Shown piece by piece: positions 1 through 49,637 of a stretch of 49,637 bases of DNA. The stretch comes from Fructobacillus fructosus KCTC 3544 (lineage in GTDB: Bacteria > Bacillota > Bacilli > Lactobacillales > Lactobacillaceae): contig NZ_JQBH01000012.1 of the NCBI RefSeq assembly GCF_001438695.1, positions 1 to 49,637 on the forward strand, given 5' to 3'. The notes under the pieces were generated by a model, which saw nothing but the letters and a program-made list of their open reading frames with translations, was not told the DNA's origin and did no database searches. Both the position numbers and the translations under genes were made by a program. The stretch's first letter is position 1. The number at the start of each line of letters is the position of its first letter.

Positions 1-34
1 CTATGAATCGAACCTAGTGATGTAAAAAAAGTGT

Positions 35-469
35 CTAACTTATTGACATACGAGCATTCGCCTTCAACGCCCGTTGAAAAATTTCACGTGGTGAAGCCGA
101 CACCTCCGTTAAAGTCCCGACAAAAACAACCTCCCAACCGATAAGATCGAGCTGCGTGTTTAATAAAGCGAGACAGACCTGTTCCTGATTTGAACTTCCC
201 AATTCTGATTGAGCAAAACGTCCGAAGCTCTCTGAGTGCCTGGCTGAAATTAGACTTTGTCGAACGTCACCTGCCATCTTACGACCAGCATTTAAAGCGT
301 GTAAAAGCGCTCGATTGATGCGTGGGTTTTCGGCGATAAAACGTTCCTTTGTCTCCTGGTCCAATTCGAAAAAGTCATAGCCAGAAGGAAAATAAAGATT
401 AAACACCGCCATCGCATGTACAGCATCTTCGCCAAGTGATTCATAAAACGAAAAAACCTGATTCTTCAT
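35..469 (-). CDS. radC: RadC/UPF0758-family protein, C-terminally truncated
   Basis: The 144-residue product keeps the RadC N-terminal helical region and the first half of the JAB domain, including the family landmark SPREIFQRALKANA at about residues 126-139. It stops at a TAG four codons later. Family members continue there into the HNHPSG metal-binding (JAMM) motif, so the zinc site is absent. Full-length RadC is about 210-230 residues. The start is supported by GGAGAG seven bases upstream of ATG. Location next to folC matches the valS-folC-radC order known in lactobacilli, so the gene is in its ancestral place and has decayed. Only 34 bases lie beyond the stop, and none of the minus frames there encodes HNHPSG. 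Likely non-functional as a JAMM protein. Confidence 0.7.
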   Translation of the reverse strand: MKNQVFSFYESLGEDAVHAMAVFNLYFPSGYDFFELDQETKERFIAENPRINRALLHALNAGRKMAGDVRQSLISARHSESFGRFAQSELGSSNQEQVCLALLNTQLDLIGWEVVFVGTLTEVSASPREIFQRALKANARMSIS

Positions 470-526
470 AACTACTCTCCTTACTGAGTAATACGAAAAA
501 ACAGGTTTTTTATATTGATGACCGAT

Positions 527-1948
527 TTACTTTGTTAATTCAATTTCTTCGTTTGCATTGTTAGCATGGGGATTCGTCATCTTCATGACACGCATTGACA
601 TCCACGCCGCAATAACAACAAGGATAAAGTCCATGATGTAGGTAATCCGCATGCCAACCGCTGTTCCATGTGCCATGTTCGTTGCTTTGTTTTGGAAAAC
701 AGAAACAATCGAAGCAGCCAAAGCAATTCCAACGGCAGCAGAATAATTATTCACGGCCGCAAAAATGGAGTTTCCAGCATTATGGTAGACACGGTCCATG
801 TTTGAAATGGCATTGGTCATGTTGTTTCCGTTCCAGAAACCAACACCAAGTTGCATGAGAATAAAGCCAACCGTTGCCGTAAGTAATGTAAAGGGCAAGA
901 CCGCCATAAAGAGCACACCAAAGAAGATTAAGCCAAGCCCAATGTTGTTAGGGAGGCGGGCACCGTAGCGGTCATACAAGTTACCGGAAATAACCGCCAT
1001 GAAGGCTAAGCCCAAAGCCCCTGGGAAGAGGGCCAGACCAGCAACAGAGGAATTCTGGTGCAGAATTAATTGCAAGCCCATTGGAATAGCATAGTTAAAA
1101 GTCAAATTGACCATTTGTAACATGAATGCTGAGAAGACAGCCAGTCGGAACATTGGCTTTGCAAACATTGATGGGGCCAAAAGCGGTTCTTTTTCGTTTC
1201 GAGCATAGAAATAGTAACCGACAATTCCAAAAATAAAGGCGGCTAACGCTAGCATACTTGGTAAGTTAAAGAGTCCGTCTGCCGAAAAACGATCAATGGT
1301 GATTAGACCACCAACGAAGAAGGCGGATAAGAGCAACCAGCCAACCAAGTCAAAACGGACTTTTTTAGTTGGGACAGTCTGTTGAATCGTCGCCCACCCA
1401 AGAATCAAGGCAATCAACTGTAGTGGAATCACCACCCAAAAAATCATGTGCCATCCGAAGGCGTCCGTCAAGAAACCGCCAAAAGCAGGGCCTAATGCTG
1501 GGGAAAAGGAAACGATCAATGACGCTAAGCCGACCATCGTTCCGCGCCGGTTAACCGGCACTTGTTCGAAAATGACATTATTCATCAGTGGCAAGCCAAC
1601 GCCGGCCCCAACACCTTGAAGCAGACGTCCAAAAAGGATTAATGGAAATTGATTTGAAACGGCATCGATAAAGATTCCAATTAAGGAAATAATTCCAGCA
1701 GCCATAAACTGCGAGCGATTTTTAAAACGATCTTTTAGCCATGAGGACATGATGATCACCATCGACGTTAACAAGATAACCCCAGATGTCAACCACTGAA
1801 CGGTGGCTGAATCAACATGAAGATTCGCCATCAAAACCGGAAAAGACACGTTCAGTGCCGTTTCCAACATAATATCGGTAAAGGCAATCAACGCAATGGC
1901 TAAAATACTTAAAATTAACTTTGGGCTGAGTACTTTTTCTTCTGACAT
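527..1948 (-). CDS. MFS multidrug exporter, DHA2 (EmrB/QacA/LmrB-like) family
   Basis: A 473-residue polytopic membrane protein, probably 14 membrane segments as is usual for DHA2 drug:H+ antiporters. The antiporter motif C is visible as SPALGPAFGGFLTDAFGW at about residues 149-166. A motif A-like loop (WLKDRFKNR) lies near residues 69-77, and GRLLQGVGAGVGLPL follows near 107-121. It is expected to export amphipathic drugs or toxic metabolites across the cytoplasmic membrane; the substrate cannot be told from sequence. AGGAGACAAAT precedes the ATG. The gene starts inside the 3' end of folC (34-base overlap), so it is probably translated from the folC transcript. Confidence 0.85.
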   Translation of the reverse strand: MSEEKVLSPKLILSILAIALIAFTDIMLETALNVSFPVLMANLHVDSATVQWLTSGVILLTSMVIIMSSWLKDRFKNRSQFMAAGIISLIGIFIDAVSNQFPLILFGRLLQGVGAGVGLPLMNNVIFEQVPVNRRGTMVGLASLIVSFSPALGPAFGGFLTDAFGWHMIFWVVIPLQLIALILGWATIQQTVPTKKVRFDLVGWLLLSAFFVGGLITIDRFSADGLFNLPSMLALAAFIFGIVGYYFYARNEKEPLLAPSMFAKPMFRLAVFSAFMLQMVNLTFNYAIPMGLQLILHQNSSVAGLALFPGALGLAFMAVISGNLYDRYGARLPNNIGLGLIFFGVLFMAVLPFTLLTATVGFILMQLGVGFWNGNNMTNAISNMDRVYHNAGNSIFAAVNNYSAAVGIALAASIVSVFQNKATNMAHGTAVGMRITYIMDFILVVIAAWMSMRVMKMTNPHANNANEEIELTK

Positions 1949-3138
1949 ATTTGTCTCCTAACATCTGCAACAAAATACAAGGAACCAGTAAAGAAGACCG
2001 GCTCCCCCTTCTCTTTCGCCAACTGGATTACTTCATCAACGGAAGCAAGCGGTGGACCAAAGACTTTTTCATCATAATCAGTACAAGTCATTCCCGGTCG
2101 TCCAGGAATTCCCTGATAGTTAAATAGCCGAACGTCCAGTCGACGCTTTTCGACAATTTGGTTTAAAAAATTTCCTAGCGATTTATCAGCAAGGGCACCA
2201 ATGACAAGCATCACAGGCTGGTCAAAGCGGGCATCGATGCTTCTTTGTAAAGCTTCCAAACCTGCCGGATTGTGCGCGCCATCCAAAAAGACGCCAGGCA
2301 TGACCTCTTCAAAACGACCAGGTAGCTTAGCATGCATTAAACCAGTACCAAGCACTTCATCCGTTACATTTGGCCGAAATGCTCGGTAAGCTGCAACAGC
2401 AATATTGGTATTGCCCCTCTGGTAGTCGCCAGCCAATGCCGTTTTAAAAGGAACTGATTGGGCAACAATTAAAGGACTGCTCTCCCGTTGACAACACTTT
2501 TCAATCACGGTTTTGGCCACCGGATTCATATCCAATCCAACCACCGTTGGTCGGTCAGATCGAATAATACCGGCTTTCTGATACGCGATGGCCTCAACGG
2601 TGTTTCCCAACAACTTTTGGTGATCGAGCGCAACCGAAGTAATCACCGCAACAGCAGTCGTTGTGAGAAAGTTTGTCGAGTCGTAAAGACCGCCAATGCC
2701 AACTTCGATAATGGCCAAATCCAGGTCTGCTTCGGCAAAATAGCAAAACATCATCGCCGTGACCACTTCAAACTCTGTTGGTCTCAGTTGGTCATCCGAT
2801 TCGTTTTCAACTTGTCGAAGGGCTACTTGAACACGTTCGTATACGGCAACTAGTGCGTCATTGGAAATGTCTTGCCCGTTAATTTGAAAGCGATCATTAA
2901 AGCGCACAATAAAAGGGGACGTAAACAAGCCAACACGCAAGCCATCAGCAATCCCGATGGCGGATAACATGTTTGCTACCGACCCCTTCCCATTCGTTCC
3001 CGTAACGTGGATGGCTGGTCCAATGTCTTTTTCAGGATGCCCGAGTGCCGATAGAAGGGCTGTCATCCGCTCTTGACTATCTTTTTTACCGACTTTTGGC
3101 CGTGAGTGTATGGCAGCCAAAACTTCATCAATCGTCAT
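1915..3138 (-). CDS. folC: Bifunctional folylpolyglutamate synthase / dihydrofolate synthase
   Basis: A Mur-ligase-fold ATP-dependent enzyme that adds glutamate to dihydropteroate and/or folates, keeping folate in the cell. The P-loop HVTGTNGKGSVANML lies at about residues 44-58, and the C-terminal ligase motif FLDGAHNPAG near 284-293. The length of 407 residues is normal for FolC. AGGAGGGCTGTT precedes ATG. A candidate -10 (TATAAT) lies just upstream in the intergenic gap. Downstream it overlaps the MFS exporter, and radC follows, as in related genomes. No folate biosynthesis genes are adjacent, so salvage polyglutamylation is a plausible main role (inference). Confidence 0.93.
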   Translation of the reverse strand: MTIDEVLAAIHSRPKVGKKDSQERMTALLSALGHPEKDIGPAIHVTGTNGKGSVANMLSAIGIADGLRVGLFTSPFIVRFNDRFQINGQDISNDALVAVYERVQVALRQVENESDDQLRPTEFEVVTAMMFCYFAEADLDLAIIEVGIGGLYDSTNFLTTTAVAVITSVALDHQKLLGNTVEAIAYQKAGIIRSDRPTVVGLDMNPVAKTVIEKCCQRESSPLIVAQSVPFKTALAGDYQRGNTNIAVAAYRAFRPNVTDEVLGTGLMHAKLPGRFEEVMPGVFLDGAHNPAGLEALQRSIDARFDQPVMLVIGALADKSLGNFLNQIVEKRRLDVRLFNYQGIPGRPGMTCTDYDEKVFGPPLASVDEVIQLAKEKGEPVFFTGSLYFVADVRRQICQKKKYSAQS

Positions 3139-3167
3139 AACAGCCCTCCTTTCTAATCTATACTTTC

Positions 3168-3173
3168 ATTATA
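3168..3173 (-). promoter_or_regulatory. Candidate -10 of the folC promoter
   Basis: Minus-strand TATAAT lies about 30 bases upstream of the folC ATG. The region where a -35 should be overlaps the cshA terminator stem, and the best match there (TTATCA) is at a short spacing, so only the -10 is convincing. Confidence 0.4.
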
Positions 3174-3175
3174 AA

Positions 3176-3207
3176 CACAAAAACCGTCTGATAACAGACG
3201 GTTTTAA
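3176..3207 (-). terminator. Rho-independent terminator after cshA
   Basis: The inverted repeat AAACCGTCTG / CAGACGGTTT with a four-base loop is followed on the minus strand by a T tract. It ends the cshA transcript and separates it from folC. Confidence 0.85.
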
Positions 3208-3230
3208 TAACTTTTATTTAAAGAAAAGCA

Positions 3231-4793
3231 TTAACCCTTTTCACGAACGGTAAAGTCACGCTTGCGACCCTGGCCGCTTCCACGGCGTTCGCTCGAGTGG
3301 TTGTTTCCCTTGTAAGCACCATTTCCACGACGCTCACCATCGCGACGACCACGGTAGCCGCCACCATTTCCGCGACGATCGCCATCACGACGGCCACGGT
3401 AGCCACCGCCATTTCCACGACGGTTACCACCACGATAGCCGCCACGTGATCCGCCCTTACCACCCTTACGGCGTGGCAATGGACGTTCACGAGATAAGGT
3501 AACGGGTGCGTTTTGCTTTTCCAAACCAGCAACAGAAGCCAACAAACCGGCAGCCAACTGTTCAGGCGTAAACTGGCTCAACAAAGCAGATACCTGCGCT
3601 TGCATTTCACCTGGATTCGTCTTTGACATTAAGACAGCGGCTTCATCCAATGAGGCATCAATACGACCAAGACGAGCTTCCTGCAAAGTTGCGGGTTGCA
3701 TTGGCGTCATGCGCTTCTTTGTCAATTCTTCAATCGCACGCAAGTAATCCATTTCATTCGGTGCAACTAACGTTACTGACGTTCCGGTAGCGCCGGCACG
3801 ACCAGTACGTCCAATACGGTGCACGTATGATTCTGGATCTTGTGGAATATCAAAGTTATAAACGTGTGACACGTCCTTAACATCCAATCCACGAGCAGCC
3901 ACATCAGTCGCTACCAAGAGATTGATCTCATGGGACTTAAACTGGTCCAAAACACGCGAACGCATTTGCTGAGTCAAATCACCGTGCAACCCAGCAGCGC
4001 GGTATCCACGAGCTTCCAATCCACGGGCCAATTCTTCAACACGACGCTTCGTTCGTCCGAAAACAATACCCAAATATGGCTCTTGAATATCAATCGTTCG
4101 TGTCAATGCATCGAACTTTTCTTCGTTACGGCAACGAATAAAGTATTGTTCAACCAAGTCAGTGGTCAACTGCTTGGCTTCAATTTTTACCATAACGGGA
4201 TTAGTCATAAACTTTTCCCCGATACGACGAATTGAATCGGGCATCGTTGCTGAGAAGAGCAACGTCTGACGTTCCTTAGGAACTTGGGCAATAATCGCTT
4301 CGATATCGTCCAAGAAGCCCATGTTCAGCATTTCATCGGCTTCATCCAGGACCAAAGTCTGGACATGGCCCAACTTGGCCGTCTTACGATTGATGTGGTC
4401 AAGCAAACGACCGGGTGTTCCCACCAAGATTTGTGGGTGAGATTTCAAACCCTGAATCTGACGGCGAATATCCGATCCACCGAAAACAACTTGCACGTTA
4501 ACGTGCTTATCTGATCCCAACTTCTTCAATTCCTCAGCCGTTTGAATGGCCAATTCACGAGTTGGTGAAATAATAACTGCTTGAATATTAGGATTATCCA
4601 AGTCAATGTGTTCCAAAATTGGCAAACCGAAGGCTGCCGTTTTACCGGTACCAGTCTGAGCCTGTCCGATAACATCTTTCCCTGCTAAAGTGAGCGGGAT
4701 TGTTTTTTCTTGAATAGGGGTTGCTTCCACATAACCGTGGGCAGCAATGGACTGCAAAATGGCTTTTGACAAGCCGAGTTCTTCAAACTTCAA
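3231..4793 (-). CDS. cshA: DEAD-box RNA helicase CshA-like, RGG-rich tail
   Basis: An ATP-dependent RNA helicase of the cold-shock/RNA-degradosome type. The Q motif ([12 protein letters not shown]), Walker [18 protein letters not shown] within [16 protein letters not shown] and [10 protein letters not shown] follow in order, then a C-terminal tail rich in RGG/GYRGR repeats expected to bind RNA non-specifically. I chose the TTG at 4793 (reads as MKFEELGLS), because AGGAG sits seven bases upstream and the protein then begins at the family's conserved FEELGLS. The reading frame stays open 30 codons further upstream with no ribosome binding site. Product is 520 residues. A leader of about 90 nt with GC-rich hairpins precedes it. 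Confidence 0.93.
3319..3423 (-). repeat. 45-bp tandem repeat encoding the RGG tail of CshA
   Basis: Two full 45-bp units plus part of a third encode a 15-residue unit ([14 protein letters not shown] followed by D or E). Copies begin at about 3319, 3364 and 3409 and differ by scattered mostly silent changes. Repeat copy number is likely to vary between strains. Confidence 0.8.
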
Positions 4794-4893
4794 AATTTTC
4801 TCCTTTGAAAGCACGAAAGCGCGCTTTAAGACCAATTGGTCTACTTCTATAGTAACGCGCTTCCTGCGCGTTTGAAAGGCCAAGCAGTTTATA
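4794..4893 (-). promoter_or_regulatory. cshA 5' leader with candidate -10
   Basis: Minus-strand TATAAA at 4888-4893 is a candidate -10. The following leader of about 90 nt holds two short GC-rich hairpins (around the CGCGCAGGAAGCGCG and AAAGCGCGCTTTCG stretches) immediately before the AGGAG of the TTG start. Structured leaders that respond to cold are known for cold-shock helicases; whether this one does is inference. Confidence 0.4.
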
Positions 4894-4924
4894 GTCTAAC
4901 TGGACTGACTAATATGACACCGTT

Positions 4925-6085
4925 TTATGGTGCTTCTTTTCCGGTCAATTGACTAAAGGCCTCCTGCCCAACTTTCTGGAATGAGTGTTCCTTGTCGTAT
5001 TGATTAGAAAGTAAAATGACCGCGTCTTTACCCTGGTTAGAGACCACAACATTTGACTCATAGCCTGAGAAAATGCCGTGTCCCTCATAAACAGAGCCAT
5101 AACCATAAAGACCAGAAGCATAGTGCGCTGGCAAGTGTTGCACCAACAAATCCTGATGGTTTTTAGTCAGTTTATTGGTGAAAAACAACCGGTATAGTTG
5201 GTAAAGCTGTCCAGTCGTCATGGCAACGTTGCCAGTGCCCGTTTCACGTTGGTATTCAACCGTTGTCACATCCCGCTCACTGTCTGTCCCAACCTGGTAA
5301 GCGTTGGCTAGGTTAGCCGCTTGCTTGAAAGCCGGATAATACGAAATGCCCAACTTTGCATTATGATTAAAGGTTTGCTGACAAAGTTCTTGATAGCTTT
5401 TGCCAGTGACTTTCATCAAAATTCCCGCCAATAAACGGTAATTAATTGGCTGATAAGACCAGCCATCACCAGTACCGATGACACCCCCAGAGCTTTCGGC
5501 ATTAGCCGCCGAAAAATCGACATTGGCCATGTCATTCGAATATTCTTCCGGTTGCTTGCTCTGCTTTAAGCCAGAGGTCATGGTTAGTAAGTCTCGAATG
5601 GTAATTTGATCAGCATTGGGTACGTTTGGATAGTAATCGGATAACTTACTGTCATATGATAACTTACCCGCATCAACACTTTGCCCAACCAAAATAGCCG
5701 TCAAAATTTTAGCCGTCGATGCGATTGGAAAAGTCGTTTTTGGGTTATTCGAACGATTTTTCTGAACGTTTGCCTTGCCATACCCTTCATGAAGCAAGAC
5801 CTTTCCGTTCTTTACGACCAGCGCCGTTCCAGAAAAATGGTTATCCTCTAAAGCTTGATTGAGCTTCTTGGCGACTTTCCCATCGGCCGCCACCGTCTTA
5901 TCAAGATTAGGTTCGGAAGAAGCGGAAACATCCTTTGCTTCTCGATGCTGGCCATGGGATTGTGAAGCAACGGTCACCGTTCCAAAACCAACAATCGCTA
6001 TTCCAAATAAAAGGAAATAAAGCGATGGGCGTTTTACCCAACGAACTTTTACTTTAGCTGGAAAAAGATCCGTACGCTTAAGCAT
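4925..6085 (-). CDS. Exported serine hydrolase, beta-lactamase/DD-peptidase (PF00144) family
   Basis: A 386-residue protein with one N-terminal hydrophobic segment (about residues 19-40) that anchors or exports it. The catalytic SxxK is visible as S-T-A-K in PIASTAKILTAIL (about residue 122), and the YxN-type element as YQPINYRLLAG near 211-221. The family includes DD-carboxypeptidases, esterases and penicillin-recognising proteins; the substrate is unknown. The gene starts seven bases after murF on the same strand with AGGAAGTGG before ATG, so it is in the murF operon. A role in peptidoglycan or teichoic acid trimming outside the membrane is a reasonable inference. Confidence 0.85.
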   Translation of the reverse strand: MLKRTDLFPAKVKVRWVKRPSLYFLLFGIAIVGFGTVTVASQSHGQHREAKDVSASSEPNLDKTVAADGKVAKKLNQALEDNHFSGTALVVKNGKVLLHEGYGKANVQKNRSNNPKTTFPIASTAKILTAILVGQSVDAGKLSYDSKLSDYYPNVPNADQITIRDLLTMTSGLKQSKQPEEYSNDMANVDFSAANAESSGGVIGTGDGWSYQPINYRLLAGILMKVTGKSYQELCQQTFNHNAKLGISYYPAFKQAANLANAYQVGTDSERDVTTVEYQRETGTGNVAMTTGQLYQLYRLFFTNKLTKNHQDLLVQHLPAHYASGLYGYGSVYEGHGIFSGYESNVVVSNQGKDAVILLSNQYDKEHSFQKVGQEAFSQLTGKEAP

Positions 6086-6092
6086 CCACTTC

Positions 6093-7430
6093 CTACTTTC
6101 CGGACAAAGCCGTCACAACTTCTTGAAGATGAATACCGTGCGAGGCCTTCAAGAAAATAAGATCGTTGCCGGTCAGCTTTTCCTTCAAATCTGCTGCTAA
6201 TTGTGGTAATTCATCTTGCTGATAAGTCTTAATCAGTAAGTTTTGGTCAATTTTTTTAAGCGCTGGCGCTAAATAATCAACCATCAATGGGCCAACTAAA
6301 TTAACCTGCTTTGGCTTTGCAGCGATAACGGCTGCAGCCAATCCAGCGTGTAATGATGGTCCCTTCTCGCCAAGTTCGAGCATATCGCCGAGAACGAGCA
6401 CGAGGTTTTCTGCCCCATCGTTGGCTAAAGTGGCGAGGACTTCTTTTGTTGCCGTTGGATTGGCGTTATACACGTCGGAAATAATCCGCTCACCATTCTT
6501 CCCCGTCAACAACTCCGTCCGGTTCTTCGTTAAATCAAAATGTGCCAAAGCACTTGCCATGGTATTCATGTCAAGACCGAGTGTCCGACCTACCATAATC
6601 GCTGCTTCTGCATTCTTAACATTATAACGGCCTAGCATGGGAATTGCAAACCGCTCCCCGTTCTCGGTCCAGACCGTTTGAGTTAGACTTTCAGAAACAT
6701 CGTTTGGCACGGGGCCAAACATTTCGGTGTTTTCAGGCAAACCAGGCGCCTCAGTCAATAATGGTTCATCGGCCGGGATGAGGAAGATTCCTCCTTTTTT
6801 CAGCCCCTGCGTGATTTCTAACTTTGCTTTAGCAATGTTCGCCCTTGTCTTGAAGAACTCTAAATGTGCTTCCCCAATCATCGTAATGACTGCAATATCC
6901 GGCTGTGCCAAATTAGACAACTCGGTTAATTGACCGGGTCGGTCCATTCCCATTTCAAGCACCAACACTTCGGTATTTTCTGGCATTGATAGAATGGTTA
7001 CCGGTAGGCCAATCTCATTATTAAAATTAGCTGGTGTCTTAAAGGTCTGATATTTTTTGGCTAAAATTGCCGCAGTCATGTCCTTCGTGGTAGTCTTCCC
7101 ATTGGATCCAGTGATGGCAACGACTTTTGGCTGCACTTGCTTCAAATAAAACTGGCTCAGCTGTTGCAACCCACGCAAAGTGTCAGGCACCACAACTGCG
7201 GGTACATCACCCGCTAACACATGCCCTTCTGCTGCTAATACTGCGCTGGCCCCTTTGTCCATCGCCATTTGAATGTAATCATGGCCATCGTTTTCGCCAA
7301 CCAATGCAACAAACAGGTCCCCTGGTTGAACCTTGCGTGAATCAAAGGAAACCCCTGTCACTGAGACTGTTTCCGTTCCCTGTATGATTCCCAGTGTTGC
7401 TCTTTTGACATCTGCTAATGTAAGTTTCAT
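6093..7430 (-). CDS. murF: UDP-N-acetylmuramoyl-tripeptide--D-alanyl-D-alanine ligase
   Basis: Final cytoplasmic step of UDP-MurNAc-pentapeptide synthesis: ATP-dependent addition of the D-Ala-D-Ala (or, in this family, D-Ala-D-Lac) depsi/dipeptide. Visible are the ATP loop AITGSNGKTTTKDM near residue 105, NFNNEIGLP near 137, the Mur-ligase EMGMD, and a central domain motif SDVYNANPTA near 315. The length of 445 is typical. AAAGGAC precedes ATG, and a candidate TTGGTT / GATAAT promoter lies in the gap to rlmD. It is followed directly by the serine hydrolase. Leuconostocaceae make D-Ala-D-Lac termini and are vancomycin resistant; whether this MurF takes the depsipeptide cannot be read here. Confidence 0.95.
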   Translation of the reverse strand: MKLTLADVKRATLGIIQGTETVSVTGVSFDSRKVQPGDLFVALVGENDGHDYIQMAMDKGASAVLAAEGHVLAGDVPAVVVPDTLRGLQQLSQFYLKQVQPKVVAITGSNGKTTTKDMTAAILAKKYQTFKTPANFNNEIGLPVTILSMPENTEVLVLEMGMDRPGQLTELSNLAQPDIAVITMIGEAHLEFFKTRANIAKAKLEITQGLKKGGIFLIPADEPLLTEAPGLPENTEMFGPVPNDVSESLTQTVWTENGERFAIPMLGRYNVKNAEAAIMVGRTLGLDMNTMASALAHFDLTKNRTELLTGKNGERIISDVYNANPTATKEVLATLANDGAENLVLVLGDMLELGEKGPSLHAGLAAAVIAAKPKQVNLVGPLMVDYLAPALKKIDQNLLIKTYQQDELPQLAADLKEKLTGNDLIFLKASHGIHLQEVVTALSGK

Positions 7431-7518
7431 GTAAAAGTCCTTTTAATTCAGAAAAATTTCAAATCATTATCGTGCTTGTACAAACAATCAACCAATTTAA
7501 GTAACATCTGAGATTATT

Positions 7519-8907
7519 CTACCCTTTTTTCTTCAGCACCGTCACTGTTTCAATGTGAGCCGTTTGCGGGAATTGATCGACAGGAACAATTGGCCCGGCA
7601 ATTTCGTAGCCGACTTTTTTAAAGAGAGCACAATCGCGAGCAGCCGTCACGGGATTACAAGAAACGTAGACCACCCGGTCAGGTTCCATGCTAGCCGTTT
7701 TCTCAATGAGTTCAGGTGTTAAACCACGTCGGGGTGGATCGACGAAGACCACGTCGGGGTGCACCCCTGCTTCCTGCCATTCGACAAACTGTTCAGGAGC
7801 ATCCTTCAAAATGTAAGTTGCGTTTGTAATCCCATTGAGGGCCAAATTTTTTTGAGCATCGGCAACCGCGCCAGGGACGACTTCAACGCCAATCACCTGC
7901 TTTACGCGATCAGCCACCGACATCCCGATTGTTCCAATTCCAGCATACGCATCAACAACCAAGTCCGTTGACTTAAGCTTAGCCAAATCAGCTGCTGTCT
8001 GGTAAAGCTTTTCCGTCATCACTGGATTAACTTGGTAAAAGGAGTTGGGACCAATCAGGAAACGCTTGCCAAGCAAAGTGTCCTCAATTTGGTCTTTTCC
8101 GTAAAGCGTCTCGTTATCTGCTGATAACTGAACGTAATCTTTTTTGGGCGCCTTATTCAAAATCAAGGAGGTGAGATCCGGCAATTCGGACACGATTGCC
8201 CGAACTACCTCTTCCTGCTTGGGCAAAGTCGGCTCATTCGATACTAAGATAACCATCAACTCTTTCGAATAGTAGCCACGGCGGACCATGATGTAACGGA
8301 TTGCCCCCTGCCCTGTATCTGGATCATAGGCCGAAATGTCCAATTTCTCCAAAAGGTTGCGAACAACGACGATTACTTCGTCCAGACGACGGTCGTTAAC
8401 AAAGTAGTCCACCATGGGTACTAACTGGTGCGTTCCCCGTTGGTAAAAACCGGATTGTAACTGACCGCCTTGCCACTTAACTGGCACCACCGTCTTATTC
8501 CGGTAATAGGATGGTACTTGTTCGTCCATCGTGACAGCTTCAGCAACTTGAACAGTCAAGCCAGCGGCAGCAAAGTTATCTTTGACCAACGATTGCTTCC
8601 ATTTTTTTTGAGCAGGGTAAGCCCAATTCACGAGCGGTGCTGTCCCAGCCTCCAGAAGATAATCCCGCTTCGCGTCAATGCGCTCAGGATTAGCTTTCAA
8701 AACGTTTTTCAAAGCACCGTATGCCGACAGCTTATCCACTTGAATAATCTGGACGTCCACCACTTCCCCTAACATCGTATTGGCGATGTAGACCGGGTAA
8801 GTTTTGGCATCGTTAGCCCAGGCGAGTCCCATCCCATTTTGTCGAATCCGATCAATTGTTAAGGTAACCGTTTCATTCAATTTTACAGGTGGCGTTGTCT
8901 TAGCCAT
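7519..8907 (-). CDS. rlmD: 23S rRNA (uracil-5-)-methyltransferase, RlmD/RlmCD (RumA/TrmA) family
   Basis: SAM-dependent m5U methyltransferase of 23S rRNA. Order: an N-terminal TRAM domain (about 10-65), an RNA-binding middle, the SAM-binding region VVDAYAGIGTIGMS near 318, VFVDPPRRGL near 385, and the catalytic Cys in YVSCNP near 413. The four-cysteine Fe-S cluster motif of RumA is not present: the equivalent stretch reads GTAPLVNWAYPAQ. Gram-positive homologues often modify both U747 and U1939. ATG is preceded by AAAAGGAGTCACC. Single gene between rpmE2 and murF. Confidence 0.9.
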   Translation of the reverse strand: MAKTTPPVKLNETVTLTIDRIRQNGMGLAWANDAKTYPVYIANTMLGEVVDVQIIQVDKLSAYGALKNVLKANPERIDAKRDYLLEAGTAPLVNWAYPAQKKWKQSLVKDNFAAAGLTVQVAEAVTMDEQVPSYYRNKTVVPVKWQGGQLQSGFYQRGTHQLVPMVDYFVNDRRLDEVIVVVRNLLEKLDISAYDPDTGQGAIRYIMVRRGYYSKELMVILVSNEPTLPKQEEVVRAIVSELPDLTSLILNKAPKKDYVQLSADNETLYGKDQIEDTLLGKRFLIGPNSFYQVNPVMTEKLYQTAADLAKLKSTDLVVDAYAGIGTIGMSVADRVKQVIGVEVVPGAVADAQKNLALNGITNATYILKDAPEQFVEWQEAGVHPDVVFVDPPRRGLTPELIEKTASMEPDRVVYVSCNPVTAARDCALFKKVGYEIAGPIVPVDQFPQTAHIETVTVLKKKG

Positions 8908-8949
8908 GGTGACTCCTTTTAATGGATGTAGTAACGGACTTTGTCAAAA

Positions 8950-8982
8950 GAAAAAACGTCCACCAAGGTGAACGTTTTTTGA
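8950..8982 (-). terminator. Terminator after rpmE2
   Basis: On the minus strand a nine-base stem (AACGTTCAC / GTGGACGTT, one G-T pair) is followed by TTTTTT. It lies directly after the L31 stop codon. Confidence 0.75.
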
Positions 8983-8988
8983 ACAAAC

Positions 8989-9252
8989 TTATTGGTCGTT
9001 GTTCTTGAAACCGAAGTTTGCGAACTTCTTGTTAAACTTGTCAACGGCACCATCAGCCTGAGTAAACTTCTGCTTACCAGTGTAGAATGGGTGTGAGTCT
9101 GACGTGATGTCCATACGTACTGATGGATATTCTTGACCGTCAAATTCAGCAGTTGTATCAGTTTCAACAGTTGAAGCTGACAAGAACTTCTTACCAGTTG
9201 CGGCATCGATGAAGACAACTGGACGGTAATTTGGATGGATATCTGCTTTCAT
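8989..9252 (-). CDS. rpmE2: Ribosomal protein bL31, type B
   Basis: An 87-residue protein starting [14 protein letters not shown], typical of type B L31. The zinc-binding CxxC of type A L31 is absent, as is normal for RpmE2, which replaces the zinc form under zinc shortage in bacteria that have both. AAGGAGATTATTC precedes ATG. A strong promoter (TTGTCA, 17 bases, TACACT) and a leader with two hairpins lie upstream, and a terminator follows, so it is its own transcription unit. Confidence 0.96.
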
Positions 9253-9263
9253 GAATAATCTCC

Positions 9264-9303
9264 TTAGCGCCCTGACTAATCATAGCCAGAGTCAGTTATT
9301 AAC
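9264..9303 (-). promoter_or_regulatory. rpmE2 leader hairpins, possible autoregulatory element
   Basis: Between the promoter and the ribosome binding site the minus strand folds into CAGTT-AAT-AACTG and then CTGACT / AGTCAG around a 12-base loop, ending just before AAGGAG. Ribosomal-protein leaders for L31 are known in Firmicutes; I cannot confirm the family match by eye. Confidence 0.35.
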
Positions 9304-9309
9304 TGTATA

Positions 9310-9338
9310 AGTGTAGCATGCCTCGGTTATTTTGACAA
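9310..9338 (-). promoter_or_regulatory. rpmE2 promoter
   Basis: Minus-strand TTGTCA and TACACT are separated by exactly 17 bases, about 60-90 bases upstream of the L31 start codon. Confidence 0.7.
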
Positions 9339-9342
9339 GAAC

Positions 9343-10629
9343 TTATGGCATCAAATTAATCAAATCAACCCCTTCAATTTTGAGGTCAACACCAAGACCA
9401 CGGAGCTTTTCGGCAATCCGGTCATAGCCACGTAAAATATGCGAAGCGTTATCAATCACTGTCTGCCCATCGGCCATCACGGCCGCAATCACCAAAGCAG
9501 CCCCTGCTCGAATCTCGGCCGCTTCCACAGTCGTCCCAACGAGTCGTTCTGAATGGTTAACCTTAATTTCCCCAGGATTGAGAGAAGAGACATCAGCCCC
9601 CATCCGGCGCAATTCGGCAATGTGACGAATCCGCTTTGGATAAATCGTTTCAATGATGGTCGATTCACCTTCTGCCAAGAACAACAATGGTGTGATTGGC
9701 TGTTGCAAATCAGTTGCGAAACCAGGATATGGCATGGTTTTAATCGATACAGGCTTCAAATTACGAGAAGGACCAATGTAAATCGATTCATCACCAATTT
9801 GCATATCAACGCCCATCTCCATCAATTTTGATGTGTAAGATTCCAAGTGCTCAGGAATCACGTTTTGAATCGTGACCCCGTCCCCAAAGGCTGCAGCCAA
9901 AGACATATAAGTTCCAGCTTCAATTCGATCTGGAATAACCGAATGTGTATTCTGAGCCTTCAACGTATCGACCCCAGTAATCCGAATCGTATCCGTTCCT
10001 GCCCCACGAATATTAGCGCCCATGTTATTCAAGAAAGTCGCAATATCGATAATCTCAGGCTCCTTGGCCACGTTTTCGATAATTGTTTGTCCTTCAGCAC
10101 GTACGGCGGCCAAGATGATGTTAATTGTTGCCCCAACGGAAACCGTATCGAGGGCAATCCGGGCACCCTTCAAACCGTTTTCCGTTGCATCGATGTGAAT
10201 CACATCGTTTTCTTCTGTCACCTTGGCACCAAGGGCCTCAAAGCCCTTGATGTGCTGATCAATTGGACGGGAGCCCAAGTTATCACCACCAGGAAAAGTC
10301 ACCGTTGCTCGACCAAAGCGACCCAGCAAGGCCCCCATGAAGTAATACGAAGCACGCAAGGACTTAATCGCGGTTGCTGGTAAGGGAGCTTCTCGAATGG
10401 TGGTTGGATCAATCGACAAATCGCCATCATGAAAATTCGAATGAACGTTCATGGCCGCCAAAATGTATTGTAAGTTCTTAACGTCCAAAATCTGTGGTAC
10501 GTTGTCAAAGTTCACTGGCGTATCTGCCAAGATAGCGGCTGGAATCAGCGCTACCGTTGAGTTTTTGGCACCACCGATGGTCACTTGACCAGCGACTTTG
10601 TGGCCACCATTAATAATAATTTTTGCCAT
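9343..10629 (-). CDS. murA: UDP-N-acetylglucosamine 1-carboxyvinyltransferase with Asp at the fosfomycin site
   Basis: First committed step of peptidoglycan synthesis: transfer of enolpyruvate from PEP to UDP-GlcNAc. The family signature GGAKNS is at residues 19-24, and the two-fold inside-out barrel length (428) is normal. The catalytic loop reads FPGGDNLGSRPIDQH: Asp116 stands where most MurA enzymes have the PEP/fosfomycin-reactive Cys115. In other bacteria Cys-to-Asp keeps activity and gives fosfomycin resistance. It is a single gene between rpmE2 and pheT with its own start; upstream GTAGGATTCGCCCT holds a modest AGGA site. Confidence 0.94.
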   Translation of the reverse strand: MAKIIINGGHKVAGQVTIGGAKNSTVALIPAAILADTPVNFDNVPQILDVKNLQYILAAMNVHSNFHDGDLSIDPTTIREAPLPATAIKSLRASYYFMGALLGRFGRATVTFPGGDNLGSRPIDQHIKGFEALGAKVTEENDVIHIDATENGLKGARIALDTVSVGATINIILAAVRAEGQTIIENVAKEPEIIDIATFLNNMGANIRGAGTDTIRITGVDTLKAQNTHSVIPDRIEAGTYMSLAAAFGDGVTIQNVIPEHLESYTSKLMEMGVDMQIGDESIYIGPSRNLKPVSIKTMPYPGFATDLQQPITPLLFLAEGESTIIETIYPKRIRHIAELRRMGADVSSLNPGEIKVNHSERLVGTTVEAAEIRAGAALVIAAVMADGQTVIDNASHILRGYDRIAEKLRGLGVDLKIEGVDLINLMP

Positions 10630-10698
10630 AGGGCGAATCCTACTTAACTATCGTTTTACCCCAATTATACGGGCTTTTCTTTCTACTGACAATTGCAA

Positions 10699-13158
10699 TT
10701 AACGAATTTCAGCACCAAGCTGCTTAGCCAGGGCCTCCGTGACCTTAGCAAAGTCCATTGTTACCTTTTCTTCGACCAACGTGTCGTGCTGGTCCTGATA
10801 CGTTAATTGGTAAGCTAATGACTTTTTACCATCTGGTGTTCCCTGACCCTTATAGAGATCAAAGAAAGAAACGTCCTTCAAATACTGTCCAGCGCTCTCC
10901 CAAATAACGTCTAAGACCTCTTGGTTGGTAATCTGGTCATCCAGTAAGATGGCCAAATCTCGCGTGATTTGTGGGTAACGGGAAATTGGTTGGTAAGTAA
11001 CCTCACGCTTTGATAAGAGAATAATTTCTTCGAGATTTAATTCAAAGGCAAAGATAACCGGCAACTTTTGCTTCGCCACAAACTCAGGATGAACTTGTCC
11101 AAGATAACCAATGTAAATGTCACCGGCATAAACATCAGCCGTTTGTCCTGGGTGCATGTTGGCGTGTGCCTTCGACTGCTTAAAGGTTACCTGATCCACT
11201 CCGATGTTTTCAAGATAAGTTTCAACACGGCCCTTTAGCGCATAAAAATCAACTTCTTCTTCCTTTTCACCGGTTTCCCAAGTTGATTCAGCCAGTGAAC
11301 CGACCAAAACGGCGGCAATGTGCTCTTCTTCAACCGGCTGCTTGGCCGCATTGTCATTTAAGAAAATACGTCCTTGCTCATAGAGCGCAATGTTCTTGAC
11401 GGAGCGGGCCACGTTATAAGCCACATCGTCAATTAAGCCAGAAATCAAATTTTGACGGGCAACCGTTCGGTCAGAAGACATCGGGTAGTCCAATGCCAAG
11501 ACGGGATGCTTCCCCATCATGTTAAAGGCCGTGGCCTTTTCTGGTGTCATCAAGGCATAAGAGATGGCCTGGTCAAAGCCGAGTGATTCGAAAATTCGCC
11601 GTGATGCTCGGATCTTTTTCTGACGACGTGTTAAATCACCAGCCGTTGATTGCCCATCAATCAAAGCGGTTGGTAAATTATCATAGCCATACAAACGGCC
11701 GACTTCTTCAACAAGGTCAGCTGGAATCGTCAAATCTGTTCGGCGACCAGGTACCGTTACCTTTAACCGACCATCGTTGTTTGCAACGGTCAAGTTCAAC
11801 TTTTCGAGCAAATCAACAACCGTTTCATCTGACAAAGTCGTGCCTAGTACTTGATTAATGCGAGACACGGTTGTTTCAATGACCGTTTCCTCAATGTTAT
11901 CAAAGCCAGCCAGTGCCTGACCCTTGGCCAGCGTGGCATCGCTAGCCTTCGCCACCGCATTGGCTGCTGATTGCAAGGCAGGTTTTGTATTAGTCAAATC
12001 AATCCCACGTTCCAAACGGAAGGACGATTCGGAACGCAACCCATGACGACGAGCGGCTTGGCGAATGAAACTTGGGTTATACTGACCGGCCACTAATAGG
12101 ACGTTTTTCGTTGAATGACTCACCTTAAACATCGGATCCATCGCAATACCAGCCAATGCAATGACTTGTTCCCCAGCGACTAATACAATGTCTTTACCAG
12201 AACGAAGCGCCATGGCTTCTTCGCCATCCCCTTGTCCCAATACTTCACCTTCCTTAGCTAAGCGGACGGTAATGACTTTGTCAGCCAAGCGATCCAAATC
12301 AAAGGCGGCCAATGGCTGTCCGGTTGCCAAAAGCCAATAGTGCATGGCATCAACCACATTGTTTTCTGGCTTAATGCCAGAAGTCCACAGACGCGATTGG
12401 ATAGCAAGCGGGCTTTTATCAACCGAAACGCCATTCACAACTGACAAGGCAACGCCCGTTGCAAGACCTGTTTCCCCTATCTGAACGGTTGCTTGGTCAT
12501 CAGCCAAAAAGGCGGCTTCCTTAGCCCCTTTGTCCGCAACTTCTGCCACCTTTTGGCCTGTCATAGCAGCCACTTCATAAGCCATTCCACGCATCGAAAG
12601 CAAGTCAGCGCGGTTCGGCGTTAGGTCAGTATCAATCATTGGATCCTTCAGGCCAAGCACTGCCAAGGCATCATCCCCGGGATTCACGCCATCTTGTTCA
12701 GCGAAGACATGGATACCATTTTCGATTGGTTCGGGGCAAACGGCATCTGGCAAACCAATTTCTTGCAAGGCAGCAAGCATTCCGTAAGAAACTTCACCAC
12801 GAAGTTTCGCTTTCTTGATCTTCACCAGCTCTCCTGACTCGCGATCAATAATGTGGGCGCCAACCGTTGCTAAAATAACCAACTGACCCTCGGAAACGTT
12901 GGGCGCTCCCGTGACAACCTGAATCTTTTCCTGCCCATCAAATACCTGAGTGATTTTTAGGTGGTCAGAATCCGGGTGGTCCTTCAACTCGTCAACACGA
13001 ACAACGACCAAGCCGTCTTGCTGAGCGGCAACTTGACCGACTTCTTCAATTTCGACGGCCGTTAACTCAATTTGTTGAGCCAGGTCCAACACCGCCTGCT
13101 TGCTCAAATCCAATCCAGGCGTTAAGTATTCATTCAACCATTTTAAATTCGTCTTCAT
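10699..13158 (-). CDS. pheT: Phenylalanine--tRNA ligase beta subunit
   Basis: Beta subunit of the alpha2-beta2 synthetase. It has an N-terminal EMAP/tRNA-binding domain (about 40-150), the B3/4 editing domain that hydrolyses mischarged Tyr-tRNA(Phe) (about 210-390, with RHGLRSESSFRLERGID near 372), a B5 DNA-binding-like domain, a pseudo-catalytic core and the C-terminal ferredoxin-fold anticodon-binding domain (YPQITRDLAILL near 728). The length of 819 is typical. It follows pheS with a two-base gap, so the two are co-translated under the pheS T-box. Confidence 0.97.
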   Translation of the reverse strand: MKTNLKWLNEYLTPGLDLSKQAVLDLAQQIELTAVEIEEVGQVAAQQDGLVVVRVDELKDHPDSDHLKITQVFDGQEKIQVVTGAPNVSEGQLVILATVGAHIIDRESGELVKIKKAKLRGEVSYGMLAALQEIGLPDAVCPEPIENGIHVFAEQDGVNPGDDALAVLGLKDPMIDTDLTPNRADLLSMRGMAYEVAAMTGQKVAEVADKGAKEAAFLADDQATVQIGETGLATGVALSVVNGVSVDKSPLAIQSRLWTSGIKPENNVVDAMHYWLLATGQPLAAFDLDRLADKVITVRLAKEGEVLGQGDGEEAMALRSGKDIVLVAGEQVIALAGIAMDPMFKVSHSTKNVLLVAGQYNPSFIRQAARRHGLRSESSFRLERGIDLTNTKPALQSAANAVAKASDATLAKGQALAGFDNIEETVIETTVSRINQVLGTTLSDETVVDLLEKLNLTVANNDGRLKVTVPGRRTDLTIPADLVEEVGRLYGYDNLPTALIDGQSTAGDLTRRQKKIRASRRIFESLGFDQAISYALMTPEKATAFNMMGKHPVLALDYPMSSDRTVARQNLISGLIDDVAYNVARSVKNIALYEQGRIFLNDNAAKQPVEEEHIAAVLVGSLAESTWETGEKEEEVDFYALKGRVETYLENIGVDQVTFKQSKAHANMHPGQTADVYAGDIYIGYLGQVHPEFVAKQKLPVIFAFELNLEEIILLSKREVTYQPISRYPQITRDLAILLDDQITNQEVLDVIWESAGQYLKDVSFFDLYKGQGTPDGKKSLAYQLTYQDQHDTLVEEKVTMDFAKVTEALAKQLGAEIR

Positions 13159-13160
13159 GT

Positions 13161-14210
13161 TTAGTTTCCTCGCTCGTTAAACTGCTCTAAGAAACGCGTG
13201 TCGTTTAAGTAGAACTGACGGATATCTTCCACCCCGTACTTCAACATAGCAAAACGATCTGGCCCAAGACCAAAAGCAAATGCCGTATATTCTTCAGGGT
13301 CAATACCATCCATCTTCAACACGTTTGGGTGGGTCATTCCAGCCCCTAAGACTTCAATCCACTTAATGTCTTCTGGCTTAGTGTCTGCCGTCACTTCGTT
13401 CCATGAAACATCCACTTCAACGGATGGTTCCGTAAAGGGGAAGTAAGAAGGGCGCAGACGGATCTGGTGCTTTTCACCAAAGAGCTCTTGCATAATGGAA
13501 AGCAAAGTTCCCTTTAAATCGGCCATGGTGATGTTCTTACCAACAACCAGCCCTTCGACTTGGTGGAACTGGTGCGAGTGGGTCGCATCGTCGGTATCAC
13601 GACGGTAGACTTTCCCAGGGGCAATCATCTTCAGGGGTCCCTTTGAAAAGTCGTGCTTCTCCATCACACGCGATTGGACAGGAGAAGTCTGCGTACGCAG
13701 CAAAATTTCAGGCGTGATGTAAAAAGTATCCTGCATATCACGAGCAGGGTGATCCTTTGGCAGGTTTTCTCGTTCAAAGTTGTATTCATCCGTTTCAACT
13801 TCGGGTGAATCAACCGGGTCATCAATTATTTGATAACCGAGCCCCAAGAAGTGAGCTTCAATTTCATCCATAATTTGCTGAAGAACGTGTGGCGTTCCAA
13901 TCTTTGGTTTGGCACCTGGCAGCGTCACATCCAAAGTTTCAGCAGCTAGTTTTTCCTCGAGAGCAGCAGCGGCTTGCGCAGCCTTCTTCTCTTCAATTTT
14001 TTCTTGGATGGCGGTCCGGACTTGGTTTCCCACCTGCCCGACTTCCTTCTTTTCGTCAATCGACAAGTCCTTCATGGACTTTAAAACGCCCGTAATCTTT
14101 CCTTTTTTCCCTAGAAAAGTCACACGAACTGCTTCAACATCCACGTCAGGCTTAGCCAATTCAGTTGTTGCTTCCTTCAAGAAGCCCTGTAATTCTTCAA
14201 CTAATGTCAT
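13161..14210 (-). CDS. pheS: Phenylalanine--tRNA ligase alpha subunit
   Basis: Catalytic subunit: an N-terminal coiled-coil that binds tRNA (about 1-85) followed by the class II core. Motif 2 and 3 regions are readable ([19 protein letters not shown] near 166, [19 protein letters not shown] near 206, [16 protein letters not shown] near 316). I chose the ATG at 14210 because AGAGGG lies six bases upstream; an ATG two codons earlier abuts the GGG and is less likely, and a still longer frame begins only at TTG inside the T-box terminator. Product 349 residues. Confidence 0.95.
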
Positions 14211-14230
14211 CTTCATCCCTCTTTTATTCA

Positions 14231-14452
14231 ACAAAAAAGTCCCCTGTCATCTATCGATGCCAAGGGACGTCACGAATGCCGCGGTACCACCCAAGTTCTA
14301 GCAAAAGCTAGCGCTTTTGACCGATATCGGCGGCCGCCGTTGACGATTAAATCAAGGTTAATTCGGACTGAAATTCGAAGATTCGACTAACGGGCTTTCA
14401 CTGTTCCCGCTCGCTTCGTAGTCAGCATTCCTTCTACTAGGTCCTGTATTTC
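14231..14452 (-). promoter_or_regulatory. Phe T-box riboswitch controlling pheST
   Basis: The minus strand holds the T-box sequence GGGTGGTACCGCGG (about 14281-14294), a stem I region from about 14447, and a terminator (GTCCCTTG / CAGGGGAC, loop of about 16, then TTTTTT) at 14233-14270 right before pheS. A TTC codon followed by A lies at the 3' base of stem I (ATTTCAGTCC), fitting a phenylalanine specifier. Uncharged tRNA-Phe is expected to stabilise the antiterminator and allow pheST expression. Confidence 0.92.
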
Positions 14453-14458
14453 TTCTTA

Positions 14459-14464
14459 AGTATA
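14459..14464 (-). promoter_or_regulatory. Extended -10 of the pheST T-box promoter
   Basis: Minus-strand TGCTATACT (an extended -10, TATACT hexamer) lies just upstream of the T-box start; no good -35 is seen. Confidence 0.5.
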
Positions 14465-14589
14465 GCAAATTATGGAAAGAGAAACTAGGGAAGGTAAGGA
14501 TTCAGTCCATCAGTTACTCATTCATGCTATTTTGTTTTTTCAAAACGCCATGATAAACTAAAATATCATCAATTATCGGAGTAGCCACT

Positions 14590-14763
14590 ATGAAACAAGC
14601 CTTATTTTCATCACTAATTGGAACGATTGTCTTCTTCCTCGTTATCCATCTTTGGTTCCACTCTGGGAGCCTCAGAGAGGACCTGACGTCATCCATCATC
14701 TTTTTCGTCATTTTCACAGGTGTTAACTGGGTACTAAAAAAACCGAAAAAATCTTCTAAATAA
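14590..14763 (+). CDS. Small two-span membrane protein, unknown function
   Basis: A 57-residue plus-strand gene. Two hydrophobic segments (about residues 5-22 and 35-50) are joined by a short charged loop (SGSLREDLTSS), and the tail is very basic (KKPKKSSK). GGAG lies nine bases before the ATG, and a strong hairpin terminator follows two bases after the stop. It sits between the pheST T-box and a convergent dehydrogenase gene. Size and layout resemble small DUF2929-like membrane proteins of lactobacilli, but I cannot confirm a family. Confidence 0.7.
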   Translation: MKQALFSSLIGTIVFFLVIHLWFHSGSLREDLTSSIIFFVIFTGVNWVLKKPKKSSK

Positions 14764-14764
14764 C

Positions 14765-14806
14765 AAAAAGGTCAAAACCACTTCAATCAATGGTTTTGAC
14801 CTTTTT
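14765..14806. terminator. Bidirectional terminator
   Basis: A 16-base inverted repeat (AAAAAGGTCAAAACCA / TGGTTTTGACCTTTTT) with a 10-base loop serves both the small membrane protein (plus) and the 2-hydroxyacid dehydrogenase (minus). Confidence 0.9.
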
Positions 14807-14841
14807 TATCTAAACTTTATTTATAAAAAGTTCTAATATTT

Positions 14842-15774
14842 TCAGTTCACTTGATCCTTGCTGCCCTTACCAGCCAACACATCAAGAATATTTTGAGCCG
14901 CCGTTTCGGCAATTTCCTGTTTGGCTTCGCGGGAACCACCCGCAATGTGTGGCAATACATAAGTGTTTTCCAATGAAAGCAACTCATTATCAGGTGAGAT
15001 TGGCTCTTTTTCAACAACATCGAGACCCGCAGCAGCAATTTCACCAGCCTTCAATGCAATAATCAAGGCTGCTTCATCAACAACTGGTCCTCTTCCCACA
15101 TTGACCAAAACAGCCGTTTGCTTCATCTTCTTAAAGGCCGTTTCACCAATCATCTTGGTTGTCTGAGGAGTTGCTGGTAACGTTGAAACAACAAAGTCCG
15201 ACTGTTCAAAAATTTCGTCCAATGATGCCATGCGGCCATTTGGTACATCCTTATCGTGACGAGCGTATGCCAAAACCTTCACGCCAAATCCGGTCAATAG
15301 TTCGGCAACGGTGCGTCCAATGTGCCCAAAGCCCAAGATACCAACAACCTTGCCTGACACCTGCATACCAGGGTGAGCGGCACCATAGGCCTTGGCCTTG
15401 GCATCTGTAATTCCACGCTTATCAGTATCAAAGAGGCGACCGGCCATCAACATCAAAGTGACGGCCGTTTCGGCAACTGCTATCGCATTGGCCCCAGGTG
15501 TGTTCGTTACGACAATTCCACGTTCCTTGGCTGCTTCCAAGTCCACGTTATCATAACCAACGCCATGACGTGCAATAACCTTCAAATTAGGATAACGATC
15601 CATAATTGCACCAGTGATTGGATACGTCATGAGAAGGAACCCAACGACATCAGGGTCTCCGGAAAAATCCTTGTCAGAAGCCTGTGGATTGGAAACCACC
15701 TGATACCCCGCTTCCCCAAGTTCCTTTACAGCATGATCGTTAACACCATCAAACACCAAAATTTTCTTTGTCAT
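14842..15774 (-). CDS. D-isomer-specific 2-hydroxyacid dehydrogenase (phosphoglycerate dehydrogenase-like)
   Basis: NAD(P)-dependent oxidoreductase that interconverts a 2-oxoacid and a D-2-hydroxyacid. Substrate-domain motif ARHGVGYDNVDL lies near residue 68, the Rossmann motif VGILGFGHIG near 144, the catalytic Arg in NVGRGPVVDE near 226, Glu in VEKEPISPDN near 254, and His in LPHIAGGS near 272. The 310-residue length has no ACT domain, so it is not a regulated SerA. Glyoxylate/hydroxypyruvate, hydroxyisocaproate or phosphoglycerate are possible substrates. AAGGAGTTCTC precedes ATG; single gene. Confidence 0.9.
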   Translation of the reverse strand: MTKKILVFDGVNDHAVKELGEAGYQVVSNPQASDKDFSGDPDVVGFLLMTYPITGAIMDRYPNLKVIARHGVGYDNVDLEAAKERGIVVTNTPGANAIAVAETAVTLMLMAGRLFDTDKRGITDAKAKAYGAAHPGMQVSGKVVGILGFGHIGRTVAELLTGFGVKVLAYARHDKDVPNGRMASLDEIFEQSDFVVSTLPATPQTTKMIGETAFKKMKQTAVLVNVGRGPVVDEAALIIALKAGEIAAAGLDVVEKEPISPDNELLSLENTYVLPHIAGGSREAKQEIAETAAQNILDVLAGKGSKDQVN

Positions 15775-15810
15775 GAGAACTCCTTTTACATAAGTTATAA
15801 CGCAACCTAT

Positions 15811-17598
15811 TTATTTTTTCAAAAGCGTTTCTAATTGTTGTAAACGTTCAGCAAACACAGCAAAAGCCGCATCTAAGTAATCACCCTTCTCCATGTTGAC
15901 ACCCGCTTTTCGCATCACGTCCAGCGGATTAGCTGAAGAACCGGCCTTCAAATATTCCTTATACGATTCAGCCTGGTTATTTTCTAACACTCCCTGTGCC
16001 AAAGAGGTTGCAGCAGCTTCACCCGTAGCGTATTGGTAGACATAGAAATTGTAATAGAAGTGCGGAATCCGTGTCCATTCATAGGCAATTTCAGGGTCAG
16101 CAGCAACATCCGGACCATAGAACTTTTGATTCAATGCACCATAGTAATCAGACATCGTGTCAGCAGTCAGTGGCTGACCAGCTGCATCCTGTTCGTGAAT
16201 CCATGCTTCGAATTCTGCGAACTGCGTCTGCCGGAAAACAGTGCCCTTAAAACCATCAAGGTATTGGTTCAAGACGTAGGCCTTCACCTTGTCATCATCC
16301 GTCTTCTTCAAGAGATAATCGGTCAGCAAGCTCTCGTTTGTCGTTGAGGCAATCTCTGCTAAGAAAATTGGATAATCACCATAGTAATAAGGCTGATCGT
16401 GGCGAGTCATATAAGAATGAACGGTGTGTCCCATCTCATGAACAAGCGTATAAACATTATCCAACGTATCCTGCCAGTTTAACAAAATATAAGGATTGGT
16501 ATCGTAAGCGCCACCTGAGTATGCCCCCGAACGCTTCCCCTTATTTTCAACAACATCAATCCAACGTTCAGCAAAGGCTTTGCGAACAACGGCCAAATAG
16601 TCTTCACCCAATGGAGCCAATGCGGCGAGAGCAATTTCTTGCGCTTTCTCGTATGTTACTGGAAAATCAACATCGTCAACAAGCGAAACGTACAAATCAT
16701 AATTATGAAGTTTCTTTTGTCCCAATACTTGCTTGCGCAAAGCAACATAACGATGCAAGAGATTCAAGTGATCGTTGACCTTGCTTGCTAATGTTTGATA
16801 CACAGTCACCGGAATCTGATTGGACGTCACAGCGGCCTCTTGTGCGGACTGATAATGACGAACCTTAGCTAAGAAATTATGCTTCTTAACGGTCGCAGAC
16901 AACGTTGAGGCAAAAGTGTTTTGCAAAGCCATGTAAGCATTGTAAAGTGCTTGGAACGCTTCCTTGCGCTGTGCCGGGTTCTTAGAGCGAAGCATGATGG
17001 CATAAAGGCCATTAGTCAACTCCTTGATTTCACCGTTTTCATCCATCACATCGCCAAAGTCAATATCGGCATTATCCAAAACAGAAAAAGTCTGTTCAGC
17101 AGATGACATCACGGTCGAAGCACCCGCTAACAAAGCTTCTTGATCTGCAGGAAGCGTATGCTCCTTTTCGCTTAACAAGACATCGAAGAAATGCTGGTAA
17201 GGCTTCAATTCGGGTTGCTGAAGATAAGCAGACAACTTCGTTTCATCCATCGCCAAGACTTCAGGCTGGAAGAAGGCGGTAGCGGAAGAAACCTGAGCAA
17301 GTAAATCTTGTACCTGCGCATTCATCCCAGCGTATTTTGAATTGGCCGTATCCTGATCAAACTTTTGATGTGCGTAAACAAAAAGCTTTTCAAAAGCTCG
17401 TTCAATTCTTAAATCTTCTTCCAAACCAGCTAACAATGATTCCGCTGAATCGGCAAGATGACCTTGATAATCGGCTAAATTTGGCAATTCAGCAATTAAC
17501 TGGTCAAAGGCTTTTTGGTAGGCATCGTCTGATTCGAAAACACTTGTTAAATCCCAAGTGAGTTCTTCAGGCAACTCTTCACGTGTGATTTGTCCCAT
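15811..17598 (-). CDS. pepF: Oligoendopeptidase F (M3 family)
   Basis: A cytoplasmic zinc metallopeptidase that cleaves oligopeptides of roughly 7-17 residues, part of peptide utilisation in lactic acid bacteria. The HExxH motif (VHEMGHTVHSY) is near residue 387, with the downstream glutamate in FLAEIASTTNESLL near 418. The start was placed at ATG 17598 (MGQITREELPEELTWDL), preceded by AAGGGG; a longer frame upstream lacks a site. Product 595 residues, normal for PepF. Followed downstream by the dehydrogenase gene. Confidence 0.95.
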   Translation of the reverse strand: MGQITREELPEELTWDLTSVFESDDAYQKAFDQLIAELPNLADYQGHLADSAESLLAGLEEDLRIERAFEKLFVYAHQKFDQDTANSKYAGMNAQVQDLLAQVSSATAFFQPEVLAMDETKLSAYLQQPELKPYQHFFDVLLSEKEHTLPADQEALLAGASTVMSSAEQTFSVLDNADIDFGDVMDENGEIKELTNGLYAIMLRSKNPAQRKEAFQALYNAYMALQNTFASTLSATVKKHNFLAKVRHYQSAQEAAVTSNQIPVTVYQTLASKVNDHLNLLHRYVALRKQVLGQKKLHNYDLYVSLVDDVDFPVTYEKAQEIALAALAPLGEDYLAVVRKAFAERWIDVVENKGKRSGAYSGGAYDTNPYILLNWQDTLDNVYTLVHEMGHTVHSYMTRHDQPYYYGDYPIFLAEIASTTNESLLTDYLLKKTDDDKVKAYVLNQYLDGFKGTVFRQTQFAEFEAWIHEQDAAGQPLTADTMSDYYGALNQKFYGPDVAADPEIAYEWTRIPHFYYNFYVYQYATGEAAATSLAQGVLENNQAESYKEYLKAGSSANPLDVMRKAGVNMEKGDYLDAAFAVFAERLQQLETLLKK

Positions 17599-17646
17599 GG
17601 TTGGCACCCCTTTTTTGGCTTTTCTCCAGTTTAACATAGAAAGAAC

Positions 17647-18696
17647 CTAATTATTAAAGATAAGCTTCCTTTTTATGAAGAATTTCTCACGATTAAAAGT
17701 CACGTATTTCGCCTCCTGCAGCTCCGCCATCAAACAATCAAAAACAGCCTTTTCATAACCAAATCCTGGATAAAAATACCGACTCAATCGCTGTTCTAAT
17801 AACTGACTACTGATGCCATCATTCCCAGCTTTTTCCAGCAATAACAAAACGGTTAGACGGTATTGCCAATTCGGAATGACCAACCCAAAGACATCACCTA
17901 GTAAACAAATGTCGGGTAATTGATCCACCCGTTGCCCTTTTTCGTACAAATAGTTCACGATGGCAGGATTGATTTGCTCACGAGCCAACTGCAGCGACAG
18001 CTTCGCTCGCTGTCTTGCCACGTCAAGAATTGGTGGTCTGGCCACAATCTGTTCTGTTAAAGGAACATCATCAAAGATTTTTGCCCAATTGGCCACTTCT
18101 CGTGCCGATAGTTCCAAGGGATCCTTTAACACTGTTTTACGCGCAAAGCGTTTTTTAAAATCCAGTCGACGGAAGAAATCTTCACGAACAAAATGCTCTT
18201 TTTCGGATAAATAAAACCAAATTCTACCTTTCAGCCAAAAACGGCAAACGGTCGCTGTGGATAAACGTTTTCGCCAGTAATTGGGTCCTAGTATCCACCA
18301 TACGCGCATGCCAATCCGTGCGTAGCCAGCATTGCGGCGTTCGAGGTCAGCTTTACCAATCGGTGAACATTGGTATTCAATCGCCACTTGGCTTCCTGGA
18401 CGACCGACTAACAAATCTGGTCGTTGATCAATCATTGATAAAACTGGTTCTATTTGAACGGGCATTTTCTTTGAAAAATAACGGAACAGTGCCAATTTAC
18501 CAGCTAGGTGATCAGCCGATTCACCTTCTGAAAAGCCGGAACAGCCTTGTTTTGAAACATGAGCAAAGTGGGCCACTTTCTCCTTCCCACGTTTTAAACG
18601 CACCGGACCACGACAACCAGGACAAAGATAAATTTCGTTTGTTTTTGCTTCTTCAGCTATACAATAGTCATTTTGAATCGTACTTGCAATTAGCAT
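17647..18696 (-). CDS. coiA: Competence protein CoiA-like nuclease
   Basis: A 349-residue CoiA-family protein. An N-terminal zinc ribbon has CPGC near residue 27, then VAHFAHVS, then SADHLAGK near 61, followed by the PD-(D/E)xK-like nuclease core (MIDQRPDLLVG, VAIEYQCSP near 103-110). In streptococci CoiA is needed for recombination of incoming DNA. The start at 18696 (MLIASTIQN) has GAGGTG seven bases upstream; that site lies inside the 3' arm of the terminator of the upstream ABC operon. No other com gene is in the window, so the gene may be constitutive or expressed by read-through. Confidence 0.88.
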   Translation of the reverse strand: MLIASTIQNDYCIAEEAKTNEIYLCPGCRGPVRLKRGKEKVAHFAHVSKQGCSGFSEGESADHLAGKLALFRYFSKKMPVQIEPVLSMIDQRPDLLVGRPGSQVAIEYQCSPIGKADLERRNAGYARIGMRVWWILGPNYWRKRLSTATVCRFWLKGRIWFYLSEKEHFVREDFFRRLDFKKRFARKTVLKDPLELSAREVANWAKIFDDVPLTEQIVARPPILDVARQRAKLSLQLAREQINPAIVNYLYEKGQRVDQLPDICLLGDVFGLVIPNWQYRLTVLLLLEKAGNDGISSQLLEQRLSRYFYPGFGYEKAVFDCLMAELQEAKYVTFNREKFFIKRKLIFNN

Positions 18697-18699
18697 AAT

Positions 18700-18739
18700 A
18701 AAACACCTCATTCGTCTATTGATACGAATGAGGTGTTTT
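18700..18739. terminator. 16-bp perfect inverted repeat between the ABC operon and coiA
   Basis: AAAACACCTCATTCGT and its exact complement flank an 8-base loop. On the minus strand the 3' arm ends in TTTT and carries the coiA ribosome binding site GAGGTG, so the same hairpin that terminates the ABC operon can hide the coiA start. Confidence 0.85.
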
Positions 18740-18750
18740 AAAATTTATCT

Positions 18751-20202
18751 TTAAGCAATTTTTTTCTTCAGCCAGTTTGATAGCCAAGTCAATAGTGTAA
18801 TAACGATTAAGTAAATGACAGCAACGATTGCCCACACACGGAATCCCTGTGAATTACGGGCAACAATCAACGTCCCAGTCTGCGTCAACTCGAGGATACC
18901 AATCGCTGACAAGATGGACGTATCTTTTAACGTAATAATGAACTGGTTGACAAACGATGGCACCGTAATTTTCAATCCCTGAGGGACAATGACTTTCCAA
19001 ATGGCTTGTCGATGGGTCAAACCGAGCGAACGGGCCGCTTCCATCTGTCCGACATCAACGGATTCAAAACCACCGCGAACAAAGGCACCCGTGTAGGCTC
19101 CTTCATTCAAAATTAACGTTAACAATCCAGCGGTGAAGGCTGGAATCTTAACCCCAATCACACCGGGTAACCCGATGTAGATGAAGAAGGCCAACACCAT
19201 CAATGGCAAGCCACGGAAAGCGTAAATAATGGTTGTCGAAAGGCCACGCCAAAACTTCGATTCGGAAATCCCCATAATGCCGAGCAACAACCCCCAAAGC
19301 GATGCAAGGATGATTCCTGCAATGGTTAATTTAGCAGTTTCTAGCAAGCCCTTAAAGAAGGCGTTCTTGTTTGATTTAAGAATTCCCCAAGTCGTATTGT
19401 TGTCGGAAGCCGAACCAACGAAGGTGGACTGCTTCGAATTCAAGTACTTGTTGATAATCTTATCGTAAGTGCCATCCTTCTTCATCGCCGCCAAAGTCGT
19501 GTTGAACTGTTGCAACAATTGAGCATTCTCACCCTTTTTAACGAAGAAGCCAACACCACCAGCGTTACCGAGGTTCTTGGGATTACGAACCTCTAACTTC
19601 ATACCGTTTTTAATGGCGTATTGGATAACGGGATAATCTTCAAAAGTCGCGGCGGTGTTTCCATTGACCACGTCATTGTACATGGTGTCGGTATCGTTAA
19701 AGTACTTAATTTTGAAACCGTACTTATCCTTTAAGGAGGCACCATAAGCAGCAGCGGCCGTTCCGGTCTTCAAAGCAACGGTCTTGCCCTTCAAGTCTGA
19801 CAGGGACTTGATTTTAGAATTTGGCTTGGTAATCCAAGCAACCCCTGATTGGTAATAGGGTGTTGATACATCGTACACCTGCTTACGCGCATCGTTAATC
19901 ATCATTCCGGCAATAATACCGTCTGCCTGACCATTCGCGACCATCTGCGCAGCAGCGTTAAAGGACATTGGTTTCAGCGTATAAGTGAAATTATTCCGCT
20001 TCGCCACTTCCTTCAGAATATCCATGTCAATTCCAACGTAATTATTATTCTTATCTTGAAAGTCGAAGGGTGCGTAAGTGGCATCCGTTGAAATAATGTA
20101 GTTGGGTTTTGAATCTGCACTAGCGCTTGTGCCAACCGCAACTGCGGCAAAAAGCATCGCAACCAGTGCAGTCAATAGCGGTTTTAACCGTTTCATGACC
20201 AT
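18751..20202 (-). CDS. Amino acid ABC transporter, fused substrate-binding and permease protein (GlnP-like)
   Basis: A 483-residue fusion: signal sequence (about 1-28), a periplasmic-binding-protein fold domain of the His/Gln/Arg family (about 32-255, [14 protein letters not shown] near 39), then a membrane domain with the permease EAA loop ([21 protein letters not shown], about 390-410). It should import a polar amino acid such as glutamine or glutamate. Last gene of a three-gene operon; a paralogue lies on the other side of the ATPase gene. GAGGAAG precedes ATG; a terminator follows. Confidence 0.92.
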   Translation of the reverse strand: MVMKRLKPLLTALVAMLFAAVAVGTSASADSKPNYIISTDATYAPFDFQDKNNNYVGIDMDILKEVAKRNNFTYTLKPMSFNAAAQMVANGQADGIIAGMMINDARKQVYDVSTPYYQSGVAWITKPNSKIKSLSDLKGKTVALKTGTAAAAYGASLKDKYGFKIKYFNDTDTMYNDVVNGNTAATFEDYPVIQYAIKNGMKLEVRNPKNLGNAGGVGFFVKKGENAQLLQQFNTTLAAMKKDGTYDKIINKYLNSKQSTFVGSASDNNTTWGILKSNKNAFFKGLLETAKLTIAGIILASLWGLLLGIMGISESKFWRGLSTTIIYAFRGLPLMVLAFFIYIGLPGVIGVKIPAFTAGLLTLILNEGAYTGAFVRGGFESVDVGQMEAARSLGLTHRQAIWKVIVPQGLKITVPSFVNQFIITLKDTSILSAIGILELTQTGTLIVARNSQGFRVWAIVAVIYLIVITLLTWLSNWLKKKIA

Positions 20203-20235
20203 GGTCTATTCTTCCTCTCGTTTATCAAGAAGAAC

Positions 20236-20985
20236 TTAGGCTTGCATAACCTTCGATAGGAAGGTTTGCAAACGTTCGTTCTTCGGTGCAGTAAAGATTT
20301 GTTCTGGCGTTCCGGATTCCTGAATCTTTCCTGATTCAAAGAAGACAACACGGTCAGCCACTTGCTTGGCAAAGCCCATTTCGTGGGTAACGATAATCAT
20401 CGTCATCCCCATCTTTGCTAAGTGCTTCATGACGTCCAAAACATCCCCAACCACTTCGGGATCCAAAGCGGAAGTTGGCTCATCAAAGAGCATGATGTCC
20501 GGATCCATTGCCAAGGCACGGGCGATGGCTATTCGTTGCTTTTGTCCACCAGAAAGGGAGGACACGGGCGCGCTGGCCTTGTCAGGCAAGCCAACCGTTT
20601 CAAGCAATTCCTTTGCCTTTTTCTCGGCTTCTGCCTTCGTCATCTTGCCAAGTTGCACGGGTGCCAACGTAATATTATCGATGACGGAGTAATTATTAAA
20701 GAGATTGAAATTCTGGAAAACCATTCCGATATTTTCGCGAACCTTATTGATATTGGTCTTTGGATCAGAAATATCATAGCCATCAACTTCAATCAAACCA
20801 GAATCTGGCTTTTCAAGCTGATTTAGCATCCGCAAAAACGTCGACTTACCAGAACCGGAAGGGCCGATCATTACGACCACTTCATTGTCCATGACGTCCA
20901 GGGAAATATCGCGTAAGACATGGTTATCACCATATGACTTGTTGACTTTGTCAACGTGTACTTTCACTTGTTTCTCTTCACTCAT
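20236..20985 (-). CDS. glnQ: Amino acid ABC transporter ATPase (GlnQ-like)
   Basis: A 249-residue polar amino-acid ATPase subunit. Walker [10 protein letters not shown] is near residue 42, the Q-loop NFNLF near 92, the signature LSGGQKQR near 143, Walker B IMLFDEP near 164, and the H-loop VTHEMGFAK near 198. Its ATG overlaps the stop of the upstream permease (ATGA, four bases), so the two are translationally coupled. It is the only ATPase for two SBD-permease fusions and must energise both or a mixed complex. Confidence 0.93.
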
Positions 20986-22430
20986 GCTTTCGTCCTTTTT
21001 TCAACCCAGTTACTAAACAAAGTCAGTAACGTTATTACAATTAAGTATATCATAGCAACGATTGCCCAAACACGGAAACCTTGAGAGTTTCGTGTCACAA
21101 TCAACGTTCCGGTCTGTGTCAATTCCAGAATACCAATGGCTGACAACAAAGAAGTATCCTTTAACGTGATGATGAATTGGTTAATGAAGGACGGCACCAT
21201 CAGGCGTAGTCCTTGTGGAATAATCACGCGTCGCATGGCTTGGCTGTGCGAAAGACCGAGCGAGCGGGCCGCCTCCATCTGACCATTATCAACAGAATTA
21301 AAGCCTCCCCGAACAAAGGCACCAATGTAGGCTCCCTCATTCAAAACCAAGGTCATGATACCAGCCGTCCAGGCCGAGATTTTTGTACCAGTAACTGCCG
21401 GAATTCCAATATAGAGGAAGAAGGCCAGTACCAGCATTGGCATACCACGGAAAATGTAAACAATCGTTGTTGAAAGGCTACGCAACAAAGTGTTTTTTGA
21501 AACACCGAGGATTCCTAAGAACAGTCCCCAAAGCGAAGCCAAAATGATACCAACAACTGTCAAATACAAGGTCTGCTTCAATCCTGACAAAAAGGCGGAG
21601 CGATTGGTTTTCAAAATGCCCCAAACTGTGCTGTTGTCCTTAGCTGAACCGGTAAAAGTTGAAGCCTTAGCCGAGAGGTACTTATTGACAATCTTGTCGT
21701 AAGTTCCGTTCTTCTTAATGATGGCTAAGCCCTTGTTAAAGTCGGCCAAAAGCTGGGCGTTATCCCCCTTCTTAACGGCGAAACCTAAATCACCAGCCGC
21801 AAACGGTTCCTTTGAATTCTGAACTTTCAAAGCCGTTCCGTTCTTGATGGTATACTGCAATACGGGAAGATCCGCAAAGGTCGCCACAGAATTTCCGTTG
21901 ATAACGTCACGATAGACCGTATCTGAATCAGAGAAGTAGGTAATCTTAAAACCGTACTGATCCTTGATTGATTCGGCATATTCAGCACCGGCAGTTCCAG
22001 TCTTTAAAGCAACGGTCTTGCCTTTCAAATCACTCAATGATTTGATTTTAGAATTCTTAGCCGTTGCCCAAGCAATTCCTGTTTTATAGTAGGGATCTGA
22101 AAAGTCATAAACAGCTTTTCGCTCATTCGTGATGGTTGTACCGGCAATGACACCATCAGCCTGTGATGAAGCAACTGACTGCATCGCAGCATTAAAAGCC
22201 ATTGGCTTGACCGTCACCGTAAAGCCAGCCGCTTTCGCAATAGCCTTCAGTAAATCCTGGTCAATCCCCACGTACTGATTATTCTTATCCTGAAAATCAA
22301 ACGGCGCATAGGTTGCGTCAGACGTAATGGTGTAGTGTGGTTCGTCGGCATTTGCTTTATGACCCGTCGCACCCATCACAGCAAAGACGGCAGATAATGC
22401 CACAATAAACGCTAAAAGTTTCTTTTTCAT
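20982..22430 (-). CDS. Amino acid ABC transporter, fused substrate-binding and permease protein (GlnP-like), first copy
   Basis: Same architecture as the third gene of the operon: signal sequence, extracytoplasmic binding domain ([16 protein letters not shown] near 38), and a permease with [14 protein letters not shown] near 388. The two proteins are close paralogues with differences concentrated in the binding domain, which suggests distinct or overlapping substrates. First gene of the operon; AGAGGGG precedes ATG. The 140-base divergent gap to the glycosyltransferase gene contains a weak inverted repeat around GATTGAATCGAATAGCG and no clear consensus promoter. Confidence 0.92.
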
Positions 22431-22572
22431 TGTTAACCCCTCTTGCTCGAATAACTTCAGTTTAGCAGGGAGCCTTTCGATTGAATCGAATAGCGTTAGC
22501 TATCCTTACACAAAAATAGGCAATGGTCTAGTCCTCTTCCATCCTTCTATTCAATAAAGCGAGTTAATTATC

Positions 22573-23565
22573 ATGCCATACATCACCCACACAATCGAAC
22601 CCTGGATGCCAGCCGGCGCTTTGAAGGCTAAGGAAGACATTGCCAAAATAGGGGAATCCGTTGGTTGGCAGCGACTCAGCATCGAACGCTATAACGATGC
22701 CCGCTTCTCAGCTGAAATCCGTCACCAAAAAATCCATACCTTTCTCGACAAAGTCGGTAAAAACGATATCGTTGTTCACCAATTTCCAACCTATATGTCG
22801 CAAGCTTTTGAACAAGACTTTCAACGAGCCATTCAACAAAGGGAGGCAAAGTACGTGCTACTCATCCACGACTTCGAACCATTACGAGTCAGCCGTGAAC
22901 ATGCCTGGGAATGGGAGTTGGCACAGTGTGCTGATCTGATTATCGCCCACAGTCAACCAATGGCCTCGACTTTGCAGCAACACGGAGTGACCACACCTAT
23001 GGAAACCATTCAACTCTTCGACTACTTAGGGCCAACGCCAGCACTGAACCCAATTTTTAAAAAGGAAATTAACTACGCTGGTACTTGGCAAAAAGCCCCA
23101 TGGCTCCAACATTATCAAGGCCCCAAGCTGAATCTTTTCGGCTCTCGCCCCAAACGCTGGAAGGACCTTGTCCTACCAAAAAGCATTAACTGGGTTGGTT
23201 CCTTTGATCCCGAAGAAATCACAACGGCTTTTTCATCTGGTTTCGGCCTTCTTTGGGACTCAGACTATGAGGATAAATTTTTTCAATCTTACACCAAAGT
23301 CAACGCGCCACACAAAGCTTCCCTTTATTTAAAAGCCGGATTACCACTGATTGCTTGGTCTCAATCCTACCTAGGCGACATCGTGAGGGCCAACCAACTT
23401 GGTATGACCATTGACAATCTTTCAGATCTAACTAAATTGGTTGGAGTAGTTCGACCAGCTGATTACCTAACTTTCCAAGAAAATAGTCGTCTCTTCCAAA
23501 AGCGCATCAGTGAGGGCTACTTTACTAAGGAAGTGTTAGAAAAGGTGCTACATTATTTTAGATAG
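22573..23565 (+). CDS. Gtf3-like sugar transferase (GT-B fold)
   Basis: A 330-residue cytoplasmic protein resembling the Gtf3/galactofuranosyltransferase-like glycosyltransferases of streptococci and lactobacilli. Recognisable parts are DIVVHQFPTYMSQAFE near residue 66, KYVLLIHDFEPLR near 95, INYAGTWQKAPWL near 167, WVGSFDPEEI near 208, GFGLLWDSDYEDKF near 224, and the C-terminal HKASLYLKAGLPLIAW near 246. In relatives these enzymes extend surface glycans or glycosylated adhesins. Here it is isolated, with no other polysaccharide gene next to it. The ribosome binding site is weak. Confidence 0.75.
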   Translation: MPYITHTIEPWMPAGALKAKEDIAKIGESVGWQRLSIERYNDARFSAEIRHQKIHTFLDKVGKNDIVVHQFPTYMSQAFEQDFQRAIQQREAKYVLLIHDFEPLRVSREHAWEWELAQCADLIIAHSQPMASTLQQHGVTTPMETIQLFDYLGPTPALNPIFKKEINYAGTWQKAPWLQHYQGPKLNLFGSRPKRWKDLVLPKSINWVGSFDPEEITTAFSSGFGLLWDSDYEDKFFQSYTKVNAPHKASLYLKAGLPLIAWSQSYLGDIVRANQLGMTIDNLSDLTKLVGVVRPADYLTFQENSRLFQKRISEGYFTKEVLEKVLHYFR

Positions 23566-23591
23566 TCAACACTTCTTTTTCCTGCTAAAAT
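23563..23591 (+). promoter_or_regulatory. Promoter of the TPP riboswitch/thiW unit
   Basis: TAGTCA, 17 bases, then TAAAAT with an extended TGC in front, immediately upstream of the riboswitch. The -35 overlaps the stop codon of the glycosyltransferase gene. Confidence 0.55.
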
Positions 23592-23596
23592 AATCT

Positions 23597-23684
23597 TTGG
23601 GGAGTCCGTGTGACGGGCTGAGAGGGTAATCGATTACCGACCCATTGACCTGATACGGATCATGCCGTCGTAGGAATTTCCCAC
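23597..23684 (+). promoter_or_regulatory. TPP (THI-element) riboswitch
   Basis: The conserved core is readable: GGGGAGTCC, GGGCTGAGAGGG, GACCTGATACGGATCATGCCG, and CGTAGGAA. An intrinsic terminator lies 10 bases downstream. Thiamine pyrophosphate binding is expected to switch off thiW. Confidence 0.95.
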
Positions 23685-23693
23685 GTTGATATG

Positions 23694-23718
23694 GACGCCT
23701 TTTCAGGCGTCTTTTTTT
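23694..23718 (+). terminator. Riboswitch-controlled terminator before thiW
   Basis: GACGCCT / AGGCGTC with a four-base loop followed by seven T, placed between the TPP aptamer and the thiW start. Confidence 0.88.
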
Positions 23719-23817
23719 GTGGATAAAAAGACCAGAAAGGAGGGCTATTTCGGCATGATTCCTTCTATATTCAAAGCTTCTTACATCACTCATTTGGAAC
23801 AGTAAAGGAATCACAAC

Positions 23818-24321
23818 ATGAAAAAACGTTTATCACTAAAAAAAATGATGGCAACCGCTATTCTTGCTGCTTTGGCCTATGTTTTGAACACAGCCGTCGT
23901 CTTTCCAGCAATGGCCCCCTTCCAACACTTCGTCAATGTTTTGGCCGTTTATCTGCTCGGACCTTGGTACGGGATGGCTGCTGCCCTTATATGTGGCTCT
24001 TTACGCATGCTGTCTGGTCGAACCATCATGGCCATTACCGGTGGGATCATCGGTCCACTACTCGCTGGATATCTCTATCGAAAAACAAAAAATGTTTATT
24101 TACTTGCCATCGGTGAAATGGTTGGCTCAGGTATTTTGGGAGCCCTACTTTCTTACCCATTCATGGTGACATTCTATGGCATGAAGGCAGGCAATTGGGC
24201 ACAACTAATTCCTTTCTTCCTGCCATCAGCAGCGGTTGGGAGCCTGCTCGGTTTGCTTACGATTCTATTAACAAAAAAGAATGGCCTTATCGACAGAATG
24301 AAAGCCAAAATCAATTCATAA
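23818..24321 (+). CDS. thiW: ECF transporter S component ThiW (thiazole/thiamine precursor)
   Basis: A 167-residue integral membrane protein, about five to six segments, matching the ThiW family of S components that capture the thiazole moiety of thiamine for the shared ECF energising module. The N-terminal AILAALAYVLNT and the conserved VFPAMAPFQHFVNVLAVYLLGPWYG (residues about 26-50) are the recognisable parts. AAAGGA precedes ATG. The TPP riboswitch directly upstream supports the thiamine role. No thi biosynthetic gene is adjacent, so partners lie elsewhere. Confidence 0.9.
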   Translation: MKKRLSLKKMMATAILAALAYVLNTAVVFPAMAPFQHFVNVLAVYLLGPWYGMAAALICGSLRMLSGRTIMAITGGIIGPLLAGYLYRKTKNVYLLAIGEMVGSGILGALLSYPFMVTFYGMKAGNWAQLIPFFLPSAAVGSLLGLLTILLTKKNGLIDRMKAKINS

Positions 24322-24354
24322 AAAGGTCCGAACAAATTGTTCCGACCTTTTTTC
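24321..24354 (+). terminator. Terminator after thiW
   Basis: AAAGGTCCGAACAA / TTGTTCCGACCTTT (one C-C mismatch) followed by a T-rich tract, overlapping the thiW stop region. Confidence 0.85.
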
Positions 24355-24504
24355 TTTTAATGAAGTACTCCCTGGATGGCAGTTACGATTCCTGTCAAAA
24401 AACACCATCTGGAAAAATAATTTAACCACTTCACCTAAAGACTAATTGCAAATTCCACCCATTCAGTCTAAAATAATACTTTCTGCTCAAAATGATAAAA
24501 AATG

Positions 24505-24510
24505 TATAAT
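24505..24510 (+). promoter_or_regulatory. Candidate -10 for the surface protein gene
   Basis: ATGTATAAT lies about 107 bases before the start codon in an AT-rich gap (24355-24616). No good -35 is visible. The rest of the gap shows no gene. Confidence 0.45.
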
Positions 24511-24616
24511 TAAAGAGTGAGAACCTAATCTTCACCTTTTCTAATGTTACAATTACTTTGACTGTATATTCTAATTTACTAAAAAATTTGAACTGATTCC
24601 AAAAGGAGTGATTCAT

Positions 24617-27600
24617 ATGATGAATCATCAATCACCATTTAATTATCAAAATAAAGAACGAAAAGTGTTGCATAAGGTTAAAAAGAACTGGGTTGTCTTG
24701 TCCCTAACTTCCTTAACACTGTTTGGTGCTTCCTTGGCCATGCCTGAGGCTGCTAGTCACGCTCTCCCCGGCAGCGCTTCTTTTGTGAGCGCCGATAGTC
24801 ATACAACCTTTGGACAAGTTTCATACACCTATGATACTTCTACTGATACGCTAACCTTTACTAGCGGTGGTACGCTGCCAACGGCCAGCACCAGTCGCTT
24901 GAGTAAGCAATTCCCACATCTGAAGCATATTGTCTTCACCGAACGTGTTCAGGCACCGGCAGATTCAACGAATTTGTTTGCGCAATTGGTGTATTTACAA
25001 GACATTACTGGCCTCGACAAGATAGATACTAGTCAAGTGACAAGTATGAACGCCATGTTTAACAGTGATTATGCGTTGACTTCGCTCGACCTGTCGACTT
25101 GGAACACGGACAAAGTCACGGACATGTCCTGGATGTTTACGGGAGATAAGGCACCCAGTTCCCTAAACGTTAGCCGCTTTAATACGGCAAACGTGACCAA
25201 CATGATGGTCATGTTCAACGGCATTGGCGTCTCAAGCCTTGATGTTTCCAATTTTAACACCGGAAAAGTCACGAACATGTCGGATATGTTCAGTTGGATG
25301 CGTAATCTAAAGTCACTTGACCTTCGTTCTTGGGATACCAGTAACGTGACGGTTATGGACTATATGTTCCGGGCATCGTCTTCTCTTTCTTCGCTGAACA
25401 TTTCTTCCTTTAATACAACACATGTGACTAGCATGAAAATGATGTTTGATCAAATTGGCAACGGCCAACTGATTAACGTCAAGTTACCAGAAGCTCATTT
25501 TGATAACAATGCCGATCTTGGCGACCGCTATTCAACCATTATGGCGGTCAACGGTGGTACGTTAGTTAATCCAAAGGGAAACATTCTTTCCACTGCAGAT
25601 TACCAAAGTCTCTTCAACACCGGTAAGCAAACTGCTGATTGGTATGTTTGGGGAACATTAGCTACACAAACCGAGCAAAAAACGGTTACCCGAACAATCA
25701 ATCAGGTTGATGCCCGAGGTCAACAAATTGAGGGCACCACACCGATAACGCAAACGCTTCACTTTCACCGCACGAAGACGACTTTACCGGGTACTGACTA
25801 TGCCCAATACGGCAACTGGGTAGCTGATGGCGATTCCGATTCAGCTTTTGAAGCTGTTACCATTGCCCAAACACTGGATAACAACCGCTATCAAAAACCA
25901 ACGCTCAACGGCCAATCAGTAACCACTGTCGAGCGTCTCCAACCATCCCTAGACAACAATAGCTCTCAAACGCTAGCAGTGAACATCGTCTACGCGGATG
26001 GCAGTGAGAGTACCACCCAAAATAAGCAAGTCACCCGCACCATCAAGTACCAAAATCAAGCTGGTCAAAAAATTAAGGATGATCGTGTTGAAACCCTTCA
26101 CTTTCATCGAACAGCCAGCACCAATTTAGTGACTGGCCAAGTCACGTACTCTAATTGGCAGGCTGATTCTGCAAACGACCAACAGTTTAAGACAGTACAA
26201 CTCCCTCAAACGATTGACAATAAGTACTGCATACCAACGTTGAATGGAAGGGCAGTCCAAACGATTACCGGTTCGCTGCCAACGCTCGACGATCAGAATA
26301 ACCAAAGTGAAATTCTCACGGTGGTCTATGCTGATCAAACAGAGGTTGCAACGGAGCATCAATCAATTTCACGTACCATTCACTACCAGAACCACGATGG
26401 TCGAGCAATCAAAAAAGATACTGTTCAAACCATCAACTACCACCGGACGGTTACCAAGAACTTGGTGTCGGGAGAGGTAATTTATTCTGAGTGGATGCTA
26501 GACGAATCGTCCTTAAACGAATTTAGTGCCATCTTCCTTCCTCAAACAATTGACGGTCGCTATCAAAACCCTCAGTTAAACGGGGAACCAATCAGCGAGA
26601 TTGACCCTGAAATGCCAATCCCTGATGCAGGTGGTCAGTATAAAAACCAAGTTATCACTGTTGTCTATGACGGCATTGTTCGCACGTCAACTCAACACAA
26701 AAGCGTCATGCGCACCATTCATTATCAAAATGAGGATGGTCAAACAATTGCTGAAGATACAACCCAGCGCGTCAACTACACGCGAACGGTTCGTTCAAAC
26801 TTAGCAAACGGAACAGTCGAATACGGTGCTTGGCAGCCGGTAAATGTTTCTGACAACCTATTCAACGCTGTCACGATTCCTTCTTCTATAAAGAATCAGT
26901 ATGATCAGCCGACTTTAAATGGACAGTCTGTTCAGGAAATCAAAACTGAAGCACCCAAGCTCACGGATTCCGACGAGGATCAACAAGAAAGCTTGGTTGT
27001 AGTGTACGAGAAAAAGAATGAACCAACTCCCCCTGTAAAGCCGGATAAGCCAACTACCCCAACACCGCCTGTTTTGCCCGACCAACCGGTTGTGCCAGTC
27101 ACACCCGAACCGCCGGTGCAGCCGGATAAACCAGTAGTTCCGAACACACCACAACCGGTTGAACCAAATAAACCAGTAGTTCCGAACACACCACACCCGG
27201 TTGAGCCAAATAAACCCGCTCCACAGGATGTGCCAACAAGTCCAATTGAACCGCAACAACCTGTTACACCTGATACACCGGTTGCTCCTGAAGTACCGGT
27301 TGCTCCCGAAGTACCTGCTATACCTGTAAATCCGGTTCAACCCGTGATACCAGTCACACCCGAACAACCCGTTCAACCTGAGCTACCAGCCGCTCCTGAT
27401 CAACCCGTTCAACCGGAAACGCCGGTAACTCCCGAACAACCGGCACATCCTGAGAAACCAGAAGTGCCTGAACAACCTGTCCAACCTGAAACACCGCTAG
27501 TGCCTGAGCAATCGACAATAGCTGGTATTGCTAGACAACCAGTTGAACCAGACACAGCCGCCTCTTCGACTACCCCTGTACCTAGTGAACAACCGGGTAC

Positions 27601-27895
27601 ACCTACTATTCCAGCTATCCCTGAAATGCAAGAAACGCCCGAGCAATCCGCGGATTCAGAAAAGTCTGACATGACTAACGGTTCCTCACAGTCGGCATCA
27701 AAGAATAGTAATCACGATGTCCCAAACGCGAACTCGGACTCAGCGGCTGTTGAAAATGAAACACCAAAATCAGCGAAGTATCTAACGACCAATAACAACC
27801 GAAAATCAATTGATACGATTATCAAAACATTACCTTTCATTGCAGTCATTCTTGCCTGCATTCTCTTCTTAATTTCAAAGAGACCGAATCGCTAA
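24617..27895 (+). CDS. Large surface protein: BspA-type LRRs, four MucBP-like repeats, proline-rich stalk
   Basis: A 1092-residue exported adhesin-like protein. In order: a KxYKxGKxW-like signal (HKVKKNW near residue 25 then a hydrophobic core); BspA-type DUF285 leucine-rich repeats (units such as SLDLSTWNTDKVTDMSWMF, about 110-300); four repeats of about 110-120 residues of MucBP/Mub-B2 type, each with RTI.Y.N..G and HFHRT or NYTRT cores (about 350-795); a proline-rich stalk with PVxP and VEPNKP units (about 800-1000); then a C-terminal membrane segment and a basic tail (KRPNR). No LPxTG occurs before the membrane segment; the place reads KYLTTNNN. I start at ATG 24617, eight bases after AAGGAG. 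Likely binds mucin or other glycans. Confidence 0.88.
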   Translation: MMNHQSPFNYQNKERKVLHKVKKNWVVLSLTSLTLFGASLAMPEAASHALPGSASFVSADSHTTFGQVSYTYDTSTDTLTFTSGGTLPTASTSRLSKQFPHLKHIVFTERVQAPADSTNLFAQLVYLQDITGLDKIDTSQVTSMNAMFNSDYALTSLDLSTWNTDKVTDMSWMFTGDKAPSSLNVSRFNTANVTNMMVMFNGIGVSSLDVSNFNTGKVTNMSDMFSWMRNLKSLDLRSWDTSNVTVMDYMFRASSSLSSLNISSFNTTHVTSMKMMFDQIGNGQLINVKLPEAHFDNNADLGDRYSTIMAVNGGTLVNPKGNILSTADYQSLFNTGKQTADWYVWGTLATQTEQKTVTRTINQVDARGQQIEGTTPITQTLHFHRTKTTLPGTDYAQYGNWVADGDSDSAFEAVTIAQTLDNNRYQKPTLNGQSVTTVERLQPSLDNNSSQTLAVNIVYADGSESTTQNKQVTRTIKYQNQAGQKIKDDRVETLHFHRTASTNLVTGQVTYSNWQADSANDQQFKTVQLPQTIDNKYCIPTLNGRAVQTITGSLPTLDDQNNQSEILTVVYADQTEVATEHQSISRTIHYQNHDGRAIKKDTVQTINYHRTVTKNLVSGEVIYSEWMLDESSLNEFSAIFLPQTIDGRYQNPQLNGEPISEIDPEMPIPDAGGQYKNQVITVVYDGIVRTSTQHKSVMRTIHYQNEDGQTIAEDTTQRVNYTRTVRSNLANGTVEYGAWQPVNVSDNLFNAVTIPSSIKNQYDQPTLNGQSVQEIKTEAPKLTDSDEDQQESLVVVYEKKNEPTPPVKPDKPTTPTPPVLPDQPVVPVTPEPPVQPDKPVVPNTPQPVEPNKPVVPNTPHPVEPNKPAPQDVPTSPIEPQQPVTPDTPVAPEVPVAPEVPAIPVNPVQPVIPVTPEQPVQPELPAAPDQPVQPETPVTPEQPAHPEKPEVPEQPVQPETPLVPEQSTIAGIARQPVEPDTAASSTTPVPSEQPGTPTIPAIPEMQETPEQSADSEKSDMTNGSSQSASKNSNHDVPNANSDSAAVENETPKSAKYLTTNNNRKSIDTIIKTLPFIAVILACILFLISKRPNR
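27128..27211 (+). repeat. 42-bp tandem duplication in the proline-rich stalk
   Basis: Two nearly identical 42-bp units starting at 27128 and 27170 encode KPVVPNTP, Q or H, PVEPN. The high identity points to recent duplication and to likely length variation of the stalk between strains. Confidence 0.85.
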
Positions 27896-27907
27896 TTTTC
27901 GGTAAGC

Positions 27908-27937
27908 AAAAAGCAGACCTAAGGTCTGCTTTTTTTG
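27908..27937 (+). terminator. Terminator after the surface protein gene
   Basis: AAAAAGCAGACC / GGTCTGCTTTTT with a TAA loop and T tract, 12 bases after the stop codon. Confidence 0.92.
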
Positions 27938-27991
27938 TTATTCCCCTAGTAACCTAACATGAAAAAAGTACCACTAACCACTAAATCACTA

Positions 27992-28023
27992 AAAAAAGGC
28001 CGGACATTTATCCGGCCTTTTCC
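27992..28023 (-). terminator. Terminator after the P-type ATPase operon
   Basis: AAAAGGCCGGA / TCCGGCCTTTT with a six-base loop and a minus-strand T tract, just downstream of the 145-residue gene. Confidence 0.92.
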
Positions 28024-28028
28024 TTCAA

Positions 28029-28466
28029 TTAGGCACCAAAAATCTTGGCGACCTGTGCTTGAATCTTCGTTAAGAAAGTCTCTTGATCTTTTTCAGATTG
28101 AGCAAAGTCAGCTTCGTTAATCGTCTGATCCTTTTCGTTCAATGCATCTGCCATCATGGCTGTTGCTGCGGCATAGTCCTTGTAAGCCTTGGCCATAATG
28201 GTGTGAACGCCCATAAATCGAACGGGCACCTTCAGACCAGCTAAGGTCTGAGCGTTCTTTTGGTAAGCAGAAACGGCGTCGTCAAATTCAGCTTTAATTT
28301 CACCAAATTCGGCCTTGTCCATCTCAGCGACTTTGCCGGCCTGCTTCGCTTCGTCTAACTTGACGAAGAAAGGCGCCACGTGGTCCGCCGTATCTTGAGT
28401 GTTCTGCAAAACTTCTTGCAAAGTCTGCACGTAGTATTGTGTTTGCTTGGGGTTAAATTTTGCCAA
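28029..28466 (-). CDS. Helical protein of unknown function, coupled to a P-type ATPase
   Basis: I do not recognise the family. The 145-residue product is mostly alpha-helical, with charged heptad-like stretches and no membrane segment or signal. The start is TTG at 28466, preceded by GAGGATAAGACA. It begins four bases after the stop of the P-type ATPase gene and shares its terminator, so it is cotranscribed from the manganese riboswitch. A cytoplasmic accessory role for the ATPase or metal stress is inference only. Confidence 0.75.
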   Translation of the reverse strand: MAKFNPKQTQYYVQTLQEVLQNTQDTADHVAPFFVKLDEAKQAGKVAEMDKAEFGEIKAEFDDAVSAYQKNAQTLAGLKVPVRFMGVHTIMAKAYKDYAAATAMMADALNEKDQTINEADFAQSEKDQETFLTKIQAQVAKIFGA

Positions 28467-28470
28467 TGTC

Positions 28471-31149
28471 TTATCCTCGATTAAAAAATGTTCGTTGAAC
28501 CCATTTTACCAGTTCCACAATCACAATGATAGCAATGGAAGCGCCAATCACAATAAACCACTGATAAGGATCTAGATTTGTCACGTGGAAAATAGGATTC
28601 AATGGCTCAATGACCACGACCGCCATCATGGCAATCAGTGAGAAGAGCAACGCGCCGTTGAAGAAGTGGTTTTTAAAAGTCGAAGCATTCAACTGCGATT
28701 GGTAAACGGACTTCACGTTAACGGCATTAAACATTTGCATCAAACCTAGGGTCATGAAGGCCATCGTCAAAGCATCGCCGTGGATCAAAGCCGTTCCGGA
28801 ATGATCTGGGAAGGCCAAGGCGAAACCGTAAACCGATAAGACGATGACAGCCTGTAAGATTCCCTGCCAGAGAATGGCAGGGCCAACACCACCAGATAAG
28901 AAGTTCGCCGTCTTGCCCCTTGGCTTTTGCTGCATAATGTTTTTCTGAGCTGGTTCCAAGCCAAGAGCGATGGCCGGCATGGTATCCGTCACTAGGTTAA
29001 TCCACAAAATCATGACGGGCGCCAAAACCTCCCAGCCAAGAAGCGTCATCATGAAGATGGCGATAACTTCGGCTAAGTTCGAGGCCAGCAGATACTGCAA
29101 GGCCTTTTGGATATTGGCAAAGACCTTCCGGCCTTCCTTCACGGCCGACACAATCGTCGAGAAGTTATCATCAGCCAACACCATGTCGGCCGCTTCCTTG
29201 GACACTTCAGTTCCAGTGATTCCCATGGCCACCCCAATGTCGGCTGCTTTCAAGGCAGGGGCATCGTTCACACCGTCTCCGGTCATGGCAACGACTTTTC
29301 CCTTTTTCTGCCAAGCTTGGACGATGCGGACCTTATGGGCAGGAGCCACACGAGCATAAACCTTGACATCTTCAACACGTTTATCAAAGACTTCATCTGA
29401 CAATTCATCCAGGGCAGCACCCGTCATCACCGTCTTTTCGCGGTCATCATTCTTATCCAAGATGCCCAGACGATCGGCAATCGCAGCGGCGGTTTGGGGA
29501 TGGTCACCCGTGATCATCATTGGTCTTATCCCGGCCGCCTTAGCCTGAGCAACCGAATCCTTCACTTCTGGACGTTCCGGATCAATCATGGCAACAAAAC
29601 CAACCAACGTTAAGCCAGTTTCCATTTCATCGCTTTTGGCTTCTTGTGGCAAAGTTTTCAGCGACTTTTCGGCAAGGGCCAAAACACGGAGGGCTTGATC
29701 AGCCAACTGACCATTAACGGTCTGATAATGGGCCAAATCTTCTTTAGTGAACGGACGAACCTCGCCATTTTCCAAAACCGAATCGACTCGAGCAAGGATT
29801 GAATCAGGTGCCCCTTTCACCGTGACTTGGTAGGCGTCCCCCGCTTCATAGATGGTTGTCATCAGCTTACGCTCTGAGTCGAATGGAATTTCTTGTAGTC
29901 GTTCTTGGCCACGCAGGGCCTCAAGTCGATCAGGGCGGTACTTTTCATTAAAGTCGATTAGGGCCGTTTCTGTCGGATCCCCCACCAATCCTTCGGCCGT
30001 CAATTGACTATCGTTGTTCAACGTCATGATGTCGCCCAGAATGGCGGCTGGCTTTGATAAGTGAGCCGAATCGAAGGGGTTTTCCTCAGCTAAGTCAACA
30101 ACCTGCCCATTTAAGACAACTTTTTCGACCGTCATCTTATTCTGTGTTAACGTTCCCGTTTTGTCAGAACCGATGATGTCGGTTGAGCCCAGCGTTTCGA
30201 CGGCTGGCAATTTACGGACAAGCGCTGCTTTTTTCGCCATGCGAGCCGTTCCAAGGGCCAAAGTGATTGTCACGATGGCGGGTAATCCTTCTGGAATGGC
30301 TGCCACAGCCAATGAGATAGCCGTCAAAATCAAATCAATGATTGGCATGTTCTGAGTAAAGTAACCAATAACAAAAGTCAGTGCTGCAATCGCCAAGATC
30401 AAGTAAGTCAACACCTTCGACAAGGACTTCAAGTTTTCCTGGAGTGGTGTCTTCGTTTCGTCTTGCCCTTGCAAAGCCCCGGCAATCTTTCCCACTTCGG
30501 TTTGCATTCCTGTTGCCACCACAATACCAAGCGCACGTCCATAAACAACGTGAGCGTTCATGAAGGCTAGGTTATCTTGGTCGCCCAATGGCAACTTGTC
30601 CTCTGTCAAAGTCTTGTCCGTCTTTTCAACCGGTACCGATTCCCCGGTCAAGGCCGCCTCTTCGACACGCAAGTTGGCTACGTCAACCAAACGTAAGTCG
30701 GCTGGCACAATGTCGCCCGCTTCCAACGAAACCAAATCACCAACTACCAAATCAGTGGCCGGTACCTGTTCTGGTTGACCACCACGGATAACCGTTGCCT
30801 TTGGTGTCGCCATCTTCTTTAAAGCGTCAATGGCGTTTTCTGACTTAGACTCTTGGAAAACACCAAAGATGGCGTTGATAATTACAATAGCCAAAATAAA
30901 GAGGGCGTCGGTTTGTTCACCAGTTAAAGCGGCTACAAAGGCTGCAGCCAGCAGAATCCCAATCATCAAGTCTTTAAACTGGTCAACAAATTTAGCAAAT
31001 AACGACTTTTTCTTTTTTGCCGTCAGCGTGTTGGCACCGTTCTTTTCGAAGCGTTGCTTCGCTTCCTGCACAGCCAATCCCTGCTTCAAATTGGTTTGCA
31101 AGTCCTCTGCCAACTGTTTCTGATCAATTTGGTAAAATGACTTTTTCAA
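28471..31149 (-). CDS. P-type cation ATPase (type II Ca2+/Mn2+ exporter)
   Basis: An 892-residue type II P-ATPase with full domains: N-terminal cytoplasmic segment, A domain with LTGESVPVEK near 166, TM4 with the ion-binding AAIPEGLPA near 286, phosphorylation motif GSDKTGTLT near 329, nucleotide-domain KGAPDS near 467, hinge MTGDGVNDAPALKAADIG near 613-630, and TM6 WINLVTDTMPAIALG near 711. The TTG start follows AAAGGAGAGAAAG. A yybP-ykoY riboswitch upstream points to Mn2+ efflux, as in the lactococcal YoaB and streptococcal MgaP ATPases; the sequence alone would say Ca2+. Confidence 0.92.
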   Translation of the reverse strand: MKKSFYQIDQKQLAEDLQTNLKQGLAVQEAKQRFEKNGANTLTAKKKKSLFAKFVDQFKDLMIGILLAAAFVAALTGEQTDALFILAIVIINAIFGVFQESKSENAIDALKKMATPKATVIRGGQPEQVPATDLVVGDLVSLEAGDIVPADLRLVDVANLRVEEAALTGESVPVEKTDKTLTEDKLPLGDQDNLAFMNAHVVYGRALGIVVATGMQTEVGKIAGALQGQDETKTPLQENLKSLSKVLTYLILAIAALTFVIGYFTQNMPIIDLILTAISLAVAAIPEGLPAIVTITLALGTARMAKKAALVRKLPAVETLGSTDIIGSDKTGTLTQNKMTVEKVVLNGQVVDLAEENPFDSAHLSKPAAILGDIMTLNNDSQLTAEGLVGDPTETALIDFNEKYRPDRLEALRGQERLQEIPFDSERKLMTTIYEAGDAYQVTVKGAPDSILARVDSVLENGEVRPFTKEDLAHYQTVNGQLADQALRVLALAEKSLKTLPQEAKSDEMETGLTLVGFVAMIDPERPEVKDSVAQAKAAGIRPMMITGDHPQTAAAIADRLGILDKNDDREKTVMTGAALDELSDEVFDKRVEDVKVYARVAPAHKVRIVQAWQKKGKVVAMTGDGVNDAPALKAADIGVAMGITGTEVSKEAADMVLADDNFSTIVSAVKEGRKVFANIQKALQYLLASNLAEVIAIFMMTLLGWEVLAPVMILWINLVTDTMPAIALGLEPAQKNIMQQKPRGKTANFLSGGVGPAILWQGILQAVIVLSVYGFALAFPDHSGTALIHGDALTMAFMTLGLMQMFNAVNVKSVYQSQLNASTFKNHFFNGALLFSLIAMMAVVVIEPLNPIFHVTNLDPYQWFIVIGASIAIIVIVELVKWVQRTFFNRG

Positions 31150-31179
31150 CTTTCTCTCCTTTATTCTTCTTCCTGATAA

Positions 31180-31229
31180 AGAAAAAGAGACCTATGGAAG
31201 TAGGAAAAATCCTACTCTCATAAGTCTCG
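31180..31229 (-). terminator. Expression-platform terminator of the manganese riboswitch
   Basis: A 19-base imperfect stem (GAGACTTATGAGAGTAGGA against its partner) with a short T/A loop and a minus-strand TTTTTCTTT tract, between the aptamer and the ATPase start. Its 5' arm overlaps the last conserved aptamer segment, as needed for switching. Confidence 0.85.
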
Positions 31230-31330
31230 CTGTTTAATGTTGAGCCGGCGCCTAAGCGCGATAAAAGGTATAATCACCTCGGTTTGACGGTACTCAACAA
31301 CGACTAGGTCGCCAGTTACTCCCTCAGGAA
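31222..31330 (-). promoter_or_regulatory. yybP-ykoY manganese riboswitch
   Basis: Read on the minus strand the conserved pieces are GAGGGAGTAACTG at the 5' end, GCTCAACATTAAACAGCGAGAC at the 3' end (split here as GCTCAACATT and AAACAGCGAGAC), and intervening hairpins. These match the GGGAGUA and CAACAU...AGCRAGACY landmarks of the family. Mn2+ binding is expected to prevent the terminator and turn on the P-type ATPase. Confidence 0.82.
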
Positions 31331-31345
31331 TGAGTTGTTACCATT

Positions 31346-31373
31346 ATTATATCAACTGCAATAAGAAAGGCAA
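31346..31373 (-). promoter_or_regulatory. Promoter of the riboswitch-ATPase operon
   Basis: Minus-strand TTGCCT, 16 bases, TATAAT, placed 16 bases before the riboswitch 5' end. Confidence 0.7.
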
Positions 31374-31446
31374 GCATTGTTCATCAAATAAAATTCATGA
31401 TAGGCTTTTATTTGAGTATTTCCCTACGAAAGGAATCATTCATTTC

Positions 31447-31827
31447 ATGACTAAGGAAGAATGTACAAACCAAAATAATCAATTGGCCTATCTTTTGGGC
31501 ATTTGTCTAATGGTTCTCTATGGCTTAACAAAGGATATTACGGCTGTCTTTTTATTGTTATTCTGTAACGGTGCCCATCGTCTGACAATTTTTTACTACT
31601 TTATCAAACGACTGTGGGGCTCCTTTCAATTCGAAGTTCGTCACGTTAGCAAGTGGCAAAACTGGGAAGAAAAAGGAAAGTTCCGTTTCGCCTGGTTTTT
31701 GTCATATGCAGCAATTCTCTGCCTACTCTTTTTTCTATTCTCCTTAAAATATTACTATGCCCTTTTAGCTTTGATTATTTTAGGATTCATCTTTTATCAG
31801 AAAAAGAATTCAGCAAAACATTCATAA
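31447..31827 (+). CDS. Small four-span membrane protein, unknown
   Basis: A 126-residue plus-strand protein with hydrophobic segments at about 10-25, 27-45, 82-98 and 100-116 and an amphipathic loop rich in Trp, Lys and Glu between them. I start it at ATG 31447 (MTKEECTNQ), where AAAGGA lies 12 bases upstream; the frame stays open further upstream without a site. It is divergent from the ATPase operon and followed by a terminator. No family recognised. Confidence 0.6.
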   Translation: MTKEECTNQNNQLAYLLGICLMVLYGLTKDITAVFLLLFCNGAHRLTIFYYFIKRLWGSFQFEVRHVSKWQNWEEKGKFRFAWFLSYAAILCLLFFLFSLKYYYALLALIILGFIFYQKKNSAKHS

Positions 31828-31931
31828 GAACGTGTTATACCAGTGTTAAAGAAAAGGATTTTCCTTTCGGAAGCTCTTGACTAGCTAGCATCTGCACTTG
31901 TTTTCTATACCCAAATTACAACAGAAAAAAC

Positions 31932-31975
31932 AACCCGCTAAAGCACTGATATTAAAGTCTATTAGCGGGTTTTTA
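31932..31975 (+). terminator. Terminator
   Basis: AACCCGCTAA / TTAGCGGGTT with a 20-base loop followed by TTTT AAA, about 105 bases after the small membrane protein gene. Confidence 0.75.
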
Positions 31976-32084
31976 AATAGTATACATCCTTTTTTAATTA
32001 CCTATTGAGATAGTTCACCGTTCGTTGTATTATTAAGAAGTACAGTACGTATTAATAAAAAATACAATTAGAAGGAGATAGACA

Positions 32085-32738
32085 ATGAAGACATTTATTA
32101 TTGGTGCTACCGGCATGGCAGGTGAGGCCATTGTTGCCGAAGCAGTAAAGAATGGTATTACGGTTGTTGCTAACGGCCGTAACGTTGAAAAATTGACACA
32201 GCTAAAGGAAAAGTATCCAGCCATTTCAATTCTAGAAAAAGATGCCTTCAGCTTGACGGCCGATGACTTCGCCGGCATGGACGTCATTGTCGACGCCTTC
32301 TCAACGTCGCCAGACCAAGCCTATCGTCATGTTGATTTAGCAACTAAACTAGTGGCGATGTTCCGTAACCAAAAGACACGAATTGCTTTTATTCTCGGTG
32401 CTGGTAGTCTCTACGCTGACCAATCAAAGGAACGCCTAGTTTATGACAATATCCGTTCGGATGACAGTACCAAAGCATGGCGGGCAACCCCCGAGAACCA
32501 GCTATATGAATTAGAATTCCTGCGGAACGTCCACAACGTCAACTGGTTTGGCATTTCACCAGCCATTTCCTTTGTTCCCGGTCAAAAGTCCGAAAGCATC
32601 CTGACCGGAACCGACTTTGCCCTTCGTAACGATAACGGTGCCTCCGAAACGACTTCCGGAACAATGGGTTATGCCATGGTTCAAGAATTGCTCCATCAAC
32701 GCCATGAACAGGAGCGCTTTACGGTGGCGAACGGCTGA
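32085..32738 (+). CDS. NAD(P)-binding atypical SDR-type oxidoreductase
   Basis: A 217-residue single-domain Rossmann protein of the NmrA/BLVRB-like atypical SDR group. The dinucleotide motif GATGMAGEAIVAEA is at residues 8-21, followed by NGRNVEKL; a conserved AFILGAGSLYAD lies near 107, and GISPAISFVPG near 163. Such proteins act as NAD(P)H-dependent reductases or redox sensors; the substrate is unknown. GAAGGAGATAGACA precedes ATG. The promoter region carries the palindromic stretch AGTACAGTACG, a possible regulator site. Ends in a terminator shared with the convergent deaminase gene. Confidence 0.82.
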   Translation: MKTFIIGATGMAGEAIVAEAVKNGITVVANGRNVEKLTQLKEKYPAISILEKDAFSLTADDFAGMDVIVDAFSTSPDQAYRHVDLATKLVAMFRNQKTRIAFILGAGSLYADQSKERLVYDNIRSDDSTKAWRATPENQLYELEFLRNVHNVNWFGISPAISFVPGQKSESILTGTDFALRNDNGASETTSGTMGYAMVQELLHQRHEQERFTVANG

Positions 32739-32760
32739 TTAGTTATCAAATATAAAAGTA

Positions 32761-32796
32761 AAAAAGGTCCCGAGTAAAATTTCTTGGGACCTTTTT
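32761..32796. terminator. Bidirectional terminator
   Basis: AAAAAGGTCCC / GGGACCTTTTT with a 14-base loop lies between the SDR gene (plus) and the deaminase gene (minus), with T tracts on both strands. Confidence 0.9.
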
Positions 32797-32852
32797 TACC
32801 ATTCATTATTACTAGATTACTAGCAAAATGACATTAAATTCAAAGATGTTTG

Positions 32853-33278
32853 CTAATCTTCCTTTGTCAGCCGCTGCTCACCCCACCAATGAGGCATTAA
32901 TTCAGCCAGTGTGACGGTACTTCTCTTTTGATAATCCACCATGAATTCAATATCGGAATTGGCTACATCCAGCTGGAGGAGAAATTCACGACAGGCACCA
33001 CAAGGCATGCTATCACCTTTAACCGGTACATGATCACGAAAAGTCATGATTCGTTTAATTTTGGTCTGTCCACTGTTTTGAAACATATTAAAAGCAGCCG
33101 CACGTTCAGCACAGAGATGAAAGACTCCCGCCGTTGCTTCAAAACAAAAACCAGTGAAAATTTCGCCATTCTCAGCTTCGATAGCAGTAACCACATGTTG
33201 TGCGTAGATGAAAGGCGAAACATCATGTGGTTTGTACAGAGGCTTCGCTGCCAAATAGAGTTCTTCCCATTTATCCAT
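32853..33278 (-). CDS. Cytidine deaminase-like (cytidine/blasticidin-S deaminase family)
   Basis: A 141-residue zinc deaminase. The catalytic CAE is in HLCAERAAAFNM near residue 55, and the second zinc motif PCGACREFLLQ near 91. A cytidine/deoxycytidine salvage role is most likely, but N-terminal and C-terminal parts (PHWWGEQRL) resemble the blasticidin-deaminase-like subgroup more than classic Cdd, so the substrate is uncertain. ATG follows AAAAGGAGTATGGACG. Single gene. Confidence 0.85.
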   Translation of the reverse strand: MDKWEELYLAAKPLYKPHDVSPFIYAQHVVTAIEAENGEIFTGFCFEATAGVFHLCAERAAAFNMFQNSGQTKIKRIMTFRDHVPVKGDSMPCGACREFLLQLDVANSDIEFMVDYQKRSTVTLAELMPHWWGEQRLTKED

Positions 33279-33375
33279 CGTCCATACTCCTTTTCTTGTC
33301 CGCTCATTATAACCTATTCAGCTAATGTGCAAAGACTAGCATCAACATTTTTTTAATTTTAATTTCATTTTTATG

Positions 33376-33404
33376 TTGACATAAATGCCACGCGGTTGTA
33401 TTAT
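33376..33404 (+). promoter_or_regulatory. met operon promoter
   Basis: A near-consensus TTGACA, 17 bases, TATTAT directly upstream of the Met T-box. Confidence 0.85.
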
Positions 33405-33414
33405 TATCACCAAG

Positions 33415-33719
33415 ATATCAATACAAAACAAGTTGATCAGGAAAGTATCTGCTAAGCAAAGCGTAGAGAGTAACCGGTTGGTGAGAGGTTACGTGCGTGC
33501 GGCGGAGAAAATGACCTGTGATTGGCAATTGTCACTCGGTTTACCGATAGCAGTTGACGGATTGGCCTACGTTACCCAGGCACACCATTCGGCTAGGATC
33601 ATTCTCCGCGGCCCGATGGTTAGTGAGTCGTCTAGGGGCAATCCTAGACAAAAACCTCAGAATGGTAACGCGAAAGTCGCTTCTGTTTTTTCCACGTGGA
33701 AACAGAGGCGACTTTTTTG
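33415..33719 (+). promoter_or_regulatory. Met T-box riboswitch of the met transport operon
   Basis: Stem I landmarks AGAGAG (33467) and GGTTGGTGAGAGG, a candidate ATG specifier codon followed by A at 33511-33513, several central hairpins, a T-box sequence AATGGTAACGCG (33661, a variant of TGGNACCGCG), and a terminator AAGTCGC...GCGACTTTTTT (33675-33718). Uncharged initiator or elongator tRNA-Met should allow read-through into metQ. Confidence 0.9.
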
Positions 33720-33747
33720 TTATCTAAAACACCCAGGAGAGAAAATC

Positions 33748-34584
33748 ATGTCAAAGAAAAAGTGGATTATTTCAGGAATTGCCATCGTGGCTGTTGCAGC
33801 CGCAGCTTACTTCAGTTTTGGATCACACGGTTCATCAGAAGATAAGACCATCACAGTTGGTCGCATGTCTGCAACCAAGCAAGATGATGAAGTGTGGGAC
33901 GTTATTGAAAAACAGGCAAAGGATAAGTACGGTATCAACGTTAAGGTTAAGTACTTTACAGATTACTCACAGCCAAACAAGGCCTTGACGAGTGGCGACG
34001 TTGACGTCAACGCCTTCCAACACTACGCATTCTTGAACGCCTACAATAAGAAGAACGGAACGGATATCAAGGCCATTGGTAAGACGGTAATCTCCCCTAT
34101 CCACCTTTACTCAACGCAGTACAAGTCAGTATCCGACTTCCAAAATGGTGACACAATCGTCGTGCCAAACGACCCATCAAACGAAAGTCGTGCTCTCAAG
34201 GTTCTGAAGTATGCTGGTTTGATTGACTTGAAGGATGGTGACTTAGTAACAGTTAAGGACATCACGAAGAACCCTAAGAACTTGACCATTAAGGAATTGT
34301 CAGCAGATCAAACGGCTCGTTCAATTAACGATGTTCAAGGTGCCGTAGTGAACCAAAACTACGCATCAACAGCTAAGCTTTCTGAAAAGCAAGCCATCTT
34401 TACAGAACCATTTAACAAGGATTCCGAACAGTGGGTTAACATCATTGCTGCTAACAAGAAGGATGCCAACAAGAAGCTCTACAAGGACTTTGTTAAGGCA
34501 TACCAGTCAGACGCAGTTAAGAAAGCCATTAAAAAGGCATACGGCGATGCTTCTATCCCAGCCTGGGACCGCTCATTCAATTAA
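33748..34584 (+). CDS. metQ: Methionine ABC transporter substrate-binding protein MetQ (membrane-anchored)
   Basis: A 278-residue NlpA/MetQ-family binding protein. The family core is clear: [55 protein letters not shown], and TEPFNKDSEQWVNII. The N-terminus has one hydrophobic segment (about 7-23) and no cysteine, so it is held by an uncleaved anchor or secreted rather than lipidated. I start at ATG 33748 with AGGAGAG upstream; the same frame is open through the T-box but that stretch is RNA, not protein. Confidence 0.93.
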   Translation: MSKKKWIISGIAIVAVAAAAYFSFGSHGSSEDKTITVGRMSATKQDDEVWDVIEKQAKDKYGINVKVKYFTDYSQPNKALTSGDVDVNAFQHYAFLNAYNKKNGTDIKAIGKTVISPIHLYSTQYKSVSDFQNGDTIVVPNDPSNESRALKVLKYAGLIDLKDGDLVTVKDITKNPKNLTIKELSADQTARSINDVQGAVVNQNYASTAKLSEKQAIFTEPFNKDSEQWVNIIAANKKDANKKLYKDFVKAYQSDAVKKAIKKAYGDASIPAWDRSFN

Positions 34585-34658
34585 GTTGAGTAAAAAGAGA
34601 AGCAACAACGTGGGACTTTCCCACGTACATAACAGTTAAATCAGAAAGGAAATGACAC

Positions 34659-35987
34659 ATGACAGCACGACAAACATATTTAGATCTATTAAAAGAACTC
34701 GTTGCCATCCCCTCCGTTTCAGCCAAACGTGAACACTTGCCAGAAGCGGCCAACCGGATTGCTAAAGCCCTCACCGACCTCGGTGGCGAGACGACGGTTG
34801 ATGACACTTACTTTGCTCCACTGGTGATTAGCCACTTCAAAAGTCAACAGCCCGCTGCCAAAACACTCATCATTTATAACCACTACGACGTTCAACCGGC
34901 TGAGCCATTCGACCTTTGGGATTCAGACCCCTGGACTTTGACAGAAAAAGATGGTCACCTTTATGGCCGTGGCGTCGATGATGATAAGGGGAACCTAACC
35001 GCCCGCTTGACGGCTTTGGCCGAATACCTTGACGAGCATGATCAGCAACTACCCGTTAACATTCTCTTTGTTGTCGAAGGTTCAGAAGAAACCGCATCAC
35101 AGCACCTTGATGACTATTTCAAAAAACACCCTGAAATCAAAGGAGACCTCATTATTTGGGAATCCGGTTCCAAGGATAAAGATGGTCGTCCCATCATCGA
35201 TGGTGGAAACAAGGGCATTGTCACCTTTAACTTAAAGGCCAAAACCGCTGGTATCGATCTTCATTCATCGCTTGCTGCCGTTGTTAATTCTGCTGCATGG
35301 CGATTGAGTCAAGCACTGGCTACCTTCTTTGACCAAGACGGGCACATCCTTGTTCCTCATTTCTATGATCAAGTAAAAAAGCCTAACCAGCGGGAAAAAG
35401 AATTGATTGCCGCCCTTCCAGAGACACGGGAAGACTTTATCAAGAAAAACCAAATCGAAGCCCCCTTGTTAACTGACAAGCATGGTGAAGATTGGAAACA
35501 GGCCCTCTACTTTGAGCCAACCTTGAATATTGAAGGCATTACTTCTGGTTATCAGGGAGCTGGTGTTAAAACTGTCTTACCTGCCGAAGCGACGGCCAAA
35601 GTTGAGGCCCGCCTCGTTCCGGGGATGGACCCTGATGTCACTCTAAAAGCAATTGAAAATCATTTAGTTAACCAGGGATTTGACGATATCGAAGTCGAAA
35701 AGACACTTGGTCAAGGTGGTTATCGCTCAGACATGACAGACCCAGAAATCAAGCGCGTCATTGCTCTCAGCCAAAGCACCTACGACAAGGAGCCAGTCGT
35801 CATCCCCACTTCTGCCGGTACCGGCCCAATGAATTACGCTTTTGAAGCCACTAAAACCCCAATTGTCGGTTTTGGAATTGGCTACCCTGGCACATTGGAC
35901 CATGCCCCCAATGAAAATATCCGTCTAAAGGACTATGATGAGAACGTGACTTTCGTTAAAAACATTCTAGCGAGTTACGAAAAATAA
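34659..35987 (+). CDS. M20 family dipeptidase
   Basis: A 442-residue zinc metallopeptidase of the PepV/carnosinase-like M20 group. Metal ligands and catalytic residues lie in YNHYDVQPAEP near residue 71, GRGVDDDKGNL near 104, and VEGSEETAS near 136 (general base Glu). It cleaves short peptides in the cytosol. Its place between two metQ genes in a Met T-box operon suggests that it releases methionine, or processes methionine-containing dipeptides, for the same regulon (inference). AGAAAGGAAATGACAC precedes ATG. Confidence 0.92.
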   Translation: MTARQTYLDLLKELVAIPSVSAKREHLPEAANRIAKALTDLGGETTVDDTYFAPLVISHFKSQQPAAKTLIIYNHYDVQPAEPFDLWDSDPWTLTEKDGHLYGRGVDDDKGNLTARLTALAEYLDEHDQQLPVNILFVVEGSEETASQHLDDYFKKHPEIKGDLIIWESGSKDKDGRPIIDGGNKGIVTFNLKAKTAGIDLHSSLAAVVNSAAWRLSQALATFFDQDGHILVPHFYDQVKKPNQREKELIAALPETREDFIKKNQIEAPLLTDKHGEDWKQALYFEPTLNIEGITSGYQGAGVKTVLPAEATAKVEARLVPGMDPDVTLKAIENHLVNQGFDDIEVEKTLGQGGYRSDMTDPEIKRVIALSQSTYDKEPVVIPTSAGTGPMNYAFEATKTPIVGFGIGYPGTLDHAPNENIRLKDYDENVTFVKNILASYEK

Positions 35988-36005
35988 TAGTAAAGAAACG
36001 TAAAA

Positions 36006-36845
36006 ATGTCTAATAAAAGTAAAATCATTAACGCCCTCGTCCTTCTAGTGGTCTTGGTTCTTGGCTACTTCTCCTTTGTGCAACCAAACCAAAAGGCACA
36101 GAAGACAGTGACCATCGGTGTGATGGCAGCCAACAAACAAGACGATGCCATTTGGTCTCAAGTGTCCAAAACCGCCAAAAGTAAGTATGGAATTAATTTG
36201 AAATTCAAGCGCTTTACCGACTATTCACAGCCCAACAAAGCACTCGAAAATGGCGATGTGGATTTGAACGCCTTCCAGCACTACGCCTTCTTGGATGCTT
36301 ATAATAGTAAAAACCATTCCAACCTCAAGGCAATTGGTCAAACATTCATCGCCCCCATTCACCTCTACTCCAAGTCCTACCATCAAGTGTCAGACTTTCA
36401 AGACGGCGACACGATTGTCGTACCAAACGATGCATCAAACGAAAGTCGGGCCCTCTATGTTTTGAAAAATGCTGGTTTAATTGAATTATCATCTGGTTCA
36501 AACCTCAAAACAACCAAGGATATTACGAAGAACCCTAAAAACTTAAAGATTAAAGAAATTTCTGCCGATCAAACGGCCCGTACACTGGGCGATGCACAGG
36601 GTGTCGTTGTCAATGGAAACTATGCAACGGCTGCCGGTCTCTCATTAAAAGACGCCATTTTCACAGAACCTTTGAACAAGGATGCCAAGATGTGGATAAA
36701 CATCATTGCTGCTCGCTCAAAGGACAAGAACAACAAGACCTATCAGGAAGTCGTTAAGGCCTTCCAAACTAAGGAAGTCAAGCAGGCAATTCACGAGCAG
36801 TATGGTGATTCGGAACAAGCCGCTTGGGATAAGAATTTTAACTAA
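36006..36845 (+). CDS. metQ: Second MetQ-type substrate-binding protein
   Basis: A 279-residue paralogue of the upstream MetQ, similar along its whole length (shared [40 protein letters not shown]). It too lacks a lipobox cysteine and has a single N-terminal hydrophobic anchor (about 8-24). Two binding proteins on one MetNI pair could widen the range to D-Met, Met sulfoxide or Met dipeptides. The ribosome binding site is only a weak AAGAAACG close to the end of the peptidase gene. Confidence 0.92.
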
Positions 36846-36874
36846 GATTAAATCGAATTGAAAGGAAGGCGCAT

Positions 36875-37954
36875 ATGACTGCCCCCATTATTTCATTGAA
36901 AAACATTGACGTGACTTTTACACCAAAAGGCAAGACCATCCATGCCGTCCAAGACGTTTCCATCGACGTTGAAAAGGGCGATATCTACGGAATCGTCGGC
37001 TACTCAGGTGCCGGAAAGTCCACTCTCGTTCGAACCGTTAACCTTTTGCAAGAGCCAACCACCGGTTCAGTAACGATCAACGGCGAAACCATTTTCAAGA
37101 AGGAAGCCAGAACCGCTGCCCAAAAGATTACCGGACACGAATTGAAGGAAAAGCGCCGTAAGATTGGTATGATCTTCCAGCACTTCAACCTCCTGAACGA
37201 GCGAACGGTGGAAGACAACGTGCTCTTTGCTCTTGAAAACAGTAAGGAAAAGGAAGCAGTCAAGAAGGAAAAAGTCGCTAAGTTGCTCGAATTAGTTGAT
37301 TTGTCAGACCGGGCTAAGCAGTATCCTTCTCAGCTTTCAGGTGGTCAAAAACAACGTGTGGCGATTGCCCGCGCGCTAGCGAACGATCCCGAAATCTTAA
37401 TTTCAGATGAAGCAACATCAGCCTTAGATCCAAAGACAACCCGTCAAATCTTAGCATTGCTGAAGAAATTAAACGATGAGTATAACCTGACCGTCCTCTT
37501 AATCACTCACGAAATGGATGCCGTGAAGGAAATCGCCGACAAGGTTGCCGTTATGCAGAATGGTCGTGTATTGGAAAAGGGTTCCACTCTGGACATCTTT
37601 ACCAATCCGCAGGCCGAATTAACTAAAGAATTCATCGCTACTGCCACTAACCAAGATCAGGCCATCGCAACAATTACTGCCAGCGATACCATCAAGAATC
37701 TTCCGGAAGGACAAGTCTTTGCACAATTGACCTACTCTGGTAATTCAACGAACGAACCACTAATTACTAGTCTCTACCAGCACTTCGGTATCGTGGCTAA
37801 CATTCTTTATGGCAATGTTGAAGTACTTCAGGGAACGGAAGTTGGTTCCCTCTTGGTTATCCTATCTGGTGAACAAGACAACTTTGAGGACGCTTTAGAC
37901 TTCTTAGCCGCACGATCCGTTTCCGTTAACATCTTGAAGGGAGAACAAGCATGA
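36875..37954 (+). CDS. metN: Methionine ABC transporter ATPase MetN
   Basis: A 359-residue ATPase: Walker [10 protein letters not shown] near residue 44, Q-loop FQHFNLL near 100, signature LSGGQKQR near 157, Walker B ILISDEAT near 179, and H-loop ITHEMD near 212. A C-terminal NIL/ACT-like regulatory domain (about 265-355) in E. coli MetN binds methionine and causes trans-inhibition. GAAAGGAAGGCGCAT precedes ATG. Its stop overlaps the metI start by four bases. Confidence 0.96.
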
Positions 37955-38646
37955 GTACATGGTTTTCACAAACATTTCCAAACGTCGTCTATCAAGGATG
38001 GGGTGGTGACACCGGCTGGGGAACGGCCATTTTCCAAACACTCTTCATGACTTTCTGGTCGGCGGTCTTCGGTGGCCTGCTGGGTTTGATTTTCGGAATT
38101 GGTTTGGTTGTAACCGGTCCCCGTGGTATTACACCAAACAAGACAATCTTTTGGATTCTTGACAAAATTGTTTCTGTTTTCCGAGCTGTACCATTTATCA
38201 TTTTGTTAGCCTTCATTGCGCCCTTTACTAAGGCACTTGTGGGTACGCAGATTGGGATTAACGCTGCTTTAGTGCCCTTGTCACTAGGCGTTTTCCCCTT
38301 CTACGCTCGTCAAATCCAAGTGGCACTTTCAGAAGTTGACAGTGGCATTGTTGAAGCCGCACAGGCCGTTGGCGCCTCATTTAGTCAAATCGTCTTTGGT
38401 GTCTACATCAAGGAAGGCCGTTCTGAAATTATTCGTGTTTCAACGGTGACACTGATTTCCTTAATTGGTTTGACTGCCATGGCAGGTGCCATTGGCGCCG
38501 GTGGCCTTGGTAACATGGCCGTAGCCTATGGATACAACCGTTTCGCAAACGATACAACCCTGGTTGCTACCATTCTTGTCTTGATTATGGTCTTAATTGT
38601 TCAAGTGACTGGTGATTGGTTGGCCAAGAAATATAACCACAAATAA
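37951..38646 (+). CDS. metI: Methionine ABC transporter permease MetI
   Basis: A 231-residue membrane permease with five predicted segments and the EAA motif [21 protein letters not shown] at about 131-151. It pairs with MetN to import methionine supplied by the two MetQ proteins. ATG is coupled to the metN stop. Last gene of the T-box operon; a terminator follows. Confidence 0.96.
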
Positions 38647-38652
38647 TCCAAT

Positions 38653-38682
38653 AAAAAGATGCCATGTTGGCATCTTTTTTTA
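38653..38682 (+). terminator. Terminator of the met operon
   Basis: AAAAAGATGCCA / TGGCATCTTTTT with a three-base loop and T tract, seven bases after the metI stop. Confidence 0.92.
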
Positions 38683-38757
38683 TTACAAAGTCTTCAAATT
38701 TTTCAGACTTATCAGACATTTTAATGTAAAATAATCTTTTGTCGGAGGTCTTGAAAA

Positions 38758-39423
38758 GTGACAAAAAATCAATTTCCATCCCATGAACGAGTTTTATTTG
38801 CCAGCTTACTAACCATGACTGCTGGATCCATTGATGCCTTTTCCTACCATATGCACGGTCAGGTATTTGCTGGACTCCAAACTGGGAATATCATCCTAAT
38901 GGGTATCAACGCGAGTCAACTTCACTGGGGCAGTGTCGGTCGATACGCTTTTTCTATCTTTGCTTTCATCCTTGGAACCTTAATGGTCAAGATGTTCCAG
39001 CATTATCGGACCTTAAAAAACTTTTCAATCAATAAGGAAAGACAATATGTCTTGCTGTATATGACAACGTTACTGACCCTTTCTGCCCTTATCTGTCAGT
39101 CAATTCCAAATATTTTCGGCACGGCCATTCTATCTATTGCGGCCGCAGCCGCACTTCAGGAATTTCGCATTTTAAAGGGAAAACCTTTCATGCCACTGTT
39201 AATGACTGGCAACCTACGGAGTCTCAGCGAAGCCGCCTACGAGGGCTTCATTCGGCGCAATGCCGTAATGCGCCAACGTGCCATCGACTTGGGACTCGTC
39301 ATTTTTTCATTTTTTATCGGCGCCTTCTTGGTCAGTCTTCTTTTACCCCTCACAAATGAATATGCCATTCTATTTCCAGCCATTCTCACCTTGTTAATGA
39401 GTCGAATCGTTCAATGGCAGTAG
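38758..39423 (+). CDS. DUF1275 (YoaK-like) membrane protein
   Basis: A 221-residue protein with about six membrane segments and the DUF1275 signature TMTAGSIDAFSYHMHGQVFAGLQTGNI (residues 19-45) and LMTGNLRSLSEA near 142. Function of the family is unknown; an exporter-like role has been suggested. It starts at GTG 38758 with GGAGG nine bases upstream. Single gene between two terminators. Confidence 0.88.
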   Translation: MTKNQFPSHERVLFASLLTMTAGSIDAFSYHMHGQVFAGLQTGNIILMGINASQLHWGSVGRYAFSIFAFILGTLMVKMFQHYRTLKNFSINKERQYVLLYMTTLLTLSALICQSIPNIFGTAILSIAAAAALQEFRILKGKPFMPLLMTGNLRSLSEAAYEGFIRRNAVMRQRAIDLGLVIFSFFIGAFLVSLLLPLTNEYAILFPAILTLLMSRIVQWQ

Positions 39424-39424
39424 T

Positions 39425-39458
39425 CAAAAGGGACAACGGTTAACCGTTGTCCCTTTTG
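39425..39458. terminator. Bidirectional terminator
   Basis: A perfect palindrome (CAAAAGGGACAACGG and complement around a four-base TTAA centre) separates the convergent DUF1275 and HerA-like genes. Confidence 0.9.
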
Positions 39459-39461
39459 ATT

Positions 39462-40646
39462 TTATATTGGTTGCTGAATTTTCAATAGATGGTGCTTTCC
39501 AAGCTGTGTCAGCAAAACTGCCTGACCAACTGAGAGTTTCGGTAAATGTGCTAACAACCGTTTTGAAAGAGGTAAGTCAGCAAGATCGTCCGTTGCTTGA
39601 TACCGGTGAATCAGTAACGAACCAAACTGACCGCGCAAAGACAGTGGTAAATCCTGCATTGACTGAGTCGACACCACCAAATTTAAATTGACCTTTCGAC
39701 CTTCTCGTAAAATATGAAAAAGGCCATTCTCGTTGATTGCCTGGTTAGTAGGCAAATATCGATGTACCTCATCTAAAAAGATAGCAACGGGAAGGGTTGC
39801 ATCGGATTTTAAACGGTTTTGCAATAGCTGTTCCATTAAGAAGGAAATAACCCGTTGTTGGATAGCTGGAAAGGGTTGTAACTCCGATAAATCAATGACT
39901 AATGAACGATGCCTACTTGGACGACCTTCGAAAGTCTTCAAGATAAATGACAAATCATAGCGTGTTTGCTGATTTTCGGTATCGTTAAAACCAAAAATCT
40001 GGTTTAATCGTTTTGACTGAAGTAATTGGGCTAACTCCTGAATTTGTGGCCAATAATGGCTCACCGCCTTATGATCAATTGTTTGGCCCAGGAGACGGTA
40101 GTCCGCCCGTTCATCATTGAAGGGGCGAATGAATTCTTGAACTAACTGTTCTGGTAACAGCTGCATTGCGTAATGTTGGTTGCGCACGAGTAGCCCATTT
40201 ACTGCTTCTTGATACTCCTTCATTGAGTAATTCACCTTAATCAATGGTTGCATTGGTTGGACACGCCGCTGTTCCTGTATTCTAAGCGAGGTTATGGCAG
40301 CCTGCAACTTTTCCGTGAGTTGGCTATTCCAATTTAGGCCCAGTACTCCCAGCAGTTCTTCTGCAGATTGCGACGATAAATCGATGTAAGCATTTTGAGC
40401 CAAACAATATGAAATTCGATTATCCAAATCTCGACCATATTCACCAGTTGGATCAAAAACCATATTAATTTGATTCATTTCTTGTAACTGGCTAATGATT
40501 TGTTTAGCCGACGTTGACTTTCCGGCACCAGTTTGGCCAAGAATTAAAAGATGCTTGGATAGCAACATGCGATTTGACAGCTTAAACTTTCGATGTAGGG
40601 ACTTTTCGCCTAAAAACAATTCTTTTTTTTGAGAACTTTCTGCCAT
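39462..40646 (-). CDS. HerA/DUF87-type ATPase, orphan
   Basis: A 394-residue P-loop ATPase of the HerA/FtsK superfamily. Walker A LILGQTGAGKST is at about residues 35-46, FDPTGEYGRDL near 60, Walker B PVAIFLDEVHRYL near 292, an arginine-rich HILREGRKVNLNLVVSTQSMQDLP near 312, and a C-terminal segment that usually closes the hexamer. HerA proteins pump or resect DNA with a nuclease partner (NurA, Sir2, DUF4297); none is adjacent here. GAGGAG lies four bases before the ATG, and only 30 bases separate it from the CPBP pseudogene, so it is probably read from the bacteriocin operon. Confidence 0.82.
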   Translation of the reverse strand: MAESSQKKELFLGEKSLHRKFKLSNRMLLSKHLLILGQTGAGKSTSAKQIISQLQEMNQINMVFDPTGEYGRDLDNRISYCLAQNAYIDLSSQSAEELLGVLGLNWNSQLTEKLQAAITSLRIQEQRRVQPMQPLIKVNYSMKEYQEAVNGLLVRNQHYAMQLLPEQLVQEFIRPFNDERADYRLLGQTIDHKAVSHYWPQIQELAQLLQSKRLNQIFGFNDTENQQTRYDLSFILKTFEGRPSRHRSLVIDLSELQPFPAIQQRVISFLMEQLLQNRLKSDATLPVAIFLDEVHRYLPTNQAINENGLFHILREGRKVNLNLVVSTQSMQDLPLSLRGQFGSLLIHRYQATDDLADLPLSKRLLAHLPKLSVGQAVLLTQLGKHHLLKIQQPI

Positions 40647-40676
40647 ATCTCCTCTATCTGCATTTTACTGGGACTA

Positions 40677-41321
40677 TTATAACATCCAGCCTAATATCCC
40701 CACCGCATCATTTAAGAAATGAACGCACATTGGCGCCCGCAAAGAATTTGTTAGGCGAAAGAGCTCGTTTAACACCAAACGATTAATAATCAAGCCTATA
40801 ACTAGCCAAACATTCATAGCATAAACGGTATAGTGCAGGTAGGCAAAGAAAATTGACGAAAGGAAACTAGCCATATACCAACCTGTTGCTGTTCGCTTTA
40901 AAAGAATATACATCGTTAATACAATTGGTATCATCAATAATTCTTCGTTAATAGCAGAAAACAAAAATTGTCCCGCCCACCACAATTTCTCTGGTAAACG
41001 ATGTAAATGGGCAAAATTGTGTGTACTAACGTGCTCAAAAAGATGATGATTACCGGTGGCTGCACTTACGATCATCATATAGAATCCATCAAATAACTTC
41101 ATCATGACAAAAACGAAAAACGGAAACCAAATCGGAGCATGCATTTTTTTAAATAAATTTTTTAACCCCGCTGAACCAAATAACAGTAGCGTAATTAAGA
41201 GTCCAGTTAAAAAAGTACCCAAATCCTCACCAACAACTGGACGGGCTAGTGATCAAGAAAAACCGATTATTAGTAAAACTACGAGGGGAAGATTCTTATA
41301 ATTTTTCAATTGCACGTTCAT
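40677..41321 (-). pseudogene. CPBP-family membrane protein (bacteriocin immunity-like) interrupted by TGA
   Basis: From the ATG at 41321 (GGAGGAAATTG upstream) the frame encodes a 214-codon paralogue of the neighbouring CPBP gene, with the same start (MNVQLKN against MNLQLKH) and the same length. Codon 23 (41255-41253) is TGA where the intact copy has TGG (Trp). Downstream the frame is open with the CPBP motifs NEELLMIP near residue 129, the FAYLH histidine, and HFLND. A weak in-frame TTG at 41222 could give a 181-residue product lacking the first membrane segment. Most likely a recent nonsense mutation; a sequencing error or read-through cannot be excluded. Confidence 0.8.
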
Positions 41322-41370
41322 CAATTTCCTCCGTTTTCAATCATTAATCTTGTAACAAATTATTAATAAA

Positions 41371-42015
41371 CTAAAGCATCATAAAAAACAGGTTACAAGT
41401 ATCGAATAGAAAGTGGACATACATCGGTGTTCGAATTGAATTGGTTAAACGAAAAACTTCGTTGAGAAGAATTCGTCCAATCATCAAGAGTCCAATGACC
41501 CAAACATTGAGGGAGTAGACATTGAAATGGAGGGAAGCGAATAAAATTGCTGAAGCAAGACTGGCTATCCACCAAGCTAGTCTTGTTCTTTTTAGCAAGA
41601 TGAATACTAGTAAGACAAGAGGAATCATCAACAATTCTTCATTAACCGCTGAAAATAAAAAACGCACTCCATACCAAATTTTCTCGTCAAGTCCATGTAA
41701 ATATTTGACTTGATTAACCATTTCATGTTTAAACAAGTAACGATTACCTGTACTTGTCACAGCAATTATGGTGTAAAATATTTCAATCAAAAAATACATT
41801 ATAAAGCAAAAGATTGGGAACCAAAAGGGCCCTTTCATTTTTTGAAAGAGTCCTTTCAATCCAGCAATTCCAAATAAGGAAAGCGTGATAAATAAGCCAA
41901 CTATAAACGTAACCAATGACTTACCAATAAATTGCTGCTCTAATAACCAAACTAGCCCAATCAAGCTGAAAAGGACAAATGGTATGTTATGAGGATGCTT
42001 TAGTTGAAGATTCAT
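41371..42015 (-). CDS. CPBP-family intramembrane protein, candidate bacteriocin immunity protein
   Basis: A 214-residue protein with about seven membrane segments and the CPBP/Abi (PF02517) motifs: NEELLMIPLVL near 130, LFASLHF near 170, HFLFDTC near 201. In lactic acid bacteria these proteins commonly sit beside class II bacteriocin genes and give immunity, probably by intramembrane proteolysis. The start at ATG 42015 follows AGGAGAGTAGCT. It lies 103 bases downstream of two double-glycine peptide genes on the same strand, behind a short attenuator-like hairpin. Confidence 0.85.
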   Translation of the reverse strand: MNLQLKHPHNIPFVLFSLIGLVWLLEQQFIGKSLVTFIVGLFITLSLFGIAGLKGLFQKMKGPFWFPIFCFIMYFLIEIFYTIIAVTSTGNRYLFKHEMVNQVKYLHGLDEKIWYGVRFLFSAVNEELLMIPLVLLVFILLKRTRLAWWIASLASAILFASLHFNVYSLNVWVIGLLMIGRILLNEVFRLTNSIRTPMYVHFLFDTCNLFFMML

Positions 42016-42058
42016 AGCTACTCTCCTGACAAAGTGATAATTTTTTTCAATACATAGC

Positions 42059-42083
42059 AAAACGACTATTGTACCAATAGTCG
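42059..42083 (-). terminator. Weak terminator/attenuator between peptide genes and immunity gene
   Basis: A nine-base perfect stem (CGACTATTG / CAATAGTCG, three-base loop) is followed on the minus strand by only TTTT. The short T tract suggests partial read-through into the CPBP genes. Confidence 0.6.
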
Positions 42084-42118
42084 CTAGCTAAACTAAGCCC
42101 TTTAATAATTTCTATCCT

Positions 42119-42259
42119 TTAAAATAACTTATTGAAAAAACCCTCAATGAAGTCCCTTCGGTCCTTAGCCGTAGTGTGATTAGTTGGACGCCAAATCATT
42201 CCGCCACTAATTGTGAGTAATTCATGATCATTCAATACTTGTACCTGCCATTTTTTCAT
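42119..42259 (-). CDS. Double-glycine leader peptide, second bacteriocin peptide of a pair (candidate)
   Basis: A 46-residue gene. Residues 1-20 form a double-glycine leader with every consensus position filled: Leu at -12, Glu at -8, Leu at -7, Ile at -4 and GG at -2/-1 (LNDHELLTISGG). The predicted mature peptide is 26 residues: MIWRPTNHTT, a charged AKDRRDFIEG centre and a hydrophobic FFNKLF end. AGGGGGC lies six bases before the ATG. It starts 17 bases after the stop of the other leader peptide gene. The mature part has no GxxxG. I do not recognise a named homologue. Confidence 0.75.
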   Translation of the reverse strand: MKKWQVQVLNDHELLTISGGMIWRPTNHTTAKDRRDFIEGFFNKLF

Positions 42260-42276
42260 AATAGCCCCCTATTTCA

Positions 42277-42414
42277 TTACAGTCCAAGATGAAACACCAC
42301 CGCGAAAGCCATATGAGCTGTGGTACCAAAAGCTTGCCCAGCACGGTAAGTCGACCGACTACCTCCGTTGATCAACTGTAAACTGTTCTCGTTCATTTGT
42401 TCAAAGTAACTCAT
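42277..42414 (-). CDS. Double-glycine leader peptide, first bacteriocin peptide of a pair (candidate)
   Basis: A 45-residue gene. The 18-residue leader ends SLQLINGG (Leu -7, Ile -4, GG). The 27-residue mature part is cationic at its N-terminus (SRSTYRAG), carries a GxxxG motif (GQAFG) and ends hydrophobic (AFAVVFHLGL), as seen in class IIb peptides such as the PlnK type. GGAG sits five bases before ATG. A stronger site (AAAGGAG) precedes an upstream ATG at 42425 whose tiny frame ends in a TGA that overlaps this ATG. A promoter with direct repeats lies 60-90 bases upstream. Confidence 0.75.
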   Translation of the reverse strand: MSYFEQMNENSLQLINGGSRSTYRAGQAFGTTAHMAFAVVFHLGL

Positions 42415-42459
42415 TTTTTCTCCATGTGACAATCTCCTTTCAGATTTTCTTGGTCATAA

Positions 42460-42479
42460 GACTTAGTTCTGACTTAGTT
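42460..42479 (-). repeat. Direct repeat AACTAAGTC x2 at the bacteriocin promoter start site
   Basis: Two perfect nine-base copies (42471-42479 and 42460-42468, minus strand) with an 11-base period lie from the -10 into the predicted +1 region, where a repressor or activator dimer could bind one helical face. Confidence 0.65.
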
Positions 42480-42505
42480 ATATCAGCCCCCTTCACATTG
42501 TGCAA
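42477..42505 (-). promoter_or_regulatory. Promoter of the double-glycine peptide operon
   Basis: Minus-strand TTGCAC, 17 bases, TATAAC about 65 bases upstream of the first peptide start. Confidence 0.7.
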
Positions 42506-42525
42506 ATCTTCACTTTATAAGACAC

Positions 42526-42570
42526 TTTAGACTTTTTAGACTCTATAACTATTTTTTATTGACTCTAATT
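42526..42570. repeat. Upstream tandem repeats (TTTAGACT and GACTCTA families)
   Basis: Plus-strand TTTAGACTT and TTTAGACTC are adjacent (42526-42543). GACTCTA recurs at 42539 and 42561, a 22-base spacing. They lie 20-65 bases upstream of the peptide-operon -35, a typical place for activator boxes in regulated bacteriocin promoters. The remaining 42571-42736 shows no gene that I can support. Confidence 0.45.
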
Positions 42571-42736
42571 AATCTTTTCAATCTGTTAGAAAGACCATAA
42601 CATCGGTCCTCCCATTCTTATCTAAAAAAATATCAGGCATAAGGGACAAAAGAATATCGCTTGGTAAATAGCGTCATATGCAACACAACACTAGGGAAGC
42701 ATCCCGTAACTCCCAAAAAATATTTTTTCAGCGCAC

Positions 42737-42764
42737 AAAAAAAGTCCCCCGCTTAGCGGAGGAC
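42737..42764 (-). terminator. Terminator after the GntR-family gene
   Basis: Minus strand GTCCTCCGC / GCGGGGGAC with a TAA loop, then TTTTTTT, eight bases after the stop codon. Confidence 0.9.
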
Positions 42765-42771
42765 ACAGTCA

Positions 42772-43470
42772 TTATCGTGTTAATTTAAATTCAAAGCGTT
42801 CACCAACATAGTAAGAACGGACGTATTCGAATGGATTATCTTGTTGATCATAAGATACCTGGCGCACTGACAAAATAGGATCACCACGCTTGATTTCTAA
42901 CAGTGCAGCTTGGCGTTCTGTGGCAAGAGAAGCCGTGATGGTTTGCTCCGCCCGACCCGGCTGAATTCCGGCGTCAATCAACGTCTTGTAGAGCGAATCG
43001 GTCAACTCTGACCGAGTAAAGTTGTTCACCAATTTCACTGGCAAAGTCGTCTGTTCCAGTAGGATGGGTTCAGAATCACCCAAACGCAAGCGTTCCATCA
43101 CCAGAACTTCGTCCTCTGCGTTCAACTTCAGATGGTCCATTTCAGATACTGATGGTGTCGTGACTTTGTAAGAAACGGTTACTGACTGAGCCTTCCTCCC
43201 AGACTTTTTCATAAGCTCGGTAAAGGAAGTCACACCCAAAGCGCGTTCGGAAACCTTCTTTTCGGCCACAAAGGTTCCGGAACCAACACGGCGTTCCAAA
43301 ATGCCTTCGTCGACTAAGGTTTGAATGGCCTGTCGTAACGTCATTCTGGAAACGTTGAACGAAGCTGCCAACTCACGTTCAGCGGGTAAACGTTTATTTG
43401 TTTGCCATTCTCCGGCCGCAATCCGCTGCCTGATTTCATTATGTATTTCAATGTAACGTGGTATAGCCAT
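42772..43470 (-). CDS. GntR-family regulator, HutC/UTRA subfamily
   Basis: A 232-residue repressor. The N-terminal winged helix (about 1-70: IRQRIAAGEW, RLPAERELAASFNVSRMTLRQAIQTL) is followed by a UTRA effector domain (about 90-230). Related regulators (YvoA/NagR, TreR, FrlR) sense phosphosugars. The start at 43470 has AAGGAGACTTTCACA upstream. Its own promoter region contains ATTGGTCTAG, a half of the NagR-type TGGTCTAGACCA operator, which suggests autoregulation. No sugar genes are adjacent. It is not clearly linked to the bacteriocin operon, since a terminator lies between. Confidence 0.87.
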   Translation of the reverse strand: MAIPRYIEIHNEIRQRIAAGEWQTNKRLPAERELAASFNVSRMTLRQAIQTLVDEGILERRVGSGTFVAEKKVSERALGVTSFTELMKKSGRKAQSVTVSYKVTTPSVSEMDHLKLNAEDEVLVMERLRLGDSEPILLEQTTLPVKLVNNFTRSELTDSLYKTLIDAGIQPGRAEQTITASLATERQAALLEIKRGDPILSVRQVSYDQQDNPFEYVRSYYVGERFEFKLTR

Positions 43471-43544
43471 TGTGAAAGTCTCCTTTTCCCAGAATAGTCC
43501 AGTTTTATCTGGGGTTATCCCCTTTATTTCCTCTATCAATTATA

Positions 43545-43558
43545 ATTGGTCTAGCTTG
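43545..43558. promoter_or_regulatory. Candidate GntR/HutC operator upstream of the regulator gene
   Basis: ATTGGTCTAGCTTG matches one half (TGGTCTAG) of the YvoA/NagR consensus; the other half is imperfect. A minus-strand TATAAT overlaps at 43540-43545. Confidence 0.35.
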
Positions 43559-43635
43559 ATTTTTCAAATATCATTTTAGGTCAATTCCTGCCCTTAATAG
43601 AGGACTAAAAAAAACGACTTTTTTATGCAAATTAC

Positions 43636-43664
43636 TTGCATTTCGAATAAAAATCCGCTAATAT
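43636..43664 (+). promoter_or_regulatory. tRNA-Gln promoter
   Basis: TTGCAT, 17 bases, TAATAT, ending 12 bases before the tRNA. Confidence 0.75.
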
Positions 43665-43676
43665 ATATCAAGTAAT

Positions 43677-43748
43677 TGCCCCTTGGCCAAGCGGTAAGGC
43701 GACGGCTTCTGGTGCCGTTATGCGCTGGTTCGAATCCAGCAGGGGCAA
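43677..43748 (+). tRNA. tRNA-Gln (anticodon CUG)
   Basis: A complete cloverleaf: acceptor TGCCCCT / AGGGGCA, D arm GCC...GGC, anticodon stem ACGGC / GCCGT around loop TTCTGGT (anticodon CTG), T arm GCTGG-TTCGAAT-CCAGC, discriminator A. CCA is not encoded. It has its own promoter and terminator. Confidence 0.93.
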
Positions 43749-43753
43749 TCAAC

Positions 43754-43785
43754 AAAGACGGAATCCTTCGATTCCGTCTTTTTTT
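43754..43785 (+). terminator. Terminator after tRNA-Gln
   Basis: AAAGACGGAATC / GATTCCGTCTTT with a CTTC loop and T tract, six bases after the tRNA. Confidence 0.92.
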
Positions 43786-43835
43786 ATTTTAATAATGATA
43801 CACTAAAGTTAGTTATAAAAAAGAAAGAGGTTTCC

Positions 43836-44360
43836 ATGAACATTCGTCCGTTAGAAAAAAAGGACCTACCCCATATTTATCAACAAAAGAATTCCCGGTC
43901 AGTGATGGCGCTGTGGTTTGAAGAGCCCTACAATTCTTTTGATGAACTTTCCATTCTTTATGACCGGCATGTGTTGGACCAAACTGAACGTCGTTTCGTC
44001 ATCGAAAAAGATGGTGTTTTTGCCGGTGTCGTTGAATTGATGGAAATCAATACGATTCACCGTCACGCCGAAATTCAAATCATCATTGACAAAAAATTCC
44101 AAGGACATGGCCTTGCTCAGGCTGGTATGCGAGCGGGAATCGAATACGGCTTCAACGTGCTCAACCTACATAAGATTTATCTATACGTCGATGTTGAAAA
44201 CGCTGCTGCCGTGCATATTTACAAGAAGATTGGTTTTGTTGAAGAAGGTTGCCTCAAGGACCACTTTTTTGCTGAAGGTCAGTACCATGACTCTTACATG
44301 ATGGGCTTGTTTGCCGATGACTTTCGTGGAAAAATTGCGGTTCCTGTTAAGGCGGACTAG
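43836..44360 (+). CDS. speG: Spermidine/spermine N-acetyltransferase SpeG-like
   Basis: A 174-residue GNAT acetyltransferase very close in pattern to E. coli SpeG: RPLEKKDLPHIYQQKNSRSVM, WFEEPY, ELSILYDRH, Q.ERRFV, VELMEINTIHRHAEIQIII, acetyl-CoA loop FQGHGLA, and C-terminal FFAEGQYHDSYMMG. It acetylates polyamines with acetyl-CoA to limit polyamine toxicity. A polyamine-detoxifying role fits the family; no polyamine gene is adjacent. AAAGAAAGAGG precedes ATG. The TetR-family gene follows after 22 bases. Confidence 0.9.
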   Translation: MNIRPLEKKDLPHIYQQKNSRSVMALWFEEPYNSFDELSILYDRHVLDQTERRFVIEKDGVFAGVVELMEINTIHRHAEIQIIIDKKFQGHGLAQAGMRAGIEYGFNVLNLHKIYLYVDVENAAAVHIYKKIGFVEEGCLKDHFFAEGQYHDSYMMGLFADDFRGKIAVPVKAD

Positions 44361-44382
44361 AGTCAACTGAAACGAGTTTCAT

Positions 44383-44979
44383 ATGAAAAATAAAAACGAT
44401 GTGCGCTTTTCTAAAGCTGATCAAGCAATTCGGCAATCCTTTATTGATTTACTGAAAGTAAAAAAATTCGATCGTATTTCGGTTAAAATGATTATCGATA
44501 AGGCGGCGATTAATCGCTCAACCTTTTACGCTCATTTTTTGGATAAATACGATTTAATGGACCAATTGCAAGAAGAACTGTTGGATAACTTGATCAACAA
44601 TTTACCTGACGTGAACTGGCAATCGAATAAGCCCTTAATCGAACAATTTCAAGATCGAGCGACCGGAATTGTTCAAAACATCAATCAAAACCGTGAACTT
44701 TTTGTATTGATGCTTTCGAATAACGTTGGCAATTCTTTCGAAAAAACCATGCAAGACAAAAGTCGCACTGTTTTCGAAGGCATTATCTCTGATGAATATC
44801 TGACAGTCCCAAGAGAGTACGTTGTTGTGCTACTCACCTCAGCTGTTTCTTCAACCCTTATTACTTGGGCAAAAAATGGTTTCAAAGAATCGCCGGAGGA
44901 ATTTGCCAACATTATCAGTCACATCATACCTAATCTCGCTATCCAATTAGTTCAAAACCCTTACAACACTAATGGCTAA
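44383..44979 (+). CDS. TetR-family transcriptional regulator
   Basis: A 198-residue regulator. The HTH (about 27-50: ISVKMIIDKAAINRSTFYAHFLDKYDL) is of the TetR type, with a C-terminal all-helical domain ending LAIQLVQNP, of the kind often annotated TetR_C. The ligand is unknown. Weak ribosome binding site; lies between speG and a permease-like membrane protein that it may control. Confidence 0.85.
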   Translation: MKNKNDVRFSKADQAIRQSFIDLLKVKKFDRISVKMIIDKAAINRSTFYAHFLDKYDLMDQLQEELLDNLINNLPDVNWQSNKPLIEQFQDRATGIVQNINQNRELFVLMLSNNVGNSFEKTMQDKSRTVFEGIISDEYLTVPREYVVVLLTSAVSSTLITWAKNGFKESPEEFANIISHIIPNLAIQLVQNPYNTNG

Positions 44980-45006
44980 GGTTATCTAAATACTTATCCA
45001 ACTCCT

Positions 45007-45030
45007 AACCAACATTTGTTGGTTTTTTTA
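45007..45030 (+). terminator. Terminator after the TetR-family gene
   Basis: AACCAAC / GTTGGTT with a T-rich loop followed by TTTTTTT. Confidence 0.8.
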
Positions 45031-45045
45031 TTTTGCTTCCTTTTC

Positions 45046-45051
45046 TATAAT
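45046..45051 (+). promoter_or_regulatory. Candidate -10 of the permease-like gene
   Basis: CTATAATTAAT sits 32 bases before the start codon; the -35 region is T-rich without a clear hexamer, which fits a promoter normally repressed or activated by the neighbouring TetR-type regulator (inference). Confidence 0.5.
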
Positions 45052-45082
45052 TAATACAGCTCATAAAAGAGAGGAATATAAA

Positions 45083-46138
45083 ATGAAAGTATCATCACCT
45101 AAGTTCATCCTGACCTTAGCTGTTGGCTTGACGGTGGTTCTCGGAATCATGATGACCACCTTTTCACTGCCAGCCGTTAACTCAGGTGTGAACAACGTAC
45201 CCGTTGGTGTTGTCACGACTGACAAGGCTGTATACGATAAGTTTGCCACGCCTTTGGAAAAGAAGGGCTTCGACGTTAAGCAGTACAAGTCTGTTTCTTC
45301 AATGAAGGACGCCGTTAACAACCGTAAGGTCTACGGTGCCTTTGAAGTTTCAAACACCGGCGACATGACTTTGTACAAGGCAACGGCTGCTTCTACGGCC
45401 GTTGCCCAAGCCTTGGAAACGATGGGTAACGCCGTTGTTGCTCAGCAAAAGACGGCTGCCAAGGCCCAAATTGCCCAGATGCAAGCACAGGCAACTGATG
45501 CCACGATGTTGAAGGCTTTGGACGCAAAGGTTCAAGCCATCGACGCTAAGACTTTGAAAGTCGTTGAATTGAAAGCCTTCCCTAAGGCTGACCCTAAGGG
45601 AACGGGACTGGCCGCCGGCGCCTTGCCAATCGCCCTTGGTGGTTGGATTGGTGCTGTTGCCATCGCCAACACGGTGAAGGGTAAGAAGCAAAAGTTCTGG
45701 GCTGCCATCGCCTTCGCCTTTGTCGGTGGACTTGGCCTGGTTGGTGTTATCCAATTCGTTGTGGGAACCTTCAACGGCAACTACTTCTTGACGTCACTCG
45801 GTGCCATGCTTGGGATCGCAGCAACTGGCTTCTTCGTTCTTGGTTTGCTCGAAGTCATGGGAAACGCTGGTCTTGGAATCGCAGCCGTTCTCTTGATTCT
45901 TCTTGGTAACCCACTTTCTGGTCTGTCTTCAGCACCTGAAATGTTACCAAAGGGTTGGGGCTTCTTCGGACAACTCCTGCCACCTGGTGCAACTGGTTCG
46001 CTCTTGCGTAACCTAACTTTCTTTGATGGTCATGCCATCGGAATGTCAGCCGGCGTTTTGTCAGCTTACGTCATTGTTGGTTTGATCCTTTTCTTCCTTG
46101 GTCACAAGTCAGAAATTCAAAACGCTGAAAAGGCATAA
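45083..46138 (+). CDS. ABC-2/YhgE-Pip-like membrane protein
   Basis: A 351-residue protein: one N-terminal membrane segment (about 9-30), a long extracytoplasmic helical region rich in Ala, Gln and Lys (about 60-165), then five or six membrane segments to residue 340. This plan matches the YhgE/Pip and DUF3533-type permeases that often lie next to TetR regulators and give resistance to membrane-active compounds. Codon choice is strongly biased (AAG, TTG, GTT, GAA), like highly expressed genes. GAGAGGAATATAAA precedes ATG. No ATPase gene is adjacent. Confidence 0.7.
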   Translation: MKVSSPKFILTLAVGLTVVLGIMMTTFSLPAVNSGVNNVPVGVVTTDKAVYDKFATPLEKKGFDVKQYKSVSSMKDAVNNRKVYGAFEVSNTGDMTLYKATAASTAVAQALETMGNAVVAQQKTAAKAQIAQMQAQATDATMLKALDAKVQAIDAKTLKVVELKAFPKADPKGTGLAAGALPIALGGWIGAVAIANTVKGKKQKFWAAIAFAFVGGLGLVGVIQFVVGTFNGNYFLTSLGAMLGIAATGFFVLGLLEVMGNAGLGIAAVLLILLGNPLSGLSSAPEMLPKGWGFFGQLLPPGATGSLLRNLTFFDGHAIGMSAGVLSAYVIVGLILFFLGHKSEIQNAEKA

Positions 46139-46157
46139 TCAGACCGATTTAAAGTAT

Positions 46158-46191
46158 AAAAAGCGAGTCGTCTAATGACGACTCGCTTTTT
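46158..46191. terminator. Bidirectional terminator
   Basis: A perfect 14-base inverted repeat (AAAAAGCGAGTCGT and complement) with a six-base loop lies between convergent genes. Confidence 0.93.
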
Positions 46192-46668
46192 TTATTTCAT
46201 CTTTAAAAATTCTGGGTATTTTTTGGCTACTTGCTTTAACATCTGCTCCCAGGTCTTCTTTTCGATTTGATCCGTATCGGCCTTCTCTTGCATCATGTAC
46301 AGATTTTGCAGCAGATACCGCTTATCGTGAAAACCGTCAAAAAGTGGTTCCCCGTCTGTCAACAAAACATCACCCACCTCATTTTCACTAAACGAGATTG
46401 GCTGTGTCCAATCGTATTCCACATCATCAATCAATTTTTGGTGTGATTTATCAGAAGTCTTATATCCACGCCGTGTCATCTCCCGTTTTACTAATTCGAC
46501 ATAGACAAACAGGTGTTGCAAGTCAAAATCATTTAAGCGATTCACCGTTGCGTGATTAACCCGTCCGTTCTTACGGATGGCCCCCGTAATTGCCAAACAT
46601 TCTCGCCACTGTCCGAGTAAGTGCTGCCGTGATAATGCTGGAATTATTCGATAATGCCAAAGTCGCAT
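46192..46668 (-). CDS. Pyrimidine-dimer DNA glycosylase (DenV/Pyr_excise)-like protein
   Basis: A 158-residue protein starting MRLWHYRIIPALSRQHLLGQWREC. This matches the PF03013/TIGR02328-type family related to T4 endonuclease V, where the corresponding arginine (QWREC here) and glutamate bind the lesion. The catalytic Thr2 of T4 DenV is replaced by Arg in this subfamily, so glycosylase activity is unproven. AGGGAGGATTTACC precedes ATG, with TATAAT 22-27 bases upstream of it. Single gene. Confidence 0.75.
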   Translation of the reverse strand: MRLWHYRIIPALSRQHLLGQWRECLAITGAIRKNGRVNHATVNRLNDFDLQHLFVYVELVKREMTRRGYKTSDKSHQKLIDDVEYDWTQPISFSENEVGDVLLTDGEPLFDGFHDKRYLLQNLYMMQEKADTDQIEKKTWEQMLKQVAKKYPEFLKMK

Positions 46669-46697
46669 GGTAAATCCTCCCTAACTTTTATCTTTTT

Positions 46698-46703
46698 ATT
46701 ATA
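46698..46703 (-). promoter_or_regulatory. -10 of the DenV-like gene
   Basis: Minus-strand CGTATAATAAA. It lies in the tail of the terminator of the upstream gene. Confidence 0.5.
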
Positions 46704-46705
46704 CG

Positions 46706-46737
46706 AAAAAAGCAGAAAGAAAACCTTCTGCTTTTTT
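46706..46737 (-). terminator. Terminator after the sortase-like gene
   Basis: AAAAAAGCAGAA / TTCTGCTTTTTT with an eight-base loop, five bases after the stop codon. Confidence 0.9.
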
Positions 46738-46742
46738 ATGAT

Positions 46743-47512
46743 TTAGTCAAACCAATAAGTTGAAATGTATGATCCGGAAGCGTCATCACAGGTCTGTAGA
46801 CCCATTTGATGCTGTCCTGAAAGACTTTCAACCACATCCATCGAATCAAGACGCTTCATCCCGTGTCGAATGTCTGTTACGTGATATGTTTGCCCGTTAA
46901 CAACAACTTCACTTCCAATTGACAGCTGTCGAACAGCCGATCCTGCACTTGAAGCAGCCTCAGCTAAGTAATAGTTTGGCAACGCTGTCCATTGAAAAAT
47001 ATACGGTGTCCAGCGAGGTGTGTTGCCACCAGTTGTATTTGAAAAAGAACTAATGTCAAAATGCTGACCTAAAAAGTTAAAGCCATCTGTACGAACCGCC
47101 TCTTTAACCGAAATAGTCGTTGACTCCGTCGCCGTCCCAGCAGTTGCTGGAGCCGTCATTGCTGCAGTCGTGTTTGCGCTTCTGCTGGCTTCTTTGTCGT
47201 AGAAGCAGTCGTGTTGACTTGTGAAGTTGGTCTAGCATTCGAAACGGTAGAGCTTGCCCCCTCGTTTTGCACAGTTGCGTCTGCTTTCACTGAACTCCCA
47301 GTTGCTTCCTGGCTTTCCTGCGTATCATCCGTTTTGATTGAATCTGAAGTCGGTTCGACTTTTGAAATACTTGACGAAACGGCAGTCACCATCTGCTTTT
47401 GATTGGACCGTGAATTTCCGGTATGTGTGTGGCTAAACGAAATTCCAACGGCAGCTAAAATTGTCAATGCTGTAAAGGTCGCTATGACCAATGTTTTTTT
47501 TACGATTCTCAT
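46743..47512 (-). pseudogene. Exported sortase-like protein split by a frameshift
   Basis: From ATG 47512 (GGGAG upstream) the first frame encodes a signal segment (MRIVKKTLVIATFTALTIL, about 1-30) and a Ser/Thr/Ala-rich linker, ending at TGA 47158-47156. The second frame opens there (ATGA overlap) and continues the same low-complexity T/A-rich linker, then a compact domain with SIGSEVVVNGQTYHVTDI and HQMGLQTCDDASGSYISTYWF. The LQTC resembles the sortase TLxTC active-site strand, but the arginine strand and the histidine loop are not evident. One gene with a -1-type shift is more likely than two. The second part alone lacks a ribosome binding site and a signal. A degenerate or non-catalytic sortase-fold protein is possible. 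Confidence 0.6.
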
Positions 47513-47806
47513 ATACTTGCTCTCCCTAATCTCTAACCCTGTCAGAATAGCAAGTTGAAGATGTCGGAGGAATATCAAGATATTTCGAAATCATTAAGCA
47601 AATTTAACAAGAAGATTTCTTACAAGTGAAAGTCATAACGATATGTACTTAAATGCCTATTTAGCGGACTTTTTCATCACTTAAAAAGTCAAATTACAAT
47701 AGCTTTGCAAGCTTATCAAGTCTTTGTCTAAATCGTTTGTTTTGAATTTAGTACCAAAAATTAGAAAAAATAGGTCCATTCAATAAGAAAAAATGCCAAA
47801 TTTTGT
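47513..47806. other. AT-rich gap without a supported gene
   Basis: About 294 bases upstream of the split gene and before the paired hairpins. I see no ORF with a start site. A loose plus-strand promoter candidate (TTGCAA, 17 bases, CTAAAT, about 47702-47730) could drive an RNA of roughly 95 nt ending at the hairpin at 47807. Confidence 0.4.
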
Positions 47807-47837
47807 AATGGTTTCTTCCACTGAGCAACCATTTTTG
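47807..47837 (+). terminator. Plus-strand terminator hairpin upstream of the Abi gene
   Basis: AATGGTT / AACCATT with a 13-base loop followed by TTTTT. No plus-strand protein gene ends here, so it may end a small RNA. Confidence 0.55.
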
Positions 47838-47838
47838 T

Positions 47839-47881
47839 AAAAAAAACAGCACAAGCGCGAACAGGCGTTCGCACTTGTGCT
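47839..47881 (-). terminator. Strong minus-strand terminator hairpin upstream of the Abi gene
   Basis: AGCACAAGCGCGAAC pairs with GTTCGCACTTGTGCT (15 pairs, one mismatch, loop AGGC). It is followed on the minus strand by eight T. A minus transcript ending here would have to start inside the Abi leader or coding region, that is, antisense to it. Confidence 0.75.
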
Positions 47882-47935
47882 AAAATGGCTTTATCAAATA
47901 CAAGGTTTTGTTAATACAAAGGTCTAGGTGTCAAT

Positions 47936-48901
47936 ATGTCAGTTAAAACACAACCATTTCTTAATTGGAATCAGCAAGTGACCGTGCTGAGAGAACAATA
48001 TAACATTGAAGTAGAATCCCCTAAAAGTGCCATTTACACACTCAAAAAGTATTCATACGAAACCCTAGTTGATGGATATAGGCAAGCCTTCAAAAAAGAT
48101 CACCATAGCGAAAAATTCATTCCTGGTATCACCATTGAAACACTTGGCGTTCTTCAAATGCTAGAAAATCGTCTTTCTTCCGAACTACTTCAAGCTCTTT
48201 TATCAATCGAAAAAAATATCAAATCACTCTTTCAGTATGAACCGGCCAAAAAATTCGGTGTTCAACAAAACAATTATCTAAGAATCGATCATTATAACAC
48301 CAGCACCTGTGCACAAAAACGACATTTAGCCAGGTTATTCCACATAACACAACAAAAAAGGCACATTTCGCAAACCTTGGAAGACTTTCAACAACAAGGA
48401 AACATTCCTCCCTGGGTATTAGTTAACGAAATGACTTTTGGCCAATTCCAACATTGGTATGCCGCTAGCCCTGATGCCATACGCGAGGCCGTTGCCAACG
48501 GCTTTTGCAACGACTCAAACCAAAAAATCACCTTGCCATTCTTTGAACAGGCACTTCGTTTCTTCCTCGATTTTCGCAATGCTCTCGCCCATGGCGAACT
48601 AATTGGACAGCTTTGTGCAAAGGAAACAATCACTCAATCTCAACTACAGGCCTTTTATCCTGAAAAATTACTACCTAGCTGCAAACAACGACAGACTAAA
48701 CATACTGAAAGTGATTTTTATATCCTTTTTCTTCTTTTTGGCCTCTTTTTAAAGCAGAGTGAAAAGCAAATTTTTAAGGATCAAGTTTTAAACCTACTCC
48801 GTATTTTTGATAGCTTACTACCAATTAACGAAGAACCGATGCGTCGCTTGCTTGGTAATATTCCAGAAAACATGATTGAACGGGTCGAACAAATTCTTTA
48901 A
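47936..48901 (+). CDS. Abi_2 (AbiD/AbiF-type) abortive-infection HEPN protein
   Basis: A 321-residue all-helical protein of the Abi_2 family. Recognisable are LGVLQMLENRLSSELLQALLSIEKNIKSL-type helices (residues 65-95), the conserved PPWVLVNEMTFGQFQHWY (about 161-178), and the HEPN ribonuclease motif R-N-x-x-x-H as FRNALAHGE near 220-228. Members cut RNA and arrest phage-infected cells; AbiF-type members act with an adjacent non-coding RNA antitoxin. TCTAGGTGTCAAT precedes ATG. AT-rich, unlike nearby core genes, which suggests horizontal gain. Confidence 0.88.
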   Translation: MSVKTQPFLNWNQQVTVLREQYNIEVESPKSAIYTLKKYSYETLVDGYRQAFKKDHHSEKFIPGITIETLGVLQMLENRLSSELLQALLSIEKNIKSLFQYEPAKKFGVQQNNYLRIDHYNTSTCAQKRHLARLFHITQQKRHISQTLEDFQQQGNIPPWVLVNEMTFGQFQHWYAASPDAIREAVANGFCNDSNQKITLPFFEQALRFFLDFRNALAHGELIGQLCAKETITQSQLQAFYPEKLLPSCKQRQTKHTESDFYILFLLFGLFLKQSEKQIFKDQVLNLLRIFDSLLPINEEPMRRLLGNIPENMIERVEQIL

Positions 48902-48963
48902 TCAACTCTCTTTATCGTCTGATTATCTGTTACATCACTATGTACGGGGCAGTGCCCCATGGA

Positions 48964-49113
48964 TTACTTCTTAAAAGATTCCTTTGCCTTATCGGCCACA
49001 TCCTTAGCAGCATCCTTTGCGTCAGCAGCAACTTTCTTTGCTTCGCCCTCAGCCTTCTTGGCCTCTCCAGCTAGCTTATCCTTTGTTGCGTCGAATTTTT
49101 CTTCAAATGACAT
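48964..49113 (-). CDS. CsbD-like small stress protein
   Basis: A 49-residue, highly charged, Ala/Lys-rich helical protein beginning MSFEEKFDATKDKLAGEAKK and ending KAKESFKK, matching the CsbD-like general-stress family (K.D..K..AGEAK.). AGGGAGG lies nine bases before ATG, and TATAAT about 35 bases upstream. The role of CsbD proteins is unknown; in Bacillus they belong to the SigB regulon, but no SigB is expected in this group. Confidence 0.8.
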   Translation of the reverse strand: MSFEEKFDATKDKLAGEAKKAEGEAKKVAADAKDAAKDVADKAKESFKK

Positions 49114-49144
49114 TTCAATATCCTCCCTTCAATTTTATAGGGAC

Positions 49145-49150
49145 ATTATA
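49145..49150 (-). promoter_or_regulatory. -10 of the CsbD-like gene
   Basis: Minus-strand TGTATAATG located 32-37 bases before the start codon; -35 unclear. Confidence 0.5.
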
Positions 49151-49180
49151 CATCAATACATCTAATTTAAAAGAGAATAA

Positions 49181-49220
49181 AAAAGAGATCTGACCATTAT
49201 TCATGGTCAGACCCCTTTTT
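49181..49220. terminator. Terminator
   Basis: AAAAGAGATCTGACCAT pairs with ATGGTCAGACCCCTTTT (9-base perfect core, A/T flanks) and could act on either strand. No plus-strand gene ends before it; on the minus strand it would end transcripts from the window end before the CsbD-like gene. Confidence 0.7.
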
Positions 49221-49537
49221 AAAATTAGATACTAGCATATATGCCGACTAACGGAAATGAAAACGCCTATATAACAGAACTTTTAAGAACATGTGTCTGA
49301 AAAATGTCTGAATTTCTGGTGCTATTTATGTACAGGACTAATGCCCTTTAAAAGTCGCTACGGTAACGACGTACAAATTATAACGCATTTTTACGTTTGA
49401 TTTTATTCTAATTATGTTTGATTTTTACTTTCTTAGTAAATCATGAAAACTTGAAACACTTAGAGCGACATGCGTTCTGTCTTTTCTTTTATAGTCACAA
49501 TTTACTGCTGACTTTCTGCTGATTTGCGTTTAAACAC
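49221..49537. other. AT-rich gap without a supported gene
   Basis: All six frames are broken by stops. A short direct repeat (TGTCTGAA at 49294 and 49305) is the only structure that I can name. Confidence 0.5.
49294..49312 (+). repeat. Direct repeat TGTCTGAA x2, 11-base period
   Basis: Two perfect eight-base copies separated by AAA. They may be an operator or chance; no gene start is next to them. Confidence 0.4.
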
Positions 49538-49610
49538 AAAAAAAGACGGGCGCACGTCTGCGTTTTTCCCGTCATTTCCACTATCCCACTGCGTACAGCC
49601 CGAGTAGCTT
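49538..49610 (-). ncRNA. Candidate small RNA with own promoter and terminator
   Basis: Minus-strand GGATATAATAG (49617-49622 is TATAAT) is followed by a hairpin GTAG-CAAG-CTAC, a G-rich middle (CGGGCTGTACGCAGTGGGATAG) and a two-part terminator stem GACGGG / CCCGTC enclosing CGCA / TGCG with an A5 bulge, then seven T. No start codon with a site occurs inside. The family is not recognised. The -35 is beyond the window edge. Confidence 0.5.
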
Positions 49611-49616
49611 GCTACT

Positions 49617-49622
49617 ATTATA
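49617..49622 (-). promoter_or_regulatory. -10 of the candidate small RNA
   Basis: Consensus TATAAT on the minus strand, seven bases before the predicted RNA start; the -35 would fall at or past the window edge. Confidence 0.5.
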
Positions 49623-49637
49623 TCCAAAATAAAAAAA

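Follow-up and report, generated by a model that had tools for sequence, protein, structure and literature searches.

The question raised by this locus is whether two short, adjacent open reading frames (ORFs) of Fructobacillus fructosus KCTC 3544 encode the two halves of a class IIb (two-peptide) bacteriocin, as had been proposed in an earlier note on this DNA. The stretch analyzed, termed the window, comprises 49,637 nucleotides and lies on contig C4 of a 1.48-Mb genome in 45 contigs. The two ORFs, termed alpha and beta, are both located on the minus strand, with a gap of 17 bases between them, and a putative ribosome binding site was read from the sequence ahead of each.

42277..42414, minus strand: alpha precursor of 45 amino acids, with a double-glycine (GG) leader of 18 residues and a mature part of 27 residues containing GQAFG
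42119..42259, minus strand: beta precursor of 46 amino acids, with a GG leader of 20 residues and a mature part of 26 residues having a C-terminal RRDFIEGFFNKLF
42420..42423, minus strand: Shine-Dalgarno-like GGAG of alpha, 5 nt ahead of the alpha ATG
42265..42270, minus strand: Shine-Dalgarno-like AGGGGG of beta, 5 nt ahead of the beta ATG

The alpha precursor consists of the leader MSYFEQMNENSLQLINGG and the mature part SRSTYRAGQAFGTTAHMAFAVVFHLGL, and the beta precursor of the leader MKKWQVQVLNDHELLTISGG and the mature part MIWRPTNHTTAKDRRDFIEGFFNKLF; both leaders have hydrophobic residues at −7 and −4 and end in GG. A scan of the 49.6-kb window for ORFs of 33 to 70 codons with a Shine-Dalgarno-like stretch and a double-glycine leader pattern detected exactly two matches, alpha and beta, bearing out the earlier description of adjacent 45- and 46-codon minus-strand genes. 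Application of the same scan to 150 first-order Markov sequences of equal length produced a mean of 0.49 matches and no adjacent pairs (0/150). The small size of these ORFs, and the presence in another genome (G228) of a syntenic CPBP gene pair without such ORFs, would fit chance ORFs adjoining CPBP genes of some other role, such as membrane proteases. The absence of adjacent pairs from the random sequences and the matches of both mature parts to relatives beyond 1000/1000 shuffles, described below, render this explanation extremely improbable.

Full killing by class IIb bacteriocins requires the two peptides in combination. Two different, adjacent double-glycine precursors are a characteristic of class IIb systems, and alpha and beta have this arrangement. 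The mature parts are unrelated, as previously stated, with 1453 to 1897 of 2000 shuffles scoring as well when the window alpha was compared with four betas. One or several GxxxG or GxxxG-like motifs are present in every class IIb bacteriocin characterized so far, according to excerpts of one article (PMC6382864). The GQAFG of alpha, also recorded in the earlier note, is such a motif; none was read from the sequence of beta. The helix amphipathicity of alpha was attained by only 19 of 500 shuffles. Beta had been described as amphipathic, a description that did not hold, as its helix was no more amphipathic than those of its own shuffles (263/500 reached its value). A four-codon mini-ORF (MEKK; 42411-42425) with its own AAAGGAG at 42440-42434 was observed ahead of alpha; its stop codon overlaps the alpha ATG (ATGA), an overlap that could possibly represent translational coupling or be due to chance.

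Searches with class II bacteriocin models were successful in part: alpha exceeded the cutoff of the short bacteriocin-leader model TIGR01847 (bacteriocin_sig) of NCBIfam (16.6 versus 15.7 bits), and its match to Pfam Bacteriocin_IIc (E of 0.0033; 17.8 bits) was below the cutoff of 27.1. The plantaricin peptides PlnF and PlnJ are also below every NCBIfam cutoff, and an absence of family matches therefore says little.

Relatives of the pair were detected by several searches. The window alpha produced three matches among 397 genomes of the family (E ≤ 0.01), namely itself, Fructobacillus papyriferae M1-10 (G041; locus on NZ_JAAMFI010000001.1) and Bombilactobacillus thymidiniphilus (G178). In F. 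papyriferae, the genes for beta and alpha are followed in the same row by those for a CPBP protein, a C39 exporter and an accessory protein; in B. thymidiniphilus, alpha and beta are accompanied by a CPBP gene with a broken frame in the displayed copies. The alpha-beta-CPBP locus of the latter species was observed as inverted copies near both ends of the 1.49-Mb record, with four beta places and a frameshift in one alpha copy; these copies could be either a terminal inverted repeat or an assembly artefact. Plasmid Lp16I of L. plantarum 16 and plasmid p4 of L. pentosus KW1 each contain alpha, beta and CPBP genes, with p4 additionally containing its own exporter and an HlyD-type gene. The plasmid peptides are annotated as hypothetical or as ComC/BlpC leader peptides, and a direct comparison of the window alpha with the plasmids yielded no match. 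Related alpha/beta/CPBP loci were, in all, found in three genera, with one in Fructobacillus adjoining its own C39 exporter.

A profile of three betas had eight matches in 395 family genomes (E ≤ 0.01): three were of the window-type family (the window included), two were PlnF of plantaricin loci (G258, E of 1.3e-4; G322, E of 7.8e-3) and three (G150, G013 and G309) were unconvincing and were left out as relatives. A five-alpha profile had 32 matches in 393 genomes (E ≤ 0.05), a mixture of true and false members that included PlnK of G258 (E of 0.0022). Seven of these loci were inspected (L085 to L088, L092, L099 and L100). Four of them (L085, L092, L099 and L100) had at least two GG-type ORFs and then an ORF of 210 to 222 residues, identified by size and position and not by a family scan; this arrangement was not clear in the other three (L086 to L088). 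With a five-beta profile, a sample of 355 genomes from the order, not necessarily including the known relatives, gave matches only to the window and to G433, the latter being unconvincing and left out after inspection of its locus. Two other types of match were also left out: a beta match in G212 (E of 0.037), which is antisense to an adenylation-type gene, and alpha-profile matches in five genomes outside the family (four from genus g43, one from g59), which are leader peptides of other sequence.

In order to score the mature parts, profiles were built from those of four relatives, with the window left out, and each score was compared with those of 1000 shuffles of the same sequence. On the alpha profile, the window alpha, PlnE and PlnK were each above 1000/1000 of their own shuffles; PlnF obtained no score and PlnJ was reached by 337/1000 shuffles. 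On the beta profile, the window beta and PlnF were above 1000/1000 and PlnJ above 994/1000 shuffles; PlnE and PlnK were reached by 622/1000 and 708/1000, respectively. Each window peptide was recognized by the profile of its own side and not by that of the other. Other Fructobacillus peptides of class IIb type also obtain scores on the alpha profile, and one of them (G194_4, 12.4 bits) exceeds the window alpha (11.2 bits).

Direct comparisons with the plantaricins were weak, 79/1000 and 37/1000 shuffles being as good for alpha against PlnE and PlnK, and 93/1000 and 253/1000 for beta against PlnF and PlnJ; the plantaricin link therefore runs via the relatives. A profile search of the PDB placed PlnF (E of 0.89) and PlnK (E of 0.48) second in lists of three and two, respectively, neither match being significant. 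The mature sequences, which the earlier note did not recognize, are related through the relatives' profiles, each half to the matching half of the plantaricin EF/JK group. Judged by these sequence comparisons, the mature peptides are diverged members of that group. In place of the GFFNK of the window beta, the corresponding motif is GFIDG in F. papyriferae, GFYHG in B. thymidiniphilus, GFFHG in both plasmids and GFIHG in PlnF; the window beta may be either a diverged or a damaged partner.

Downstream of beta are a hairpin and two CPBP genes.

42058..42090, minus strand: hairpin between beta and CPBP1, a possible attenuator
41371..42015, minus strand: CPBP1, PlnL-like, probable immunity gene, 214 amino acids, intact
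40677..41321, minus strand: CPBP2, about half identical to CPBP1, with an in-frame TGA at 41255-41253 and an open piece at 41222-40677

CPBP1 matched the Rce1-like family (E of 1.5e-7) and, in a single comparison, PlnL of the plantaricin locus, with 27% identity over 181 residues (E of 5e-15); the match to PlnI extended across 96 residues (E of 6e-5). The motifs of CPBP1 are EELLMI, FASLH and HFLFD. Both CPBP1 and PlnL (EELLMI and EEVGMA) lack the Arg of EExxxR and keep FxxxH and HxxxD; PlnI has EEYAFR. PlnI and PlnL give protection in the plantaricin EF and JK systems, according to excerpts of a review (PMC8538875), and a CPBP (Abi) protein related to one or other of these is a feature of such loci that the window shares. 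By its similarity, CPBP1 is the probable dedicated immunity gene beside the peptides. The second gene is interrupted by TGA at its 23rd codon, and its open piece matches the Rce1-like family (E of 3.1e-9); of the two downstream immunity-type genes originally described, one is therefore intact and PlnL-like and the other is not intact. A CPBP pair without peptides was observed in G228 (L068 2845-4144), in the neighborhood corresponding to that of the window genes and on the opposite side of the adjacent ATPase gene, and is possibly an immunity-only locus.

The earlier view of the arrangement as that of a class IIb bacteriocin is sustained by the related loci in three genera, the half-specific profiles and the similarity of CPBP1 to PlnL. 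Matches to ComC (E of 0.15 and, for beta, 0.026; both weak) and to the EntF induction factor (E of 0.084) would alternatively be consistent with pheromones of the ComC/BlpC/EntF type, which induce other genes and are not a killing pair. These matches, however, are mostly within the leader and reach only 12.3 and 14.8 bits against a cutoff of 20.4 for ComC and 13.2 bits against 35 for EntF. Control by a pheromone, a kinase and a response regulator encoded close to the peptides is a feature of the plantaricin EF/JK group. No kinase or response-regulator gene was noticed in the window ORF list, which was read by eye and not by a family scan of all ORFs, and the two LytTR proteins of the genome, which we take to be response regulators, are both encoded off the window contig. 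The linkage of two peptides to a following PlnL-like gene fits a bacteriocin, and the relatives occur in exporter operons with CPBP genes, making the pheromone explanation very unlikely.

A single promoter had been proposed for the pair, and this was not supported: a promoter scan found 8 sites, against 7.4 expected, with none upstream of alpha on the minus strand. A perfect 9-base direct repeat, GACTTAGTT (plus strand), with 11-base spacing was observed upstream of alpha at 42460-42479 and is possibly a regulator site. Another upstream element, AGGGGGCTGATNTA, is common to this pair and a second pair of the same genome, described below; as good a stretch was shared by 61/500 shuffles, and the element was not used. 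The fold of 42045-42118, containing the hairpin between beta and CPBP1, had an energy of −17.9 kcal/mol (z of −2.74; 0/200 shuffles as good), and the predicted hairpin may lower read-through.

The alpha, beta and two CPBP genes form a cassette between a GntR gene and an ATPase gene, the latter presumably HerA-like, and this cassette was present at the site only in the window genome (1 of 13 Fructobacillus genomes).

42744..42764, minus strand: terminator-like stem after the GntR gene, with similarity to the empty sites of relatives ending just after it

The order at this site is GntR-ATPase-YoaK-like-MetI in G041, G212, G194, G244 and G173 and GntR-ATPase-CPBP-CPBP-YoaK-like in G228. In the other six genomes, the site stretch contained GntR and MetI (only the MetI end in G259), with no match to a cassette gene or to the ATPase gene. 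DNA similarity stops just past the GntR terminator (~42738) in five of six compared relatives and at the GntR end in G228, and similarity to relatives resumes inside the ATPase gene. The G+C content in 500-base windows was 0.336 to 0.384 in the cassette versus 0.376 to 0.482 in the surroundings. These sequence features suggest that the cassette was likely acquired by this Fructobacillus lineage; no mobile element was identified. Elsewhere in the window, at 24608-27895, is a surface-protein-like ORF of 1095 amino acids with blocks of repeats and, ahead of a C-terminal hydrophobic stretch, an extended proline-rich region.

As the earlier note had anticipated, the exporter is elsewhere in the genome. 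The only C39 peptidase domain found was on contig C1, in an exporter of 721 residues (TIGR01193, 952.6 bits, over the cutoff) followed by an accessory protein (TIGR01000, 361.1 bits, over the cutoff). The genome thus contains the exporter and accessory protein typical of class IIb systems, unlinked from the peptide genes, and the C1 exporter is predicted to export the window pair. Matches to TIGR01193 over the cutoff were obtained in 5 of 13 Fructobacillus genomes. Leader peptides were detected near the exporter in G126 (two), G194 (four), G228 (four) and G041 (alpha by the leader filter and beta by similarity); some of those beside the C39 exporters of G126, G194 and G228 (L070, L071 and L072) resemble other class IIb types. 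The exporter is 3′ of the same exonuclease gene in the window genome, G041 and G194. For the C1 exporter, the leader filter found no cargo peptide in 20 kb (locus L002), and a reading of the upstream region (10100-10700) found only a 62-codon hydrophobic ORF. This filter misses some leaders, for example those of the betas of G041 and B. thymidiniphilus, and so a deviating peptide beside the C1 exporter may have been overlooked.

The same genome contains two more GG-leader ORFs, encoding RSIAYQVGYTCGRLVRSIVMGR and MGNRGLVLGRAVSQFAHGFCDGLLGK, on contig C23.

C23 ~60,755-61,060 (L108 5756-6061), minus strand: second pair, located 3′ of truA and of a small gene resembling an oxidase

This pair was found with the alpha profile (E of 1.4e-4). 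Each peptide outscored 500/500 of its own shuffles on the profile of its own side and did not do so on that of the other side, and no CPBP-like ORF was seen beside the pair in the displayed locus. We tentatively suggest, at somewhat less than an even chance, that one cargo-less exporter on C1 serves two remote plantaricin-like pairs (C4 and C23) and that the modules for peptides, immunity and export are reshuffled separately among Fructobacillus species, leaving, for instance, the CPBP pair of G228 devoid of peptides.

The location of the exporter on another contig, the interruption of CPBP2, the absence from beta of the GxxxG of its relatives and the restriction of the cassette to 1 of 13 genomes at this site could, alternatively, be signs of a decaying class IIb cassette, descended from a working plantaricin-like bacteriocin and no longer making an active product. 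Both peptide frames, their leaders and their ribosome binding sites are, however, intact, as are CPBP1 and the exporter, and we regard decay as unlikely, if the most serious of the alternatives. It is highly probable that alpha and beta are class IIb structural genes of the plantaricin EF/JK kind, gained as a cassette with a PlnL-like CPBP gene between the GntR gene and the ATPase gene; the best reading of the pair is a new, diverged class IIb bacteriocin with an unlinked exporter.

This putative bacteriocin shares with plantaricin EF the order of two GG-leader peptides and then a CPBP gene and, via the relatives' profiles, the fit of alpha to PlnE and of beta to PlnF. It differs in having shorter mature peptides (27 and 26 versus 33 and 34 residues) of weak direct similarity, a beta without GxxxG, an immunity protein closer to PlnL than to PlnI (the EF immunity protein) and an unlinked exporter, with no pheromone regulation seen. 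Plantaricin JK is similar in its immunity protein, PlnL, including the lost Arg of EExxxR, and in the recognition of PlnK by the alpha profile, but PlnJ is only weakly placed on the beta profile (6/1000 shuffles as good) and is not matched directly by the window beta (253/1000). Plasmids Lp16I and p4 have the same alpha-beta-CPBP order and an alpha of the form SR/K..Y..GY..G, whereas their betas resemble PlnF far more closely than does the window beta and p4 carries its own exporter. The F. papyriferae M1-10 locus (L010) is of the same genus and has related alpha and beta peptides, a CPBP gene and an exporter in the same position as that of the window genome; it differs in its beta-alpha order, the presence of all parts in one operon, a CPBP protein of the EELVFR type and a beta that keeps GFIDG.

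A mechanism can be proposed in which the alpha and beta precursors would be cut after GG and exported by the C1 exporter; the mature peptides would pair as helices in the membranes of closely related bacteria, causing leakage that depends on a receptor, with CPBP1 protecting the producer. The pairing and receptor use are proposed by analogy with known two-peptide bacteriocins, for which excerpts of two articles describe membrane-helix pairing via GxxxG-like motifs and the use of receptors (PMC6382864, PMC6854853).

The window pair was not noticed in excerpts of the literature on Fructobacillus bacteriocins, L. pentosus KW1 and CPBP or two-peptide immunity. In a BAGEL4 survey covering 24 Fructobacillus genomes, as excerpted, F. 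durionis was the only species with reported bacteriocin genes, and F. papyriferae M1-10 was scored as 'No' (PMC9934391); a contig of this strain nevertheless holds a peptide-CPBP-exporter operon. The failure of PlnF and PlnJ to reach any NCBIfam cutoff could account for such loci being overlooked. Three aspects of the present system are unusual: its peptides are encoded away from the exporter, a second pair is located remotely, and a related operon occurs in a strain negative in the excerpted BAGEL4 survey (PMC9934391). These findings place plantaricin EF/JK-type pairs in Fructobacillus and, if active, the window pair would test how far the two halves can diverge, whether a beta lacking GxxxG works and whether one exporter can serve unlinked peptide genes.
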